DNA of 64,000 nt, from contig JAJSLM010000004.1 in assembly GCA_026127925.1 (NCBI GenBank), positions 62,001 through 126,000 of the forward strand, written 5' to 3'. Below are positions 1 to 64,000 of this stretch, piece after piece (the stretch's first letter is position 1; every line of letters starts with the position of its first letter). This DNA is from Thermoplasmatales archaeon (GTDB taxonomy: Archaea; Thermoplasmatota; Thermoplasmata; Thermoplasmatales; Thermoplasmataceae). The position numbers and the translations under genes were made by a program. Under the pieces are notes generated by a model, which was not told the DNA's origin, made no database searches, and saw only the letters and a program-made list of their open reading frames with translations.

Positions 1-996
1 GCCTTTTCTTACTATGCCTGGCGGCACAAAAAGGAGCAAAATGTAAAGAACAAGCAATACAAGGGAAAGAAATTCGAAGATCAGTGAGTAGTTATAGATT
101 ATAGGGCTATGACAAATTTTTGAAAAGATAAAGGATGTAAGAGAATATACGGATATAGGAAACAACGAGGACCAGAGTGATGCATTGTATCCATATGTCC
201 TAGAAGCTTTCAATTTTAACATGCTTAGATAAGTAATTACTGGAAGTAGAAATGAAGCTACTATGAAGGACAATATCATAATTAAATAAACTACTTTATA
301 CACCTGAAAATTCAATGAATCGTACAAAACTAGATAATAACTTGCAATGCTAATAAGGCCTCCAAACCCCATGGTAATCCATGTTATCCCAGATATCTTC
401 TCGACCCATATACCGCGTCTTAACCACCTCAGTAAATTCAGTATAAGAATAGGAGTATAAAATACAACTGCCATAAAATAAGATACAAGAATGAAAATGA
501 CCAGCAAATTTGAAAGTCCTCGATTCACGTGACCGAGCCAAGATAACAATATCGAAGTGGATAGGAGTGGTATTTCTGAAACCAACCACAAAGCCGAAGC
601 TTCAGATACTGAAAACCGCTTTCGCGCCAAAAGAACAGCGATAAAAGCCACGGTGTAGAAAAGTACAACAAAAAAGAGAATCCCACCTATAATAAAGAGC
701 GAAAAAGGGCTGGAAATAAGGGAAATCCTCATAAGGAGCAGGGACAGACCTGCCAGAAACGTAAAATTATTGAATCTCTCTTTTTTAGGATGTATGAACG
801 CTAAACTATGGGACTTGATGGAATTCCATACAGACAAAGAAAGTAGAACTAAAAAGAACAATGAGCAAATTGCGAGTACTGCTCTAGAGAGGATGAAGAA
901 TCTGTGAGCATACAACGAAATTGAAATTATCCCAGTTGCCATCACAGGTGCATAAGACGCTTTGTACAGATTTGCAAGAACGTTATTTATCTTCAT
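1..996 (-). CDS. TDT-family (tellurite-resistance/dicarboxylate, SLAC1-like) transporter, 3' end off the window
   Basis: Reading the minus strand from ATG at 996 gives 332 codons without a stop to the window edge, so the C-terminus is missing. Residues 15-25 read SYAPVMATGII, which matches the first-helix hallmark of the TDT/voltage-dependent anion channel family (TehA, Mae1, Ssu1, SLAC1). About nine further hydrophobic segments follow, consistent with the usual ten-helix fold. The family exports or conducts anions such as malate, sulfite or tellurite-related species; the substrate here cannot be told. The gene is AT-rich compared with the ribosomal region. An upstream in-frame extension exists but lacks a good start. 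Family call fairly sure, substrate unknown. Confidence 0.72.
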   Translation of the reverse strand, partial: MKINNVLANLYKASYAPVMATGIISISLYAHRFFILSRAVLAICSLFFLVLLSLSVWNSIKSHSLAFIHPKKERFNNFTFLAGLSLLLMRISLISSPFSLFIIGGILFFVVLFYTVAFIAVLLARKRFSVSEASALWLVSEIPLLSTSILLSWLGHVNRGLSNLLVIFILVSYFMAVVFYTPILILNLLRWLRRGIWVEKISGITWITMGFGGLISIASYYLVLYDSLNFQVYKVVYLIMILSFIVASFLLPVITYLSMLKLKASRTYGYNASLWSSLFPISVYSLTSFIFSKICHSPIIYNYSLIFEFLSLVLLVLYILLLFVPPGIVRKG

Positions 997-1049
997 GATC
1001 GAATCTTTTAGTCCATCATTATTCCTGAAATTTTAATCGCTGCCAATAG

Positions 1050-1490
1050 TTATTTCATGGTTTCAGTTTTCTCTGTTTCTTCGACTTGTTTGGGAAGCGA
1101 TCTTACACCAGAAGTTGCAAATCCTATTGGAGCAAATATGAACAGGAAAAATGCAGCCATTAAGTATGAATAAATAGGCTGAAGAGTGAATATGAAAAGC
1201 ATTCCGAATATCCCGGTTATAAGAACAAGCAAGGTTCCGAAGAGGATCATGAAAGTTACAGGCTTTGGAACCTTCCTCAAATATGCATATACCGCGGTAA
1301 ATCCGGAAACCGCAAAGAGCAGAACGCCGAATAAAATATGCGCGAACATGAATGGATCGGTGAGATCACCTGTTCCAGGTTTTATAGTTATATACACATT
1401 AATATACATACCTACAAGGAACTCTATTGAAAGTATAAGAGTTATCACGTCCAAAAGGACTATTAGGTTACGCCTTAAATTATTCTGCAA
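1050..1490 (-). CDS. Four-helix membrane protein, unknown function
   Basis: A 146-residue protein with four predicted membrane helices, roughly residues 8-34, 47-70, 79-98 and 104-128, and a charged C-terminal tail rich in Glu, Lys and Thr. The start is TTG at 1490; an AT-rich TATA-like box (GGATTAAATCC on this strand) lies about 30 bases upstream, which fits a leaderless transcript. It lies just upstream of, and on the same strand as, the TDT transporter, 53 bases before it, so the two may be co-transcribed. I do not recognise the family. The hydrophobic pattern and codon structure make it a credible gene. Confidence 0.6.
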   Translation of the reverse strand: MQNNLRRNLIVLLDVITLILSIEFLVGMYINVYITIKPGTGDLTDPFMFAHILFGVLLFAVSGFTAVYAYLRKVPKPVTFMILFGTLLVLITGIFGMLFIFTLQPIYSYLMAAFFLFIFAPIGFATSGVRSLPKQVEETEKTETMK

Positions 1491-1638
1491 TGTGAATCGT
1501 CTGGAATCGTTTCGTTGGATTTAATCCTGATGCCAGTCATTAATTTATTAGATAGTGGCCAGAGAATGTGCTTATCACCTACCTATACGCTCTAAATAAT
1601 CTTTATTTACCGAATATAAAACCCCACTTCACTTCGCT

Positions 1639-1656
1639 AGTTAACTTTTTTTAACT
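1639..1656. promoter_or_regulatory. Inverted repeat before the mercury module, candidate operator
   Basis: AGTTAA-CTTTTT-TTAACT is a perfect 6-base inverted repeat with a 6-base spacer, which also forms a direct repeat of TTAACTTT. It lies 36 bases before the ATG of the HMA protein, near where the promoter should be. It could bind the HxlR-type regulator encoded downstream. AT-rich palindromes arise by chance, so this is tentative. Confidence 0.3.
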
Positions 1657-1691
1657 TTCCAGCTTAAGAACGATCTCATCATACGAGAGGC

Positions 1692-1925
1692 ATGGATGAA
1701 AAGAACATAAAACTGAGAATATATGGAATGACCTGTGAAAACTGCGCCATTACAATATCAGAGAGCCTTGTGAAACAGCGGGGTGTAAAAGACGTCAAGA
1801 TATCCCTCTCCACAGGTACCGGAAATATAAGAATCGATCCCTCTGAGGTTGCACCTGAGAGCGTTCTTAAAAACCCGATTTTCTCAGGGAAATCCCATTA
1901 CAAAGCAACGATTATGGAATACTAA
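1692..1925 (+). CDS. Free-standing heavy-metal-associated (HMA) domain protein, MerP-like metallochaperone
   Basis: A 77-residue protein made of a single HMA ferredoxin-like domain. The metal-binding loop GMTCENCA has its two cysteines at residues 15 and 18. Such domains carry soft metals (Hg, Cu) to a partner. It has no signal peptide, so it is cytosolic, unlike the periplasmic bacterial MerP. It ends nine bases before the MerA-like reductase, so the two are surely one operon. Many bacterial MerA proteins carry this domain at their own N-terminus; here the reductase lacks it and this gene appears to supply it separately. Copper handling is the main alternative. Confidence 0.85.
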   Translation: MDEKNIKLRIYGMTCENCAITISESLVKQRGVKDVKISLSTGTGNIRIDPSEVAPESVLKNPIFSGKSHYKATIMEY

Positions 1926-1934
1926 ATTCGGTGA

Positions 1935-3380
1935 TTGTTATTGGATAAAGAAGTAAAACAGTTTGATCTCGTGATTCTTGGAAACGGCGCTGCGGCATTT
2001 TCAGCTGCAATAAAAGCTTCAGACCTAAGCAATGGTGAGATGACAATTGCCATGATCGGATACGGCCTCATCGGTGGTACATGCGTAAACGTCGGATGCG
2101 TTCCATCAAAATACCTGCTTGAAGCTTCGCACAGAGTATTCAGTCCGAAGCACCCAAAGATGGAAGGAATATACGAGACCCGTGTGAATCACAATTTTGA
2201 AGAAATCATGAAGGGTCTCCGTTCGTATGTTGACCATGCCAGAAATGCAAAGTACGAGCAGGTTATAAAAGGTTATAGCAATGTCACCTTGTTTAATGGT
2301 CGTGGCAAATTTGTTGAACGAAAAACCATCTTGGTTGCAAACCCTGACACAGGCTATAGCGATTTGATATCAGGATCTAATATACTTATCGCCACTGGAT
2401 CACATCCAACAGTTCCGAAGATCGAGGGACTTGATGAAACAGGATTCCTTACAAGCGACTCAGTGTGGGGACTCAGCAGATTACCAGATTCTGTTGCGAT
2501 CATAGGAGGAGGGGCAATTGGGCTGGAAATAGGCCAAGCTCTCTTGCACCTTGGATCGAGGGTGACTGTTATAGAAGCGCTGGATTCCCTGCTTCCACAA
2601 ACAGAGCCAGAGATAGGAATTACCCTGAAAGATCGCCTGGAAAAAGAAGGCATGAAATTTTATCTGAGAGCAAGAGTGAGTTCTGTCAGAAAATCGGGGA
2701 ACGACAAATCTCTGGAGATCATAACACATAAGGGAACTGAAATGCTGCATGCTGAGGAACTGATAGTTGCAACTGGGAGGAAGCCTAATACAGAATACCT
2801 CAATTTGAAAGTTGCTGAGGTTGATACAGATGCCGGAGGAGGCATTATCACTTCCAACACAATGAAAACAACATCTACAGGTATTTATGCAGCAGGAGAC
2901 TGTGTTTCAAAGAAAATGTTCTTGGAGACGCTTGCGGCAAGGGAAGGTGTGGTGGCAGTAAGCAACATGTTTGGCGAGGATCTTAAGATCGATTACGATT
3001 CCACTACTTGGGCTGTATTTACAGACCCACAGGTTGCGGGAGTTGGCATGACGGAGAATCAGTTCTCCAGGAAGAACGGATCCTGTTCGTGCAGGGTGTT
3101 TTCTCTTGAGAACCTTACAAAAGCAAGCATCATAGGTGAGACAAAAGGAGTGATAAAAATTACGGTCAACCCGGCAGACAATCGGGTTGTTGGCGTTCAC
3201 ATTTTCGCTCCGAACGCAACGGACATCATAACAGAGGGAGCTTATGCGATAAGGAATGGCTATACGATAGACGATATCATTGCGACAAGCCATATATTCC
3301 CATCTATCTCGGAAGGCATTAAACTTGCAGCCCAGTCATTCATTAGGGATATTTCAAAGATGTCGTGTTGTGTTGAATGA
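1935..3380 (+). CDS. merA: Mercuric reductase-like flavoprotein disulfide oxidoreductase
   Basis: Class I pyridine nucleotide-disulfide oxidoreductase of about 480 residues. N-terminal FAD site GNGAAAF near residue 16, redox pair GGTCVNVGCVPSK (Cys50, Cys55), NAD(P)H site GGGAIGLE near residue 191, and second FAD motif AAGDC. The C-terminus reads MSCCVE, a vicinal cysteine pair that is the hallmark of MerA and delivers Hg(II) to the active site; lipoamide dehydrogenases lack it. It reduces Hg(II) to volatile Hg(0). The N-terminal HMA domain found in many MerA proteins is absent but encoded just upstream. Start is TTG 1935 or TTG 1941; GGTGA at 1930-1934 favours 1941. Downstream lies an HxlR-type regulator. 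Confidence 0.88.
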   Translation: MLLDKEVKQFDLVILGNGAAAFSAAIKASDLSNGEMTIAMIGYGLIGGTCVNVGCVPSKYLLEASHRVFSPKHPKMEGIYETRVNHNFEEIMKGLRSYVDHARNAKYEQVIKGYSNVTLFNGRGKFVERKTILVANPDTGYSDLISGSNILIATGSHPTVPKIEGLDETGFLTSDSVWGLSRLPDSVAIIGGGAIGLEIGQALLHLGSRVTVIEALDSLLPQTEPEIGITLKDRLEKEGMKFYLRARVSSVRKSGNDKSLEIITHKGTEMLHAEELIVATGRKPNTEYLNLKVAEVDTDAGGGIITSNTMKTTSTGIYAAGDCVSKKMFLETLAAREGVVAVSNMFGEDLKIDYDSTTWAVFTDPQVAGVGMTENQFSRKNGSCSCRVFSLENLTKASIIGETKGVIKITVNPADNRVVGVHIFAPNATDIITEGAYAIRNGYTIDDIIATSHIFPSISEGIKLAAQSFIRDISKMSCCVE

Positions 3381-3487
3381 AATAATAACCATGCAACTTT
3401 GGAATAATATCTCTGGCGTTTGTCGGCCGAAAATAAAAATGATCGAGGATATTACTGCATTGCAATAGCAAATTTAATTTATCAGAA

Positions 3488-3898
3488 TTGGATGATTTAC
3501 CTCCGTTAATTATAAAGCGGGTGATATCGTTAACAGAGAAAGCTGAGGAAAAAAGGATCGAGAACCGGCAGAAAGCATGCATGATAGAAATAGAGAACGA
3601 AGTCCTGTGCATAGATCCGTCTTTGCCTCTCATCAAGGTACTTGGAAAGAAGTACAGTTTGCTCATCCTTGCCTTGTTGGGAAATAATCAGGGTAAGAAA
3701 AACTTTCACGCAATATTCATGGCTATCCCATATTCGAGTGCGAACGCAATATCCCAGCGTCTGAAAGAACTTATTTCGACGGGATTGGTTGAACGAAACG
3801 CTTCAGAGAACCACATAATATATTCGCTGACCGAATATGGGAAAAAGGTACGAAAATTACTTGTACCCCTCATAATTGAAGCGGGAAAGAGCCCATAA
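3488..3898 (+). CDS. HxlR/DUF24-family winged-helix transcriptional regulator
   Basis: A 136-residue protein whose residues 31-125 follow the HxlR plan: an early cysteine, the IKVLGKKYSLLILALL helix, a recognition helix ending ISQRLKELISTGLVER, and a beta wing followed by YSLTEYGKKV. It has two cysteines at residues 31 and 41 before the winged helix, which could sense metal or redox state. It follows merA by about 100 bases on the same strand and so probably controls the mercury module, a place usually held by MerR or ArsR proteins. Start is TTG 3488 or GTG 3521. The family call is firm; the link to mercury is inferred from position. Confidence 0.75.
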   Translation: MDDLPPLIIKRVISLTEKAEEKRIENRQKACMIEIENEVLCIDPSLPLIKVLGKKYSLLILALLGNNQGKKNFHAIFMAIPYSSANAISQRLKELISTGLVERNASENHIIYSLTEYGKKVRKLLVPLIIEAGKSP

Positions 3899-4053
3899 TC
3901 GAGTACTAAAAAATAATTTCTAATTAGGCTCATATATATTGCTTCACTGCAAGCCCCGTTAACCGGTATCCGTGCTGTATAATTGAAGGATTCTTATTGA
4001 GTTCAGAGGAATGTATGAAACAATTTCAATACCCTGGAAGCATCCAGTAAAAC

Positions 4054-5193
4054 ATGGCTTCTATAGTATCAACGGGAATGTCAAAATTTGGAAGCGACAG
4101 CAGGGAGCTCATGGATCATTTACTGGAGGCTTCAGCTGGCATTGTGGGACGGTTCAGGGACCTCATAGACTGCGTAGTACTTTCCACCCCTTATACACTT
4201 GCTTTTAACAATGCATCCGCGATCAGTTCTGCATTCACATCCATTTTAGGGCTTGCTGATTTGCCCTACCTGTCTGTAGAAAACACGAGTGCCAGCGGAT
4301 CTTCTGCAATTCTTGTTGCCAGATCTATCATAGAAAGTGGAAGAGCGGATCATGTCCTTGTTGTCGGTGGAGAGAAGATGAACTCTTACCCAACAAGAAC
4401 TGTTTCCAGGATCATTGCAACGCTCCTTGCTAAGGAAGAGGCTTCAGCAGGACTTACTCTGCCTTCTGTTGCTGCGTTTACTGCCAAAGAGTACATTAAC
4501 AAATATGCCTGTCCAAGAGAATCCATAGCAAACGTTGCTGTGCAGAACCACCACAATGGTTCACTCAATCCCTTCGCACAATTTCGCAAAGAGATATCAA
4601 TTGAAAAGGTTATGGAATCGAGAATAATAGCCGATCCTCTTAGACTTTTCGAGTTCTGCCCAATAAGTGATGGTGCAGCCGCTCTGCTCATGGTTGAAGA
4701 TGATCTTGCGGAAAGCCTTACCGAAAACCCAGTGAAGGTACTTTCATCACAGAGTTCCTCGGATATCTCGTATCTTTCAATGCGAAGCTCGTTTATAGAG
4801 ATACCATCAGTTCGGAGTGCAGCGGTCAAGGCGTTCAGGGAGGCTGCACTGAAACCAGAGGATATAGATGTAGCCGAATTGCACGATATGTCATCAATCC
4901 TCGAGATAGTGGAACTTGAGGAGATAGGCATATTCCCCAGGGGACACGCATGGGAGATGATAGATTCGGGATACACGGCGATTGACGGTGAATTTCCAGT
5001 AAACACAGGTGGCGGGCTCATATCCCGGGGTCACCCCCTGGGTGCCACTGGCATTGCCCAGGCCGTAGAAATTTCAGAACAATTAAGTGGTAAGGCTCAG
5101 GGAAGACAGGTGAAAAACCACAACACGGGGTTATCCGTAAACATGGCGGGTTATGGAAATAACGCCAACGTTATCATATATGGGGTGAGTTAA
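4054..5193 (+). CDS. Thiolase-fold protein (archaeal SCPx/acetyl-CoA acetyltransferase type) with Ser at the nucleophile position
   Basis: A 379-residue thiolase-superfamily protein. The loop that carries the catalytic Cys in active thiolases (VExxCASG) reads VENTSASGSS, with Ser79 in its place. The second catalytic site GHPLGATG is kept near residue 330, but the C-terminal loop that normally supplies the second Cys (CxG) reads VNMAGYG. It may be inactive, structural, or use other chemistry. The gene abuts the DUF35 partner with no gap, the arrangement of archaeal thiolase/HMG-CoA synthase complexes in which DUF35 bridges the enzymes. An in-frame TAA just upstream supports the ATG at 4054. 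Confidence 0.8.
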   Translation: MASIVSTGMSKFGSDSRELMDHLLEASAGIVGRFRDLIDCVVLSTPYTLAFNNASAISSAFTSILGLADLPYLSVENTSASGSSAILVARSIIESGRADHVLVVGGEKMNSYPTRTVSRIIATLLAKEEASAGLTLPSVAAFTAKEYINKYACPRESIANVAVQNHHNGSLNPFAQFRKEISIEKVMESRIIADPLRLFEFCPISDGAAALLMVEDDLAESLTENPVKVLSSQSSSDISYLSMRSSFIEIPSVRSAAVKAFREAALKPEDIDVAELHDMSSILEIVELEEIGIFPRGHAWEMIDSGYTAIDGEFPVNTGGGLISRGHPLGATGIAQAVEISEQLSGKAQGRQVKNHNTGLSVNMAGYGNNANVIIYGVS

Positions 5194-5520
5194 ATGCTCT
5201 TCAAATTTTGTAGCAGATGCAACGTTGATTTTCCAAGTTCACTCTTAGAATGTCCTGAATGTGGCCTGCCTCTTTTAAGCAAAAATGTTCATGAAGGAAA
5301 GTGTATACTCTCGATAGAGCTTAATTCAACCCCAGATACGTTTCCAGATACATATCATGTGGTCTTTTTCCAGACTGCTAATGGAGGAAGGGGATTTTGC
5401 AGGTCTTCAACAGATATCCCCTCAGGCGAAAAGATTCGCCTCTCAGAAGATCAGCATGGCCAAGTATGCACGATTGACAGGGCATTCGGAAATGAAAGAG
5501 AGAAAAATAACATGGCGTAG
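5194..5520 (+). CDS. DUF35 zinc-ribbon/OB-fold acyl-CoA-binding partner of the thiolase
   Basis: A 108-residue protein that starts with a rubredoxin-like zinc ribbon (Cys6, Cys9, Cys20, Cys23), followed by a short OB-fold segment. DUF35 proteins hold CoA thioesters and couple thiolase to HMG-CoA synthase in archaea, or act with thiolase-like lipid enzymes. The ATG follows the thiolase TAA directly, so the two are translationally linked. The C-terminus is short for the family, whose members often have 120-140 residues, and looks divergent. Confidence 0.75.
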   Translation: MLFKFCSRCNVDFPSSLLECPECGLPLLSKNVHEGKCILSIELNSTPDTFPDTYHVVFFQTANGGRGFCRSSTDIPSGEKIRLSEDQHGQVCTIDRAFGNEREKNNMA

Positions 5521-5663
5521 ATCTGCATTCTTGATCAATTAAGAGAAATAGTCCAAAGTACGACAGTTTAAGGCCTCACAATCCATTATCCGCGTTTAAA
5601 GACGTACAGAATTGTGAACTGAGATTCTAGATGAATCTTAAAAAAGTTCAAAGTAACCAGCAA

Positions 5664-5673
5664 AAAAATATAA
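5664..5673 (+). promoter_or_regulatory. TATA box of the M20 peptidase gene
   Basis: AAAAATATAA is centred 27 bases before the ATG at 5696, the spacing expected if transcription starts at or next to the start codon. It supports both the chosen start and a leaderless mRNA. Confidence 0.55.
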
Positions 5674-5695
5674 CGTTCGAAGAGCTAAACCAGAC

Positions 5696-6898
5696 ATGCA
5701 ACAGAACTTGAAGGAGATGAATGATTCCGATTTTATAAAGTATGTCGCATCCAGGATTATACCCATAAAGGCGATATCGCCGGATTCCGGGGGCGAAGGT
5801 GAGTTAAGCAGGGCTGAAGAAATTTGTAAAATTTTGAATGAACTTGGTTATAACGACTTCAAGAGATATGATACCCAGGATACACATGGAATCACCAGAC
5901 CCAACATCGTGCTTAAGGTAGGTAACCGTCCAAAGACATTCTGGATTGTCCCGCATATAGACACAGTTCCAGTGGGTGACAAATCTCTGTGGACCTACGA
6001 CCCATTCAAGGCGACTGTTGTTGGCGACCGTATCTATGGACGTGGGACAAGCGACGATGGACAGGCCGTATTCTTATCGCTTCTGCTGCTCAGGAATCTT
6101 GATGTATCCAAGCTCAAGTACAATCTCGGTATTGCATTTGTTTCTGACGAGGAAGTTGGAAGCAAGTACGGAATTCAATACATCCTGGAAAAGGATATAT
6201 TCAACAAAAGTGACCTTATTCTCGTCCCTGATGCCGGTACAAGCAACAGCCTGATGATAGAAATAGCTGAAAAGAGTATACTCTGGCTCAAGTTTACTAC
6301 AAAAGGAAAGCAGTATCACGCAAGTATGCCGGCAATGGCCATAAATGCAAACAGGGAAGCGATGAAATTCATGCTTGAACTCGACAGATCTATACACGAG
6401 AAATTCAACAAAGTTGACGATATATTCTCTCCACCATATTCTACTTTTGAACCTACCAGGCACGATAAAAATGTGGATAACATCAACACGATCCCTGGAA
6501 CTGATGTTCAGTTTTACGACTCCAGGATACTTCCCGTTTACGACCTAGACATGGTGCTGGACTTTATAGATTCAAAGACAAGAGAGTTCAATAATTCGAG
6601 CAGCGCAAAAGTATCCTATGAGATAATGCAGAAGGAACAGTCTCCGCTTCCGATTGACAGGAATTCTCCAGCAGTGCTGGAGTTGAGGAAAGCGATCGAA
6701 AAAGTAAAAGGATCGGAACCTGCTATGTATGGCATAGGGGGTGGGACATGTGCTGCTTTCTTCAGAAGAAAGGGTTATGATGCCCTTGTATGGAGCACAA
6801 CACTCGAAGAGGTGGCTCATCAGGTCGACGAATATGTCCTTATACCGCACATACTTGGAGATAAGAAGATAATTGAAAACATAATCCTTGAAGAATGA
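5696..6898 (+). CDS. M20-family metallopeptidase/deacylase (DapE/ArgE-like)
   Basis: A 400-residue zinc hydrolase of the M20 family. Metal-ligand motifs in order: PHIDTVP, GRGTSDDGQ (bridging Asp), SDEEVGS (catalytic Glu and ligand), VPDAGT, and near the C-terminus VAHQVDE. A dimerisation domain lies between about residues 190 and 310. Members remove acyl groups from amino acids or cleave small peptides; which substrate is used cannot be told here. In a peptide-scavenging acidophile a di- or oligopeptidase role is likely. It is a single-gene unit with its own TATA box. Confidence 0.85.
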   Translation: MQQNLKEMNDSDFIKYVASRIIPIKAISPDSGGEGELSRAEEICKILNELGYNDFKRYDTQDTHGITRPNIVLKVGNRPKTFWIVPHIDTVPVGDKSLWTYDPFKATVVGDRIYGRGTSDDGQAVFLSLLLLRNLDVSKLKYNLGIAFVSDEEVGSKYGIQYILEKDIFNKSDLILVPDAGTSNSLMIEIAEKSILWLKFTTKGKQYHASMPAMAINANREAMKFMLELDRSIHEKFNKVDDIFSPPYSTFEPTRHDKNVDNINTIPGTDVQFYDSRILPVYDLDMVLDFIDSKTREFNNSSSAKVSYEIMQKEQSPLPIDRNSPAVLELRKAIEKVKGSEPAMYGIGGGTCAAFFRRKGYDALVWSTTLEEVAHQVDEYVLIPHILGDKKIIENIILEE

Positions 6899-6927
6899 TC
6901 ATTCATATTTGAAGTGTAACCTGTAGA

Positions 6928-7449
6928 TCATTGCTCATCCGTCATTGCAAGATCTTTCAGTCTCTGGATTCCGTCTATTTCCTCAACGATTTCAGCAACT
7001 ACAGTCGGGACATACTTTTTCCATTCTCCATCATGTAGCATTGCTTTTCTGATATGGGTCCCTGACCACGAAGACCTGTTCATTAAGGCCATGGATTCCA
7101 CGGGGTATCCGCTTTCCTTAAAAAGCCTCCGCACTAGGGGGTTGTTCGTATATACCTTATCGAATGTCGGCGTCAGCGCTTTCACATGCGAAACCCACAG
7201 GGGATTCGAATTGACATCTTCTATCGGGACAAGATAAAACTTGAATATGCCCTCGTTCTCAAGAGCAGAAGAAATCATGAGGTGACGCTCGCCAGCGGTG
7301 AACGGATCCTTGAGAGTGTGAGAGTACTGTGCACTTCCTATACCAATGATAACACTAGAATTCTCAGAGAGTATCTTCTTTATAGCTGCCAGATGCCCGT
7401 TATGAAACGGCTGAAACCGCCCGACCATGAACGCCCTTCCAGTCTTCAT
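6928..7449 (-). CDS. nadM: Nicotinamide-nucleotide adenylyltransferase
   Basis: A 173-residue archaeal NMN adenylyltransferase, which joins NMN and ATP to make NAD+. The nucleotidyltransferase signature GRFQPFHNGH is at residues 11-20, and a late SGTHIRKAM matches the second substrate motif (ISSTxxR type). The length equals the family norm. Its ATG lies 8 bases after the ileS stop, so it forms the distal gene of an ileS-nadM operon. Confidence 0.93.
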   Translation of the reverse strand: MKTGRAFMVGRFQPFHNGHLAAIKKILSENSSVIIGIGSAQYSHTLKDPFTAGERHLMISSALENEGIFKFYLVPIEDVNSNPLWVSHVKALTPTFDKVYTNNPLVRRLFKESGYPVESMALMNRSSWSGTHIRKAMLHDGEWKKYVPTVVAEIVEEIDGIQRLKDLAMTDEQ

Positions 7450-7457
7450 TTTACCAC

Positions 7458-10400
7458 CTATAACGCTTTTAGGGATATTAATAAGGTCTCTCCGTCAACA
7501 TCCCACGCCTTGGAACCCTTATGATCTTCAATTTCGAGTTTGTTTGTCAGGGTTTCTTCCTTTATCCATTCACTGTGGGCCTTCGCAGCCTCAAGTATAG
7601 CCTCAGTTCCCCATACACTAAGATCGATCCTTTGATCGTACCGCAGCCCACTGTCCTTACGCATTACCTGAATCCGCCTTATGATTTCCCTCGCTAACCC
7701 CTCAAGCATGAGGTTACGGTCAATGCGAGTGTTGAGGAAGACCTCTATTCCCAATTTTGAATCCTTGGCACTGACAAAATTATCTGCAGGGTTCTCTACA
7801 ATATCGATCAGCCCACTGGAAAGTTCTATGCCATCGAGAACCAATTTTCCGTTGTTTACAAAATAGTCAATCATCGCAGGTGATGCATTCTCTACTGCAC
7901 CCTTGACGTAGTTCAACCTGCCCTTAAGTATCGGTGCTGCTTCCTTGAACTTGAGCTGAAGCGAAGTAGACACAGGGCGCTCAACCTTTCCTATCATCCT
8001 TATTTCCTTGGCGTTAACTTCTGTTACAACCATGTCTATCATTTTTGGATCGATAGGTATCTCTGAATACAGAAGGATTTCAGAAATAGGCTGCCTGCCC
8101 TTTATTGAATTTTCCTGGCGGAGCCTCCTCACGATCTCCACCATGGACATTACCATGCCGACCTGTTCTTCCAGTTCCCCATTGATATATTCCTCCTGAA
8201 CCTCGGGCAGAAGTTCAAGATGAACGGACTCGGAGCCAGGATGCATCTTAAGGAATATGTAATCGGAGAAGAACGGCGTAATTGGAGATAACGTGCGGAT
8301 TATCCTATCAAGGGAGTAGAATAGAACAGAATATGCCTTATTCTTCTCTTCGGGTAGCTCAGATGCCCAGAACCTGCGTCTTGACAATCTGAGGTAAAAG
8401 TTGGAAAGTTCGTCTATCAACATCTCGATTTCATTTATTGCATTAAATGGTTCGTACCTGTCCATTACCTTCAGATATTCCCTGAGAGATGAGTTCACGC
8501 GGGACACTATCCAACGATCAAGGGCATTTTCCGGCTGCAGTAGCCCTTCGTAGGAGTACTTGTCCAGATTCGCATTAGATGCAAAGAAAGAATAGACATT
8601 CGATAGCGTACCCATGATTCTCCTTGCAGAATCATTGATGTATTTTCTGTCTATAACCCTGGTTTTCCATGGAACTCCACGCAGGAAAAATAACCTGCAG
8701 GCATCGGGGCCATAATCGTTGATCATGTCGAGCGCGAAGACAACGTTTCCCTTGCTCTTGCTCATTTTCCTGCCCTGTTCATCCAGGACAAAATCTATGG
8801 AAAGGACATTAGAGTATGCGTTTATGCCGAACAATAAGGTTGAGATCACATGAAGAGTGTAAAACCATCCTCTTGTCTGATCGATCGCCTCGATTATGAA
8901 TGTTATAGGGATCCTGAGATCCGCCCCCTTTGATTCAAATGGGTAATGCAGTGCAGCGTATGTCGAGCTTCCCGAGTCAAACCATGTGTCAATCACGTAC
9001 GGTTCCCTCGTCATAATTTCCCCACATTCCTCACACTTAAACGTGGCTTCGTCGATGAAAGGTCTGTGCAAATCATCCGGCACTACAGCCCCATAATTTC
9101 TTAGTTCTTCCGTGCTGCCTATGGCCTTTAGGTGCCCATTTTTGCATGACCATATTGGAAGTGGTGTTCCCCAGTACCTGTTTCTGCTGAGTGCCCAATC
9201 CTTGACGTCCAACAGGAAATTTCCAAACCTGCCGTTCTTTATGTAATCTGGCATCCAGTTGACGAGCTGGTTGTTCTCGATCAGCTTTTCCTTCAGAGAA
9301 GAAACGCGTATGAACCATGCAGTAAGTGGATAGTAGAGAAGAGGCGTCCCGCACCTGTAACAGAACGGATAAGTGTGCTCGATCTTCTCGGACCGAAGAA
9401 GTTTTTTCTCGGATTTAAGGAGTATTATTATGTCCGTATCCGCATCTTTCACAAATCGACCGAACCAAGGTAGCCGTTCGTCGGAAAATTTCCCGGATTG
9501 ATTGACGGGATTGATCATCTCAACATGCATCTTCTTTCCTATGTCAAAGTCTTCTGCACCAAATGCAGGTGCTGTATGGACTATTCCGGTTCCTTCTTCA
9601 ACATTGACATGCGAACCGGAAGTTACAACCATTGTGCCTTCAGGCGCAGTTATGAAATTTAGAAGCTGATCGTACCTTTTACCGACGAGTTCGGAACCCT
9701 TGAAGGAACCCGCCACTTCTACCGGATTCTTGAAAATCCTCGGGATTGCTGCAGTGGCAACATAGTATTCGTCTTCACCGGATTTGACCAAAGAGTAATC
9801 GATATCAGGGTTTACGCAGAGGAACTCATTGGACGGGAGTGTCCATGGAGTCGTTGTCCAAGCCAGGAAATATACATTCCCCTTGCCAGTTTCATGAAAC
9901 TTCACATACACTGAAGGATCTTTTGCTTCAGCGTAACCAAGCGAGACCTCATGGGAGCTTAGGGATGTTTCGCATCTAGGGCAATATGGAACAATCTTGT
10001 AGTCCCTGTACAGCAGCCTCGACTCGAAGAGTTTCTTCAGAGCCCACCACTCGCTTTCAATGTAATCGTGTTTCATAGTGACATAGGCATTCTCATGATC
10101 AACCCAGAAACCTATCCGATCATCTGATTCCACCCAGTCATTGATGTAAGCAAATACGCTTTTTCGGCAATAATCATTGAACTTTGCTACACCGAAATTC
10201 TCGATGTCCTTCTTTGTCTTGAAATTAAAATGCTTTTCAGCCTCTACCTCAACAGGAAGACCATGGCAATCCCATCCTGCAGTTCTCCTGTATATCCTGT
10301 GCCCCGTGATGTACCTGTAGCGAAGAATTGTGTCTTTTACAACGCGAGTCATGAGATTGCCAACATGCGGCTTGCCGTTTGCTGTTGGCGGGCCCTCAAG

Positions 10401-10541
10401 AAAAACGAAATCTTTTGTGCCAAGTGGATTTCTCAGAGAGATGTCTGGTATCCTTTTTGATCGCCAGTAGGCCAGAACCTCATTTGATACCTCTTTTAAA
10501 TCGCGAGATGTGTCAATTTCTTCATATCTGTGAGCGGACAT
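7458..10541 (-). CDS. ileS: Isoleucyl-tRNA synthetase
   Basis: A 1027-residue class I synthetase that charges tRNA-Ile. The Rossmann fold holds the HIGH-type motif as PHVGN near residue 58, with Asn in the last position, and KMSKSKGN near residue 600. The CP1 editing domain between them carries the TTPWTLPSN signature that hydrolyses Val-tRNA-Ile. A zinc-binding Cys pair CRCGTPL-like and CEECGEI occurs in the connective region, followed by the anticodon-binding alpha-helical domain. Full length for the archaeal/eukaryotic-type enzyme. Upstream gene of an operon with nadM. Confidence 0.96.
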   Translation of the reverse strand: MSAHRYEEIDTSRDLKEVSNEVLAYWRSKRIPDISLRNPLGTKDFVFLEGPPTANGKPHVGNLMTRVVKDTILRYRYITGHRIYRRTAGWDCHGLPVEVEAEKHFNFKTKKDIENFGVAKFNDYCRKSVFAYINDWVESDDRIGFWVDHENAYVTMKHDYIESEWWALKKLFESRLLYRDYKIVPYCPRCETSLSSHEVSLGYAEAKDPSVYVKFHETGKGNVYFLAWTTTPWTLPSNEFLCVNPDIDYSLVKSGEDEYYVATAAIPRIFKNPVEVAGSFKGSELVGKRYDQLLNFITAPEGTMVVTSGSHVNVEEGTGIVHTAPAFGAEDFDIGKKMHVEMINPVNQSGKFSDERLPWFGRFVKDADTDIIILLKSEKKLLRSEKIEHTYPFCYRCGTPLLYYPLTAWFIRVSSLKEKLIENNQLVNWMPDYIKNGRFGNFLLDVKDWALSRNRYWGTPLPIWSCKNGHLKAIGSTEELRNYGAVVPDDLHRPFIDEATFKCEECGEIMTREPYVIDTWFDSGSSTYAALHYPFESKGADLRIPITFIIEAIDQTRGWFYTLHVISTLLFGINAYSNVLSIDFVLDEQGRKMSKSKGNVVFALDMINDYGPDACRLFFLRGVPWKTRVIDRKYINDSARRIMGTLSNVYSFFASNANLDKYSYEGLLQPENALDRWIVSRVNSSLREYLKVMDRYEPFNAINEIEMLIDELSNFYLRLSRRRFWASELPEEKNKAYSVLFYSLDRIIRTLSPITPFFSDYIFLKMHPGSESVHLELLPEVQEEYINGELEEQVGMVMSMVEIVRRLRQENSIKGRQPISEILLYSEIPIDPKMIDMVVTEVNAKEIRMIGKVERPVSTSLQLKFKEAAPILKGRLNYVKGAVENASPAMIDYFVNNGKLVLDGIELSSGLIDIVENPADNFVSAKDSKLGIEVFLNTRIDRNLMLEGLAREIIRRIQVMRKDSGLRYDQRIDLSVWGTEAILEAAKAHSEWIKEETLTNKLEIEDHKGSKAWDVDGETLLISLKAL

Positions 10542-10701
10542 ATATATCTTTCGTCAACCCAAGGAGATATATGGTTTTAACGATGTTCTTCACTTCGCGC
10601 ACAAATAGAAACACATTGAAATTCGTTCAAAAATAATTGAGGGCTGGGATCAAAGGGGGTAAGATTGAGAACATTGCACAGGCACCGAATTAGGATGAGC
10701 A

Positions 10702-11667
10702 TTACGAGAACGGTTTCGGCCTGAAATGTTCATATCCGTACTCTTTAATAGGGAGCCACTGGTCGTCATTATTTATTATATTGTCGCCGTTCCATGCATC
10801 TCCTATGAAATGCACATTTATCTTTTCAGATTCCATGGCCTCCGAAAAATCCTTGAAGTCCTTGTTTTCTATCGAAAACATGATCTCGTAGTCCCCTCCA
10901 TATGCACACATGATTTCTGTCTCGGAAAGCCCGGAGAGTTCACTTGCTTTCCTAACATACCTGTTTGGGATCAATTCGTTTTCAACGATACGAAATCCTA
11001 TGCCGTAGTCGTTCTTCATCTGTGAAATACTCGAGAAGAGACCGTCAGATAAATCAGTCATAAATTTTGCTCCGTACTCGCTCATTATCTGTGCTTCCTT
11101 AATTCTTGCTTTTATGCCAAGAATAAGGTTTATTGCAAGATCGGTCCTGTAAGAATTTTTATAGAAAATGTAGCCTGATGCGCATCTCCCGAGTTCATTT
11201 GTAACACCTATCACGTGCCCAGGTTTCAGATCGGACCGTTTCCTGACCTTCCTCTTTTCTTGCTGGCCAAGTACTGTGCCTGAGATTACGAGTTCATTTC
11301 CTTCCTTCGTGTCTCCACCAAGAATTTCAGCACCAGCGGACCTGAGTGTTTTGTCAACACCGCGAACTATGTCTATAAGAAAAGATTCATCACTCTCAGG
11401 ATTCACGAGGTATGAGAGCACCATGCCTGTCGGAATTCCAGCCATCGCCGCAATGTCACTCAAGTTTATGTTTGCAACAAAGTTGCCTATCTGTTCTGGC
11501 CTTGCACCCTTAGGGATGTGTGTGCTTTCACGTATGATATCTGTAGAAAGTAGCAAAACGGAATCCCCGGAGTCGATCATGGCACAATCATCCTTCGGTT
11601 GGGTAACATGGAAATCCCTGTAGATGTCGTCTATTATCCTTCTCTCACCAAGATCTGTAAGCCTCAT
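10702..11667 (-). CDS. thiL: Thiamine-monophosphate kinase
   Basis: A 321-residue ThiL, which phosphorylates thiamine phosphate to thiamine diphosphate. The N-terminal PurM-like domain shows GERRIIDDI, DDCAMID and the Mg/ATP residues LLSTDII; the motif NLSDIAAMAG at about 87-96 and the glycine-rich AEILGGDTKEG near 135 are diagnostic. The second half carries TDLSDGL near residue 208. Divergently transcribed from the PD-(D/E)XK gene; an AT-rich TATA-like box (11688-11700, TTTAACTATA on this strand) precedes the ATG by about 27 bases. Confidence 0.93.
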   Translation of the reverse strand: MRLTDLGERRIIDDIYRDFHVTQPKDDCAMIDSGDSVLLLSTDIIRESTHIPKGARPEQIGNFVANINLSDIAAMAGIPTGMVLSYLVNPESDESFLIDIVRGVDKTLRSAGAEILGGDTKEGNELVISGTVLGQQEKRKVRKRSDLKPGHVIGVTNELGRCASGYIFYKNSYRTDLAINLILGIKARIKEAQIMSEYGAKFMTDLSDGLFSSISQMKNDYGIGFRIVENELIPNRYVRKASELSGLSETEIMCAYGGDYEIMFSIENKDFKDFSEAMESEKINVHFIGDAWNGDNIINNDDQWLPIKEYGYEHFRPKPFS

Positions 11668-11731
11668 TTCAACACTTCTGAGCTCCTAGTTATAGTTAAA
11701 GGTATTATTCACACGTTTAATACGTTACCCG

Positions 11732-12403
11732 ATGTCAGCCGAAGAGGACCTAAGAAAGTTGTTTCACGATATGATATCTGGCCAGAACGATAGGAATAAA
11801 TCTACACCTGTCAATAGGCTCAGCGTTTCCGGCCTCTCCTTCGGTATTCAGTATGAGATTGAGAGGAAATTAGGCCTAAAAACAGAGACTTTCAAGGATC
11901 CACTCAATATGTTCAAAGGAACCGCTCTGCACGTCCATGTGCAGAACCTTGCAAAATCCCTTGGCTATTCACCAGAATACCGCTGCTATTATACTATTCC
12001 GTTCAACTGGGAGCGCCTAAAATTCAGGGAAATAATCCTGGCGGGATCAATAGATCTTATTCACTGGGAAAGAAGGGAGATCATTGAGCTGAAAAGCTCA
12101 CAGTACTCCGACAAGATAGAACACTATCACAAGATTCAGTTAGCTGCCTACGTAAACATGATGAAATTCAAGACAGGAAATGAATTCACTGGCTTAGTTG
12201 TGAAGTTCGGAGGAAAAGATCTGGTTCTCGAAGAGCTGAAATCGAATGAGAGTTCGGAACTATGGGACGAGATCCTGGACAGGGCAAGATCGTGTGCCAA
12301 GGAACTGGACATGAAGGCGGATCAAACTGCTTCTGTTTCGCAGGAGAATGAATGGCCAAAAGCAAACGGTAAAGCCGATCTATACTTTTACGATGAAAAC
12401 TGA
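11732..12403 (+). CDS. Stand-alone PD-(D/E)XK nuclease-fold protein (RecB/Cas4-like)
   Basis: A 223-residue protein with the RecB/Cas4-type nuclease core: GTALHVHVQ near residue 65, the metal Asp in GSIDLI near 109, the Glu-x-Lys pair in IIELKSS near 121, and QLAAYVNMM near 137. Cas4 proteins also hold an iron-sulfur cluster through four Cys; here only two scattered cysteines are present, so it is not a canonical Cas4, and no cas gene or CRISPR array is near. A DNA-repair or recombination exonuclease role is plausible. A TATA-like TATTATT lies 27 bases before the ATG. Confidence 0.72.
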   Translation: MSAEEDLRKLFHDMISGQNDRNKSTPVNRLSVSGLSFGIQYEIERKLGLKTETFKDPLNMFKGTALHVHVQNLAKSLGYSPEYRCYYTIPFNWERLKFREIILAGSIDLIHWERREIIELKSSQYSDKIEHYHKIQLAAYVNMMKFKTGNEFTGLVVKFGGKDLVLEELKSNESSELWDEILDRARSCAKELDMKADQTASVSQENEWPKANGKADLYFYDEN

Positions 12404-12436
12404 GACTCATGGGAACAATCCATTTCGAATCTGAGA

Positions 12437-13489
12437 CTAATTTATAATAAATGAACCGTCCTTTCGTATCATTTTATCATAGTCAGTTTGTAGCAGATTC
12501 AGACTTTCAAGTTCAATTGTTCGTTCATAAATAGACCGATCAGCCTTTACATAGTAGTCCTTAAGATCCTCAAAGTTTTGATTCAACGACGATTCATAAA
12601 TAAGCTGCAAAAGCTGAGGATCCGGATTGTCGTTGTGGACTCCTCTCTCTTTGTTGCCCCCGGTTGGGTAAGACACTACGTCAACCCCACTGTTTTCTGA
12701 TTCAATCAGTATTTTTGCTAAACTCCACAGGCGTGGGAGTTTATACAGACCACGCTTCCAGAGATACTCAACATAAGTATTGCTCTGGATATTCATGGGA
12801 TTCACGGACACGTCCTTTGAGTAGGGCTGTGCTTTCTTTATTGAATAAAGCATGTCTTCTATTGCCTGCTTTTCTGAAAGAAACGGAGGCTTGAAGAGCA
12901 GATATGTTCTCAGTTCAACACCCAGATCCTTCAGGACCTCAGCGGCAGCAACGTACTTGGAAAAGGAGCTTCCCTTATTTATAGAATTAGTTATTATAGA
13001 ATCATTGGCGCTCTCAAGACCGATGGCCACTCTCACTTTCATATCGTTCATTGGCAGATCCTCAAGGTTCGGTTTGCGGATGTATTCTGTTCTTGATTCC
13101 ACCAGGAGTCTCTCGACCTTGCCCTTTATCGAAGAGAAGAAATATTCTCTTGCCTTGAGCGGAAATTCCATAGGATCAAGAAAACTTCCGGAAGTGAAGA
13201 CTTTCAGGGCATCAGTGTCCAGAGCGCTAGCGACACGGTCAATCTGGTGATAGAGGTTGTCGAGACCTACATCTGGAGAAATATCGTTAAAATATCCGCA
13301 CATTGAGCACGATGAAAAATTGTACCAACTGCATCCGGTTGTCCTGAATATAACGACTGTTGTTTTTTCCGGAAACCCGCCCAGTCTATCCATTTCGCGC
13401 CACATTGAAACGGGGGAATCGAGATCCACCTTTTTTGGAACACTGGGCATAAGTTTTTTAATAAACCCGGAAAACTCTCTATTGATCAT
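12437..13489 (-). CDS. Archaeosine biosynthesis radical SAM enzyme RaSEA
   Basis: A 350-residue protein of the TIGR01210-type radical SAM family. The cluster motif is C-x7-C-x2-C (GCSWYNFSSCSMCGYF, about residues 52-67), longer than the usual CxxxCxxC and typical of this family. KVFTSGSFLDP and GLESANDS follow as SAM-binding strands. RaSEA acts with ArcS (lysine adduct) to form archaeosine at tRNA position 15. QueE, an early enzyme of the same pathway, is at 28.9 kb. Its 3' end converges with the nuclease gene. The family match is strong; the specific role rests on published work on RaSEA. Confidence 0.82.
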   Translation of the reverse strand: MINREFSGFIKKLMPSVPKKVDLDSPVSMWREMDRLGGFPEKTTVVIFRTTGCSWYNFSSCSMCGYFNDISPDVGLDNLYHQIDRVASALDTDALKVFTSGSFLDPMEFPLKAREYFFSSIKGKVERLLVESRTEYIRKPNLEDLPMNDMKVRVAIGLESANDSIITNSINKGSSFSKYVAAAEVLKDLGVELRTYLLFKPPFLSEKQAIEDMLYSIKKAQPYSKDVSVNPMNIQSNTYVEYLWKRGLYKLPRLWSLAKILIESENSGVDVVSYPTGGNKERGVHNDNPDPQLLQLIYESSLNQNFEDLKDYYVKADRSIYERTIELESLNLLQTDYDKMIRKDGSFIIN

Positions 13490-13523
13490 GCAACTTCCAA
13501 AACCCTAAAGTCAAGCTATGATA

Positions 13524-13532
13524 AAACTATAT
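13524..13532 (+). promoter_or_regulatory. TATA box that fixes the aminotransferase start
   Basis: AAACTATAT is centred about 27 bases before ATG 13555. An earlier in-frame ATG at 13531 overlaps this box and would lie upstream of the expected transcript start, so 13555 is preferred. Confidence 0.55.
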
Positions 13533-13554
13533 GCCCATTTATTATTCAAGTGCG

Positions 13555-14709
13555 ATGCTTTCCAGAAGATTAGATAATATTTCTCCGTCAAAGACGGTAT
13601 CCTTGAGCAACAAAGCTAACGAACTTAAGAAGGCTGGAAAAAAGGTATACAATTTCGGGATCGGTGAACCGGACTTCACGACCCCTGAGGGAATAATTAA
13701 GGCAGCTTTCGACGCTGCAAACGCAGGTAAAACTCACTATACCCCGTCTTCAGGTATTCCGGAGTTAAGGAGTGCAATTGCCAATAAAATGAACAGAATA
13801 AACAACGTCCCAGCCGAATCCAAAAATGTCCTGGTGACGAACACAAAGTTTTCTATCAATCTTGCCGCCATGGCCCTCCTCAACCCTGGCGATGAGGTTC
13901 TTATACCGGAGCCCTACTACCTTTCGTACCCGGAGATAATGAAGCTCTACGGAGCCAAACCTGTGCCCGTTCGGAGCAATGAGGATTATGACATAGATTT
14001 CGATGAATTAAATAAGTTGACATCACCGAAAACGAAGGCACTCATATATAGCAGCCCTTCAAACCCAACGGGGAAAGTACTCTCTGAAAAGCTTCTCAAA
14101 AAAGTTTCGGACTATATCATAGAGAACAATATGATCCTGATTGCAGACGAGATATATGAGGATATAATTTTTGAAGGAAAACCGTTTTCTCCTGCGTCGA
14201 TTCCAGAAATGTTTGATAGAACAGTCACAGTTAACGGGTTCTCAAAGAGCCATGCGATGACCGGTTGGAGGATCGGATACATGGTAGCTAATGAAAACAT
14301 CATTAGAGCCTCTGACAAGATACAACAGCAGACAATTACCTGTGCCCCTTCGATATCACAGTATGCTGCCCTGGCTGCACTCGAAGACAGGAAGTCCCCA
14401 AAAGAATTCAGAGACAGATTTCTGCACCGGAGAGATCTTGTCCAGAAGCTGTTATTGAATTCCGGCCTAAAATCACGTAACCCTGAAGGGGCATTTTATG
14501 CGTTTCCTGAATATGACCTGGACATCAACAGCGAAAAATTCTGCAACCTGCTCCTTGAAAAAGAGAATGTGATAGTTACCCCTGGATCTGCTTTTGGTGG
14601 GCAGGGGGAGAACCATTTCAGACTCTCTTTCGCAACGGATGATGAAACCATAAAGGAAGGAATAGAGAGGATCCTCCGCTTTACAGAAAGATTTCCTGAA
14701 AATTCATGA
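13555..14709 (+). CDS. Class I PLP-dependent aminotransferase, aspartate aminotransferase-like
   Basis: A 384-residue fold-type I aminotransferase starting MLSRRL. Visible motifs: FGIGEPDF at the N-terminus, HYTPSSGIPELR, SSPSNPTG, ADEIYEDI, and the PLP-lysine region NGFSKSHAMTGWRIGY (Schiff-base Lys in FSKS). The C-terminal FRLSFATDDE gives the substrate carboxylate Arg. This subgroup (archaeal AspB/AspC) moves amino groups between Asp/aromatic/Ala and 2-oxoglutarate; exact specificity cannot be read. Start chosen from the TATA box. Stands alone downstream of RaSEA on the opposite strand. Confidence 0.9.
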   Translation: MLSRRLDNISPSKTVSLSNKANELKKAGKKVYNFGIGEPDFTTPEGIIKAAFDAANAGKTHYTPSSGIPELRSAIANKMNRINNVPAESKNVLVTNTKFSINLAAMALLNPGDEVLIPEPYYLSYPEIMKLYGAKPVPVRSNEDYDIDFDELNKLTSPKTKALIYSSPSNPTGKVLSEKLLKKVSDYIIENNMILIADEIYEDIIFEGKPFSPASIPEMFDRTVTVNGFSKSHAMTGWRIGYMVANENIIRASDKIQQQTITCAPSISQYAALAALEDRKSPKEFRDRFLHRRDLVQKLLLNSGLKSRNPEGAFYAFPEYDLDINSEKFCNLLLEKENVIVTPGSAFGGQGENHFRLSFATDDETIKEGIERILRFTERFPENS

Positions 14710-14783
14710 TGTTCTTGATTCTTCGACCATTTACATTCTGACGCATCTGGTCATGTTTTTATATCCTCAGTAATTCAACGGCT

Positions 14784-15125
14784 ATGGAAAAAAATTCATT
14801 TGATGTCACAAAAGAACAGGTCATTGAATTAACGGACCAAAAGGGCTTCACGCTTGTTGACATACTTGGGAAGTCGTCTTACGAGGACTTTCACATTAAG
14901 CGCGCGATATCTGTTCCGTTTGATGAGCTGGAAAGGAATGGTTGGGAAATTCTTGCGGGGAGGAAAGTTATAACATATTGCCATGGCCCTTCATGTGAGG
15001 CATCAGAAATTGCTGCAAGGATTCTGCGTGACCATGGAATAGAGGCATACGCGTACAGGGGAGGGTTGGAAGAATGGACGGATTCTGGCCTGCCTCTTGA
15101 AGGGAAATATTCAAATCAAGGCTAG
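14784..15125 (+). CDS. Single-domain rhodanese-like sulfurtransferase
   Basis: A 113-residue rhodanese domain with the active-site loop starting at Cys in YCHGPSCEAS (about residues 73-81) and the family C-terminal signature YAYRGGLEEWTDSGLPLE. Such small cytosolic proteins carry persulfide sulfur for thio-modification or detoxification. A TATA box TTTTTATAT at 14756-14764 is 24 bases before the ATG. Single gene, partner unknown. Confidence 0.85.
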   Translation: MEKNSFDVTKEQVIELTDQKGFTLVDILGKSSYEDFHIKRAISVPFDELERNGWEILAGRKVITYCHGPSCEASEIAARILRDHGIEAYAYRGGLEEWTDSGLPLEGKYSNQG

Positions 15126-15144
15126 TTCCGCAACAACACTAACC

Positions 15145-16080
15145 TTACGACATTATTTTTTCCAGAACATTCAATGCATTTTTCCAGAGAACACCATCAG
15201 CGTGTGAACCAAGGAGTTCGGAAAGTTCTCGAACCTGTAAAATATTTTCAAAACCTTTAGGGGTTGACGATATGCCTAAAAAGTCAGTTCCGACAGAAAC
15301 ATGTTCCCATCCAAAGTTGCTTCCGATGTATTCGGCATTTTTGGCTATATCCTCTATTGAAGGGGAATCAGAAAGTGTTGGATTTATCGCCGTCAATCCG
15401 ATAGTTCCACCAGTCTTGCAAACTGCTTCAAGTTCCTCGTCATCAAGATTTCTTACGTGATTACGCACTTTAGATGCATTCGCATGAGATACAATCACGG
15501 GTTTCCTGCTTATGTTGCAGGTATCCAGAACCGTTTTTCTGCTTGCGTGGGCGAGATCAACGACAAGCCCGAGTTCGTTGCATATTTCCACTGCCGACAC
15601 GCCACTGCCTGTGAGTCCAAAGTCCTTTTTAGACATACAGGATGCTGCGAATTTCGTATCATAGTTCCATGTCAGCCCTATCGACTTAACATTCAGCTCC
15701 TTCAGAACGTATAAGTCCATGGGGTCGGTAAGTGAATCTGTTCCCTCTATTGCTAATAATAAGGTGACACCGCCAGAAAGGACATCACTAAATTTTCGTA
15801 CTATTCTCACATTGTGCCTTCTCTCAAGATAGAGATAGAACTTGATCTGTTCTAACAGGACCTCCCGGGAGGGAAAAGTCGCTGTCGAAAATGTTCCGTA
15901 CTGTTTTGTGAGGAAATCACTTACCTCGTTCATGGTGCTAACGTGGGGAAATAAAACGGAAAATACTGTCACGTCTCCCAGAGATCTGAGCAGCTCCACG
16001 TTTGATTGTTCGGATGAGTTAACAACATCGACCCTTTGGGATGAATAGGCAATGTCTTCGTGAAGATCAATTAAACGCAT
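15145..16080 (-). CDS. M19-family membrane dipeptidase (renal dipeptidase homologue)
   Basis: A 311-residue zinc TIM-barrel hydrolase. The first metal site normally reads HxD; here it is LIDLHEDIA at residues 3-11. AIEGTDSL carries the bridging Glu, and further ligands are DLAHAS and IVSHANAS, with VGTDFLG near the C-terminus. M19 enzymes cleave dipeptides, including ones with a D-residue. No signal peptide or lipid anchor is visible, so it acts in the cytosol. It fits peptide-based nutrition. Length is slightly short for the family (320-400). Confidence 0.87.
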   Translation of the reverse strand: MRLIDLHEDIAYSSQRVDVVNSSEQSNVELLRSLGDVTVFSVLFPHVSTMNEVSDFLTKQYGTFSTATFPSREVLLEQIKFYLYLERRHNVRIVRKFSDVLSGGVTLLLAIEGTDSLTDPMDLYVLKELNVKSIGLTWNYDTKFAASCMSKKDFGLTGSGVSAVEICNELGLVVDLAHASRKTVLDTCNISRKPVIVSHANASKVRNHVRNLDDEELEAVCKTGGTIGLTAINPTLSDSPSIEDIAKNAEYIGSNFGWEHVSVGTDFLGISSTPKGFENILQVRELSELLGSHADGVLWKNALNVLEKIMS

Positions 16081-16148
16081 AACACTCTATATCTTTTTCC
16101 TTTGTTAATTCTCTCATTGAAAAATTTGGTGTGATTTTTAAGATCGTT

Positions 16149-18536
16149 TTATATCACTTTTACTGTAAAATTCTTATTTTCCCAATTCCCTGAACTGCTC
16201 CAGTAAAAGGTAAAGGTCACCTCTGAACCTGAGGGAAGTTTATCAGTGCCAAGATCTACGTAGAAGGCACCTACATCCACTGGTTTCGTTTCCGCGTCAG
16301 ATACCGATTTCCATCCGTCATAGCTGTAATGGATCTTAGCTTGGCTTAAAGTTAGGATCCTAAGCTTTTTTCCGACGGCCATCCAGGAAAGTTTGTTATT
16401 AAAACTCCAGATAAATAATGCTGTCTCAGTTTGGTTCTCTATATACCTCTTCTTCCCCTGCGGAGGCATATCAAAAACCTCTCCGTCAAGGAGGGATCTG
16501 CACAGCTTCAGGTATTCAGCATGAGCCCATACAAGTGGCATCGCGGAACCTGAGGGCTTACCGTTGAATAACCCCTTTTCAGGAATATCCCCAGAATCCC
16601 ACACCTGTTCAGGTATCATTCCTCCAGGGCTTGTCTGATGCTCGATAATTTTTTGGATCCTTCTGGCTTCTTCAATGTTCCCTCTTGCTATCTCGAAGTG
16701 TGCTCTTTCGCCTGCAAGAAGTGGCCAGCCTCGCCCAATACCTGTTCCATCGAAAGGATCACCATTTTCGTGCTCGCCGTAACCATCCTTGTTATATCGG
16801 TGCCATATCGTGCCCGTCTTCGTCTCTGTTCTAAGGAACGCATCTATAACCTTCACCGTATCCAGTATTCTCCTGTCTTTAGGCGATCTTAACCCGAAGC
16901 GCACAAGTGAGAGGGTTCCTGTGCTCACAAGATTTTCGGCACGCTCTCTGCTATACTCAAGGGGCCGATTCCGGATCGGAACGTATCCTTTCATTGGTGA
17001 AGAAGCAAAAACGCGCCCCTGGTCCGGGGGAGCAATGCGCACATAGTACCCGTCTATACCTAGCTCGCGAGAAATTTCCGTGTTGCTAACATAAGTCCAT
17101 TCCTCAATCTTTGAATTGTAGAAATCAGCAATATCCATGAAAAATTTACTAAGTTCCGCATCATGGTTTAAGTCTGCTAGATCCGATGCCACCAGAAGAG
17201 AGGAAATCACCACAGATAGAGTGAAAACAGAAAAGCCAGAATCTTCCTCCCATCTGTCCTCCTGAGTTACTGGACCATTCCTTACCAAAAATCCGGCCGC
17301 CTTCTTTACCATATTCCAAACAGATGAATGGTCTACGAGATCCATCGATACCATCTTACCTGCAAGCAATATGGGAAAGGCGGTCTCATCTAGTTGAATG
17401 CCTGCCCAGTAAGGTTTTCCGTCAAGCCACATGTTCTGGGGCCAGTTTCCTTCCATTTCCTGAGTAGACATAAGGTAGTTAAGTGCAGACATTGCACCTT
17501 CGTAGTCACCTACAGCTAGTTCAGCCTGTGCCGCCTCGACCATATCCCGTGGCCATACGAGATGGTACCCCCCGAGGTCATCATCACTCTTTGAATTTCC
17601 CCATGGGATCGAAAGAGATGCTATGAGAGCACCAGGGAATTGCCCTTTTGCCTGATGCACCTTTAAAACATTCTCACTTATAGTTGCAAGTGAACAATTG
17701 CTGGACATTTCATTTATGTGCCTGTACCTGGCACGAAGTGCCTCCCATCCGGAAACATACAGACTGAATGTATCCGCATTACTTTTTGACATGGAGGAGC
17801 GAACTTTCAGGGCAGCCTCTTCTGGACTCTCACCAAAGCCGATATACAGCGAGAAGTTCTTGCTTTTGCTTATATCTATTTCACCGCATATTGCAACATT
17901 TCCGTTGTTGGCGTGCTTAAAGTTGTAGGTCATCTTGTAGTTCCGCGAGAGATCTTGCCAGCTGTCCGAGAAACCAACGAATCCGACGTTCATTCCACCG
18001 AATGGCAAGTCTGAGCAAACGGCAAGCGATATACCGTCCCTTGATGCAAAGAGCATAGATACGCCTTTATAGTCCCCTACCCAGGCGTTGTTTCCCCAAC
18101 CACCATTATTTATGTGCGGAGAAATCAATGAATAAATTTTTGGATTGTCTTTGCTGTCCCCCAACCACTTGAATTTAACATTCTGAATGAGCACATCAGT
18201 TTCAGGATCTGAAAATATCACCTTGTCTATGATATACTTCCCTTTCTTTTCTGTATTTTTCAATTCGAAAGCCGGGACACCGCTTCTCAGCCGGATTATG
18301 GAATGTTCCGTTTCCCTTTTTTCCTCTGAGAAAAATTTATCGGCTGTCACCAGGAACTGAGCATCTCTGATATCAGCTGTATCAATCTTTGGATAGTAAA
18401 CCTCATTTATTATACCATGCGAGACCGTAAACCAGAGACGGCTATTTGGAGAAGCTGAGGTACCTATCCCATCTTTTGTGCTGGAAGTCCACTTCGGCTC
18501 AACTCCAGGCCACCCGAATGCAAAATCATTGTTCAT
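16149..18536 (-). CDS. Glycoside hydrolase family 15 glucoamylase/glucodextranase-type enzyme
   Basis: A 795-residue enzyme with an N-terminal super-beta-sandwich (about 1-270), an (alpha/alpha)6 catalytic domain (about 280-680) and a C-terminal beta-rich domain. Catalytic landmarks: VWPRDM (329-333), the general acid Glu384 in QLDETAF, and the base Glu in MIPEQVWDSG near 632. It releases glucose from alpha-1,4-glucans. There is no signal peptide, so it likely acts on internal glycogen. GTP-PEPCK, which feeds gluconeogenesis, lies just upstream on the same strand, 64 bases away. Homologous glucoamylases are known from Thermoplasma and Picrophilus. Confidence 0.9.
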   Translation of the reverse strand: MNNDFAFGWPGVEPKWTSSTKDGIGTSASPNSRLWFTVSHGIINEVYYPKIDTADIRDAQFLVTADKFFSEEKRETEHSIIRLRSGVPAFELKNTEKKGKYIIDKVIFSDPETDVLIQNVKFKWLGDSKDNPKIYSLISPHINNGGWGNNAWVGDYKGVSMLFASRDGISLAVCSDLPFGGMNVGFVGFSDSWQDLSRNYKMTYNFKHANNGNVAICGEIDISKSKNFSLYIGFGESPEEAALKVRSSMSKSNADTFSLYVSGWEALRARYRHINEMSSNCSLATISENVLKVHQAKGQFPGALIASLSIPWGNSKSDDDLGGYHLVWPRDMVEAAQAELAVGDYEGAMSALNYLMSTQEMEGNWPQNMWLDGKPYWAGIQLDETAFPILLAGKMVSMDLVDHSSVWNMVKKAAGFLVRNGPVTQEDRWEEDSGFSVFTLSVVISSLLVASDLADLNHDAELSKFFMDIADFYNSKIEEWTYVSNTEISRELGIDGYYVRIAPPDQGRVFASSPMKGYVPIRNRPLEYSRERAENLVSTGTLSLVRFGLRSPKDRRILDTVKVIDAFLRTETKTGTIWHRYNKDGYGEHENGDPFDGTGIGRGWPLLAGERAHFEIARGNIEEARRIQKIIEHQTSPGGMIPEQVWDSGDIPEKGLFNGKPSGSAMPLVWAHAEYLKLCRSLLDGEVFDMPPQGKKRYIENQTETALFIWSFNNKLSWMAVGKKLRILTLSQAKIHYSYDGWKSVSDAETKPVDVGAFYVDLGTDKLPSGSEVTFTFYWSSSGNWENKNFTVKVI

Positions 18537-18600
18537 GCGGTATTATGTCTTCATGCTATTCTATTTTTTTGCTCATACGGAATAAATAGCCAAAATAGGA

Positions 18601-20376
18601 TTAATCAATAAATCTGCTGGAAAGCTTTCCGTACTCTTCCCTTATCTTCTGTGGTAATTCTTTTCCGAGACTGTCAAGGAAGCTGCCAATATCGGATATT
18701 TCCTTTTTCCACTCAGACCGATCGATATAGAGAAGAAGTTTCATGTCCTCTTCAGATACGGAAAGTGATTCTGATTCTATGTCTTCCGGATCAGGCATGT
18801 AGCCAACCTCTGTTTCCCTCGCAGGTACCATGTTCTCTACTCTTTTGATCATCCATTCTATTACTCTAAGATTTTCTCCGAATCCCGGCCAGATGTATTT
18901 CCCTTCCTTATTCTTCCTGAACCAGTTCACATAGAATATCTTTGGAAGTCGCAGACCCTTGCCCTCAAAAGAAAGCCAGTGATCAAAATATGCTGAAACA
19001 TTATACCCTATGAATGGCCGCATGGCCATTGGATCCCTGCGAATAACGCCAACTTTCCCTTCAGCGGCTGCGGTCTGTTCGACCCCCATACTAGCCCCTA
19101 GGAATACCCCATGATTCCAGTCAAATGATTCAAACACAAGGGGGATAGTTGTTTCTCTGCGTCCTCCGAATATGATGCCATCCAATGGAACACCAGTGGG
19201 ACTATTAAATTGATCTGATACATCAGGGTACTGTTCAATGGGAGAAGTAAAGCGAGAATTTGGATGTGCTGCGATTTTACCTGATCGTGGATCCATAGGT
19301 TCGCCCTGCCAATCAAAGACTTTGCTGTTCGGAACAGGAAGGCCTTCCCACCAGGGATCACCAGTTTCTGTCAGTGCCACGTTAGTAAAAATCGTATTCC
19401 TGCGCACGGTTTCCATTGCATTTGGATTGGTTTTATAACTGGTTCCTGGGACAACCCCAAAGAATCCGTTCTCAGGGTTGATAGCATACAATCTTCCATC
19501 CTTACCTGGACGGATCCAAGCGATATCATCGCCTATAAGTCTCGTTTTCCAGCCAAGATCAGAATACCTCTTAGGTGGTTTTATCATAGCAAGATTTGTC
19601 TTGCCACTTGCACTGGGAAAAGCTGCAGAAAAATAATACTTCTTCTTACTGGGCGTTTCAACTTCAAGCAGTAGCATATGCTCTGCCATCCAGCCCTTCT
19701 CCTTTGCCCTTACGCTGGCAATCCTGAGGGCATGGCATTTCTTGCTCAACAAAGCGTTGCCACCGTACGCAGAATTTATACTTACAATGTGGGCATCGAG
19801 ATCAGTGCGTTTCCAAGGAAAATGCAAAATATATCTGTTTTTTGGGTCTAGGTTTCCAGAAACATGGATGCCTTTAATCCAATCTTCCATATAAGAATAA
19901 CCTTCGACCTTAGAAGTGCCCATTCTGGTCATTATCTTCATGTTCGCTACCACGTAAGGACTGTCTGTTATCTCAACACCGATCTGCGAGAACTCAGATG
20001 ATAATGGGCCCATAACATAGGGAACAACATACATTGTTTTTCCTTTCATGCTCCCTCTAATTAGCTTATTGCATATTTCGTCAGCCTGATCGACAGACAT
20101 GTAGTTGTTTAGTGGACCGACATCTTCGGGATCTTCAGAGCATATGTATGTGGACTTTTCTGTTCTAGCCACATCCATTGGATTGCTCCTATATAGATAG
20201 CAATCAGGGTATCTTTCTCTGTTTAATGCTATAATCTCTTTCTCCCGCAGCATCTGATCCAGAACGGACTTGTATTCCTTCTCACTGCCATCACAAACAT
20301 ACACACGATCAGGATTGGCAAGTTCCGAAACTTTTCTTGCCCATCTATCTATTGACGTTATGCTGGTTTTTTCCAT
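18601..20376 (-). CDS. pckG: Phosphoenolpyruvate carboxykinase (GTP)
   Basis: A 591-residue GTP-dependent PEPCK, which interconverts oxaloacetate and PEP. The P-loop is FPSASGKTN (253-261), with Ser where the vertebrate enzyme has its reactive Cys. Other signatures: GDDIAWI for metal binding, NPENGFFGV, and FGGRRETTIPL. Length is normal. Its promoter lies well upstream: a TATA-like box at 20447-20457 predicts a leader of about 50 bases, unlike the leaderless genes around it, and a palindrome sits at the predicted transcript start. Confidence 0.95.
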   Translation of the reverse strand: MEKTSITSIDRWARKVSELANPDRVYVCDGSEKEYKSVLDQMLREKEIIALNRERYPDCYLYRSNPMDVARTEKSTYICSEDPEDVGPLNNYMSVDQADEICNKLIRGSMKGKTMYVVPYVMGPLSSEFSQIGVEITDSPYVVANMKIMTRMGTSKVEGYSYMEDWIKGIHVSGNLDPKNRYILHFPWKRTDLDAHIVSINSAYGGNALLSKKCHALRIASVRAKEKGWMAEHMLLLEVETPSKKKYYFSAAFPSASGKTNLAMIKPPKRYSDLGWKTRLIGDDIAWIRPGKDGRLYAINPENGFFGVVPGTSYKTNPNAMETVRRNTIFTNVALTETGDPWWEGLPVPNSKVFDWQGEPMDPRSGKIAAHPNSRFTSPIEQYPDVSDQFNSPTGVPLDGIIFGGRRETTIPLVFESFDWNHGVFLGASMGVEQTAAAEGKVGVIRRDPMAMRPFIGYNVSAYFDHWLSFEGKGLRLPKIFYVNWFRKNKEGKYIWPGFGENLRVIEWMIKRVENMVPARETEVGYMPDPEDIESESLSVSEEDMKLLLYIDRSEWKKEISDIGSFLDSLGKELPQKIREEYGKLSSRFID

Positions 20377-20420
20377 TTAATTGCACCCGATTCAGAGACA
20401 TGGAGATGACGCAAATCCTC

Positions 20421-20436
20421 CATTATAATTGTAATG
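20421..20436. promoter_or_regulatory. 16-base near-palindrome at the pckG transcription start, candidate operator
   Basis: CATTATAATTGTAATG matches its own reverse complement at 14 of 16 positions. The minus-strand TATA box (TAAATATATTA, 20447-20457) places the transcript start about 25 bases on, inside this palindrome. A repressor bound there would block PEPCK transcription, plausible for a gene switching between glycolysis and gluconeogenesis. Confidence 0.4.
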
Positions 20437-20520
20437 GTTTATGTGTTAATATATTTAAAAGGTTTCGAAATCACAGTGCTTTGAGTTCGGCAAATGCAGA
20501 ATATACGATCAGACCAACTT

Positions 20521-20530
20521 AATTATAAGT
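20521..20530 (+). promoter_or_regulatory. TATA box of tRNA-Pro
   Basis: AATTATAAGT is centred about 28 bases before the first base of the tRNA, the normal archaeal spacing. Confidence 0.6.
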
Positions 20531-20552
20531 CCTATCAATTTACCTTTCAGAA

Positions 20553-20625
20553 GGGTCTGTGGGGTAGCCTGGTATCCTTCCAGCTTCGGGAGTTGGAAAC
20601 TCCGGTCCAAATCCGGACAGACCCA
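20553..20625 (+). tRNA. tRNA-Pro (CGG anticodon)
   Basis: A 73-base cloverleaf. The acceptor stem GGGTCTG pairs with CAGACCC, discriminator A at 20625. The anticodon arm is CCAGC-TTCGGGA-GTTGG with anticodon CGG, reading CCG codons. The T arm is TCCGG-TCCAAAT-CCGGA. The loop lacks the usual TTC sequence, having TCC instead. CCA is not encoded. No intron. Confidence 0.93.
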
Positions 20626-20730
20626 CTGATATTTTTGTACGCGCCAATAAATCCAGACTAGTATTAACATCTTAAGCAAAGTGTAAAACTATCAATGACC
20701 TTACATGATAATATTGGGAAACTAGGCCCG

Positions 20731-20750
20731 AACGTTTTTTTAGAAACGTT
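20731..20750. repeat. Perfect 7-base inverted repeat between the two tRNA genes
   Basis: AACGTTT-TTTTAG-AAACGTT sits in the 214-base gap between the convergent tRNA-Pro and tRNA-Leu genes. The T-run could stop plus-strand transcription. I see no other feature in this gap. Confidence 0.3.
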
Positions 20751-20839
20751 ACCAAAACCGAGTGAAACAAGCATTTTTATCTACAGCAATATGAACTGGA
20801 GAATTGTTTTCTCTGAACTCTTCGTAAAAATATATTTAT

Positions 20840-20923
20840 GCGGAGGGCCGGATTCGAACCGGCGGACCCCTACGGGAATGGACCCTGAATCCATCGCCTT
20901 TAACCTAGCTCGACAACCTCCGC
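20840..20923 (-). tRNA. tRNA-Leu (CAG anticodon)
   Basis: An 84-base class II tRNA on the minus strand. Acceptor GCGGAGG pairs with CCTCCGC; anticodon arm ATGGA-TTCAGGG-TCCAT gives CAG, reading CTG; the long variable arm CCCGTAGGG is typical of Leu; the T arm is GCCGG-TTCGAAT-CCGGC. CCA is not encoded and there is no intron. Confidence 0.95.
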
Positions 20924-21051
20924 TTCATACTGGGAATGTTTTTTGCTTACATATTACTTTTGAGTCAAAATCGATCAGAGAAATACGTTATGATCAGGAA
21001 ACAAAGTAACATCGGACATTTCTAAAGTGCACATTATTTGGAAACGGCATC

Positions 21052-21996
21052 TTATAGATTCGTCTGTGCGAGGGCATCCGAAAATGAACGTCGGAGTTCA
21101 ACAGTCTTATTGTGTGCGATCTTCAGAATCTCTGGATACTTATCTGACCCGATCTTTCTGACCAGTTTGATCGAAGAATCAAGACTGATCCTATGCCCTG
21201 CACTAACAATGGTTTTTTTGTTGATGATATAACCAGCTCTATTGTTTTCGTTCATAATCCAATTCCCACTAACTTTCCCGGTCAGTATAGATTTTGATAC
21301 ACCTATTGTAGGTACATCAAGAATTAGGCCTGCAAAACTAGCAAGGCCTATTTTTCTCGGATGGAGATAACCACTCGCGTCTACCAAAAGCGTCCCTTTG
21401 TATCCTTTGCATAATTTAGAGATAAATCTGAATTCCCGATATGCTAGATAACTCGGAATATATGGAAATCTTACTGGAAGGACGATAGTTGCTATGTCTA
21501 TATCGTCCCCGTCCTGAGACACGAATGCCGCATACCCATTAAAATCATCATACGAGACATCTATTGCGCCAATAAGATCGAAGTTGAAATCGTCTTCGAG
21601 AACTACGTAATTCGATAATAGATTTTGTTCCTCTTGCATTTTTTTTAGCGGATAGATAGTGTTGAAATGACCAAAGAAGTAATCTTTGAAGTTATCAATC
21701 GCTCCATTTTTAATAGATATACCATCAGCATTTAATCTTCTAATTTTCTCTTCTGTACCGAGTGGGTGAGTGTATTTCCAGACCTCGCCTGTGGATTTTA
21801 CGACACGATAACAGGGGATAGTGTCTGGATTTTCGTTTATGGATAGCATGTATCCACACGCTCTTGCAGAAACAGGATCTCCTAGTGCTTTTGCTAGAGA
21901 ACCATACGTAGAAACTTTTCCTCTCGGGATCTGAGAAACAAGACCATAAAAATAAGAATACAAGTCATAGTCCTCAAAATCTGTTCTAAATAGCAT
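21052..21996 (-). CDS. Fusion of O6-alkylguanine-DNA alkyltransferase-like domain and endonuclease V
   Basis: A 314-residue two-domain DNA-repair protein. Residues 1-100 form the AGT C-terminal domain: GKVSTYGSLAKAL, ARACGYML and the active-site PCYRV (usual form PCHRV), with the alkyl-acceptor Cys kept. Residues 110-314 are endonuclease V: AIDVSYDD with catalytic Asp, YLAYREF, VDASGYLHPRKIGLAS and VGVSK-like IGVSKSIL. EndoV nicks DNA next to deaminated bases. A bifunctional AGTendoV of this layout was characterised from Ferroplasma acidarmanus. The gene is AT-rich and lies beside two tRNA genes. Confidence 0.88.
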   Translation of the reverse strand: MLFRTDFEDYDLYSYFYGLVSQIPRGKVSTYGSLAKALGDPVSARACGYMLSINENPDTIPCYRVVKSTGEVWKYTHPLGTEEKIRRLNADGISIKNGAIDNFKDYFFGHFNTIYPLKKMQEEQNLLSNYVVLEDDFNFDLIGAIDVSYDDFNGYAAFVSQDGDDIDIATIVLPVRFPYIPSYLAYREFRFISKLCKGYKGTLLVDASGYLHPRKIGLASFAGLILDVPTIGVSKSILTGKVSGNWIMNENNRAGYIINKKTIVSAGHRISLDSSIKLVRKIGSDKYPEILKIAHNKTVELRRSFSDALAQTNL

Positions 21997-22154
21997 GCAT
22001 TTAATTGAATACCGCCTCGAATAAATAAATTGCTAAAAATTCAGGCATTCTTTTTGAAAAGGCATCGTCGCGAAATGACGATTTCAGGAATATATAGTAT
22101 AAATTTGTCTATATATTAGAATGTTTAATAACAGAGATTGTCATTTCCGTTTTA

Positions 22155-25100
22155 ATGTTTGAGAATTCCTTTCAGAAGCTTGCTAGGATATCCTCAAAGC
22201 ATTCTATCAAAGTTTTAATTATTTGGTTAATACTACTCTTTGTTCTCCTCCCTTTTGCATCATTACTATTTAGCCAGACCTCATATAACCTTGCCTCGAG
22301 TGTCGTTCCTCCGAATTCTATGGCTACTAGGGCGAACAACCTACAATCGGAGTATTTTCCGTCAAATTCTACTAATTCATCCGCAATGGCGATCGTTACA
22401 ACGGGTACATCTGTAACCTCTAACGGAACTATGGGGAATTTCAACAAAGCTGAAGCGGGAGTAGTTAGCTATTTGCAAGGGCAAGGGATTAAATCTAACT
22501 TTACTTCAATAGTATCGATAGAAAATTCTAGCCTTATTGGAGGGGCCAAATTAGGTCTTGGCCTTGTCAATGGAACTTATCCTTTGATCCAGTCTGTTTC
22601 TCAGATGAATGCCACGGTAAATATGACAATAGGAGTTGAATTTGGTCTCCCAGCCATTTATTTAGATACTTATAATTCTACGTCTTATAATAGAAATGAT
22701 GCATTCAATAAAATGCTGGCTAATTCGACCACGCCATTGACTAAAAATTTTACATTATCTTTTGCTCAGGAGCTAAATACCACAAGTGTAAACATAACAA
22801 ACATTAGCAATGCGATCAATTATACTGTAAGGAATCAGTCATCTAATTTTTCAAAGCTTATTTCAAAGAATCAAAATCTCCAATACTTCTTCACTTCTGT
22901 GGTAAGTGCTATAAATTTCGGCAATTATTTAAGCGCTGAAAACGCTAAACATCTCCCATCACTCGTCAAGGAGGTTTCAATACCGATAATTAAACAAGCA
23001 TTACCAAGCAAAGCGACAAAGTTCATCGTAAATGATTTGAATATTTCAGTAAGTTCGTTCATAGGAAATGTACTGAATCTTACTTCATTTAACCCGCACT
23101 TTTTCCAAAATTTAACCGCGCTTTTGGTAGCTCATGGCGTTAATTCCTATTTTTATAGAAGCCCGTTTGTTTCAACTGGAAGTAACAGCGGCCTTCAAAC
23201 GTTCATAAAAGACCTAAATAACACCAAGAATATTGGTCTTGTAACTTCGAGAATATTATTGAATGATAGTTTCTCAAACTACCCTATCTTACCAGCAAGA
23301 AACGTGTATAACCAGTTTATCGGCACTGATAACAGTACAGTTATATTCTTGTTAGATGTAAGTGTGAATCTAAGCGTCAGCCAGATTAGCAAGGTCCATT
23401 CAATTTTCTTAAGTTACCTTGATCCTTCTAATGTTAAAGTGTACGTTGCCGGTGCAGCTGCGTTGGATAACCAGATAGGATCAGAAACACTAGGCGGGAT
23501 GGAAAGGGCTCTGATCATTGGAATAGCGCTATCGATAGTTGTTGTTGGAATATTCTTCAGATCTGTGACCGCTGCGTTTTTACCTCTGACTGTCTTTGGA
23601 TTTTCAGCTGCTATTTCTTTGGCGATAAATGGTCTGCTTTACAAATACGTGCTGCATGCAACGGTATCATTCGTTACTCCTACGTTGCTTCTTATCCTGC
23701 TTCTGGGACTTTCGAGTGATTACAGCGTATACATAATGGCAAGGTATAGGAGAGAAATGCGACATGGAAATCCTGATCCCGTTTCTGAGACCGGAAAGTG
23801 GGCAGGACATGCTGTATTTACCTCAGGATTTACAGTTGCTATTTCTTACGTAGTGTTGTATCTCTCTCATGTACCGATAATGAGTGATGCCGGGATCACA
23901 AATGCAATAGGCGTTGTCGTTGCAATACTTGTTGCTAACACCTTGCTTATTGCTATAATAAGCCACTTTCAAAAGAGAGTCTTTGGCATCAGAAAGGAGG
24001 ACAGCACTAAAACAGAAAGAAATGTTATGGCTGGCATCGCTCACACTGTAGTTAAGAACAAAGGAAAAATTGTTGTTGTATTCCTCATCCTTTCTTTGGT
24101 TGGTGGGTATTTCTATTTTACAACCCCAACGAACATGAATGTTTTTTCCTTGATCCCAAGCAGTAGCGGTGTCCAGGCTATTGATGCTGTAAACAGCAGT
24201 TTTAATGGGGATTTTTTTGATAGAGGATTTATAGTGATAGAATTTCCTTCACCAGTTTACAGCAAAGAAACTGGATTCAATACGACGGAAATAAACCAGG
24301 TAACTGCAATTGAAAATAAGATAATCGAAACTAAGGGCATTAGTGAAGTTTTCGGGCCCACTATGCCATTCGGGACTTATGTCCCTTATAATTATTCGGG
24401 CATTCCGAGCAGATACGTGGACGATTACCTTAATCAATCTCTTACTTTTGTAGGCACTGATTCTAGATACATAATGCTGGACTTTCAGCTCAGTAATTTG
24501 GCCTGGCTGAGCTCATCGTCATCAGTTGTTTCTTCTCTACCAGGTGTAATAAACAGTGCAGGTGGCAATGTTGTATCAACAGATATCGGAGGGCTTACCC
24601 AAGGCCTGAACGATGCATTCAGTTATACCTCCAGCAGTTTTGACAAGATGGTCCCGATACTGTGCATAGCTATATTCGCTATTCTACTACTCCAGCTTGG
24701 TTCTGTTTTTACACCGATACGTTTGATACTCATGGTGCTTGCCTCCGTTGTTATCTCGCTCGTTATAGCATATGCGATAGACATTTTTGCCCTCTCCTAC
24801 CCTATAATAATATTTCTCCCCTTGTTTACTGTTGTGACTTTATTGGCAGTTGGATTAGATTACGATATTTTCATGGTTGCGCGAGTAAGGGAAGAGGTAA
24901 TAAAAGGAAGAAGTGATACTGAGGGTATAAGAACAAGTATAACAGAGAACGGAGGTGTAATAACTACCCTTGGAATTCTTCTCTTTGTTACCTTTGGATC
25001 GCTCGTATTCAGTGATGTTGGCATAATTACTGAAATGGGGATCGGGCTCGCTCTTGGAGTTCTTGTGGACACATTTGTAAGCTGGCCATTTTTTGTCCCC

Positions 25101-25163
25101 GCTATCATGCTCTATCTTGAAAAATATAACTGGTGGCCTTCTAAACTTTCAAAGAGAAATTAA
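22155..25163 (+). CDS. MMPL/RND-family membrane transporter
   Basis: A 1002-residue RND-type protein with two similar halves. Each half has one N-terminal helix (first about residues 18-40), a large outside domain, then five helices. GLSSDYSVYIMARYRREM near 525 and GLDYDIFMVARVREEV near 900 are the paired MMPL signatures with helix aspartates that use the proton gradient. The outside domains are Asn-, Ser- and Thr-rich with many N-x-S/T sequons. The family exports lipids, polyketides or surface components. Cargo unknown. Low GC compared with neighbours. Confidence 0.88.
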   Translation: MFENSFQKLARISSKHSIKVLIIWLILLFVLLPFASLLFSQTSYNLASSVVPPNSMATRANNLQSEYFPSNSTNSSAMAIVTTGTSVTSNGTMGNFNKAEAGVVSYLQGQGIKSNFTSIVSIENSSLIGGAKLGLGLVNGTYPLIQSVSQMNATVNMTIGVEFGLPAIYLDTYNSTSYNRNDAFNKMLANSTTPLTKNFTLSFAQELNTTSVNITNISNAINYTVRNQSSNFSKLISKNQNLQYFFTSVVSAINFGNYLSAENAKHLPSLVKEVSIPIIKQALPSKATKFIVNDLNISVSSFIGNVLNLTSFNPHFFQNLTALLVAHGVNSYFYRSPFVSTGSNSGLQTFIKDLNNTKNIGLVTSRILLNDSFSNYPILPARNVYNQFIGTDNSTVIFLLDVSVNLSVSQISKVHSIFLSYLDPSNVKVYVAGAAALDNQIGSETLGGMERALIIGIALSIVVVGIFFRSVTAAFLPLTVFGFSAAISLAINGLLYKYVLHATVSFVTPTLLLILLLGLSSDYSVYIMARYRREMRHGNPDPVSETGKWAGHAVFTSGFTVAISYVVLYLSHVPIMSDAGITNAIGVVVAILVANTLLIAIISHFQKRVFGIRKEDSTKTERNVMAGIAHTVVKNKGKIVVVFLILSLVGGYFYFTTPTNMNVFSLIPSSSGVQAIDAVNSSFNGDFFDRGFIVIEFPSPVYSKETGFNTTEINQVTAIENKIIETKGISEVFGPTMPFGTYVPYNYSGIPSRYVDDYLNQSLTFVGTDSRYIMLDFQLSNLAWLSSSSSVVSSLPGVINSAGGNVVSTDIGGLTQGLNDAFSYTSSSFDKMVPILCIAIFAILLLQLGSVFTPIRLILMVLASVVISLVIAYAIDIFALSYPIIIFLPLFTVVTLLAVGLDYDIFMVARVREEVIKGRSDTEGIRTSITENGGVITTLGILLFVTFGSLVFSDVGIITEMGIGLALGVLVDTFVSWPFFVPAIMLYLEKYNWWPSKLSKRN

Positions 25164-25351
25164 TTGAATCAGCTATTATTTTGCCAATTTGAAATAGAAT
25201 CGATCCTTGGAATTAGTTACTCATTTACAGATTATTCCAAAACTGCATAAAATAAGAAATTGATTTTGATATCTTTGGATGGAACCCTTTTTCCGAAAGC
25301 TTTAACTGTACACGGTTATTTTTATTAACAATATTTTCCTTACTGGGATAT

Positions 25352-25717
25352 ATGTATGCCAATATTTCACACATATTTTCAGTTTACATTGTACTGAAAG
25401 GAACAGAAGTTACAGTGTATAGTATACTATTAATAATTATTGGGTTCCTAGTTGGAGCGTGGATAACTCGGTTACTTCTAAGGTACCCATTTGGTAGGCA
25501 TCCAGTTACAGGAAAAGAAACATTAATTGGAATGAGAGGCGTAGTGGTAAGATCCACGGACGATCTAATGGAAGTGAAACTAAACAATAAACAGATATGG
25601 AGAGCCATGTCTGCTGATGGTCACAAAATATCCACAGGAACTGACGTGATGGTGAAGAACGTTGATAACCTTACAGTTGTAATTGAAGAAGCTGCATCCT
25701 CAGGCTCGACTGATTAG
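25352..25717 (+). CDS. NfeD-like protein: one membrane helix plus OB-fold domain
   Basis: A 121-residue protein with a helix at about residues 22-44 and a C-terminal OB-fold resembling the soluble domain of NfeD: LIGMRGVVVRS, then MEVKLNNKQIWRAMS and a final hydrophobic strand. NfeD proteins usually pair with a stomatin and a membrane protease; neither is adjacent here. The ATG at 25352 has an AT-rich box about 30 bases before it. Start could also be the GTG at 25412. Confidence 0.6.
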   Translation: MYANISHIFSVYIVLKGTEVTVYSILLIIIGFLVGAWITRLLLRYPFGRHPVTGKETLIGMRGVVVRSTDDLMEVKLNNKQIWRAMSADGHKISTGTDVMVKNVDNLTVVIEEAASSGSTD

Positions 25718-25785
25718 TTTTTTCGTGTAATTGGGTCAGTGACCAAAAAACTATATATTAACGTAAAATGCATGGTCGAAAACCG

Positions 25786-26013
25786 ATGAAAACTTATCTT
25801 AAAGTGACGTTTTCCAGTGAGGGTGCGAAACCCAGTGAGGTTATAAATAGGCTGAGATCTCTTGGATTTAAGCCTGTGATGGGCGAGCAGGATCTGATAT
25901 ATGAATGGGGCAACAGCGCTACTATTGAAGATTCCATATGGTTCGCCGACAAGATTCAAGCCACCCTTGAAGGATTCAGAGTAATGTTTCAGATAGAGAC
26001 CATGCTGGATTAA
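25786..26013 (+). CDS. Small conserved-looking protein, unknown function
   Basis: A 75-residue acidic/mixed protein starting MKTYLKVTF with a pattern of alternating strand and helix (a likely ferredoxin-like or ACT-like fold). A strong TATA box CTATATATTA at 25751-25760 predicts transcription from about 25783, so ATG 25786 is preferred to the earlier ATG at 25768, which would precede the transcript. I do not recognise the family. It converges with the RNase P gene. Confidence 0.6.
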   Translation: MKTYLKVTFSSEGAKPSEVINRLRSLGFKPVMGEQDLIYEWGNSATIEDSIWFADKIQATLEGFRVMFQIETMLD

Positions 26014-26033
26014 GTCAACAGGAGTGATACTTC

Positions 26034-26363
26034 CTACTTCTCCCTATAAGGTATTCTTCTTATATCGCCACATTTTGAGCATGTTACGGTGAGAATCCCG
26101 TTTTTCAGCCTGATTTTATCATCAACAGTATAAGGCATTTTACATCTTTTGCAATAGGATCTTTTGACAAACTTTGGCAGCGTTACATCTATTCGCCTGC
26201 CTATGGATTCTGCAATTATATTGTATCTCCTGGCCAGGAGTGGATCATTAAGCTTTCTCTTTTCCATTAGCCCATTAAGAACGGCTATCCTGTTTAACGC
26301 GACTTTATCGATATTCCTGTTCTTTCGCATATCTAATTGAATTACGCCATCCGATTTAAGCAC
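26034..26363 (-). CDS. rnp4: Ribonuclease P protein component 4 (Rpp21/Rpr2)
   Basis: A protein of up to 109 residues with the Rpp21 signature: an N-terminal helical region rich in Lys/Arg, then ARRYNIIAESIGRRIDVTLP, and a zinc ribbon with CKRC and CSKC pairs. Binds RNase P RNA's specificity domain and helps 5' processing of tRNA. A second start, ATG 26331 (MRKNRN), gives a 98-residue protein closer to the usual N-terminus. Rpp29 is at 59.5 kb, so two RNase P proteins are in this window. Confidence 0.88.
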   Translation of the reverse strand: MLKSDGVIQLDMRKNRNIDKVALNRIAVLNGLMEKRKLNDPLLARRYNIIAESIGRRIDVTLPKFVKRSYCKRCKMPYTVDDKIRLKNGILTVTCSKCGDIRRIPYREK

Positions 26364-26494
26364 AAAAAGTCATGGTGTGCTTGATTTCAATTTTGGAAGG
26401 CGTACACAACATGCTTGTTAATCGACCTTTACGCTAAAAATTCAGGATTATAGTAAGTATAATTCTATAAATCTATTGTTCGACGCCAATCTGA

Positions 26495-26686
26495 GTGAAA
26501 TCTGTTCGCAGGCGAAATAGGAAACTTAAGGAACTGCCTATGTCCAGCCGAAAAACAATGAACCGAGAAGGGATCTTGTCTCAAAGAGCGAGGGGTGTTA
26601 CGAATGAATACCAGTCGCATGTATCCACTGCCAACATTTGGGACTATCTGCCCTGCAAATGGTTAATAAATTTAGGGCTATTATGA
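26495..26686 (+). CDS. Possible small leaderless ORF of unknown function
   Basis: A 63-residue reading frame from GTG 26495 with an Arg/Lys-rich N-terminus. What raises it above chance is a TATA-like CTATAAATC centred 27 bases upstream, matching leaderless spacing seen at recognised genes here. It ends 6 bases before the phosphoglycolate phosphatase ATG and covers that gene's own TATA-like box (26661-26675). It could instead be an untranslated RNA. The rest of the 330-base gap (26364-26692) shows nothing else. No family recognised. Confidence 0.3.
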   Translation: MKSVRRRNRKLKELPMSSRKTMNREGILSQRARGVTNEYQSHVSTANIWDYLPCKWLINLGLL

Positions 26687-26692
26687 AAGATC

Positions 26693-27361
26693 ATGATCAA
26701 GCTTGTGATCCTGGATGTTGATGGCACAATAACTGATCAGAACAGGCTGATATCTACCAAAGCCATAGAAGCTATAAGAACGGCTGAGCAAAATGGTGTT
26801 GTCGTTTCTCTGATCAGCGGCAACGTGATTCCGGTGATGTATGCGTTGAAAATATTTCTAGGCATTAACGGTCCGGTGTTTGCTGAAAATGGCGGAGTGG
26901 AATTTAATACCGACATTACACCATTCTTCACGATGGATGAGCCAAAGCGATTCTACAGGAAGCTCCTTGAACTGAACCTCTGTGAAGGCATCCTTACCAA
27001 TACCTGGAGATACTGTTCTGTTGGTTATTTCCCAAAAGAGGAAAAGGTAGAGGAAATATATGAATTGTCAAAGGATTATAATGTTGAGCTCACCGACAGC
27101 AGCTTTTCATGGCACATTCTAAATAAAGGACAGAACAAGGGATATGCTATCAGGAAATTGATTGAAAAGTTCTCCATGTCTCCAGATAATATACTGGCTT
27201 GTGGGGATTCTCTCAACGATATGCCTATGTTTTCTTTACCAGTTAAAAAAGCAGTGCCGAAAAATGCCAAACAAGAGTTAAAATCTCTGGCGGACTATAT
27301 ATCCGCAAAGGATCATGGAGATAGTATTGCGGACATACTTTCACGGATTGACAGTTTTTAA
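26693..27361 (+). CDS. Phosphoglycolate phosphatase, archaeal HAD type
   Basis: A 222-residue HAD hydrolase with a C2B cap. Motif I DVDGTIT with nucleophile Asp9, motif II SGN near residue 41, a conserved Lys in KGYAIRKL near 151, and motif IV GDSLNDMPMF near 173. This is the type seen in Thermoplasma acidophilum TA0175. It clears 2-phosphoglycolate. TAATAAATT at 26664-26672 lies about 26 bases before ATG, supporting a leaderless start. Its last 21 bases overlap the 3' end of pyrC on the other strand. Confidence 0.9.
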   Translation: MIKLVILDVDGTITDQNRLISTKAIEAIRTAEQNGVVVSLISGNVIPVMYALKIFLGINGPVFAENGGVEFNTDITPFFTMDEPKRFYRKLLELNLCEGILTNTWRYCSVGYFPKEEKVEEIYELSKDYNVELTDSSFSWHILNKGQNKGYAIRKLIEKFSMSPDNILACGDSLNDMPMFSLPVKKAVPKNAKQELKSLADYISAKDHGDSIADILSRIDSF

Positions 27362-28606
27362 ATCCTTGACATTCAAACCGATGTGATCCTCTATCAATTC
27401 GTGGTCTTCAATTAAAAGCTGACCACGCATTATAACATTCTTGGGAAAGATTGCCTCAAAATCGTTGAATGGAGAAGTCTTAGTTTTTGAGTGCAATCGA
27501 CTTTCGTCAATACGTCTGGTTTCGCCTAGATCGAAGTTCAGGAAATCTGCATAATATCCTACAGCAATTTTCCCTTTCTTCAGATCCATCACGTTTGCAG
27601 GATTCAATATCGCGGTGCGAACAAGAGTGTTTATGTCCAAAATTTTCTTGCTGAATAAAGCGAGCAAGATCGGTATTCTTGTCTCAACCCCTATGATCCC
27701 AGAAGCTGCATGGTTAAATTCTTCTTTTTCCGCCTGCGTATGCGGTGCATGATCTGAAGAGATTATGTCAAATTTGCCGGCAAGATAAAGCTCGAAAAGC
27801 CCATTCATCACACTGCGGGATCTGAGTGGCGGGTTAACCTTACCCCACGAACCGAGTGACAATTCGTCGTTCAGGAATATATGGTGAGGAGTCACCTCTT
27901 TCATAACAGAAGAGGCAGCGATGGAGACAGACTTCGTAGAGCTAAGGTGTGCGGCTATTTTTTTCTTTACCTTGAACTTGTTTATATATTCTATCGCCAA
28001 ATTTTCACATTCTTCAGGTCTTGCAAGGTTGTGTTCCCGCAGAGTTCCGACATAACTAGGTCGGTACCGATCAAGGCATTCCTGACTTTCCGCATGAAAG
28101 ATCACTGGCTTGTTGTAAGAATCCAATTTCTCAATCTGCTTATCATCGATCTTTGAGAGCCCAACAGTGTTCGTGCTTCCTCCCAGATAAATCTTTATCC
28201 CGCTGCTCCTCGGATCTATCAATTCCGCATTATTTCCGACGAACATCGAGTAAAGGCCAAAGTCGCAGAAAGCCTTGGATCTAACCTGGGAGAACTTATC
28301 CTCGAAACTTACGCGGTCGGTTATAGGTATACGGTTATTGGGCATGTCAAAAACCGTCGTGTTGCCTCCGAATAATGCAGCAGTTGTTCCAGTTCTAAAG
28401 TCTTCTTTTTCTGTTTCGCCAGGGTCGCGAAAATGAACGTGAATATCAGTTCCAGCTGGCAATATCGGACCTTCAATACGGATTCTCCTTTCACCTTGCA
28501 GGTTCTTTCCAATACTATCTATTATACCGTCAGAAACACCAATTTCGAGTTCTCTGAAGCGCCCATCAACGAAAAAATTACCAGAAAAAACCAACTCCGA
28601 AGCCAT
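27341..28606 (-). CDS. pyrC: Dihydroorotase
   Basis: A 421-residue amidohydrolase for pyrimidine synthesis, closing carbamoyl-aspartate to dihydroorotate. Motifs: DIHVHFRDPG metal site near residue 54, FDMPNN near 89, VIFHAES, AAHLSST, and the catalytic Asp in SSDHAPHT near 280. It lies in the class I (longer) group. No other pyr genes are in this window. The 3' end overlaps the phosphatase gene by 21 bases. Confidence 0.92.
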   Translation of the reverse strand: MASELVFSGNFFVDGRFRELEIGVSDGIIDSIGKNLQGERRIRIEGPILPAGTDIHVHFRDPGETEKEDFRTGTTAALFGGNTTVFDMPNNRIPITDRVSFEDKFSQVRSKAFCDFGLYSMFVGNNAELIDPRSSGIKIYLGGSTNTVGLSKIDDKQIEKLDSYNKPVIFHAESQECLDRYRPSYVGTLREHNLARPEECENLAIEYINKFKVKKKIAAHLSSTKSVSIAASSVMKEVTPHHIFLNDELSLGSWGKVNPPLRSRSVMNGLFELYLAGKFDIISSDHAPHTQAEKEEFNHAASGIIGVETRIPILLALFSKKILDINTLVRTAILNPANVMDLKKGKIAVGYYADFLNFDLGETRRIDESRLHSKTKTSPFNDFEAIFPKNVIMRGQLLIEDHELIEDHIGLNVKDLKTVNP

Positions 28607-28724
28607 GTATGATGATTAAAGATACGGTTTTAATCTTTGTTTTCTGAGACGGTTAGACGGCAGTTCTCAGGTAATGGAAATATTGCTGATTATGTATAAG
28701 AATTATTAAAATCAAGGTTTGACA

Positions 28725-28874
28725 ATGAATTCTGCGGAGACGGACCATGCACTATCGTTAACAATGAGTAATCATGACGACCTTGGCCATGCGAATAAAG
28801 GGGCAAACAGCAAGGAAAATTATGGAGAGCTACTGGTTATTTTCTTGCTGTCAGGTCAAATCACCCTGACTTAG
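28725..28874 (+). CDS. Possible 49-residue leaderless peptide, unknown
   Basis: ATG 28725 to TAG 28872-28874 gives a 49-residue polar peptide with a hydrophobic C-terminal stretch (LLVIFLLSG). A good TATA-like box TGTATAAGA is centred about 28 bases before the ATG. Its stop region overlaps the convergent queE stop by 4 bases. No similarity recognised. Could also be a non-coding transcript. Confidence 0.33.
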   Translation: MNSAETDHALSLTMSNHDDLGHANKGANSKENYGELLVIFLLSGQITLT

Positions 28875-29500
28875 ACCCCTCTTTTCTCCCCCCACAGGAG
28901 CTTGTGCAGTTGCGGAAGTACACGGACATCCATTTTTAAGTCAAGAACTTTCTCGACCAGCCATTTCATATCGGTTCCCCAGGCAGGTTGGAGAATTTTT
29001 TCGCATGGAAGATTATGCGCACTTATGAATTTTCTAGCGAATTCAAAATCCGTATCATCTGCTATGACAAACTTGGCATAATCGGTGTCTCTAAGATAAC
29101 TGAGATTATTTGTAAATAATCGTCTTTCTTCTCCAGATGATGGTGTCTTTATGTCCATGTCGATCACGACGCTCCTCGAAAAGGTATATGGAAGTATGCT
29201 CAGGGATCCGCTTGTCTCTAGGAGAAGGTTCTTTCCACGGTCGATTACACCACGCACAAAAGTTGGGGCGTCTCGCTGTACCAATGGTTCACCACCCGTG
29301 AAACAGATCCATTTTTCTGGTGCCTGGGAAACCAGGTTAAGAAGAGTTTTCATGTCGGCTTCTTTACCACCTGAAAATGTATACGTGGAATCACACCACC
29401 TGCATCTCAAGTTACATCCGTTTGTGCGTACAAAGAACATCGGGACACCTATCATAATCCCTTCTCCCTGTATGCTGTGAAACGTTTCGGTTATTAACAA
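28871..29500 (-). CDS. queE: 7-carboxy-7-deazaguanine synthase
   Basis: A 209-residue radical SAM enzyme that makes CDG, the precursor of preQ0 and archaeosine. The cluster motif CNLRCRWCD is at about residues 30-38, preceded by HSIQGEG (residues 8-14), which binds substrate. TGGEPL (near 68) is the SAM GGE motif. The start is TTG 29500; AGATATATCC on this strand, centred 26 bases upstream, confirms it and suggests a leaderless mRNA. RaSEA at 12.4 kb acts later in the same pathway. Confidence 0.93.
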   Translation of the reverse strand: MLITETFHSIQGEGIMIGVPMFFVRTNGCNLRCRWCDSTYTFSGGKEADMKTLLNLVSQAPEKWICFTGGEPLVQRDAPTFVRGVIDRGKNLLLETSGSLSILPYTFSRSVVIDMDIKTPSSGEERRLFTNNLSYLRDTDYAKFVIADDTDFEFARKFISAHNLPCEKILQPAWGTDMKWLVEKVLDLKMDVRVLPQLHKLLWGEKRGV

Positions 29501-29735
29501 CCCGTTAGCATTGAATTGTAGGATATATCTTTATTGCGTTCCAAAGATCAGAAGTATTGAGTCGATGATATCGTTTCTGTGTGTCGCTTTCTGTTCCAAA
29601 TATTTATTCAAGATCCAATCGTTGTACAATTCCAATCTTCCAACAGATGCGCTATGATTGGCTTTTTCTCTTTCAACAATCCAGGATACTATTCGAGCTC
29701 GGAAATGTTAAATTGAGGTAAGCAATAGTCATAGC

Positions 29736-30833
29736 ATGGAACACAAACTTCTTGAGCAGAGGCTAAAGAAAATATTCGAGTATGCAAAAGACGTGGACGC
29801 CCTCCTTATTATGCAGGGTGATGAAAATTCCGTTGACAAAACTTTTTTCTATATAACTGACCCTGATGGCGGAATATTTGAATCTTCTGCCCTCATAGTG
29901 AAACCTGATAACGTAAAGATCCTTACGAGCCAGCTTGAGGAAGAAATCGCAAGGAGAACAGGCATGGACGTTATCGTAACTAAAGGGATGGCAGATCTGA
30001 AAAAACAGATCATAGAGAACCTTAAGGGGCTTAACACAATCGGCCTAAATTATACCTCCCTGACACTGGAGCAGTACAGGGATCTTCTGCGTATTGTGCC
30101 CGATAAGGAATTTGTAAATATTTCAAGTTCTATAGAAGAGTCGAGGCGCCTGAAAGATCCAGAGGAACTAAACAGAATCAGGGAAGCAGCAAAGATTGCC
30201 AGTGAAGCAATTCAGAACGTGATTCCCAAGATAAGAGAAGGCATGACGGAAACAGAACTCGCCTCGGAGATGGTCTACCAAATGATGCGCCTGGGAGCGA
30301 GCGAACCTTCATTCAGCACAATTGTTGCATTTGGCAAAAATGCTTCCATGCCTCATTACACTCCAGGAGATGCAAAGTTAAAGAGAGGAGACTTTGTTCT
30401 TATCGACTACGGCGCAATATACAAGAGATACTGCTCGGACGTTACCAGAACAATGGTTTTCGGCAAGGCCTCAGAAGAACAAAAGGAGGTATACGATACG
30501 GTTCTTGCTGCCCAGAAAGCAGGCTTTTCAAAGATAAGAGAAAATGTGAATGGGAAAGATGTCGATCTTGCAGCCAGAAACGTCATAGATGGATCCAAGT
30601 ACAAGGGGAGATTCATTCATTCCCTTGGGCATGGCGTTGGCATGGATGTTCATGACCATCCGGCATTCTCACCAAATTTCGATATTCCAATAAAGGAAAA
30701 TATGGTTGTCACTGTCGAACCGGGAATATATATCCCTGATTTTGGCGGTGTGAGGATAGAGGATGATGTCATTGTCAAGAAGGATGGCTGTGAGATAATA
30801 AGCACTGCTCCAAGAGATCTTATCGAATTATGA
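29736..30833 (+). CDS. pepQ: Xaa-Pro dipeptidase, M24B family
   Basis: A 365-residue prolidase-type peptidase that cleaves dipeptides ending in Pro. The pita-bread domain starts near residue 135; the five metal ligands are visible in LIDYGAIY, CSDVTRTMV, SLGHGVGMDVH, VTVEPGIY and RIEDDV. The N-terminal domain is the usual creatinase fold. TTAAATT at 29708-29714 lies 25 bases before ATG. Followed after 10 bases by priL, so likely co-transcribed. The 235-base gap before it holds only the two divergent promoters as far as I can see. Confidence 0.92.
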   Translation: MEHKLLEQRLKKIFEYAKDVDALLIMQGDENSVDKTFFYITDPDGGIFESSALIVKPDNVKILTSQLEEEIARRTGMDVIVTKGMADLKKQIIENLKGLNTIGLNYTSLTLEQYRDLLRIVPDKEFVNISSSIEESRRLKDPEELNRIREAAKIASEAIQNVIPKIREGMTETELASEMVYQMMRLGASEPSFSTIVAFGKNASMPHYTPGDAKLKRGDFVLIDYGAIYKRYCSDVTRTMVFGKASEEQKEVYDTVLAAQKAGFSKIRENVNGKDVDLAARNVIDGSKYKGRFIHSLGHGVGMDVHDHPAFSPNFDIPIKENMVVTVEPGIYIPDFGGVRIEDDVIVKKDGCEIISTAPRDLIEL

Positions 30834-30843
30834 AGAAGGCGCA

Positions 30844-31887
30844 ATGATCGATCAGTCAATATTTGACACAAATAAAGAAAGCATAACGCTTCTGCTTGGA
30901 TCAAACGATGAGCGGATGTACACCATACGTAAAAATGCCTATAGGCTTATATTGGGGTCCCTCACAGATGATGAGGACCACGGAATAAGGGACCCGGATG
31001 ATCTCTCGTGTCTGCCACTTTCTTTGTGGATTTTGAAATACATAAATGAGAGTATACTGACCTCCAGAACAATAAATTTCGTGAGAGATTTTATTGAACG
31101 GTATGTAAATTCAGGGAAGGTTTCTGATGAGGATGTAGAGTTCGTTTCCAGGGTATTTTCCCTGACTGTTGATTACGACCTGGAAGATGGGCATTTTCTT
31201 ATTCCTGTGGGGCAGCTCATTTCCAACGTTGCAAGACTCAGCGGCTATAACCACCGGTTGATATATCAGAACCTTGATCGTGGGCTTGTCATATGCCGCA
31301 GACCTCTAGTTGCCAAGGTAATTAGAGAGGCTTTTGTAAAACATGCTTTCAGTGCGTACGATTCCATAGATCCGGACGCGACAGCCGAAGTTCTTGCTCC
31401 CATTTATGAGGAAGTAGACGAAATAATAAACAAGTTGAAGTCCTCGGGAATAAAGGTGAACGTTGATCTCGGATCAGTTGATTTTTCAATGTTCCCTCCG
31501 TGCATAAAAGAGTATATTAGCGAGATGCGTGAGGGAATAAATCTCCCCCATCTTGCACGTTTTACTCTCGTCAGCTTTTTGCACAAGATTGGGATGGATA
31601 ATCCTTCCATGGTTGAACTGTTCAAAACCGCCCCAGACTTCAACGAAAGGCTGACAACGTATCAAATCAACCACATTACCGGTCAGATATCAAGTACGGA
31701 GTATTCACCGCCAAAATGCTCTGTCCTTCTATCCAATCACCTGTGTTACAAGGACAATGATCCGATATGCAACAAAGAATGGCTGAAACACCCGTTACAA
31801 TATTATACATTCAAGAAGAAAATTAGTGCAAAGCCTGTCATGAAAACTAAAAGTGCAAGGAAAACGAGTAAAAAATTTAATCATTAA
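30844..31887 (+). CDS. priL: DNA primase large subunit
   Basis: A 347-residue PriL, the [4Fe-4S] regulatory subunit of archaeal/eukaryotic primase. Four cluster cysteines are visible: Cys220 (MFPPCIKEY), Cys292 (PPKC), Cys301 and Cys309. The region NLPHLARFTLVSFLHKIG near 235 is diagnostic. The C-terminus ends in a Lys-rich tail. The small subunit PriS is not in this window. Follows pepQ by 10 bases. Confidence 0.92.
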   Translation: MIDQSIFDTNKESITLLLGSNDERMYTIRKNAYRLILGSLTDDEDHGIRDPDDLSCLPLSLWILKYINESILTSRTINFVRDFIERYVNSGKVSDEDVEFVSRVFSLTVDYDLEDGHFLIPVGQLISNVARLSGYNHRLIYQNLDRGLVICRRPLVAKVIREAFVKHAFSAYDSIDPDATAEVLAPIYEEVDEIINKLKSSGIKVNVDLGSVDFSMFPPCIKEYISEMREGINLPHLARFTLVSFLHKIGMDNPSMVELFKTAPDFNERLTTYQINHITGQISSTEYSPPKCSVLLSNHLCYKDNDPICNKEWLKHPLQYYTFKKKISAKPVMKTKSARKTSKKFNH

Positions 31888-31940
31888 TATAAATAAGAAA
31901 AAAACGGAATAAATTTATTGCCTTCACGGATAGGTGTTTT

Positions 31941-32963
31941 ATGAAAATAAACGTCGACGGAAATGACAGAAGATTCAAGGCCGTATGGTTTGAGAATAAT
32001 GATGTACGGCTGATTGACCAGAGAAAACTTCCTGAGGAACTTGAGATTATTAACGCCAAGGACAGTGACGAGGTTGCAACGATAATCAGGGACATGGCGG
32101 TAAGAGGTGCTCCAGCCATAGGGATCACTGCGGCTTACGGCCTGGCCATGGCCAAGATCAAGGGAGAAGACATGGAGAAGGCCGTTAAGAAAATTGGCGG
32201 AACCAGGCCAACAGCCTATGATCTTTTCAAGGCCATCGAATATATGAGATCCAATAATTTCGAATTGAGCGCCGCAACGCGTTATGCCAATGAGATCAGC
32301 GGAAGATGTAAAAAGATAGGTGAATATGGAAACCAGCTGATTTCTGATGGTTCCAAGATACTTACACACTGTAACGCCGGCGCTCTTGCTGTTGTGGACT
32401 GGGGAACGGCTCTTGCACCAATGAGGGTGGCTCACGACGAAGGGAAGAGTATCTTTGTTTTTGTGGATGAAACGAGGCCGAGGCTTCAGGGAGCAAGGCT
32501 GACAGCGTGGGAGCTCCTCCAGGAGGGTATTGATCATGCGATAATATCGGACAATGCAGCTGGTTTTTACATGAAGAGGGGAGAAGTCGATCTCGCCATA
32601 GTTGGCGCTGACAGAATCGCTTCAAACGGAGATTTTGCGAACAAGATAGGGACTTACGAAAAAGCTGTAGTTGCAAAAGCCAATAACGTACCGTTTTATG
32701 TTGCAGCCCCCGGAAGCACATTCGATTTCTCGATAAAAACAGGAGATGAAATCCCGATTGAGGAAAGATCCGAGGACGAGGTCCTGACTATCAATGGAAA
32801 AAATATCGGCCCGAAAGGAAGCGCGGCAAAGAATCCGGCATTTGACGTGACTCCACATGAGTACGTAACAGCATTCATCACTGAGTATGGTATTTTCAGG
32901 CCGGAAGAACTGCACAGGATGCAAAACCTTATTGAAAAGGATCTCTTTATGCGGAGTACATAG
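31941..32963 (+). CDS. mtnA: S-methyl-5-thioribose-1-phosphate isomerase
   Basis: A 340-residue eIF2B-like aldose-ketose isomerase. MtnA signatures: RGAPAIG near residue 54, the catalytic Cys in THCNAGAL near 142, and the catalytic Asp in VGADRIASNGD near 222. It acts in methionine salvage. The related ribose-1,5-bisphosphate isomerase is the alternative, but these motifs favour MtnA. ATAAATTTAT centred 27 bases before ATG supports the start. trpS follows after 19 bases. Confidence 0.87.
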   Translation: MKINVDGNDRRFKAVWFENNDVRLIDQRKLPEELEIINAKDSDEVATIIRDMAVRGAPAIGITAAYGLAMAKIKGEDMEKAVKKIGGTRPTAYDLFKAIEYMRSNNFELSAATRYANEISGRCKKIGEYGNQLISDGSKILTHCNAGALAVVDWGTALAPMRVAHDEGKSIFVFVDETRPRLQGARLTAWELLQEGIDHAIISDNAAGFYMKRGEVDLAIVGADRIASNGDFANKIGTYEKAVVAKANNVPFYVAAPGSTFDFSIKTGDEIPIEERSEDEVLTINGKNIGPKGSAAKNPAFDVTPHEYVTAFITEYGIFRPEELHRMQNLIEKDLFMRST

Positions 32964-32982
32964 AGAAAAATGGTGAAAAATA

Positions 32983-34119
32983 GTGGCTGAGGACCTCAGG
33001 ATAACCCCATGGAGCGTGTCGGGAAGCGTTCAGGATAAAGATTACGATAAAATAGCGAATGAATTCGGTGCAAAGATAATCGATGAGCGCCTTCTTAAGC
33101 GAATAAAGAAAATAACTGGTGATCTTCATCCTTTCCTGCTGAACGGAATATTTTATGCTCACAGGGATCTTGACCTTGCTCTTGACGATTACAGCAATGG
33201 AAAACCGTTCTATCTTTACACCGGGAGGGGCCCATCCGGCGAGATGCATCTGGGGCACATACTGCCATTCATGTTCACGAAATGGTTGCAGGAAAAATTC
33301 AACGCTGAACTTATTATCCAGATTACCGACGATGAAAAATATCTTTTCAGAGAGATAGGAGACCGGGATCTGAAAGAATTCACGCACAGTAACATAATAG
33401 ATATCCTCAGTTTGGGGTTCGATCCAGACAAAACACACATACTGATAGATTCTGAACATTCTGGAATCCTCTACAATAACGCGATCAAGGTGGCAAGAAA
33501 CATTACTGCCTCCTCTGTTAAAGCTGTCTTTGGACTGAAAGACAGTGATAACATAGGCAAATATTTCTTCACAAGCATCCAGGCCGTACCTGCGTTTATT
33601 CTTTCCTATCTTAAGAACGAGAACATAAGGTGCCTCATACCTTACGGGATAGACCAGGATCCACACTTCAAGCTTGCTAGGGATGTCCTTCCGAAACTCG
33701 GTTACTACAAACCCTCATCGATAATATCAAAATTCATTCCATCGCTTCAGGGCAGCGGAAAGATGTCTTCTTCGGATCCAAACTCGGTTATATCGCTGAA
33801 TGACAGCAGAAACAGTGTGAGGAAGAAGTTGATGAAATACGCATTCTCCGGTGGAAGAGATACAGCAGAGGAACAGAGGAAATACGGAGCAAATCCAGAT
33901 ATAGACTTCTCGTTTAACATTTTCAGGATCATGGAAAGCGATCAATCCAAGGTATCTGCTGTACACGAGAGCTACATGTCTGGAGAAATGCTAAGCGGCG
34001 AGATGAAATCAATAGCGGCAGAAAAGATCAGCGAATTCCTCGAGATTCTGAGATCAAGAAGAGAGGACGTTGAAAATAATCTTGACGCGTACATGTTCGA
34101 TGAAAAGAAATTTAACTAG
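32983..34119 (+). CDS. trpS: Tryptophanyl-tRNA synthetase
   Basis: A 378-residue class I synthetase of the archaeal/eukaryotic type. TGRGPSGEMHLGHILP contains the HIGH motif (HLGH) near residue 88, KMSSSDPN near 260 is the KMSKS equivalent. N-terminal extension before the Rossmann fold is typical of this subgroup. The start is GTG 32983, 19 bases after mtnA. Confidence 0.94.
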   Translation: MAEDLRITPWSVSGSVQDKDYDKIANEFGAKIIDERLLKRIKKITGDLHPFLLNGIFYAHRDLDLALDDYSNGKPFYLYTGRGPSGEMHLGHILPFMFTKWLQEKFNAELIIQITDDEKYLFREIGDRDLKEFTHSNIIDILSLGFDPDKTHILIDSEHSGILYNNAIKVARNITASSVKAVFGLKDSDNIGKYFFTSIQAVPAFILSYLKNENIRCLIPYGIDQDPHFKLARDVLPKLGYYKPSSIISKFIPSLQGSGKMSSSDPNSVISLNDSRNSVRKKLMKYAFSGGRDTAEEQRKYGANPDIDFSFNIFRIMESDQSKVSAVHESYMSGEMLSGEMKSIAAEKISEFLEILRSRREDVENNLDAYMFDEKKFN

Positions 34120-34268
34120 GCATAACTTCAATAATTTATAGATATAAGGATTAGTTTCTTCCATTCTCGCTGAAGAATGTTTCCATCGCTAATTTTGCGG
34201 ACTTCATTACATTATAAGACATTCAAACCCCTGTAAGAATCTTGAAAATGCAGGAAATTGTGTACAAA

Positions 34269-34281
34269 TAATATTTATATC
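34269..34281 (+). promoter_or_regulatory. TATA box of azlC
   Basis: AATATTTATATCG-like box centred 26 bases before the TTG start at 34302. It supports a TTG start on a leaderless mRNA. Confidence 0.5.
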
Positions 34282-34301
34282 GTCCGCATGACCATAACAC
34301 C

Positions 34302-34970
34302 TTGAGCAGCAAATTTGACCCTTATTTCAGTATATCCATGAGTTATCTGCCTTCAGGTATAGCGTTTGGGGCGTTTGCAACTGCATTGAAGATACCCGTC
34401 GTTATCACTATCGTCCTCTCCCTATTCGTTTATTCGGGAGCAGTCCAATCAGCATTCCTGGGCTTTTGGGTAACCGGGCTTGAACCTTTCTCAATGATCC
34501 TTACAGCATTTCTACTGAACTTAAGGCATACATTCTACGGCCCACATATAGAATCCGAAAGAAACGATATCAAGCTGAAGAACGTCCTGACCATCGGCCC
34601 GCTTCTTACGGACGAAGTCTACGCCCTATCTGTATCGCCCCTTTTCCCCGACAAGAAGCACATATTCTTTCTTGCAATATTCGCATACGCAAATTGGGCC
34701 ACCGCAACGGCCTTGGGAGCTTTTGTTGCCGGAATAGCTCCGCCCAGAGTTCTTGACATACTGCTAATCGCACTTCCAACTCTCTTCCTTGGTCTCCTCG
34801 TGCCCAGAGTTAGGTCCAGTTATGCCGTGGTCACTGCCATGTCCGCAGGCATAATTGCAATATCGGGTAGGTTGCTGCACCTACCCGCATTTTTCATTAT
34901 AATACCAATACTGGGCGGCGTCATCATAGGTTATGCGTGGAAAAAATTTGAGGAGGGCCACAGGCTGTGA
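34302..34970 (+). CDS. azlC: AzlC-family branched-chain amino acid exporter, large subunit
   Basis: A 222-residue membrane protein with the AzlC start SYLPSGIAFGAFA (about 15-27) and LRHTFYGPHIE (near 79), and about seven hydrophobic segments. AzlC and AzlD together export branched-chain amino acids or related analogues. The start is TTG 34302, fixed by the TATA box. azlD overlaps its stop by 4 bases. Confidence 0.88.
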   Translation: MSSKFDPYFSISMSYLPSGIAFGAFATALKIPVVITIVLSLFVYSGAVQSAFLGFWVTGLEPFSMILTAFLLNLRHTFYGPHIESERNDIKLKNVLTIGPLLTDEVYALSVSPLFPDKKHIFFLAIFAYANWATATALGAFVAGIAPPRVLDILLIALPTLFLGLLVPRVRSSYAVVTAMSAGIIAISGRLLHLPAFFIIIPILGGVIIGYAWKKFEEGHRL

Positions 34971-35260
34971 ATACGATACTCGTTATAATTGTGGTAGTCC
35001 TCGCCCTGCTGAGCATTTCTCAGCGCGTATTGCCTTGGGTATTCTACTCAAGATTCAGGGAGAACAAAAAGATAGAGAACCTATTCGATTTGTTCGCAAT
35101 TTCCGCATTTACGTCACTCTTCGTATATAATGTTCTCAATATTACACCCCTGACGATAATTGCACTGGTGGCTGCTTTTATTGTGGCCCTGAAAACAAAA
35201 AACCTTCCACTCACGATAGTCACTGCGATTCTCGTGGCATCCTTCACCCTTTTGATCTAA
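34967..35260 (+). CDS. azlD: AzlD-family exporter small subunit
   Basis: A 97-residue protein with three hydrophobic segments (about 2-26, 42-58, 62-97) that overlaps azlC by 4 bases, the standard AzlCD layout. The SQRVLPWVFYSRFRENK segment matches the RxLPF...R motif of AzlD proteins. GTG start. Small subunit required for export by AzlC. Confidence 0.85.
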   Translation: MNTILVIIVVVLALLSISQRVLPWVFYSRFRENKKIENLFDLFAISAFTSLFVYNVLNITPLTIIALVAAFIVALKTKNLPLTIVTAILVASFTLLI

Positions 35261-35306
35261 TCGTTTCACCGGACAAAAAACCTGTCAGGGCCATTGACAC
35301 GGGAAA

Positions 35307-36206
35307 TTAAGGCATTTCCTGAGGCGTGCCTTCTGATTTTCTTTCCCTGAGATATCTTTCGACTGTTATACCGAGAATGGAACCTACCATGATCACGCTG
35401 CCGATTATGACAAACTTTCCTAGAATCTCATGAAGAAAGATTACTGAAGTGAGGGCAGCAAAAACAGGCTCACCGACAAAAATAACGCCGGCCGTTGTTG
35501 GGTCCACAAACTTGAGTGCAATTGTGGATACATAATATGCAAAAACACTCCCAAATATTGCTGTGAAAACGATTGCGAAAACCGCGTAGTCATTCAAAAT
35601 GAACAGACTTCCAGGCATGAAAGGTATCATCAGGCCCGAGAATATTGAAACTGCAAACAGCTGGTAGAATGTAAAGGAGTAAGAATCAAGGGATTTTGAG
35701 TACCTGGATACGTAAACAATCTGTACAGCGTAAACAACAGCACATAATAGCGTAAGTACATCTCCGATCCTGTTGCCAAAACCTCCGGATGGACTGTAAG
35801 AGAGGAGGATTAAGCCAAAGAAAGCGGTTCCCGTGGCTAGGATATCGACCCGCGTTATCTTGTTTTTAAGATACAGGAAAGAAATGATCGGGAGGAGTAT
35901 AACATAAAGTCCGGTTATAACACCTGAAGCAGCTGCAGTTGTATAATCAAGTCCAACGGTTTGAAAAAAATATCCAAGGAACAGCAAAAAACCTGCTATC
36001 AAGCCGTATTTAATATTGTTAATCTTGAGTAAATTATGGCTCTTCTTAACAAATATCAACATCATTGCAGAAGCAAACCCAAAACGTATTGCAAGGAACG
36101 GTGCTGGGCTGATGTATACCAGTGCCACCTTTATTATTGGAAAAGTGACACCCCAGAAAAATGTCACGATTAAAAGCATAATTATGAAAAAAAGTTTCCT
36201 TTGCAT
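35307..36206 (-). CDS. EamA/DMT-superfamily permease
   Basis: A 299-residue protein with ten hydrophobic segments in two EamA repeats. The first starts FFWGVTFPIIKVAL (about 16-29), the second has SVFAYYVSTIALKFVDPTTAG near 225 and FVGEPVFAALTS near 246. These exporters carry amino acids, metabolites or drugs; substrate unknown. C-terminus is short, charged and cytosolic. Single gene, convergent with azlCD. Confidence 0.88.
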   Translation of the reverse strand: MQRKLFFIIMLLIVTFFWGVTFPIIKVALVYISPAPFLAIRFGFASAMMLIFVKKSHNLLKINNIKYGLIAGFLLFLGYFFQTVGLDYTTAAASGVITGLYVILLPIISFLYLKNKITRVDILATGTAFFGLILLSYSPSGGFGNRIGDVLTLLCAVVYAVQIVYVSRYSKSLDSYSFTFYQLFAVSIFSGLMIPFMPGSLFILNDYAVFAIVFTAIFGSVFAYYVSTIALKFVDPTTAGVIFVGEPVFAALTSVIFLHEILGKFVIIGSVIMVGSILGITVERYLRERKSEGTPQEMP

Positions 36207-36314
36207 TCTGCCAGGTGATCCCTGTGGAATATTACTAGTTTGTTAAACAATTACTGGCACGAGAGCACAGGCAAACACACCAAAGTCTGAATATTTGTCT
36301 AAAATTAAACAGAA

Positions 36315-36440
36315 GGTATGACAGCGAGTCGCACTTCCCGTCCCCTCGCGGAAGACAGTACACATGCGACACACGGCAGGCTTTACCATCGGGTTCGGAA
36401 TGAGACCGGGTGTTACCCTGCCGTCATGACCGTCACAGCA
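36315..36440 (-). rRNA. rrf: 5S ribosomal RNA
   Basis: On the minus strand: GCTGTGACGGTCATGACGG, then CACCCGGT, CATTCCGAACCCG, and TAAAGCCTGCCG, followed by GCGAGGGGACGGGAAGTGCGAC. These are the conserved 5S loops and helices; the ends GCTGTGAC and GTCATACC pair as helix I with G-U wobbles. Exact ends are good to a few bases. It stands alone with no 16S or 23S within tens of kilobases, as known for Thermoplasma, whose rRNA genes are unlinked. Minus-strand TATA box CTTTTATAAG at 36456-36465. Confidence 0.93.
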
Positions 36441-36455
36441 CCCTAATATTAGGTT

Positions 36456-36465
36456 CTTATAAAAG
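36456..36465 (-). promoter_or_regulatory. TATA box of the 5S rRNA gene
   Basis: CTTTTATAAG on the minus strand, centred about 20-25 bases before the mature 5S start, shows the gene has its own promoter. The stretch 36466-36644 holds nothing else I can identify. Confidence 0.6.
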
Positions 36466-36644
36466 ATTTGCTCAGGACATGATAAATAGACCCATCTATC
36501 TGAAGCAAAGTTTCAATTCAAAACCTTAGTAGTTGATAAATGATGTGAGTACGTTGTGCCATGTCTAAATGATTTCTCATGGGCAGAGCATTAACCAGTT
36601 ATTCTACCAATTCCGATTCAAGAAAATGACTAATTTAAGCATTT

Positions 36645-37448
36645 TCAGAGTCCTGAAACGTCGTAAAGATCGCGTCTCCTGTGCTCTATAAGAGCAACAT
36701 CCTTTGCATATTTATTTATGAGATCAAGGTCCAGATCCGTAGATACGACAACTTCATCATTCTCTGCCTCATCCAGGACGTCTCCGTAGGGTGAAACCAC
36801 CATCGAATGGCCTGTGAATTTTGGGCCACACTGAGCAGCACCGATCACAAAAGCGCCATTTTCCATTGCACGCGCCCTGAGGAGTGTCTTCCATGTTTCC
36901 AGCTTCCTGTTTCCTGAAAACCACCCTGCCTGGTACACCAAGACATGACTGCCCTGAAGTCGCAGTACCCTAGAGGGCTCAGGATACCGCAAATCATAGC
37001 AGATCTGGACACCAATGTTCGCGTTATTCAGCCTCATTGTTACAGGAGGATCATGTGCAGGCTCATAACAGCAGCTCTCAGTCATGCCGTATGCATCGAA
37101 TAGGTGCATCTTCCGGTAACGCCCAGAGATTATGCCGAGATCGCTGATAAGGAATGACGTATTGAACGGCTTGAACGATGTTTTGTCCAGCTCGGTGACA
37201 TTGATGAGAACATGCAGCTTCAATCTCTCCGCCATTGCGGTTATGCTGGATATGAATTCACCCTGCACAGTTTCTGCATTCTCCTTAACGAATTCCGGTC
37301 TGGAATAATCCGGAACAAACATCTGGTATTCGGGAAAAACAACTAGATCAGGTTTTTCTTTTGCAGCCCTGTTTATGGAATCCAGGGATTTGTCCAAATT
37401 TCTCTTCTTATCCTCTGTTGAACTCATCTGAACTATTACAACTTTCAC
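36645..37448 (-). CDS. Carbon-nitrogen hydrolase (nitrilase superfamily)
   Basis: A 267-residue amidase-fold protein with the catalytic triad in FPEYQMF (Glu near residue 40), YRKMHLFD (Lys near 114) and GVQICYDLRYPE (Cys near 150). This resembles the Nit/omega-amidase or deaminated-glutathione amidase group by length and motif. Specific substrate not known. Its ATG is 4 bases after the Top6A stop, so it shares the topoisomerase transcript. Confidence 0.88.
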   Translation of the reverse strand: MKVVIVQMSSTEDKKRNLDKSLDSINRAAKEKPDLVVFPEYQMFVPDYSRPEFVKENAETVQGEFISSITAMAERLKLHVLINVTELDKTSFKPFNTSFLISDLGIISGRYRKMHLFDAYGMTESCCYEPAHDPPVTMRLNNANIGVQICYDLRYPEPSRVLRLQGSHVLVYQAGWFSGNRKLETWKTLLRARAMENGAFVIGAAQCGPKFTGHSMVVSPYGDVLDEAENDEVVVSTDLDLDLINKYAKDVALIEHRRRDLYDVSGL

Positions 37449-37452
37449 AAAA

Positions 37453-38538
37453 TCACCGCCCCGCGAGCTGAGAAATCTTCTCTGGAAGATAGGTCCTGGT
37501 CACATAATCTAACCCGTACTTTGCGAGCGCCTGCTGCTCTGCCTTTTTTCCTATTTGAAGCATGGTTTCTATCTCCGATTTCCAGAATTCCGAGGTGAAT
37601 CTTGGATCCTTGAGCTCTGCATTAAGAGCTGCGATATCCTTGTCGTTGAGTTTATCTGTTGGAAGATCGTAATTCAGTATGTCTGATGCTGTAACACCAA
37701 TGAATTCCGCTGTTGGAACGGCAAGGTAGTCCGATATGTGTGCAGTCTTAATAGCACCATAAGCAATTGAACCATAGATCCTGAACGACCATGGATCGCC
37801 GTCAGTGAAAACATAAATTGGTAGATTAAGCTCTGTGTTCATTCTCTTCAATAAGCGCCTGGTGCTTCTTGCTGGCTGACCCTTCAGGTGAACAAGTATG
37901 CATCTGCTATCCTCGTCAAAACCATTTTCAACAAGACGATCAAACATACCACCTGTTTCCAGAGCAAGTACATATTCGGCATCTGCGCCTACAAACCTTA
38001 GCTTATCCGATTCCACGCTATATGGAATAGGATAACCGCCGTCGCCAACATCGTCCTTACAGTTGATCCTCTTGAACTCGCCTTTTCTGGTCTTTTCTTC
38101 CAGAGTTATATTGCCGATCACGCTAGCTCCATTTTCTTCAGGCCTGAGCTTAAAATCTTCCCTCATCATAGAGCTTATGACTTCGAGATCCTCTGCAAGC
38201 ATGTTGCTTTCATCCTGCGTGTGGAACTTGCCAAGATTCCATCCCTCGGAAATGTAGTACATTTCCCTCAGTGTCGAGGATTTCCCCTCGCGGATCATCT
38301 CGTTTATGAAATCTATCACATAAAGAAGTTTCACCATGTATTCTGCCCCGTCAACTGTTTTCGCGGAGCGGGCAACTGTTGTGCTGCCATATTTCCATAC
38401 AGAGTACTTTGGATCAAGAACGATATTATCCTTGTTTCTGGAGGGCATCAGTATTTCCGGAATCTCGCCCGTTGTCAATGTATTGTAAACACGCTCAACT
38501 ATGCTTGATAATTTCACAGATGTTTCATTTTGTGACAT
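37453..38538 (-). CDS. top6A: DNA topoisomerase VI subunit A (Spo11-like)
   Basis: A 361-residue Top6A. The winged-helix domain holds the DNA-cleaving Tyr in LREMYYISEG (about residues 104-113); the Toprim domain has VFTDGDPWSFRIYGS near 245-260 with the acidic metal residues. VTASDILNYDLPTDKL further supports the call. Topo VI relaxes and decatenates DNA through double-strand breaks. Overlaps top6B by 14 bases. Topo VI has been reported as missing from Thermoplasma-type genomes, which use gyrase. Confidence 0.95.
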   Translation of the reverse strand: MSQNETSVKLSSIVERVYNTLTTGEIPEILMPSRNKDNIVLDPKYSVWKYGSTTVARSAKTVDGAEYMVKLLYVIDFINEMIREGKSSTLREMYYISEGWNLGKFHTQDESNMLAEDLEVISSMMREDFKLRPEENGASVIGNITLEEKTRKGEFKRINCKDDVGDGGYPIPYSVESDKLRFVGADAEYVLALETGGMFDRLVENGFDEDSRCILVHLKGQPARSTRRLLKRMNTELNLPIYVFTDGDPWSFRIYGSIAYGAIKTAHISDYLAVPTAEFIGVTASDILNYDLPTDKLNDKDIAALNAELKDPRFTSEFWKSEIETMLQIGKKAEQQALAKYGLDYVTRTYLPEKISQLAGR

Positions 38539-40408
38539 TTTCTTCGTCCTCTGTTTCCATTACTTCAACGGAACCTGTCCCGAAATCTGCAGGCAATGGT
38601 TCTGCACCCTGGACCCTTACAGGATCGATTCCTGTGAAATAATAGTTCGTACCCTGGTAGTCCTGTATCGCTGGCATCGAGAACTGGGCAGAAAATTCCT
38701 TGGATGGTTCCAGAGAATCGATTTCCCACTGAAGGTTCTGCGGTATATCGTCACCCGTGGCCGGATCAGCAAACAGCTTCATGGAGACTTTATTCTTCGT
38801 GTAATTTATTGTCCTCACAGTTATATTGAATACATCGTCCTGCTTGTTTATCTCTTCGGTTACAAATACTACATTTGCTATCTTGGAAATTACAGGATCA
38901 AGCTCAGGTGAAGGTTTTCCAAGTATTGCTGCGGATTTCCTTCCTATTTCCGGCAAAAGTGCACTGACAAGGCGGAATTTTTCATAAACTTTCTGCCTTC
39001 GATCCTTTTTGCCAAGAAACAGCTTCACACCGCGGCCCAACATTTTCAGAGCTGTGGAAATTTCGCTAGAAATCTCCGGAACAGAAGCTATCGCCTCCTT
39101 CGACTCCGATGTAAATGGCATCCGGATACCATACACATGAACAAAAACTATGGCCGGGCCAAAAGGTATCCCCGTACCGCCTTTCTGGTCGAAGCCGTAC
39201 GGCCGCCAGTCCATCTCTGAAATTGATTTTGTTATGACGCATGCACCCGGCTGATAAAGCAACGGCACTTTGTTGGCAAATCGGACGATCCTTATAGGCT
39301 CGTCTGCCCGCAAATTCCCACCGAAAACAAGGCCTGCCTCGACCGAAAACGGATTGCCATTGTAGATGGAGACGGGCCGCGATATCGGCTTTGAGTAATG
39401 GGAAGGCTTGTTTTCCCCGTATACACTTTTGAGACCTTTCCTTATGAATTCAGGTCCTAACCCGGATAGGCAGTCGGTTGGAGGGGGCATAAGTTTTACC
39501 TTGGTGAATGCCTCCTTGAGAAGCTTTATTTCAGGCAAAGAGAGCTGTTTTGGATCCTTTGATTTATCGAGGGATGACTTTTCCAGAATCTCATCGGCCA
39601 CATTGTCGCTGATCCTGTTGAATTCCATTTTCAAAAACGACTTCATGTTCGGAGCTTCGGAGGACTTTGCCATTATCATTATCTCCCCAACCTCAAGGCC
39701 AAGGGGGTGGGGTTTTACGGGAATAGCAGGAAGGGAGGGAGTCTCAACAACCCTCAATATATCATATCTTTTCCCGTCTGGATCTATGAAGTGGAATGTT
39801 GCATTAGGATTGGCCACAGCACATTCCTTTATGTATTCAAAAATGGACTGCTTTCCTGTCTGATACTTCCCTTTGGCCTTAATGGCAATGTGCGTTCCGT
39901 GGGGAACATTCCATATCACCGGCCTCTCATAGTGGAGATCTGCAACATTATGCTTAACGTCCAGTCCAAGCTCAAATTCGTATGCAACGTCATCGCTTTC
40001 TCTTTTTGTTTTTATGTAGGTTGGGGCTGCCGTTGTTATCTGCCCATAGAGGATCGCCGCAGTTATACCGATGCCCTGTTGTCCTCTTGACTGCTTCAGT
40101 GAGTGGAACCTGGATCCGTAGAGAAGCCTACCAAATACATCGGGGACATGCTTTCTTTCTATACCTGGACCGTTATCTTCAACCATAATTGAGTATTCAT
40201 CATCGCCAATCTTGCTTATGGATACTGTAATTTCAGGAAGGATTTGATACTCCTCGCACGCATCGAGGGAATTGTCCATCGCTTCCTTCACTATCATGAA
40301 AAGGGATTTCTGAGGGGAATCGAATCCCAGGATGTGTCTGTTTTTTTCGAAGAATTCAGAAATAGACGCTTCCCTGAATTCAGAAATTGTTCCCTTGCGT
40401 GAAACCAT
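38525..40408 (-). CDS. top6B: DNA topoisomerase VI subunit B
   Basis: A 627-residue GHKL ATPase subunit. Bergerat motifs: EAMDNSLDAC (about 42-51), VEDNGPGI (about 75-82), and RGQQGIGI (about 108-115). The H2TH and transducer domains follow, with the transducer lysine in the SGSKE-like SESKEAIAS. The last 60 or so residues end in an acidic tail. Heads a top6B-top6A-nitrilase operon. Confidence 0.95.
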   Translation of the reverse strand: MVSRKGTISEFREASISEFFEKNRHILGFDSPQKSLFMIVKEAMDNSLDACEEYQILPEITVSISKIGDDEYSIMVEDNGPGIERKHVPDVFGRLLYGSRFHSLKQSRGQQGIGITAAILYGQITTAAPTYIKTKRESDDVAYEFELGLDVKHNVADLHYERPVIWNVPHGTHIAIKAKGKYQTGKQSIFEYIKECAVANPNATFHFIDPDGKRYDILRVVETPSLPAIPVKPHPLGLEVGEIMIMAKSSEAPNMKSFLKMEFNRISDNVADEILEKSSLDKSKDPKQLSLPEIKLLKEAFTKVKLMPPPTDCLSGLGPEFIRKGLKSVYGENKPSHYSKPISRPVSIYNGNPFSVEAGLVFGGNLRADEPIRIVRFANKVPLLYQPGACVITKSISEMDWRPYGFDQKGGTGIPFGPAIVFVHVYGIRMPFTSESKEAIASVPEISSEISTALKMLGRGVKLFLGKKDRRQKVYEKFRLVSALLPEIGRKSAAILGKPSPELDPVISKIANVVFVTEEINKQDDVFNITVRTINYTKNKVSMKLFADPATGDDIPQNLQWEIDSLEPSKEFSAQFSMPAIQDYQGTNYYFTGIDPVRVQGAEPLPADFGTGSVEVMETEDEENVTK

Positions 40409-40528
40409 CGAGTCGCCATAGATTGCGCATTTAAATTATTTTGCCGATTCTGAGAGGAAAATCTCGCATGATCCATGAATCCTGGCACGGAGAAATGATT
40501 TAACTATTATGAATCTTTACCGAATTGA

Positions 40529-41278
40529 TTGCTGAAACCGAATCGAAAAAACATAGGATGGACAGTTTCGTTCATTTACCTGGCTTACGTATATCTGGGG
40601 CAGTTGCCTTTTTTAAGGCAGCTCGATGTATTTTCTACAATCATTTCTTCTATTGTGCTTATCGGTGTCTACGCCATATCTTCCGTTCTAATAATCGGTG
40701 CAAAGAGCTCTGCGAAGTTCTTTATAATCGCCGCCATCATCGGTTCCGCAATGGAGCTTCTGAGCCTGAATACGGGATTTCCGTTCGGAAGGTATTACTA
40801 CACTAATGAGCTGGGGTCCATGCTGGGACCTTTGCCGGTGTTCATACCATTGCTCTGGGCCTCGCTTGGTTTCTATGCTTATATGGCAGGTGGCAAATAC
40901 GGAATGCCGTTCCTAATGGTGTTCACGGATCTGGCACTCGATCCAAGACTTTCCGGCCATTTATGGATCTGGATATCAACGACCCAGTACTTTGGAGATC
41001 CAATCACAAACTTTGTTGGATGGTTTTTCACATCTGCATTGATAATTCTTGTTTTTGTTGAATTGCAAAAAGTGGATCATGTTATCAGTTACCCGGCCAT
41101 TGTGTTCTACCTATTATCAGGGATAAATGAGTGCATTTCCGACTTATATGCTCACCTGATTTTTCCAGCTGTAATCGCGGGTGTTATTTTCGTAGTTTCA
41201 TTCCTGATTCTGTTTTATTACACCCGTTCAAAAAATGAAATGTTCAGAAAAGGATTAGAAAACCACATTGCTTCGTGA
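40529..41278 (+). CDS. Carotenoid biosynthesis membrane protein, CruF/DUF422 (bisanhydrobacterioruberin hydratase-like)
   Basis: A 249-residue protein with about seven hydrophobic helices. ELLSLNTGFPFGRYYYT (about 72-88), a Pro-rich IPLLWASLGF, and a late DLALDPRLSGHLWIW and DPITNFVGW match the CruF family, which hydrates the ends of C40/C50 carotenoids. No other carotenoid genes are near. The start is TTG 40529, with an AT-rich TTAACTATTATG box 26 bases before it. Confidence 0.8.
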   Translation: MLKPNRKNIGWTVSFIYLAYVYLGQLPFLRQLDVFSTIISSIVLIGVYAISSVLIIGAKSSAKFFIIAAIIGSAMELLSLNTGFPFGRYYYTNELGSMLGPLPVFIPLLWASLGFYAYMAGGKYGMPFLMVFTDLALDPRLSGHLWIWISTTQYFGDPITNFVGWFFTSALIILVFVELQKVDHVISYPAIVFYLLSGINECISDLYAHLIFPAVIAGVIFVVSFLILFYYTRSKNEMFRKGLENHIAS

Positions 41279-41348
41279 TTTGCACTCTCGAGAATCTTAT
41301 GAATGAACGTGTTAAACATAGATAAAACAACCGTAATCTGCAGCTTCG

Positions 41349-41404
41349 ATTGGAGGAATTCGGTATACTAAATATCCATAATTGCAACTCAATTCGACTC
41401 CAAT
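41349..41404. repeat. Long imperfect hairpin upstream of the DJ-1-family gene
   Basis: ATTGGAG-GAATT at 41349-41360 pairs with AATTC-GA-CTCCAAT at 41391-41404: twelve base pairs with a 2-base bulge and a 30-base loop. A smaller GTGAT/ATCAC hairpin follows at about 41424-41438. Either could be an operator or a folded RNA. No gene lies between 41279 and 41496. Confidence 0.3.
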
Positions 41405-41496
41405 TTCTGGGTTAGCAAAAAAGGTGATCCTAATATCACGGGAACGAGGTAACAAAGTTCTAATAATTTCAAGAAATAGTTATTCGAGGATGAAAA

Positions 41497-42066
41497 ATGA
41501 CTAAAATACTTATTCTCACTGGAGACGCAGGGGAATCGCTAGAAGTGATGTATCCGTATCAGAGACTAAAAGAAGAAGGATACGATGTAGATATTGCTGC
41601 ACCTAGAAAGAAAGCTATTCAGACCGTGGTGCATGATTTTGTTGAAGGTTTTGATACATATACGGAAAAACCCGGTTATCTCGTTAACGCCGATCTGGCA
41701 TTTAAGGACGTGAAAACGGAAAAGTATGCTGCTCTTGTTGTTCCAGGAGGAAGAGCCCCTGAATATATCAGAAATGATCCGGATTTCAACAGGATTGTGA
41801 GATATTTCTTTGAAAAAAATAGCCCTGTGGCAGAATTATGCCATGCACCTCTTGGTCTTGCCAGCGCGGGAGTACTTAAAGGGAGGATTACTGCAGCCTA
41901 TCCCGCACTTGCCCCTGATGTGGCTGCAGCGGGTGCAACGTTTAAGGACGCCGCTGCTGTTATCGATGGAAATCTCGTGTCTGCTAGAGCATGGCCTGAC
42001 CATCCTCAATGGATGAGGGCGTTCATAAAATTGCTCAGGGAAAGAGCCCCTCCTGATGGAAATTAA
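41497..42066 (+). CDS. DJ-1/PfpI-family protein (glyoxalase/deglycase or protease-like)
   Basis: A 189-residue single-domain protein with the PfpI fold. ILTGDAGESLEVMYPYQ near the start holds the conserved Glu, VPGGRAPEYIR follows, and the nucleophile elbow is VAELCHAPLGLASAG with the catalytic Cys near residue 115. C-terminal SARAWPDHPQWMRAF is family-typical. Members repair glycated molecules or degrade small peptides. TAATAATTTC lies 26 bases upstream of the ATG and GAGGATGA overlaps a possible ribosome site. Confidence 0.88.
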   Translation: MTKILILTGDAGESLEVMYPYQRLKEEGYDVDIAAPRKKAIQTVVHDFVEGFDTYTEKPGYLVNADLAFKDVKTEKYAALVVPGGRAPEYIRNDPDFNRIVRYFFEKNSPVAELCHAPLGLASAGVLKGRITAAYPALAPDVAAAGATFKDAAAVIDGNLVSARAWPDHPQWMRAFIKLLRERAPPDGN

Positions 42067-42328
42067 GATTACAAAAAATTCTATATTTTCAATGAGTTCT
42101 ATGTTCCTCACTTTGATTATAAACTCATTGCAATGTACTTGTTAGTGATCTTTCCGTCCAATTGTTTTGCCTGATGCGTGAGCTCGAGTACTATTACCTT
42201 TTCATAATTTCACAATAATTGCCTGTACTGATGAGGGAGTGAAAACGTTAATTGGAGTATTCATAAAAACTGAAGCTTCACCGGCCTTTCAGACCAATAA
42301 ACTCAATGTTAGAAAAGGGACTGAACAA

Positions 42329-43084
42329 TCATCCAAAGTAACCAAGATCGTCCTTCTGAGGTTTATTTTGCAGATCCTGCTCCATTTTTTCCGTTATCTG
42401 TTCGATCTGTTTGCTCCTCTCATCGAGATCGGCTATATCGATCTTTAGGTTAAGCAAGTTTACCAGTGCCTTCACAAGGACGCGAGCCCCCTTTGGATCA
42501 GCAAAATAACCAGATGTTTCGCCCATAAGGCACGCTCCCTTAAGATCAAAAAGCTCCTTTCCCAGACCAAGAATAAGTCCCGCGGAACCAACTATACCTC
42601 CTCCGGGCTCACCCTTAGGGAAAACTACCCCTCCAGCCATGAGGGGTTTAAGCAGGCTCTCGTTAGTAATTGCACCGAGAACTCGCGGATTCTCAGGTAT
42701 TTTTCCTATACTGTAGCCTCCAAGAGTATAGATCATGGAAACGTTGAGCTTCTTCGCAAGTTCAAGAATAAAATAAGATAATTCGTACTGCCCCTCCTGC
42801 GTGGTTCCCTGAAAGTCCCCAACAAGCACGAGTAGATCTTTTGTCTTAGGCATCTTTTTATAATAAAGGCTCATGCTTACAAGCCTTACAACGCTAGAAT
42901 CATCCATGAATACCTGGGGAGGTAGATATTCAGAGAATATGCTGGCATATTTTTCCATTTTCAATTTCTCGACTATGTACTCCGCTGCTATCTTTCCAAC
43001 ATTGCCTATGCCAGGCAAACCTTCTATCAGTATTGGATTATTGAGTTTGATTTTCTTTTGCTGGTTAATTATTATCTTTTCCAT
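42329..43084 (-). CDS. PAC2-family protein (proteasome assembly chaperone-like)
   Basis: A 251-residue archaeal PAC2-domain protein. LIEGLPGIGNVGKIAAEYI (about 18-36), LVGDFQGTTQEGQYELS (near 92) and TLGGYSIGKIPENPRVLGA (near 120) are the family's conserved blocks. A C-terminal coiled-coil region ends the protein. It is the last gene of the L44e-S27e-aIF2a-Nop10 operon, a widespread archaeal arrangement. Function in archaea is not settled; assembly of proteasomes is suggested from eukaryotic Pac2. The 262-base stretch 42067-42328 has no gene. Confidence 0.85.
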   Translation of the reverse strand: MEKIIINQQKKIKLNNPILIEGLPGIGNVGKIAAEYIVEKLKMEKYASIFSEYLPPQVFMDDSSVVRLVSMSLYYKKMPKTKDLLVLVGDFQGTTQEGQYELSYFILELAKKLNVSMIYTLGGYSIGKIPENPRVLGAITNESLLKPLMAGGVVFPKGEPGGGIVGSAGLILGLGKELFDLKGACLMGETSGYFADPKGARVLVKALVNLLNLKIDIADLDERSKQIEQITEKMEQDLQNKPQKDDLGYFG

Positions 43085-43244
43085 TGCTATTGCCTTCCAT
43101 CATCTTCAGTCTATATTTTCCAAATCGATCTATGGGGGAGTATCTTTCTGGGAGAGCCACTTCCGTTGGACCCCCGCATTTCGGACACACCAGTTCAAGG
43201 GTGTAAACTCCGCATTTACTGCATTTTCTTATCAGGGACTTCAT
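43065..43244 (-). CDS. nop10: H/ACA ribonucleoprotein protein Nop10
   Basis: A 59-residue protein starting MKSLIRKC with a zinc ribbon of two pairs (CSKC, then CPKC) and the C-terminal RYSPIDRFGKYRLKMM segment that wraps Cbf5. It is found only by reading short frames. Nop10 is part of the pseudouridine-making H/ACA complex; Cbf5 is at 48.4 kb. The last 20 bases overlap the start of the PAC2 gene. Position directly after aIF2a is conserved in archaea. Confidence 0.95.
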   Translation of the reverse strand: MKSLIRKCSKCGVYTLELVCPKCGGPTEVALPERYSPIDRFGKYRLKMMEGNSNGKDNN

Positions 43245-43254
43245 GTGACTCTAC

Positions 43255-44010
43255 TTATTCTCGTATAAATTTAGCGGACACGTTGTTTTTCTTCGCAGTG
43301 TCAAGTATTTTCTGAACACTCTTCTTTAACGTATCTTCTGCAGATTTATAATCTTTGTCAGTGACAGAGATCCTGTATTTCGGAGCACCAGAGTACTGTA
43401 TGTTCACACTTTGTGAATTTACTGATGTTAGAGTTTTTTTTATTGATTCTATTCCATTGCTTGCAATAGAATATGCTTCCAGGTACCCTCCGATCTCAAC
43501 TTCTGGTGGGACTATATTTTCCTTCGCGATCTTGATAAATGTCGTTTTCCACTTTGCCTTCACTTCTGGCAACCATTCCTCAGAAATGGCAGCATCCTCG
43601 AACGCATCGTACAGGGTAGCGTAGCGAGACCTGAGATCACCAGCAAATTCTTTCTCACATTCATCGACTGACTTCTTGAGCTGGGCAGCTACAAGCTCCA
43701 GGAGTTTTTCAGACTTCTGGTCGTTCTTCCACTCTGTTATCTTTTCTCTTTTTTGATGATCGTTCACTCTCTTGAGCGATAGATCCACTATCCCACGGTT
43801 TGAATCAACATTCAGCACTTTGCAGACCGTTCTTTGGCCCTCTCTAATGTAGTCCCTTATGTGCTTGATCCATCCAGTCGAAACCTCAGCAATATGAACA
43901 AATCCCATCACTTTCGGATACTCTTCAAGCTTAACATCTGCTCCAAAATTCTTTACGTTTAGGACAGTGACAACAACGAGATCACCAACTTTTGGAAGTT
44001 CAGATGGCAT
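43255..44010 (-). CDS. Translation initiation factor aIF2 alpha subunit
   Basis: A 251-residue protein: N-terminal S1 domain (about 1-85) with GDLVVVTVLNVKNFGADV and VDLSLKRV, a helical middle domain, then a C-terminal alpha-beta domain. It helps deliver initiator tRNA with aIF2 beta and gamma. Located between S27e and Nop10, 15 bases after S27e. Confidence 0.94.
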   Translation of the reverse strand: MPSELPKVGDLVVVTVLNVKNFGADVKLEEYPKVMGFVHIAEVSTGWIKHIRDYIREGQRTVCKVLNVDSNRGIVDLSLKRVNDHQKREKITEWKNDQKSEKLLELVAAQLKKSVDECEKEFAGDLRSRYATLYDAFEDAAISEEWLPEVKAKWKTTFIKIAKENIVPPEVEIGGYLEAYSIASNGIESIKKTLTSVNSQSVNIQYSGAPKYRISVTDKDYKSAEDTLKKSVQKILDTAKKNNVSAKFIRE

Positions 44011-44025
44011 CTTTTTACCTTCGAC

Positions 44026-44238
44026 CTACTGTGCCTGTGCGGTATGATCTGGAACTATTTCAGCATATAGCTCCAAGACTCCACCGGTGGGCTTTGCCAA
44101 AGTGGCACCGCAGATGTTACATACAACGACCGATGTTATCCGGGAATAAGTAATCTGCTCGTTTCCACAGTCCTTGCATTTTATCTTGATGAATTTATTC
44201 TTCATGTTCTTCGGCTTGACAAATTTTCGTTCTTCCAT
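44026..44238 (-). CDS. Ribosomal protein S27e (eS27)
   Basis: A 70-residue protein with a zinc ribbon, CKDCGNEQ and CNICGATL, and the family's TYSRITSVVVC strand. Short Gln/Ala tail at the C-terminus. 3 bases after L44e. Confidence 0.95.
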   Translation of the reverse strand: MEERKFVKPKNMKNKFIKIKCKDCGNEQITYSRITSVVVCNICGATLAKPTGGVLELYAEIVPDHTAQAQ

Positions 44239-44241
44239 CTA

Positions 44242-44523
44242 TTACGCCTCCACCAATTCGAATTTCTTTGCTCTTATTCCAGGTGGGGTTGTGGCCTTTT
44301 TACAGACCTGGCATCTGTATCGAAGAGGAACTCTCTTTGTAGGCTTTTCTCTTCCTTCGAATTTAGGTCTTGGAAAACCTCCATATCCAGAAGTAGCGCG
44401 CCTGAATCTTCTCTGTCCAGCCTTCATTTCGCTCGCCTTCGCCTTCTTTACTCGTTCTACGTCGTGTGGTGTGTGTTTACCGCACTTTGGACAGTACGCC
44501 ATGACAACTTTGGGAAGCTTCAT
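44242..44523 (-). CDS. Ribosomal protein L44e (eL42)
   Basis: A 93-residue protein starting [20 protein letters not shown], with a central [17 protein letters not shown]-binding part and a second CQVC pair. It heads the operon; an AT-rich region about 27-50 bases upstream can serve as promoter. Confidence 0.95.
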
Positions 44524-44706
44524 TATCTTTTCACCATTTATTCTATTAACGGGCTAATAGCCATCTAATAGTTATTATTTCCGCAGATAGGGTACCTAAA
44601 TTAGTATCTAACATATATATCTACTTGAAGCATGGGGCATGGCGCTGTCATAGAAACGTTTGTGGATTTCTCATCACTTCCTTTGCGTAAAGAAGAACTC
44701 GAGAAC

Positions 44707-44730
44707 AATTGCTACAATTTGTTAGCAATT
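44707..44730. terminator. Perfect 8-base hairpin followed by a T run
   Basis: AATTGCTA-CAATTTGT-TAGCAATT followed by TTTT looks like a terminator for plus-strand transcription. A TATA-like CATATATATC at about 44611-44620 could drive a transcript of roughly 90 bases ending here. The whole 44524-44794 gap has no ORF. Could equally be an operator. Confidence 0.35.
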
Positions 44731-44794
44731 TTTTAAACCAGCCCAATCTTTGCAATAATGTTAAATACGCTCTTTATATTAAGCGCTGAAATCT

Positions 44795-45052
44795 ATGCCT
44801 AAACCAGTTTCAAGTGCGCTAAAACCTATGGATGTCCTTCGCGGATCGCTTAATAGCAGCGTCCTAGTTGATGTGAGGGGCAACAGGGGGTACTCTGGCA
44901 TTCTTGAGGGATATGATGTTTACATGAACCTTGTTATAAAAGACGCTGCCGAAACTATAGGCGGCCAGGATCATGGAATGTATCCAAGAATCCTTGTTAG
45001 AGGAGATAATGTGATATACGTTTCACCTGTAAATTCGGTAAGAGGGGAGTGA
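44795..45052 (+). CDS. Sm-like archaeal protein (LSm)
   Basis: An 85-residue Sm-fold protein. The Sm1 motif includes VDVRGNRGYSGILEGYDVYMNLVI and the Sm2 motif is ILVRGDNVIYV. It forms ring oligomers that bind U-rich RNA. It heads an LSm-L37e-purF operon seen in many Euryarchaeota. Start ATG 44795; AT-rich boxes (TTAAATA 44761-44767 and TTTATATTA) lie before it. Confidence 0.94.
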   Translation: MPKPVSSALKPMDVLRGSLNSSVLVDVRGNRGYSGILEGYDVYMNLVIKDAAETIGGQDHGMYPRILVRGDNVIYVSPVNSVRGE

Positions 45053-45053
45053 A

Positions 45054-45218
45054 ATGAGCAACGGAACAGCCGTAATGGGAAAAATGAACAATAAGAAGGT
45101 TCACATCACCTGCAGAAGATGTGGTCATCATAGTTATCACATTAGAGAGAAGAGGTGCTCTCACTGTGGATATCCAGCTGCCAGAATCAGAAGCTATAGA
45201 TGGGCAAAAGCCAAATGA
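45054..45218 (+). CDS. Ribosomal protein L37e (eL37)
   Basis: A 54-residue basic protein with a zinc finger of CRRC and CSHC pairs and the C-terminal AARIRSYRWAKAK typical of eL37. It starts 1 base after the LSm stop. It is too short to stand out but fully diagnostic. Its 3' end overlaps the purF frame. Confidence 0.95.
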   Translation: MSNGTAVMGKMNNKKVHITCRRCGHHSYHIREKRCSHCGYPAARIRSYRWAKAK

Positions 45219-46617
45219 TCATTGTGCCGTAGCTGGATACCTTGGAAAATCCTCGGCATATTCTTCACTGATCACCATACTCCGGACACTGCAGCACCGA
45301 GGACAGGAAAGTGCTGGAATAGCAATTTTCAACAATGGAATAATGAATGTCAGGAAGGGGATGGGCCTCGTTAACGAAGTTTTTGCAAACCTCTCTCCCG
45401 ATCAGATCATGCATCTTGATGGAAATGCAGGGATAGGGCACACAAGATATTCAACAGCTGGAACAAAAACCATGGAGAACGCTGGTCCTTTCATAGTAAC
45501 CAATTCAGCGGGCTATTTCGCTGTCTCCCATAACGGTGAGATAACTAATGCGGACAAACTGAGAGAGGAGCTCATGAAACAGGGCCTAACTTTTTCGACC
45601 ACTTCCGACACCGAGGTTCTGCTTATGGAACTGGCAAGGAATATCTCTTTGTACGGCATATCAAATGGCACGAAACTCGCCATGGAAAAGATGAAGGGTG
45701 CTTACGCAGTAGCTCTTCTATTCAATGGCAGACTTTTTGCCCTTAGGGATCCGTTAGGGATCAGACCTTTAATCCTCGGGAAAACATCAGAAGGATATAT
45801 TGTCGCTTCAGAGAGTTGCGCACTCGACGTGATGGGTGCTGAAAAGATAAGGGACGTTCGCCCCGGTGAACTCGTGGAGCTCACACCAAACGGTATTTTC
45901 CATATTCTCGGAGTATCATCTAGAGTGACCGCACACTGTATGTTTGAGTACGTTTATTTTGCAAGACCGGACAGTGTCATAGATAATGTAGAGGTCTTCC
46001 AGACTCGTATAAGGCTTGGAAAGAAGCTTGCGGAGGAATTCCCTGTGGATGCAGACGTTGTTGTTCCTGTTCCAGACTCGGGAAGGGCACAGGCACTGGG
46101 GTATTCTATAGCTTCCGGTATTCCGTACAGCGAAGGATTAATCAAAAATAGGTTCTCGGATAGAACTTTTATCATGCCAACACAAGAAAAGAGAGCTGCA
46201 GCGGTAAGGATCAAACTGAATGTTATCGCATCTGAGATCAAGGACAAGAGGGTTGTCTTAGTTGATGACAGCATTGTTCGTGGAAACACAATGAAATTTA
46301 TTGTGTCACTCCTTAAAAAGGCTGGTGCAAAGGAAGTGCACGTCAGGATAGGATCTCCGCCGATAGTAGCTCCGTGCTATTTTGGCGTTGACATGAAGAC
46401 AAGAGACCAATTCGTGGCAACAGGAAGAACCGATGACGATATTCGCGATCTCGTTGGAGCAGATTCCCTGAAGTATGTATCCATAGACGGTCTTGTAGAA
46501 AGCACGAGCATGTCAAAGAATGAGTTGTGCCTCGGATGCCTTACCTCGGAATATCCTGCACCCATACCAGGTATCGCCTATCCAGAACAGAAGGAACTCG
46601 AAAGTTTTACCAGCTAG
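45166..46617 (+). CDS. purF: Amidophosphoribosyltransferase
   Basis: A glutamine PRPP amidotransferase, the first committed step of purine synthesis. The N-terminal nucleophile domain begins at CAVAGYLG; the Cys is exposed by removal of a propeptide. Other motifs: TLQHRGQES, GHTRYSTAG, SHNGEI, and the PRTase loop VVLVDDSIVRGNT. C-terminal CLGC pair suits an iron-sulfur or structural site. The start is uncertain: GTG 45166 gives a 19-residue propeptide and a 53-base overlap with L37e; the frame is open further upstream. Confidence 0.93.
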   Translation: MDIQLPESEAIDGQKPNDHCAVAGYLGKSSAYSSLITILRTLQHRGQESAGIAIFNNGIMNVRKGMGLVNEVFANLSPDQIMHLDGNAGIGHTRYSTAGTKTMENAGPFIVTNSAGYFAVSHNGEITNADKLREELMKQGLTFSTTSDTEVLLMELARNISLYGISNGTKLAMEKMKGAYAVALLFNGRLFALRDPLGIRPLILGKTSEGYIVASESCALDVMGAEKIRDVRPGELVELTPNGIFHILGVSSRVTAHCMFEYVYFARPDSVIDNVEVFQTRIRLGKKLAEEFPVDADVVVPVPDSGRAQALGYSIASGIPYSEGLIKNRFSDRTFIMPTQEKRAAAVRIKLNVIASEIKDKRVVLVDDSIVRGNTMKFIVSLLKKAGAKEVHVRIGSPPIVAPCYFGVDMKTRDQFVATGRTDDDIRDLVGADSLKYVSIDGLVESTSMSKNELCLGCLTSEYPAPIPGIAYPEQKELESFTS

Positions 46618-46671
46618 GCAATCTAAACAGGAAAGAGCATCAACAACATGTTTTTACAAGGACGATTAAAC

Positions 46672-46989
46672 CTAGGAAGATACTGCAACGGCTCCCTCCG
46701 TTATCAATGTTAAATGCGATTGTGCCCCGCCCAATATTTCTGTGGCGGATCTAATCGTGAGAGGATAACAACAAATGTCTGTGCGTCTATCTGCGAGACC
46801 ATATTGCATAACGAATTCATTAACAACAAACTGAACGTTTTCAGGAACGACCTTTGTCTTATAAGGAGGTATATAAAAAAATTCGTATAAAGTAATGGAA
46901 CTTATGAAGATTATTATAACAATTAATGAGACAACAAATATGAAAACGCACTTTTGGTTTTTTCTAGAATTTCCCATTTTATGCCTCAT
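46672..46989 (-). CDS. Hypothetical protein with N-terminal membrane anchor
   Basis: A 105-residue reading frame: basic N-terminus, one hydrophobic helix (about 15-37), then a short outer part with adjacent cysteines (ICCYP). AT-rich and unlike the GC of the flanking operons. No family recognised. It could be a fragment of a longer surface protein. Lies between purF and the Nop5 cluster. Confidence 0.4.
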   Translation of the reverse strand: MRHKMGNSRKNQKCVFIFVVSLIVIIIFISSITLYEFFYIPPYKTKVVPENVQFVVNEFVMQYGLADRRTDICCYPLTIRSATEILGGAQSHLTLITEGAVAVSS

Positions 46990-47107
46990 CCTTTTGTCGG
47001 ATCTTATTTGTTCCCATTCAAGTTATTTTTTCCTAATGTTAAATTTTTTCCCAGCATAGATTTCAACTTGATTAGTTGATTCCGAGGCAACCAAATATTC
47101 ACACTAC

Positions 47108-47548
47108 CTAGTCATTGCACTTCGGGCAATATGGATTGTAAATAAACCCAAAATAAGGTTTTTCCGGATCTACGTTTGGTACTCGATCCACAACGGGTGG
47201 GCCTGTATTAAATGTGTAGCTCTCCTTTGTTCCATTGAGATAGAAAAAAGCAGTATAATCTGTATATGATTCCACATGCGGTGAGCGATTGGTTTCGTTC
47301 AGTATGTGAGTAGCATATGTTACACCATTTTCCAGGTAAGAAAACGGAACCCCCAAACTTGCAATAATAAAAAACATTGCTGAAGCCTTAATGCCAACTA
47401 CAACAGAGGATGTTACCTTTTTACCGAGTCCAAGTAGACTGGTGCATAATTCAATTTTATCACCCAGTACTACGTTAAGGTTCTCCGTAGTGTTAAAGGT
47501 AAAGCTAAGGTTACTACTAAACCTGAATTGTTTGATAAAGCTGCCCAA
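47108..47548 (-). CDS. Hypothetical membrane/secreted protein with C-terminal CPKC motif
   Basis: A 146-residue reading frame downstream of nop5 (22 bases). Residues 50-75 are hydrophobic, followed by an Asn/Thr/Tyr-rich region with N-x-S/T sequons. The last residues read NPYCPKCND, a CxxC knuckle. A later start at Met59 would make the helix a signal or anchor. No family recognised; it sits where fibrillarin often follows nop5. Base composition is AT-rich. Confidence 0.45.
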   Translation of the reverse strand: MGSFIKQFRFSSNLSFTFNTTENLNVVLGDKIELCTSLLGLGKKVTSSVVVGIKASAMFFIIASLGVPFSYLENGVTYATHILNETNRSPHVESYTDYTAFFYLNGTKESYTFNTGPPVVDRVPNVDPEKPYFGFIYNPYCPKCND

Positions 47549-47570
47549 AAAGGGAAAAGGAGATTTGATA

Positions 47571-48446
47571 TTATTTCTTCACAGACATGGCTTTATCGAC
47601 TTTTTCCTTGAATATTGACGTGTCGATAATTGTTCCACGGTAATCGGCCCTAGCAGTAATTGCAATTTTGCAGGCAAGAACTCTTGAAACCTTTCCTCTA
47701 TGCCTTGGTTTAAGCGAGGCAAGACCCTTGTACTTGAATATAACGCCATGCTTTGGTGAAGGTCCACCGTGCGAAATGTGCTTGAATAATGCCTTTTCTG
47801 AGCCCATCACCTGGATTGAACTCGCAGGCATAAACGCAAGTGCCTTCAGGCTTCCTGCTCTATACAGCAATTCGGAAGCTAATTCTTCGCCTACAAGCTT
47901 GGAAGTGTTGGGCATGACCCTGTTTATGCTCTCAGATATGGAGCTCATCAAGTAATCCTTCAGATTACAAAGCGAAAGTGCGGTCTCAGATATCCTCGCA
48001 AGAGATTCCCCGAGAAGTGTTTCTTTCTTATCATTAATTATTCTTGAGAAAAAGACACATGGATTCGGGGCACTTCCGTATTCTGGATCCAGAGCCTTGA
48101 GGACATCTGATACCTTTTCATAAATGAGATTTATGGAAAGAAGAATGTCGGGTATCATGGAATACACTTTTCTTATGTACTGATCCTCAGTGAATTCCTC
48201 GCGTATCCTGACCTTGCCGTAAGATATGAGGACTGGCAGAAGATCTGGTGGGCTCTCTTTCTCCTTGAGTTCCAGGTCGGGTATGACACCGGATCGCAGT
48301 TTGTTGAATATTTCCACGTACCTTGTTTCGAGATCGGAATAAACAAGGAAATTATCCCGATTCTTTACACCGTACCACATCTCTCTTCTCGAAGGAATTT
48401 TGGTTTCAGTTGCTTCGTCCGATTTTTTATTTCCCAACCTGTTCAC
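47571..48446 (-). CDS. nop5: Nop5/Nop56-family C/D box RNP protein
   Basis: A 291-residue protein. The Nop domain holds ELLYRAGSLKALAFMPAS, IQVMGSEKALFKH, and SPKHGVIFKYKGL, then RGKVSRVLACKIAITARAD, all diagnostic. It bridges fibrillarin and C/D guide RNA for 2'-O-methylation. It is at the short end for archaeal Nop5 and lacks a long Lys/Glu tail. Fibrillarin, usually next door, is not in this window. Overlaps cbf5 by 4 bases. Confidence 0.92.
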   Translation of the reverse strand: MNRLGNKKSDEATETKIPSRREMWYGVKNRDNFLVYSDLETRYVEIFNKLRSGVIPDLELKEKESPPDLLPVLISYGKVRIREEFTEDQYIRKVYSMIPDILLSINLIYEKVSDVLKALDPEYGSAPNPCVFFSRIINDKKETLLGESLARISETALSLCNLKDYLMSSISESINRVMPNTSKLVGEELASELLYRAGSLKALAFMPASSIQVMGSEKALFKHISHGGPSPKHGVIFKYKGLASLKPRHRGKVSRVLACKIAITARADYRGTIIDTSIFKEKVDKAMSVKK

Positions 48447-49384
48447 CTTCTCCGTTTTTCAATTTTCATCTTTTTACTTGATTTGTTTCCAGGTGGGTTC
48501 TGTGGATTCTCCACTATAATGCGATCAAAATCCACCACCTTCAAATCGCGTATAGCGTCGTATGAAACGAGCATGTGGCCTGTTCCAAGAAGTTCGTTAT
48601 TCTCAGACATAACTGCAACACGATCGCCCTTCAGCGGCTTTCCGAGGATCGCTTTGATGCCTCCGGGATACAGATCAGATCCGTGAGCGATATTCCATAT
48701 TGAAGACTTTTTGACTATCACCTTCGGATAATCCTTGAAGAGATAATCCAGTGGCAGGAAAATCTTATCGAAGAACTTTGTATTCCCGCTATTCTTCAAG
48801 GTCAGACTATCTTTCAGGTACTGCAGTGTGACAGCATCCTCCTCCTTGAAAACGCCAGTTGATGTCCTCCTGAGATCCGCCATCTGTGCGCCACAGCCAA
48901 GCGTAAGACCCAGGTCCTGGCAGAGCGTCCTAATGTATGTTCCCGATTCGCACTTGACCCTGAAAAGAACCAGACGCCCGTTTGTCTCCATAATGTCCAG
49001 ATCGTATATTGTGCGTACCCTGAGATTTCTGGCAACGGCAGATTTCACTGGGGGAAGCTGGTATATTGGTCCGTGGTACTGCTCAAAAACTTTGTCCAGA
49101 AGGTCGTGGGGAACATCGGTATAAAGACGCATTACGGAAACATATTCCTTTGGTTGTTCATGTGCCACGTCTATGAGCTTTGTTGCCTTGCCTATTGCCA
49201 TCACAAGCACGCCCGTTACTTCAGGATCAAGAGTGCCTATATGCCCCACATCGTTCACACCAAGGATCTGGCGTACCCAGTAATCGACCTGATGGCTTGT
49301 AGGGCCTTTCGGTTTATCTATTACAATGAAACCGTTGAGTTCATTTTTCTCTTTCTCTGATTCTTGCATATATTTCATCGGCAA
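48443..49384 (-). CDS. cbf5: tRNA/rRNA pseudouridine synthase Cbf5 (TruB family)
   Basis: A 313-residue TruB-family enzyme. KPKGPTSHQVDYWV near 25, the catalytic Asp in GHIGTLDPEVTG near 53, and SGTYIRTLCQDLG near 150; residues 215-290 form a PUA domain. With Nop10, Gar1 and L7Ae it makes pseudouridine with H/ACA guides, and may act on tRNA position 55 alone. Start may be 49384, 49378 or 49369; the gene overlaps cmk. Confidence 0.93.
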   Translation of the reverse strand: MPMKYMQESEKEKNELNGFIVIDKPKGPTSHQVDYWVRQILGVNDVGHIGTLDPEVTGVLVMAIGKATKLIDVAHEQPKEYVSVMRLYTDVPHDLLDKVFEQYHGPIYQLPPVKSAVARNLRVRTIYDLDIMETNGRLVLFRVKCESGTYIRTLCQDLGLTLGCGAQMADLRRTSTGVFKEEDAVTLQYLKDSLTLKNSGNTKFFDKIFLPLDYLFKDYPKVIVKKSSIWNIAHGSDLYPGGIKAILGKPLKGDRVAVMSENNELLGTGHMLVSYDAIRDLKVVDFDRIIVENPQNPPGNKSSKKMKIEKRRR

Positions 49385-49868
49385 CCTGTTCAGCAGATAA
49401 TGCGTCTGAACTTATAATCAAATCGTAAATAGAAGTATCTTCGGAATCTATAGAATAGAATTCCATGTACCTCTTTCGTTCGGAGTTTTCTCTATCGATG
49501 ATCTCTTCTTCTCCTGAAAGATCACCCCTATTTTTCACTCGCTCCTTCCTTATATAGAACGAGGCATCAATGTACACCCTAAAAGCAGGGATATTATTGC
49601 GCTTGCTGATCCATCCAGCGAGTCTGGATTCAAGAACGATGTTGTCTTCCTTCCGCAGTAGCTCTAAGTTCATTTCGTCGATCTCACGGTCTATCTCCTG
49701 ATGTTTCTCTGCATATTTACCAAAGTCCTCAAGCGACATTCCCATTTGCTTTGCCTTCTCGCGGAAGAAAAAACCCCCAGAAAAGAATTTACAACCCAGT
49801 TTATCTGCGAGCATCTTTCCAGAAGTGGATTTACCACTTCCTATTGGACCGCTAATTGTAACCCGCAT
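49341..49868 (-). CDS. cmk: (d)CMP kinase, archaeal type
   Basis: A 175-residue P-loop kinase, GPIGSGKST at residues 7-15, FFSGGFFFREKA lid region, and SRLAGW near 82 binding the base. Phosphorylates CMP/dCMP to the diphosphates. Overlaps its neighbours on both sides (17 bases with the EMC3-like gene; up to 44 with cbf5). Part of the conserved adkA-DUF106-cmk-cbf5 string. Confidence 0.93.
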   Translation of the reverse strand: MRVTISGPIGSGKSTSGKMLADKLGCKFFSGGFFFREKAKQMGMSLEDFGKYAEKHQEIDREIDEMNLELLRKEDNIVLESRLAGWISKRNNIPAFRVYIDASFYIRKERVKNRGDLSGEEEIIDRENSERKRYMEFYSIDSEDTSIYDLIISSDALSAEQVADEIYARIREREK

Positions 49869-50622
49869 AATCAGATTTCCGCTCGATCTCCCTTATCTTG
49901 TATTTGAAATCAAAGTACTTTATGACCATGGTGGCAAAATACCCGACCGGAAGGCTGGCAAGAAAATATCCCAGGAACCAGTAAGGAAAGAGCCACAACT
50001 TGTCGTTGATTATGTTAATGTTGAAGTCCCACGGAAATGATATTATCTGATAGGGAACAAGGCTGAGGAAATAATAGAGCCATACGTAAAAGAGCAGCGT
50101 GAATATGGTAAGAACCATTAATGGCTTCATCGTGTTCATGCTTAGCTGAGATTGTTCCATCGTCATTTCCATTCTCATCTTGCTAAGCTTCTGCATCTTG
50201 TCTTTCTGCCCACTTCTCATTGCAGCAGAATAAACTTTATTGAAAGCGCTCATCCTGTTCTGTATCCTGCCCATTTTGATCCAGTCTGTGAAGAAATATC
50301 TCGGAACGGATGTAACGAGACCGATTGCAACTCCCATAAGTGTAATAGTCATCCAGGGCAATGCATAATTGAACCCTATGAGCGGCATGAATACAACGCT
50401 CATCGCAGACCCCAAGGCATCTCTTATTGTTGTGTTGAAAATTATGAACAGCATGGCAAGAGAGATGAGCATGTACACCATCTGGAATTTCATCATCTTG
50501 TTCATAGACTGCCTTTGCTGCACGGCAGGATTTGCATTTTGCCCGGAAACAGGCTGCGCATTTACCGTTGTGGTACCCGTTTGTGTTGGATTTCTATCAG
50601 ACATGTGGTAAGAGCCTCTCAA
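49852..50622 (-). CDS. Archaeal EMC3/TMCO1-like (DUF106) membrane insertase
   Basis: A 256-residue protein with three hydrophobic helices near 50-70, 80-100 and 170-195, and a fourth near 215-238. A Met/Lys-rich coiled coil lies between the second and third, as in Oxa1-superfamily insertases. A Gln/Asn/Thr-rich N-terminus precedes it. It sits next to secY, consistent with work in membrane protein insertion. Start is 50622 or Met7 at 50604. Confidence 0.85.
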   Translation of the reverse strand: MRGSYHMSDRNPTQTGTTTVNAQPVSGQNANPAVQQRQSMNKMMKFQMVYMLISLAMLFIIFNTTIRDALGSAMSVVFMPLIGFNYALPWMTITLMGVAIGLVTSVPRYFFTDWIKMGRIQNRMSAFNKVYSAAMRSGQKDKMQKLSKMRMEMTMEQSQLSMNTMKPLMVLTIFTLLFYVWLYYFLSLVPYQIISFPWDFNINIINDKLWLFPYWFLGYFLASLPVGYFATMVIKYFDFKYKIREIERKSDYAGYN

Positions 50623-51151
50623 CTATATTATCTGCTACTATGTCAGGTTTTCCCTCTACATTCTCCATGAAGAATACGGAGGCATCGGTGTATATCGAGT
50701 AAGAAGCCGCGTAGTACCTGTTGATTTCCTGATATTCGCGGATTGATTCCAGAGTATCGCTGTCTCTGGACCTGCTTTCATCTTTCGATCGCCTCTTAAA
50801 TATAATTTCCGGATCGGCCTCGATAACAAAAAAAGCCATTACATTCAATTCCCGGATCACCCATTCGGGAAGTCCTGGGAAATATCCGCCATGGCTCTTT
50901 ATCGAAAGATGCGTATCTATGATAACGTCGTTCATCTTTCCTATGGCTGACGATGCTTTTTTCTGCAGGTTTATCTGTGTTTGAAATGGAAGTTTCCTTA
51001 TCTCGTCTCTCTGATCGACCATCTTTAACTCCCTTGCCATTTCAAACATGAGCGTTCCGAAGTTGATCACTTCATACGGAACACGTTTTCTTACCAGGTC
51101 TATTACTGTTGACTTACCGACACCGGGAATACCGGCAATTACAACCCTCAT
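50597..51151 (-). CDS. adkA: Archaeal adenylate kinase
   Basis: A 184-residue archaeal AdkA, P-loop GIPGVGKST at residues 7-15, a NFGTLMFEMA segment and VIIDTHLSIKSHGGYFPGLP near 85-105. It balances AMP, ADP and ATP. Two bases after secY. Confidence 0.95.
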   Translation of the reverse strand: MRVVIAGIPGVGKSTVIDLVRKRVPYEVINFGTLMFEMARELKMVDQRDEIRKLPFQTQINLQKKASSAIGKMNDVIIDTHLSIKSHGGYFPGLPEWVIRELNVMAFFVIEADPEIIFKRRSKDESRSRDSDTLESIREYQEINRYYAASYSIYTDASVFFMENVEGKPDIVADNIVERLLPHV

Positions 51152-51153
51152 TT

Positions 51154-52935
51154 TTATCCACCAGTGAAGAACTGCCTGATGATCGGGTGCATTTCCATCA
51201 TCTGCTCACGACCGATGGCCTCATAGAACTGTATCACTATACCAACAGCGAGAAGAAGCCCTGTTCCGCTCGTGTCTCCTACAGTTCCGATAAGATCGGC
51301 ACCTGCAGCCAGCAGACCAACTACAGCTCCACTGAATACCGTTATCACAGGTATATATTTTTGCAGTACGCGCTCTATTACCCTTGGATCACGACGGAAA
51401 CCAGGGATCTGCATACCGCTTGACATAATCTGCTTTGCAACAGCACCTGCGCCCATATTAGTCGTCTCAATCCAGAATTTGGCAAAAATAACGCTCATTA
51501 TTGCCATAAAACCGACGAAGACGAGTATATGTATCGCCATCTCCCAGGACGTATGACCGAAAAGAACCGTCTGATAAGCAGACGGCTGCATTATAGGGAA
51601 AAGCCATCCCACCAGCCCGTTAGGTTGGGAAAGATAGAACGCTAGCCCTCCGGTCGCCGTTGAAGACGACACATTGAGCGCCGAAGCTGCGGTTGGCGTG
51701 AGATATGAACCGAGAAGAACATTATGCCCCAGTAAAGGAACATGGCTCAATACCGGACTGCTCCAAAATAGAAGGGTCCACATGGAAACGTTTGCCAGCA
51801 CAGCGGTGGCAAGTATGACAGGTATGTTTGAAGCGTAGAATAACTGTAGCGGATAACGTCCCCTTGCCCCACGCACACGTTCGTGTGCTATTGGCAATTC
51901 GATCTTACTACTCTGGAAAAACGCAACGATGAAGAAGATGAGCACGGTCCCTAAAAGCGCGATCATTGGATTCGGCTCCTGGAACATGATCTGAGTCAGG
52001 CCCTGGCCGCTAAGATAACCCACACCTCCTCCCAGAGCAGGATTTCCCGCATTCATAACCACGTATAGCAACTTTGGGATTGCTCCCGCTGGCGGATTCG
52101 ATAGGGAAAGTGCAGTTCCAAGGGTCGATGGAAGCCAGTTGATTGTTCCGGTGACCAACTGCTGTGAAACACCCGCAGCAATGAACAATGAAATTCCGGA
52201 GCCTATACCGTACTTCGAAACCAGTTCGTCCATGAGGAATACGAGATAAGATCCAAAGAACAGCTGGCCGACAATTATTGTCTCAGCAAGAAAATGACCG
52301 TATCCAGGAGCAAGTGAAGCAAGACTGTTGACAAGACCCGTGTCGGGAACGAGATATCCAAAGGCCTGCGGAATTGCTTCAACAAATATCATAACTATGA
52401 CAAGAAGCTTCTGCATCCCCTGATACATTGCCTTATCGTCACTGTTCTGAAGGTCTATGTTGAATATTTTTGCGCCAGCGAATAACTGCATAACTATACT
52501 TGCGGTCACAATGGGACCAATACCGAGGTCCATAAGCGAACCTTCAGCACCCGCGAATATGGCCCTGAAAGATGCAAAAACATCCACAGAACTCTTGATG
52601 TTCAAGCCATAGACGTAAATGTTTGTAAGCGCAAAATACAATACCACTACCAATGCGGTCCACAGCAGCTTGTACTTGAACTGCACATGGCCCTTCGCCT
52701 TCTTAACGGCAGGAAGTTTTGCTGTGAGGTACTCAAGACCGTAAAGCTTGCTTTGCTTGGGCCCCTTGTAGCTGAGCATCAGATAAATTATGAAAAATAC
52801 CGGTGCCAGCATTACTGCAACAACGGCCAATTTTATAGGCCCATAGTGATCGAGGTACCAGAATGCCGCAACAAGCAGAGCCCAGACCACGATTACTGGT
52901 CCGGCTACAGCTTTATTCCTTTGAATGTCCGTCAT
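51154..52935 (-). CDS. secY: Preprotein translocase subunit SecY
   Basis: A 593-residue membrane channel with ten predicted helices. The plug/TM2 region GSLMDLGIGPIVTAS (about 130-145) is classic, followed by MDELVSKYGIGSGISLFIAAGV near 235 and the RGARGRYPLQLFYASNIPVI loop near 355. It is longer than most archaeal SecY (430-490) because of extended outside loops, notably at about 290-320 and 420-450. Overlaps L15 by 23 bases. Confidence 0.96.
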   Translation of the reverse strand: MTDIQRNKAVAGPVIVVWALLVAAFWYLDHYGPIKLAVVAVMLAPVFFIIYLMLSYKGPKQSKLYGLEYLTAKLPAVKKAKGHVQFKYKLLWTALVVVLYFALTNIYVYGLNIKSSVDVFASFRAIFAGAEGSLMDLGIGPIVTASIVMQLFAGAKIFNIDLQNSDDKAMYQGMQKLLVIVMIFVEAIPQAFGYLVPDTGLVNSLASLAPGYGHFLAETIIVGQLFFGSYLVFLMDELVSKYGIGSGISLFIAAGVSQQLVTGTINWLPSTLGTALSLSNPPAGAIPKLLYVVMNAGNPALGGGVGYLSGQGLTQIMFQEPNPMIALLGTVLIFFIVAFFQSSKIELPIAHERVRGARGRYPLQLFYASNIPVILATAVLANVSMWTLLFWSSPVLSHVPLLGHNVLLGSYLTPTAASALNVSSSTATGGLAFYLSQPNGLVGWLFPIMQPSAYQTVLFGHTSWEMAIHILVFVGFMAIMSVIFAKFWIETTNMGAGAVAKQIMSSGMQIPGFRRDPRVIERVLQKYIPVITVFSGAVVGLLAAGADLIGTVGDTSGTGLLLAVGIVIQFYEAIGREQMMEMHPIIRQFFTGG

Positions 52936-53353
52936 TAGTTTCTACCGTGATACCTGCAACTGAAAGCTTGTTTAATGCTTTTTCGGTTATCTTGTCAATT
53001 TTGATACTTGATTTCACATCAAAGTTACCTGAACCGAGCAGTTTTGTGAAACCTGCAGACCTCAAATCTATGATGAGTCCACCGCCTTCCTCCGTGACGT
53101 AACCCTGTTTTCTCAGTCGATCAAGGTTGTCATCCAGCTCTGATAACGTTATAGGGATATCAAGAACACCGCGATGATGACTCGTGAATCCTTTTCCGCC
53201 GAAATGGAGCGGATCATTCTTTATTGTCCACACCCATCTGTGTTTATGGAGTCCGGCCATTCCAGAACCTCCTTTCTTCCCTTTTCCACGGCCGGCTTTC
53301 ATGCCGCGTCCGTAATGTCCACCTCTCAGTTTTTTAGTCCTTGTTCTTACCAG
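52913..53353 (-). CDS. Ribosomal protein L15 (uL15), probable CTG start
   Basis: The reading frame gives VRTRTKKLRGGHYGRGMKAG, the conserved N-terminus of archaeal L15, but there is no ATG, GTG or TTG at its start. A CTG at 53351-53353 comes directly before VRTRT, and GGGGGTGA lies 6 bases before it as a strong ribosome site. An in-frame TGA is 9 bases upstream of the CTG. The first ATG (53302) would remove 17 conserved residues. The gene overlaps L30 and secY. Confidence 0.9.
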   Translation of the reverse strand: MVRTRTKKLRGGHYGRGMKAGRGKGKKGGSGMAGLHKHRWVWTIKNDPLHFGGKGFTSHHRGVLDIPITLSELDDNLDRLRKQGYVTEEGGGLIIDLRSAGFTKLLGSGNFDVKSSIKIDKITEKALNKLSVAGITVETNDGHSKE

Positions 53354-53834
53354 AAAGATTCACCCCCGGTTTAAGCATCCTCAATATGAGATCGTTTATC
53401 TTTGCTCCACGATAACCTGCAGTTCCTCCTTCAGTGAAGGACTTCCTTATGGCTTCGTAACCTCCGCGTGGAGGATTGAGTCTCAGAACAGGCACAAGGC
53501 CGAGATCTTTCAACTTGGATTTGCCCTCAAAGATCACCTTGGCCAGATCATCTGTAGAGGAAAATCCCTTCTCTTTCAGGATTTCTTCGTTCAGAGGCTT
53601 CCGTCCAGGGGCAAGGGCTCTGAGTTCGATAACCTTCTTCAGGGTTTCTAGATCGATCTCGCCCCATGTCACGTAATCCTTGACGACCTGCAACATGCCT
53701 CTGGTAACGGGGTTATCATCAAGCAGAACCATGTGGTTTATCCTGTTAAGCCGAAGAAGCTCGACAGTTTTTACCGCTGCAGGGCGGCTACCGTTCGTTC
53801 CTCTAATCCTTACGGCCGCCAACATTGGCAACAC
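53334..53834 (-). CDS. Ribosomal protein L30 (uL30)
   Basis: A long archaeal L30 of 163-166 residues: AAVRIRGTNGSRPAAVKTVELLRLNRINH at the N-terminus, archaeal C-terminal extension with GGTAGYRG near 145. Start is 53834 or ATG 53825 (MLAAVRIRG), the latter closer to homologues. Overlaps S5 by up to 32 bases. Confidence 0.95.
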   Translation of the reverse strand: MLPMLAAVRIRGTNGSRPAAVKTVELLRLNRINHMVLLDDNPVTRGMLQVVKDYVTWGEIDLETLKKVIELRALAPGRKPLNEEILKEKGFSSTDDLAKVIFEGKSKLKDLGLVPVLRLNPPRGGYEAIRKSFTEGGTAGYRGAKINDLILRMLKPGVNLSGKNKD

Positions 53835-54471
53835 CTCCTACATATATAGGCGTAGTAAGCGTTAACGCAGAGTTAAGCCTGAGTTTTGATGTTTCCTTCA
53901 GTGCATCAAAAACAGCCAGCGTATAGTTGACCGTTGTCTTGGTATGACCGGAGGCAAAGCCCCATACATCCTCTATACCGGCCATCTTCAGGACTGTTTT
54001 TGCGATATCGCCAACTGCCCTTCCCACGCCCTGAGGCGCAGGTTTCATCGTAATAACCACGGAACCGGATTTGCCCCGCACCATGAATGGCAATGAGTGG
54101 GGTTTCCCGCAACCGCATTCCCACGAACCACAACCCCTTCGTATCTCGATTATGTTCAGTTTAGCATTATTCACCGCTTTCTTTATAGCAGGTGCAGCTT
54201 CCTTTGCCTTGCCGCGACCAACACCGACATACCCATCACCGTTTCCGACGACGGCAGTCACGGAATAATTCATTCTTCTTCCAGAGTCCGTCATCCTCTG
54301 GGCGCGCATGATATCCATTACCTCATCCTGCAAATCTGGCAAAAGAACATCAACTATCTGATATTCTTTCAACGGCAATTTTGATCTTAATGCCTCTGAA
54401 ATTGTCTTTATTTCGCCCGAGGCAACCATCCTGCCGAGCTGTGTTCTTGGCTTCCAGCTTTCTTCTGTCAT
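53803..54471 (-). CDS. Ribosomal protein S5 (uS5)
   Basis: A 222-residue S5 with the N-terminal double-stranded RNA-binding fold (VVGNGDGYVGVGRGKAKEA near 75) and the C-terminal beta-alpha-beta half. CGSWECGCGKPHS adds Cys residues typical of archaeal S5. Contributes to decoding accuracy. Confidence 0.96.
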   Translation of the reverse strand: MTEESWKPRTQLGRMVASGEIKTISEALRSKLPLKEYQIVDVLLPDLQDEVMDIMRAQRMTDSGRRMNYSVTAVVGNGDGYVGVGRGKAKEAAPAIKKAVNNAKLNIIEIRRGCGSWECGCGKPHSLPFMVRGKSGSVVITMKPAPQGVGRAVGDIAKTVLKMAGIEDVWGFASGHTKTTVNYTLAVFDALKETSKLRLNSALTLTTPIYVGGVANVGGRKD

Positions 54472-54983
54472 TTATTTCCCTCCAGTATCTTTTTCATCGA
54501 CTCTATATCTACAGCTCCATTCTTCAAATGCTTACCAGAAATCCTGTCGTCAGGCGGAAAAATAGAATCGTCATGCGGGACATTGAGACCTGCGTCAACA
54601 CTTCCTCTGAGCACTGCCGATATTCGCCCGCCCTTTGATACTCGGTAAAGACCGGTATCCAGTATCGCGTTCTTAATGCGACTCTTCTTTGCTCTGAGGC
54701 CGAGATAATATCCTGCAAGATAACAGAATGGCGTGCTGTTGCTTTTGACATCAATTCCTAGTTTTATGAGCGAGTTTCTTGTTACCGTGATCTTGACCTC
54801 ATCGCCCTTGTCCGCAAATTTGACCAGCTGTACAACGAAACCCTTGTTCGACGGTCTTACCACAAGTCTGGGTTCTCCTGACTTGAGCAGTGTGAGTCTC
54901 TTCCTGTAATCTGTTCTTCCTTCTCTCTTTCTTTTCATGAGCACCTGCATCTTATTCACCTTTGGATTTGCTTGAGGATACAT
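54468..54983 (-). CDS. Ribosomal protein L18 (uL18)
   Basis: A 171-residue 5S rRNA-binding protein, RREGRTDYRKRLTLLKSGEPRLVVRPSN near the N-terminus, PFCYLAGYYLG near 85 and AVLRGSVDAGLNVPH near 125. Overlaps S5 by 4 bases and L19e by 32. Confidence 0.95.
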   Translation of the reverse strand: MYPQANPKVNKMQVLMKRKREGRTDYRKRLTLLKSGEPRLVVRPSNKGFVVQLVKFADKGDEVKITVTRNSLIKLGIDVKSNSTPFCYLAGYYLGLRAKKSRIKNAILDTGLYRVSKGGRISAVLRGSVDAGLNVPHDDSIFPPDDRISGKHLKNGAVDIESMKKILEGNK

Positions 54984-55401
54984 GCGCCCTCAGCTGTGCC
55001 CTTGACTTGATAGTCCCACTCTTGATTATCCTGTAATATGTTCTGTATTCCTTTGAATTAAGCGAACCTGCTGCATCCAATTTGCGAAGTTCATCCCTCA
55101 ATGCCCTCACGGTCTTTACCCATCTTGTCTTCCTTGGGAACCTCGCGTTTCTAGTTCCGCGGATAGAACCAGGACCTCTTCGGAGCTCCTTGGATCTCTG
55201 CACAATACGCTTTTTCAACCTGGAGTTGGAATTACCCTTTGCATTCTTTAGCTGTATAATCCCTTTTTTTGTCAGTGCCCTGATATCCGCTCTCGTTGCA
55301 GCATCCGTTACCTCTTCTATGTTATTCGGATCTATCCATACCCTTGAAATACCAGATTTGAAGTAATCTGCTGCTAATCTTCTAGCTGTCTCTATTTTCA
55401 T
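54952..55401 (-). CDS. Ribosomal protein L19e (eL19)
   Basis: A 149-residue basic protein with [22 protein letters not shown] near residue 20 and [20 protein letters not shown] near 75. Follows L32e with a 4-base overlap. Confidence 0.96.
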
Positions 55402-55808
55402 TCCTTAACACCTGGATTCAGCACTCGGATCATTAGTTCCGATGCTCTCTTTTCAATCATTTCTCTCTTTTTGGCACCAACACTGGAAGCGATTCTAGCT
55501 GCCTGCTTTAGCGGGTCAAGACCCTCCAGTTCTTTAACGTTATGGATAAGTATATCCTGGAAACCGGACGGATGCAACCCCCTTACCAATCTTGGTCCCC
55601 TGAAGCCGGCGTCGACGATGGGCGGTCTCTCTGCCCAGTGCTGCCGAAGCTTGGAATGCTTGCCTCTTGGCTTACGCCATGAATCATCAAATTTCTTGTA
55701 CCTGAACCACTCCTGCCTATGGAATTCCACACGCTTCCTGGCCTGTCTGTTCTTTATCCTGAGGAGTCTCTTCTCCTCATCGGATAGTCTGGGTTTTGGA
55801 TCAAGCAT
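55398..55808 (-). CDS. Ribosomal protein L32e (eL32)
   Basis: A 136-residue protein with [25 protein letters not shown] near 30-55 and [16 protein letters not shown] near 68. Overlaps L6 by 8 bases. Confidence 0.95.
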
Positions 55809-56346
55809 CTATTTCCACCCCCTTCAACAGATATATTCCGTCCTGGAACACTCTCAGGTCGAATCCCTTTATTTTTGTTGCCCTTTCTATGTTGGCAGCA
55901 GTGCCTCCGATGTCCCGCTTGTCTATCCCAGAGATAAATACCCGGTCACCCTTTATATTCACCTTGCTGTTTCCAAGAATTTTTGCTTTCCTCGGTGAGC
56001 GTTCGCCAAGAAAATTATCAATCTCGACATTATTTCCCTTGACCGACACCCTCATCGGGAAATGCGTATAATCTATCTTCATCTCGTACTCAAAACCATT
56101 GGATACGCCTTCAGCCATATTCCTGACCTCCGATAGCCACGTTCCAACGATTGCGTTGTTTCTCCTGCTTTCCTTGCTTATTTCCAGGGTGATCTTCCCT
56201 TCGCTGAGCTTTATACGCACATAATTGTCCCTGAAAGTCCTTCTTGCCTCACCGAGCTTCCCTGAGGCTTTCAGCTCACCATCTGAAAAAGTGAAGTTCA
56301 CTCCTCCCGGAATCTTAAATTCTGATACTTCCTTGTAGTTAACCAT
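55801..56346 (-). CDS. Ribosomal protein L6 (uL6)
   Basis: A 181-residue L6 with two similar alpha-beta halves. [15 protein letters not shown] near 76 and a final [22 protein letters not shown] segment are conserved. 12 bases after S8. Confidence 0.95.
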
Positions 56347-56358
56347 TTTTTTAACACC

Positions 56359-56748
56359 CTAATAAATGTAAGCCAGGAGCTTCCCTCCAAGTCCTTGCTT
56401 GCGAGCCTCTATGTGGCTCATGACGCCTTTCGTCGTTGTGAGGATCAGGATACCGAAATCCTGAGCAGGGAGGAATCTTGATTCGTAACGCTCCAGCGAA
56501 CTCTTCTTCACAGGAAGCCTGGGTCTTATGACACCACAGTTGTTGATCGTGTCGCTTAGCTCTATCTTGAACTTTCCCCCCCTCATCTCGTCCACAACCT
56601 CGAAACTCTTCAGGTAGTTATAGTCTTGCATTACCTTCAGTACCTTTCCAACAAGCCTTGCGGCAGGTTCTGCTTCAACTTCTCTTTTTCCTGTTCTTGA
56701 CGCATTTTTTATGGAGTTTATTATATCATTCAGCGGATCATGTCTCAT
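56359..56748 (-). CDS. Ribosomal protein S8 (uS8)
   Basis: A 129-residue S8, start MRHDPLNDIINSIKNA, with a C-terminal ILILTTTKGVMSHIEARKQG rRNA-binding segment and GGKLLAYIY end. 9 bases after S14. Confidence 0.96.
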   Translation of the reverse strand: MRHDPLNDIINSIKNASRTGKREVEAEPAARLVGKVLKVMQDYNYLKSFEVVDEMRGGKFKIELSDTINNCGVIRPRLPVKKSSLERYESRFLPAQDFGILILTTTKGVMSHIEARKQGLGGKLLAYIY

Positions 56749-56757
56749 ATCTTCACC

Positions 56758-56919
56758 TCAACTATACTTCCTGAAGCCGAGCTCTGCTGCAGTCTCCCTA
56801 AAGCACTGGCGGCACATCCTAATGCCGTATCTTCGTACAATGCCTCTCTTACGGCCACACCTGACGCACCCGACTTTCCTTCCGAAATTCTTCTTTGGTT
56901 GTAATTTAACCTGTGACAT
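56758..56919 (-). CDS. Ribosomal protein S14 (uS14, zinc type)
   Basis: A 53-residue zinc-binding S14: Lys-rich start [19 protein letters not shown] and MCRQCFRE give the four metal cysteines, ending GFRKYS. Found by reading short frames. Its ATG lies 4 bases after the L5 stop. Confidence 0.95.
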
Positions 56920-56923
56920 CTAT

Positions 56924-57445
56924 TCACCTTACTAAGTTTATATTGAATTTTGACACCATGAACTCTGTGGCTTCTTCCGGGGTAATCCTGATCCTTCTGG
57001 GAACATGCCTGGACTGCACTCTTCTCCTCTGAAGCCTGTAACCTCCGCGCCTTTTGAGCACCACAGAGACATCAAAGCCGAATATGCCGATGTCAGGATC
57101 ATATTTCATCTTCTCCATTTCTGTGTAATCCGGGACGCCGAAGTGAGCGTTTCCCTGCCTATCAAAAGAGTAAGCAGGAATTTTGCGATCCCTCGCAAAC
57201 AGGGCCCTGTTTACGAAGTCTTCAGCTTCCTGTCTTCTCAGGGTCACCTTTTTGCCGATTTCCAATCCTTTTCGTATGTTGAAATCCCTCAGTGTCTTCT
57301 TGGCATGCGTAGTGACCGGCTTATGATTTGTAAGCATCTCGAGAACTTTGTCTGCCCGAGCCAGCCGTTCGCCAGCTTGGCCAACACCGATATTCACGAC
57401 TACCTTGTCAATGACTATATCGCCCATTGGGTTCTTTTCAGTCAT
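56924..57445 (-). CDS. Ribosomal protein L5 (uL5)
   Basis: A 173-residue L5 that anchors 5S rRNA, with DKVVVNIGVGQAGERL near the N-terminus and DIGIFGFDVSVVLKRRGGYRLQRRR near 125. Overlaps S4e by 4 bases. Confidence 0.95.
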   Translation of the reverse strand: MTEKNPMGDIVIDKVVVNIGVGQAGERLARADKVLEMLTNHKPVTTHAKKTLRDFNIRKGLEIGKKVTLRRQEAEDFVNRALFARDRKIPAYSFDRQGNAHFGVPDYTEMEKMKYDPDIGIFGFDVSVVLKRRGGYRLQRRRVQSRHVPRRIRITPEEATEFMVSKFNINLVR

Positions 57446-58152
57446 GCCACATCACCTTCCGTCACCGGGAAACTGTACTTTGGATTTCCAACGACGAAAA
57501 CATTTTCCGCCGTTGTGGAGAAATTTTCCTCGAAATGAATCAGGTTGCTTGACGAGGATTTCTTTACTTCTATGCTTTTTATAGTTACAAATTTCCCAAC
57601 ATGGTTGCCTCCGACAAGAAAGGCCTTACTTCCAGTTTGCATCTTCAGAACATGCTCTATCTTCTTCTCCGGAACGGATAATATTACGACATCACCTGTA
57701 GAGATATTTTTATCATCTGAAAGCAGCGTTTCTCCATCATGGAAGACAATCTGGGTTTTACCGCCCTTTATCGTTACTTTATTCATGACCTTTAGAGGCT
57801 TTAATTTCTTCGCCTCCTCGTTTTCCTTTCTCAGGATCAGTTTGCCGCGCTCATCCAACAGAACTCTGTAAGAAAACCCAAGTGGAGTTATTGTGATGAC
57901 ATCCATCAGGCCGATTCCAACTCTCCTCTTTTTTACGGCTTTGCCGTCAACGAGTACCGATCTGCTGTTTAGTATCCTCGAGATTTCCCTTTCCTTGTCT
58001 CCAAATTTAAGATAGTCCCTCAGGGCTATAAGGATAGGCATGGAATTCTCCCTGCTGTGTTTTCCTGGCAATGACGTAGGCGCCCAGAAGTACTTCTTCC
58101 TAGGCAGCTTCAAGGATCTCGACGCATCCAGTCTCTTAGTCTTGTTTATCAA
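57442..58152 (-). CDS. Ribosomal protein S4e (eS4)
   Basis: A 236-residue S4e beginning MINKTKRLDASRSLKLPRKK from a TTG start at 58150-58152. An S4 RNA-binding domain, then KOW-like domain. The same frame stays open for 210 bases upstream through the L24 tail, but homologues start at KTKRLDA-like positions, so the longer 306-residue reading is rejected. Overlaps L24 by 17 bases. Confidence 0.92.
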   Translation of the reverse strand: MINKTKRLDASRSLKLPRKKYFWAPTSLPGKHSRENSMPILIALRDYLKFGDKEREISRILNSRSVLVDGKAVKKRRVGIGLMDVITITPLGFSYRVLLDERGKLILRKENEEAKKLKPLKVMNKVTIKGGKTQIVFHDGETLLSDDKNISTGDVVILSVPEKKIEHVLKMQTGSKAFLVGGNHVGKFVTIKSIEVKKSSSSNLIHFEENFSTTAENVFVVGNPKYSFPVTEGDVA

Positions 58153-58840
58153 TTTTCTTTCGCCCCCCTTTTTTTGGTGCTGATTCTTCAGCTTTATCAG
58201 AATCTTTTGCCGATTCCGGCTTCTTTCTTGATCTGGACGTGGATTTCTTGGCAGCCTTCTTCCCTTCAATATCAGAGGTATCCTTATCTGAAGAATCTTC
58301 TTCTGCTTCTTCGTCTGGTAGGGATAATTCTTCCTTTTCCGCCAGCTCACCCTCCGATTCATTTGGTTCGGTAGTTGTCTCGTTCGCTTCAGGATTCTCT
58401 GGCTCTGATGGCTCCGTGTCTACATTTCCCAATACAGGTGGTTCCTGCACGGTCTCGCCCGTCTCCGGTAGTTCTGCGGGTTTTTCCTCCGGTTCAGGTG
58501 CAAGTTCCTCAGGCGTTGGTTCTGTGATCGTGAAATTCTTCATCTGAGCAACTCTTCTGATCCGATCCAAACGTTCCTGCCTGGTAAAGTCTATCTTGGT
58601 TATGACGAGTTTTTGGGGCTTCATCTTCCTCTCTTTCTGTTTTCCGTCGGCCTTTGTTGAGGTGACACCCTCAACTGAGATGAGACCATTCGAATGATCG
58701 ACATTTATAACCTTCCCACCTTCTCCCTTCAATTTTCCAGACTTGACCTTAACTATGTCGCCTTTGCAAATTGGGATGGAGCGTATATCGTACTTCTTCC
58801 TGAGTTCCTTGCTAACTGCAACATCAACGTAATTCATCAT
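58136..58840 (-). CDS. Ribosomal protein L24 (uL24) with long acidic-then-basic C-terminal tail
   Basis: A 234-residue L24. The first 105 or so residues are a normal archaeal L24 (KOW motif ICKGDIVKVKSGKLKGEGGKV). A tail of about 125 residues follows: a Pro/Glu/Asp-rich acidic stretch, then a Lys/Ser/Arg-rich end KKSTSRSRKKPES...GGRKK. Archaeal L24 is usually near 120 residues. The tail is low complexity and likely disordered. GGTGATC before ATG 58840 is a good ribosome site; a GTG at 58849 is the alternative start. Confidence 0.92.
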   Translation of the reverse strand: MMNYVDVAVSKELRKKYDIRSIPICKGDIVKVKSGKLKGEGGKVINVDHSNGLISVEGVTSTKADGKQKERKMKPQKLVITKIDFTRQERLDRIRRVAQMKNFTITEPTPEELAPEPEEKPAELPETGETVQEPPVLGNVDTEPSEPENPEANETTTEPNESEGELAEKEELSLPDEEAEEDSSDKDTSDIEGKKAAKKSTSRSRKKPESAKDSDKAEESAPKKGGRKKIDKQD

Positions 58841-58849
58841 TTTGATCAC

Positions 58850-59248
58850 CTAAACTATAGCCGAGGCTATGGCAGCTATCCTTGGCCATCTCTCTGCGGC
58901 CTCCTTTGCTACTGGCCCCTTTATTTCAGAGCCGCGAACCTCACCGTCTGGAGTTACAAGAACTGCAGCGTTCTCTTCGAACTCCACCATTGAACCGTCA
59001 GGTCGCCTGTAAGGGCGTCTTTGCCTTATCACTACAGCATAAACAACCTTGCTCCTCATCTCAGGAGTGCCCTTTTTTACGCTTGCCATGAACATATCTC
59101 CAACGCCAGCCGCAGGGATTCTTCTAGCAACACCGTGGTAAGCCTTTACGCCAATAAGACTCACACTCTTGGCACCGCTGTTGTCAGCGCACTGCATCAC
59201 CGCTCCGAGCGGGAGTCCTCTCTGTTGTCTGCCAGCAATACCTTTCAT
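58850..59248 (-). CDS. Ribosomal protein L14 (uL14)
   Basis: A 132-residue L14: MQCADNSGAKSVSLIGVKAYHG near 18, GDMFMASVKKGTPEMR near 47, and VVIRQRRPYRRPDGS. Overlaps S17 by 4 bases. Confidence 0.96.
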   Translation of the reverse strand: MKGIAGRQQRGLPLGAVMQCADNSGAKSVSLIGVKAYHGVARRIPAAGVGDMFMASVKKGTPEMRSKVVYAVVIRQRRPYRRPDGSMVEFEENAAVLVTPDGEVRGSEIKGPVAKEAAERWPRIAAIASAIV

Positions 59249-59571
59249 AGTCCTATCTTCTCCACAACAACATACGATATGGTCTTAGCCAGTTTCCGGC
59301 ACTCAGCAATTTTTACTCTGTCTCCAGGAGATACCTTTATGCACCCTGGAACATGGACATGATACCGGGATATCCTGGTTTCCTTTCTCTCATATTTCTT
59401 AAGATCTCTCTTGTATGTTCTTTCCACCGTCGCGCTTGAAATCATTCTTGATGACCTCACAACTCCGGTAAGAATCTGTCCCCTGATCTTCAAGCTTCCA
59501 TGAAATGGACACTTGGGATCATTACATTCCACTGCTGGTGGAACAACTTCAATTCCAATGTTTCGAACCAT
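59245..59571 (-). CDS. Ribosomal protein S17 (uS17)
   Basis: A 108-residue archaeal S17, start MVRNIGIEV; the frame is open up to 59592 but homologues start near here. CNDPKCPFHGSLKIRGQILTG and a VHVPGCIKVSPGDRVKIAECR OB-fold are clear. Overlaps the Rpp29 gene by 23 bases. Confidence 0.94.
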   Translation of the reverse strand: MVRNIGIEVVPPAVECNDPKCPFHGSLKIRGQILTGVVRSSRMISSATVERTYKRDLKKYERKETRISRYHVHVPGCIKVSPGDRVKIAECRKLAKTISYVVVEKIGL

Positions 59572-59863
59572 TATTATGACCTCTTTCTTCAACTATCTTG
59601 AACTTTCTCATGTTTTTCAGACGATCCTCTGGCCTTATGTCAATGAGCGCACCCTGGATCTCAAAAGTCTCCGTCTCCGTGGAAAATACGAATACACCAT
59701 GATCCTTGGGTACGATCCTCCTCTTTCCGTTTGAATCTACAAGGAAGGTATGGTATGTCTCGTCGATTACCTCCCCTTGCATATTTTCGTAAAGCTTGTT
59801 GTCATGCTTTTTAACGACAACCCTTGAACCGATGAATTCTTTAATGTAATCCTCTGCCCTCAT
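59549..59863 (-). CDS. rnp1: Ribonuclease P protein component 1 (Rpp29/Pop4)
   Basis: A 104-residue Sm-like-fold protein, EFIGSRVVVKKHDNKLYENMQGEVIDET near 9-35 and FEIQGALIDIRPEDRLK near 66. Common in this ribosomal cluster in archaea. 1 base after aIF1. With Rpp21 it supports RNase P RNA. Confidence 0.93.
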   Translation of the reverse strand: MRAEDYIKEFIGSRVVVKKHDNKLYENMQGEVIDETYHTFLVDSNGKRRIVPKDHGVFVFSTETETFEIQGALIDIRPEDRLKNMRKFKIVEERGHNNGSKHWN

Positions 59864-59864
59864 C

Positions 59865-60164
59865 CTATACTGCCTCTATTTTAAATCCCATACTTTCAAG
59901 GTACTTCTTCACAGTATCCCTGTGGTCCCCCTGAAGCTCGATCGTTTTTCCGTCCTTAACAGTGCCCCCGGATGCGACCTTTCTCTTGAGTTCCTTCGCG
60001 ATATCCTTGATATTCTCTGATTTGGGATCAATGCCCTCGATTATCGTCATGGTTTTCCCGTATCTTCTCTTATCTACGCTTACCCGAATAGTCTGGGAAT
60101 CCCTGGAAAATCCTTCCCAGGGGCGCAATTCTTTTGGAAGACCCGTGAAATCCTTATCACTCAT
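59865..60164 (-). CDS. Translation initiation factor aIF1 (SUI1)
   Basis: A 99-residue SUI1 protein. RRYGKTMTIIEGID near 33 and KVASGGTVKDGKTIELQGDHRD near 62 are diagnostic. It checks start-codon pairing on the 30S subunit. Overlaps L29 by 8 bases. Confidence 0.94.
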   Translation of the reverse strand: MSDKDFTGLPKELRPWEGFSRDSQTIRVSVDKRRYGKTMTIIEGIDPKSENIKDIAKELKRKVASGGTVKDGKTIELQGDHRDTVKKYLESMGFKIEAV

Positions 60165-60360
60165 TTCTTTTGCCCTCCGACCCTACAGTCTTGATCCGAG
60201 CGATCTGTCTTCTTAAAGACCTGATCTTACCCGGATTCTTCGGTGCACCGCCCATGGCGACGGATGCACGTTCCTTCAGCAACGAATCCTTGAGAGCATC
60301 GAGTCGTTCATTGATTTCCTTTTGATTCATCTGCCTTATTTCCTTCGCTCGCAGTTCCAT
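60157..60360 (-). CDS. Ribosomal protein L29 (uL29)
   Basis: A 67-residue two-helix protein, [22 protein letters not shown], then [16 protein letters not shown]. The ATG at 60360 overlaps S3 by 53 bases; a second ATG at 60330 is possible but shortens the conserved start. Confidence 0.93.
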
Positions 60361-61030
60361 TTTTTTCCTCCTCTACTTTATCTACACCACTACTAACTTC
60401 CGGCTCTTTCGTTTCAAGGGGCTTTGGTGGTGCCTCTATCTTAATCACCGGATTTATCTTATCTGGAAGCTTGTAATCGCCCTTGAGCATTGATACCCTG
60501 ACGCCGATTATACCAAGCTTCAATTTTGCCTGTGAATATCCGACTGCCATTCCGATTCTTCCAGGTTCACCGGAATACTTTACCGAGCCGTACATGAATT
60601 TCTGGGATCTCGCCCTCTCTCCAGATATTTTCCCTCCGATCCGTATCATCACGCCTTTTGAGCCGCTGTCGATTATTCTTCTCAGAGACGTATTGCCCGC
60701 TTTCCTGTAATGCCATCCTTTTTCGAGTGACAGGGCAATCTTCTTGGAAACAACCTGAGGATTAAGATCCGGGTTGCTGATCTCCTTGACTTCTATCTGG
60801 GGACTCTCCACCTTATATTTTGTCTCCAGGTACGATGTGATGGCCTGCACCCTTGAACCACGATGCCCGATAACCAGACCGGGTTTGTTCACATAGAGAG
60901 CTATATTGGTTCCGAAGGGAGTGCGTTTCATCTCCATTCCACCGTAGCCTGCTTCGTCCGTCTGCCTTTTTATATATTCAGATATAAGCAATTTATTAAC
61001 TGAATTTGATATGAACTTTCTTTCCTTCAT
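60308..61030 (-). CDS. Ribosomal protein S3 (uS3)
   Basis: A 240-residue S3 with KH domain ([17 protein letters not shown] near 48) and C-terminal half ([15 protein letters not shown] near 135). A charged Glu/Lys tail of about 35 residues follows. Overlaps L29 and, by 4 bases, L22. Confidence 0.95.
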
Positions 61031-61476
61031 TCCTCTTCCTCCTGTACCACAATCTCCAGGTTCACGAGATCCTTGAATGATGCTCCAGATCGTCCCTGCG
61101 CCTTTGGCAGGTACTTCTTGATCATTCTACCCTTTGATGCCGCAACATGAACAATCTTCAAATTGTCTGTGTTGAGACCATTAAATTCGGCATTAGATTC
61201 AGCGTTGGCCAGTAATTTCATGAAAGCTCTTGCGGTCTTTATCGGGTATCTTCCCGGGCCCACAGCTTTCTTGTGAGAAACGGAATCCAAGTACCTGAAA
61301 TAAGGAACCGGCTTCTTCTTTTCTATAACGAGATCAAGCGTGTCTTTTGCAACCTGCAGGTTCATTCCCCTGAGAAAGTGCGCTACGTTGACTGCGTCTT
61401 TTAGTGATACGTCCTGTTCGTATAGCCTTCCTTTAGAGGAATGCTCCGGAATTTCATTAATTGAGTAACCTTTCAT
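61027..61476 (-). CDS. Ribosomal protein L22 (uL22)
   Basis: A 149-residue archaeal L22. [25 protein letters not shown] near 31 and [18 protein letters not shown] near 75; late [16 protein letters not shown]. Tail of acidic residues. Confidence 0.95.
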
Positions 61477-61483
61477 TTTAACA

Positions 61484-61942
61484 TCACTTCAACGGCATGA
61501 ACTTCGAAGATCTGGTTGCACCGACTCCAGGACCAGAGTGCTTTACCTCTTTCCTTGTCATGGCGAACTCTCCGAGATAATGCCCAATCATCTCGGGTTT
61601 TATCTCAAACCTGGTGTAGGAATTACCATTGTACACTTCTACGACTTTGCCGACAAATGCTGGAATTATTATTGCATCCCTAACGTGAGTTTTCAGGTGG
61701 GAAGTGCCCTCAAGGGAAAGTTTTTTGAACAATACGCCTTGGTCATGGTTATTCTCCCTCAGCAGAGACCTTCTGGCTCTGGACGGGAGCAGCTGAACGA
61801 GTTTATCCATAGGCATTTTCTTCAGTTCTTCCAAAGTGAAGCCCCTGTAGGTAAACTCCTTTGCTCTTCCCATCACAACTTTCTGTGACTTTCGTGCCCT
61901 CCGTTTTATGGACTTTACTGATGCCTGTTTATTTTGCGCCAT
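61484..61942 (-). CDS. Ribosomal protein S19 (uS19)
   Basis: A 152-residue archaeal S19 with LKTHVRDAIIIPAFVGKVVEVYNG near 85, MIGHYLGEFAMTRKEVKHSGPGVGATRSSKF at the C-terminus. Its start overlaps the L2 stop by one base. Confidence 0.95.
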   Translation of the reverse strand: MAQNKQASVKSIKRRARKSQKVVMGRAKEFTYRGFTLEELKKMPMDKLVQLLPSRARRSLLRENNHDQGVLFKKLSLEGTSHLKTHVRDAIIIPAFVGKVVEVYNGNSYTRFEIKPEMIGHYLGEFAMTRKEVKHSGPGVGATRSSKFMPLK

Positions 61943-62634
61943 TACTTATTCCTCCTCTGAGGAGATAGTCTCCCAACCTTTCTTCCAGGCGGCGTTCCCC
62001 GCCCTACGGTGGATGGACGACCGACGTGCTGATGATTGCCTCCGCCATGCGGGTGATTTATTGCATTCATGGCTACCCCTCTTACAGTGTATGGTCTTTT
62101 GGCCTTGCTCCTCAAATAATGAATATGGGTTCCAGCCTTAAGGATCGGTTTCGTCGTCAAACCGGATCCAGCAACCCTTCCTACGGTAGCCTTGCACATA
62201 GGACTAAAAAGCCTTAATTTTCCTGATGGCAACTTTATAGAAACCTGCTCTCCATGCCCGACAACAAGTGCCGCAGCACCGGCTGTTCTGCAGAATTTTC
62301 CGCCGTCTCCAGGGAAACTCTCTATGTTGTACACATATTCGCCATCAGCTATCTGGCCAAGTTCTATGGTCGATCCTCTATCTATTCTTGATGGGTCATC
62401 CATGACTATATCTTGACCAACAAATACGCCGTTGAAGGCCAGGGTCATGTGATTCTTGTTATTCTCGTCCTGGAGCAACATAACCGGTGCATTCCTTCCT
62501 GGAGCCTGCACGATATCCTTTACCTTGTACTGTCCTGTGGACAGATTCTCAATCTTCCCAATATGGCGATGGCTTGGGCTTCTGTATACGAGCCCTCCCT
62601 TTCCTCGCCTTCTTGGAGTTATACGCTTACCCAT
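61942..62634 (-). CDS. Ribosomal protein L2 (uL2)
   Basis: A 230-residue L2. [13 protein letters not shown] at the start, [20 protein letters not shown] near 125, and peptidyl-transferase-center histidine region [20 protein letters not shown] near 190-205. Confidence 0.97.
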
Positions 62635-62642
62635 ATTTCACC

Positions 62643-62894
62643 TCAGAATATACCTATCCTGCCTGCTATTTCATCGGCAGAAAAATCTTCCGTCAAAGTA
62701 ACTATCGCTTTCTTACCGTCTTTCGTAATGACGGTATTTATGGAACTGACCTTAACCGAGAATTTCTTCTCTATCTCGCTCTTTATCTCTTTTTTTGTGC
62801 TCTTCTTTAGAACTAGGAATGAAAGCTTGTTTTCATTCTCGGTTTGCAGCATTGTCTTTTCTGTGGCAATAGGCCTCAGTATTACGTCCATCAT
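62643..62894 (-). CDS. Ribosomal protein L23 (uL23)
   Basis: An 83-residue L23: ILRPIATEKTMLQTE, then KKSTKKEIKSEIEKKFSVKVSSINTV. Binds near the exit tunnel. Overlaps L4 by 4 bases. Confidence 0.95.
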   Translation of the reverse strand: MMDVILRPIATEKTMLQTENENKLSFLVLKKSTKKEIKSEIEKKFSVKVSSINTVITKDGKKAIVTLTEDFSADEIAGRIGIF

Positions 62895-63652
62895 TTCACC
62901 TCTGAAAGTTTCTTCAAGGCAGACTCCGTAAAGACTGTCAAACGGCCGCCAACACCGCCCGGAGCAAGCTTCTTTATGCTCAGTCCCTCAATCGTGGCAA
63001 TATCAACCCCCGGAAGAGACGAGAATACGTCAAGATCCTTCCTTTCGGTTCCCACAATAAGCACGCTTTTAGCCTGTTTGTAAGTTCTGCCTCTCATCTT
63101 TCCTCTGCCAGCCCTTACGTTAACGCTCTCTTTTGACCTTATGATATCGTCCCACAGATTGACCGTTGCAAGGAAAAATAACGCCTGCTTGGATTTCTTT
63201 ATATTCGCCAGCGCATCGTCAGAAACGACTACCGGCAACTTGATCCCGTCTGGAACTACATGACCTCTTGCCTTTACGGCTTCAAGGGAAGATGTCAGTG
63301 CTATTGCACTGTTTCGTGCAATCAACCTTTCTTTCGCGTTCATGTTCTTTTCAAGTATCTTTGTGGTTCTCGGTGAATGTGCACTTTTTCCCTTTACGAA
63401 ACTTGCCAGTAAAACTGCAGTGTTACTTCCAGATGTTCGCGGTATTCTTGCTGTCCCGTGTCCCGGTCCTGCATTGTGCCCAACCCGGCGCATTCCCGCC
63501 ATTGGAGAAGACCCGTAAGGCTGTCTGGCAGATAACGTAACGACTCTGAAGTATCGTTTTATAAGATCAGGCCTTGGGGCTATTGAGAATATCTCTGGAA
63601 GTTCAATTTCCCCCTTGACCTGACCATCGGCTGAATATACATTAGTTTTCAT
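62891..63652 (-). CDS. Ribosomal protein L4 (uL4)
   Basis: A 253-residue archaeal L4 with the tunnel loop SSPMAGMRRVGHNAGPGHGTARIPRT near 45-72, and LIARNSAIALTSSLEAVKARGH near 110. One base after L3's stop region. Confidence 0.96.
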   Translation of the reverse strand: MKTNVYSADGQVKGEIELPEIFSIAPRPDLIKRYFRVVTLSARQPYGSSPMAGMRRVGHNAGPGHGTARIPRTSGSNTAVLLASFVKGKSAHSPRTTKILEKNMNAKERLIARNSAIALTSSLEAVKARGHVVPDGIKLPVVVSDDALANIKKSKQALFFLATVNLWDDIIRSKESVNVRAGRGKMRGRTYKQAKSVLIVGTERKDLDVFSSLPGVDIATIEGLSIKKLAPGGVGGRLTVFTESALKKLSEVK

Positions 63653-64000
63653 TTAATCACCCTGTTTGGATTCTTTCGAAACATAAGAGATGGTCACCGC
63701 TTCTAACGAAGGAGTCTTTTGTCTGGCAGGGTCTCTCATTTTTATGAGTCTCTTGGAAGCGCCTGGAACAGAGCCATGAAGGAGGACGTATTCGGATCTG
63801 ACCAGGCCGTACTGGGGAAAACCTCCCTTAACGTTGATATCCTCGTCTTTTTCGCTTGAGTATTTCAGTACCCTGATATTATGAAATGTACGCTGGTGAA
63901 AACCAACTTGACCAGCCTGCGGAACAGTGTTTCTGACCCAATCTGGATGCCATGGGCCCAGTGTTCCAATCATTCTTCTATGTTTCCTGTTCTTAGTTGG
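63653..64000 (-). CDS. Ribosomal protein L3 (uL3), 5' part off the window
   Basis: The last 116 codons of L3. RRMIGTLGPWHPDWVRNTVPQAGQVGFHQRT contains the conserved GQ.G.H.RT core, and the end KMRDPARQK suits L3. The reading frame is open to base 64000, and the first ATG in view (63973) is internal. First gene of the visible cluster. Confidence 0.95.
   Translation of the reverse strand, partial: PTKNRKHRRMIGTLGPWHPDWVRNTVPQAGQVGFHQRTFHNIRVLKYSSEKDEDINVKGGFPQYGLVRSEYVLLHGSVPGASKRLIKMRDPARQKTPSLEAVTISYVSKESKQGD

Follow-up and report, generated by a model that had tools for sequence, protein, structure and literature searches.

An acidic tail with a basic end on ribosomal protein uL24 of a Thermoplasmatales archaeon, and its possible role at the tunnel exit

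Introduction

The uL24 (L24) gene of a Thermoplasmatales archaeon runs far beyond the conserved core of its product, which raises the questions of whether this extension is a genuine part of the protein, how far it is special to the organism, and what it might do on the ribosome. In eukaryotes uL24 (RPL26) lies close to the SEC61 translocon with its C terminus by the tunnel exit, as described in the accessible text of PMC10937380, so that the initial annotation of the locus, made from the sequence alone, was well founded in placing the tail at the exit site. Here we describe the gene and its tail, follow the tail through the order, class and phylum, and weigh the explanations for it.

Results

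The uL24 gene and its core

The window is the whole stretch of DNA that was analysed, 64,000 nucleotides long (GenBank assembly GCA_026127925.1, contig JAJSLM010000004.1, positions 62,001 to 126,000), and all coordinates refer to it. The locus is a standard archaeal S10/spc operon on the minus strand, with uL24 between uL14 and S4e:

58850..59248, minus strand: uL14, same operon, directly upstream of uL24 (NCBIfam PRK08571, 207 bits)
58136-58849, minus strand: uL24 open reading frame, 237 aa counted from GTG
58556..58840, minus strand: KOW-domain core of uL24, likely ATG start through residue 98 (TIGR01080, Pfam Ribosomal_L26 and KOW, AlphaFold)

The GTG from which residues are counted sits inside a Shine-Dalgarno-like AGGTGAT directly after the L14 stop, and the true start is therefore likely to be an ATG at 58840 or 58837, giving a protein of 233-234 aa. 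The core passes the curated cut-off of TIGR01080 (rplX_A_E; 68.9 bits against 47.65, residues 10-99) and is matched by Pfam KOW (23.6 bits against 22.3) and Ribosomal_L26, and the genome carries a single copy of the gene. Archaeal uL24 usually begins with a basic N-terminal arm of about 22 residues; the window protein has none, and the profile match to uL24s of this type begins at about position 24 of TIGR01080. This arm is typical but not required by the TIGR01080 cut-off and its lack is hence not disqualifying; by every other criterion tested, the protein is an archaeal uL24. The arm motif is absent from all 76 uL24s of family f1, to which the window belongs, and family f4 (0/62 and 0/14), and is present in 18/18 of f2, 5/5 of f3 and all of f5 and f6. 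Since f1 and f4 form one group with a support of 100 on the tree of the order, the arm was apparently lost once, in f1 and f4 together. Elsewhere, the uL24 matches of families f42 and f51 begin at profile position 23-24, a hint of further arm losses.

Anatomy of the tail

Beyond the core, residues 99-237 form a tail of 139 aa with a net charge of -19, comprising the following parts:

58265..58555, minus strand: acidic, Pro/Glu-rich part, residues 99-195 (97 residues), including the proximal segment (from the sequence)
58508..58555, minus strand: proximal segment RVAQMKNFTITEPTPE, common to the tails of the family (column counts in 62 f1 and 14 f4 tails)
58139..58264, minus strand: basic, Lys/Ser/Arg-rich end, residues 196-237 (42 residues; from the sequence, no Pfam match)

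The initial annotation had already recognised an acidic, Pro/Glu-rich start turning into a Lys/Ser/Arg-rich stretch with a GGRKK end, and counting from the sequence bears this out; its estimate of about 125 residues fell slightly short of the true length, and the tail, said to double the protein, in fact more than doubles it. The C-terminal end reads PKKGGRKKIDKQD. We regard this anatomy as virtually certain, and it places the tail among the acidic tails of the order (at least 30 residues after the core, net acidic). The proximal segment follows a pattern resembling (I/L)AA.(K/R)N(I/L)...E(E/P)PEP, represented in the window by RVAQMKNFTITEPTPEEL, which is looser at the first positions; within the first 22 residues of the 62 f1 and 14 f4 tails, the motifs EPEP, EPTP, EEPE and EEPP gave 59 matches against a shuffle mean of 5.9.

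An AlphaFold model built on an alignment of 55 uL24s (window and sampled loci) gave pLDDT values of 87-98 for the core and 48-62 for the tail, which was modelled without secondary structure, suggesting that the tail is probably disordered. The window uL24 contained no tandem repeats, the window tail no Pfam domain, SAP included, at an E-value of 0.1, and the window genome no second copy of the basic segment that would point to an origin from another gene.

Selection on the tail in close relatives

One doubt raised by the initial annotation was a frameshift error in the assembly joining L24 to an unrelated frame. An A7G6 homopolymer near the end of L24, at which a single missing base would join L24 and S4e into one frame, gives this doubt some substance. 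The sister genome G306, of the same genus, answers it: its L24 is 83% identical, shares the reading frame and the homopolymer, and carries a tail of 129 aa in frame, differing in length from the window tail by ten whole codons. Between the two genomes, dN/dS was 0.04 for the core and 0.21 for the tail (0.16 for the acidic part, 0.35 for the basic part). Of 16 close pairs drawn from f1, f2 and f4, three were saturated; the other 13 gave tail dN/dS values between 0.07 and 0.54, all below 1 and all but one no higher than 0.27. As a mark of purifying selection, these values point to a tail that is translated and constrained, though less so than the core. The acidic part also agrees in position and proximal sequence with tails throughout the family. 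Given the in-frame tail of G306 and the dN/dS values we consider an assembly error ruled out, its residual probability being negligible.

Tails across the order

The order sample comprised every uL24 found, in 102 genomes, of which 101 contained the gene through to its end (in G336 a contig end cuts it). Tails of at least 32 residues were present in 62/62 of f1, 18/18 of f2, 5/5 of f3 and 14/14 of f4, that is in 99 of the 101; the exceptions were f5 (15 aa) and f6 (8 aa). The description of the tail as not known from standard archaeal L24 therefore cannot stand: the length comparison across relatives that the initial annotation had itself proposed finds similar tails to be common. Net charges ranged from -8 to -41 in f1, -12 to -32 in f2 and -10 to -18 in f4; the tails of f3 are short and hardly charged (only -2 to -12). 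Beyond the first 16 residues or so, tail sequence is poorly conserved. The acidic-tailed uL24s of f1, f2, f3 and f4 share with the window the core, the place in the operon and the position of the disordered tail, and those of f1 and f4 in addition the proximal segment and an end overlapping S4e. They differ in that, outside the window genus, tails measure 32-96 residues and have no basic segment. The window tail is the longest of the order (139), followed by that of G306 (129) and then one of 96, and the basic segment occurs in the window and G306 only; in G306, the last 30 tail residues carry a charge of only about +1 (counted by eye). Thus it is the length of the tail and the added basic end that are special to the window, the acidic tail itself being universal in its near relatives.

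On a tree of the order built from 16 genes, f1, f3 and f4 form one group and f2 and f5 another. Because of this branching, the tail would either go back to the ancestor of f1-f5, with shortening in f5, or have been gained twice. A comparison of 21 operons (21 genes, of which 19 were comparable; S4e and S14, absent from most rows, were left out of the count) revealed that only L24 in the order overhangs the shared end by more than 15 residues. A general acidification of ribosomal proteins is ruled out by this restriction of long overhangs to L24 among the 19 comparable genes.

The junction with S4e

The last codons of the tail overlap the next gene:

57442..58152, minus strand: S4e coding sequence, TTG start, overlapping the L24 stop by 17 nt, 236 aa (NCBIfam PRK04313, 241 bits)
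58163-58175, minus strand: A7G6 run in the basic segment, encoding KKGG (from the sequence; identical in G306)

In both genomes of the window genus, the S4e start is most likely the TTG at 58150-58152, whereas most of the order uses ATG. The G-run of A7G6 may be the S4e ribosome-binding site, since five of its Gs would pair with the CCUCC of a standard 16S end with one G-U; it lies 10 nt before the TTG, so that part of the GGRKK end would double as the S4e initiation region. Overlap of the S4e start with the L24 stop is found in most of the order, and a Shine-Dalgarno-like motif lies in the last tail codons of 54/62 f1, 18/18 f2 and 14/14 f4 genes, counts that carry no background control and in which Glu codons easily produce GGAGG. 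In f3 the script found the S4e start in only 1/5.

The initial annotation also remarked that the DNA of the tail keeps the S4e frame open for 210 bases. This is correct as an observation (210 bases before the S4e start; 93 codons counted back from the L24 stop), and could mean that the frame is used, either as an N-terminal extension of S4e of up to 70 residues or through slippage at A7G6, which is conceivable because the two genes would be fused in frame by a one-base deletion there. The conservation of A7G6 in G306 speaks for such use, as does the low rate at which the two genomes differ synonymously in the basic segment (3/34) compared with the acidic part (21/60; P = 0.006, uncorrected). 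The frame itself is no special feature. An open S4e frame of at least 70 codons arose in 43% of synonymous-codon shuffles (P about 0.43) and in 5.5% of codon-order shuffles, and its openness is a by-product of purine-rich codons; in G306 it meets a stop after 52 codons, the PRK04313 match to S4e begins only at residue 73 of the reading frame, and in the order stop and start usually overlap at this junction. An S4e extension is thus unneeded to explain the open frame, and use of the frame in either form is very improbable. Synonymous changes in the basic segment are not clearly fewer than in the core (22/89, P = 0.08), so that their scarcity in 58139-58264 is only a hint of additional constraint at the nucleic-acid level. 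RNA structure predicted at the junction (z = -2.0, 6/200 shuffles as good) was too weak to use.

Tails in the class and phylum

Outside the order, the stretch after the core measures 4-11 residues in most families sampled in the class, 22 in f29 and 29-74 in f15, and many families lack any tail. Across the phylum sample, 152/203 complete uL24s carry tails of at least 30 residues, a figure that does not estimate their frequency because the sample was partly chosen for long open frames. Removed before counting were L032 (same contig as L033), L110-L114 and L129 (repeats; L129 is from the genome of L058), and L130, L187, L201 and L226, whose genes were cut by the end of the stretch or contig.

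An acidic tail with a basic end is also found in family f48. By a test requiring a tail of at least 60 residues whose last 30 carry a net charge of +3 or more, 12 of 14 sampled f48 tails are acidic then basic, and one of the 62 f1 tails passes, by our count that of the window. The f48 uL24s resemble that of the window in having a long tail that passes from acidic to basic, but are distant in the tree, retain the N-terminal arm and have a different proximal segment, GLSEE.KKEIE.EA. In all five uL24s of family f38 (L189, L190, L215, L216 and L217), an acidic linker leads, as in the window, to an end module, which here is a C-terminal Pfam SAP domain (49, 53, 96, 59 and 54 bits against a cut-off of 23.9; duplicated in L215). 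The window tail has no such domain. SAP domains are known nucleic-acid binders.

Families f37, f48, f60 and f64 (L175-L188, L218-L234) have tails of up to 152 residues with a shared proximal G-L-(S/P)-E-E-x-K-x-E-I-E, and by this sequence may form a tail family of their own, the second in the phylum. A tree of the phylum, built from few genes (S4e in only 8/79 tips) and rooted at the midpoint, gave a rough count of 8 changes of tail state and placed f6 apart from its place in the better tree of the order.

The exit site and known uL24 tails

The initial annotation put the tail close to where SecY docks. A link to SecY found no support in the charges of its cytoplasmic loops, which showed no difference between tailed and untailed lineages across the 20 of 21 operons in which SecY was found (fragmentary in f5), a small and phylogenetically confounded comparison. 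A known counterpart is human RPL26, whose tail belongs to the same protein and the same end, and is flexible, lysine-bearing and near the translocon; on the human 60S subunit, UFM1 is positioned by its ligase over the C-terminal end of RPL26, whose final residues are not seen (accessible text of PMC10937380). The human tail differs from that of the window in extending only about 21 residues beyond the core (the match ends at 124 of 145) and in not being acidic then basic, and it is UFMylated at Lys132 and Lys134; UFM1, as stated in the part of PMC10183829 consulted, is observed only in eukaryotes. An E-rich C-terminal extension, acidic like the window tail, has been described for eL24 of some Thermoplasmata and Halobacteria (excerpts of PMC8481954); eL24 (L24e, PF01246) is a different protein from uL24 despite the similar name.

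Among the 60 PDB sequences listed, no solved uL24 has a tail of comparable length: the chains taken to be archaeal measure 118-128 residues, and the others fewer than 160 except one of 213. A literature search for uL24 tails in Thermoplasmata, to which subscription journals were mostly inaccessible, found nothing.

Discussion

Our preferred reading takes the tail for an electrostatic tether, disordered and sited at the tunnel exit, that goes far back in the order and acquired a basic hook in the window genus. We give this reading as a whole a probability of about 0.5, and the tether role taken by itself is tentative, at or a little under even odds. An acidic tail, of 32-96 residues outside the window genus, would have arisen early in the order; in the window genus it would have been lengthened to 129-139 residues, with the Lys/Ser/Arg-rich end added just before the conserved last residues that overlap the S4e start. 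The tail would project from the tunnel-exit face; its acidic part could hold the arm outstretched and away from the rRNA, and could attract basic partners such as targeting factors, chaperones or nascent chains. A second grip on nucleic acid, perhaps a neighbouring rRNA surface or mRNA, might come from the basic end, as from the basic or SAP ends of other families; contact of the basic end with RNA is possible. The last tail codons would serve in addition as the translation-initiation region of S4e. Against the tether count the SecY loops, which show no matching change of charge, the lack of a Pfam domain in the window tail, the many tailless families of the class, the weak charge of the f3 tails (net -2 to -12) and the restriction of the basic segment to two genomes.

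Two other explanations are serious rivals. The tail could be a weakly constrained, low-complexity expansion tolerated on the surface, selected only for charge, solubility and an S4e ribosome-binding site at its 3' end, as might be expected from its range of lengths within the order (32 to 139), its fast divergence with whole-codon indels, the poor conservation past the proximal residues and the Shine-Dalgarno-like motifs before S4e in f1, f2 and f4. These motifs lose weight for want of a background control, and weak constraint sits uneasily with dN/dS values below 1 in every computable pair, a proximal segment conserved across f1 and f4, and the retention of the tail in 99 of 101 complete uL24s; we therefore find this explanation rather doubtful. 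Alternatively, the acidic tail could fold onto the basic, RNA-binding core of free uL24 and keep it soluble and selective until it meets 23S rRNA, with no role on the finished ribosome. Strongly acidic tails on a basic rRNA-binding protein (net -8 to -41 in f1, f2 and f4) fit this proposal, and uL24 is an early-assembly protein in bacteria. It leaves unexplained the basic ends of the window genus and f48 and the SAP ends of f38, the other basic ribosomal proteins of the operon do without such tails, and loss of the basic N-terminal arm in f1 and f4 should have reduced the need for a shield. A role confined to assembly is accordingly unlikely.

Beyond the tether reading of the window tail, it is conceivable, if improbable at present, that uL24 repeatedly became an exit arm in this phylum, in which an acidic disordered linker carries a grip on nucleic acid, basic in the window genus and f48 and made of one or two SAP domains in f38, that would hold mRNA, a neighbouring ribosome or DNA near the exit and the membrane. 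The literature search found no description of translation organised by such a uL24 arm in archaea.

Nascent chains emerge from the ribosome beside uL24, whose C-terminal tail in eukaryotes bears the UFM1 mark by which ribosomes are released from the translocon. The phylum offers a natural series, from no tail through acidic tails to acidic tails with a basic end or a SAP domain, for asking what a tail at the exit site does. If the tails should prove to be mere bristles, they would still be a useful caution for the reading of ribosomal protein extensions.
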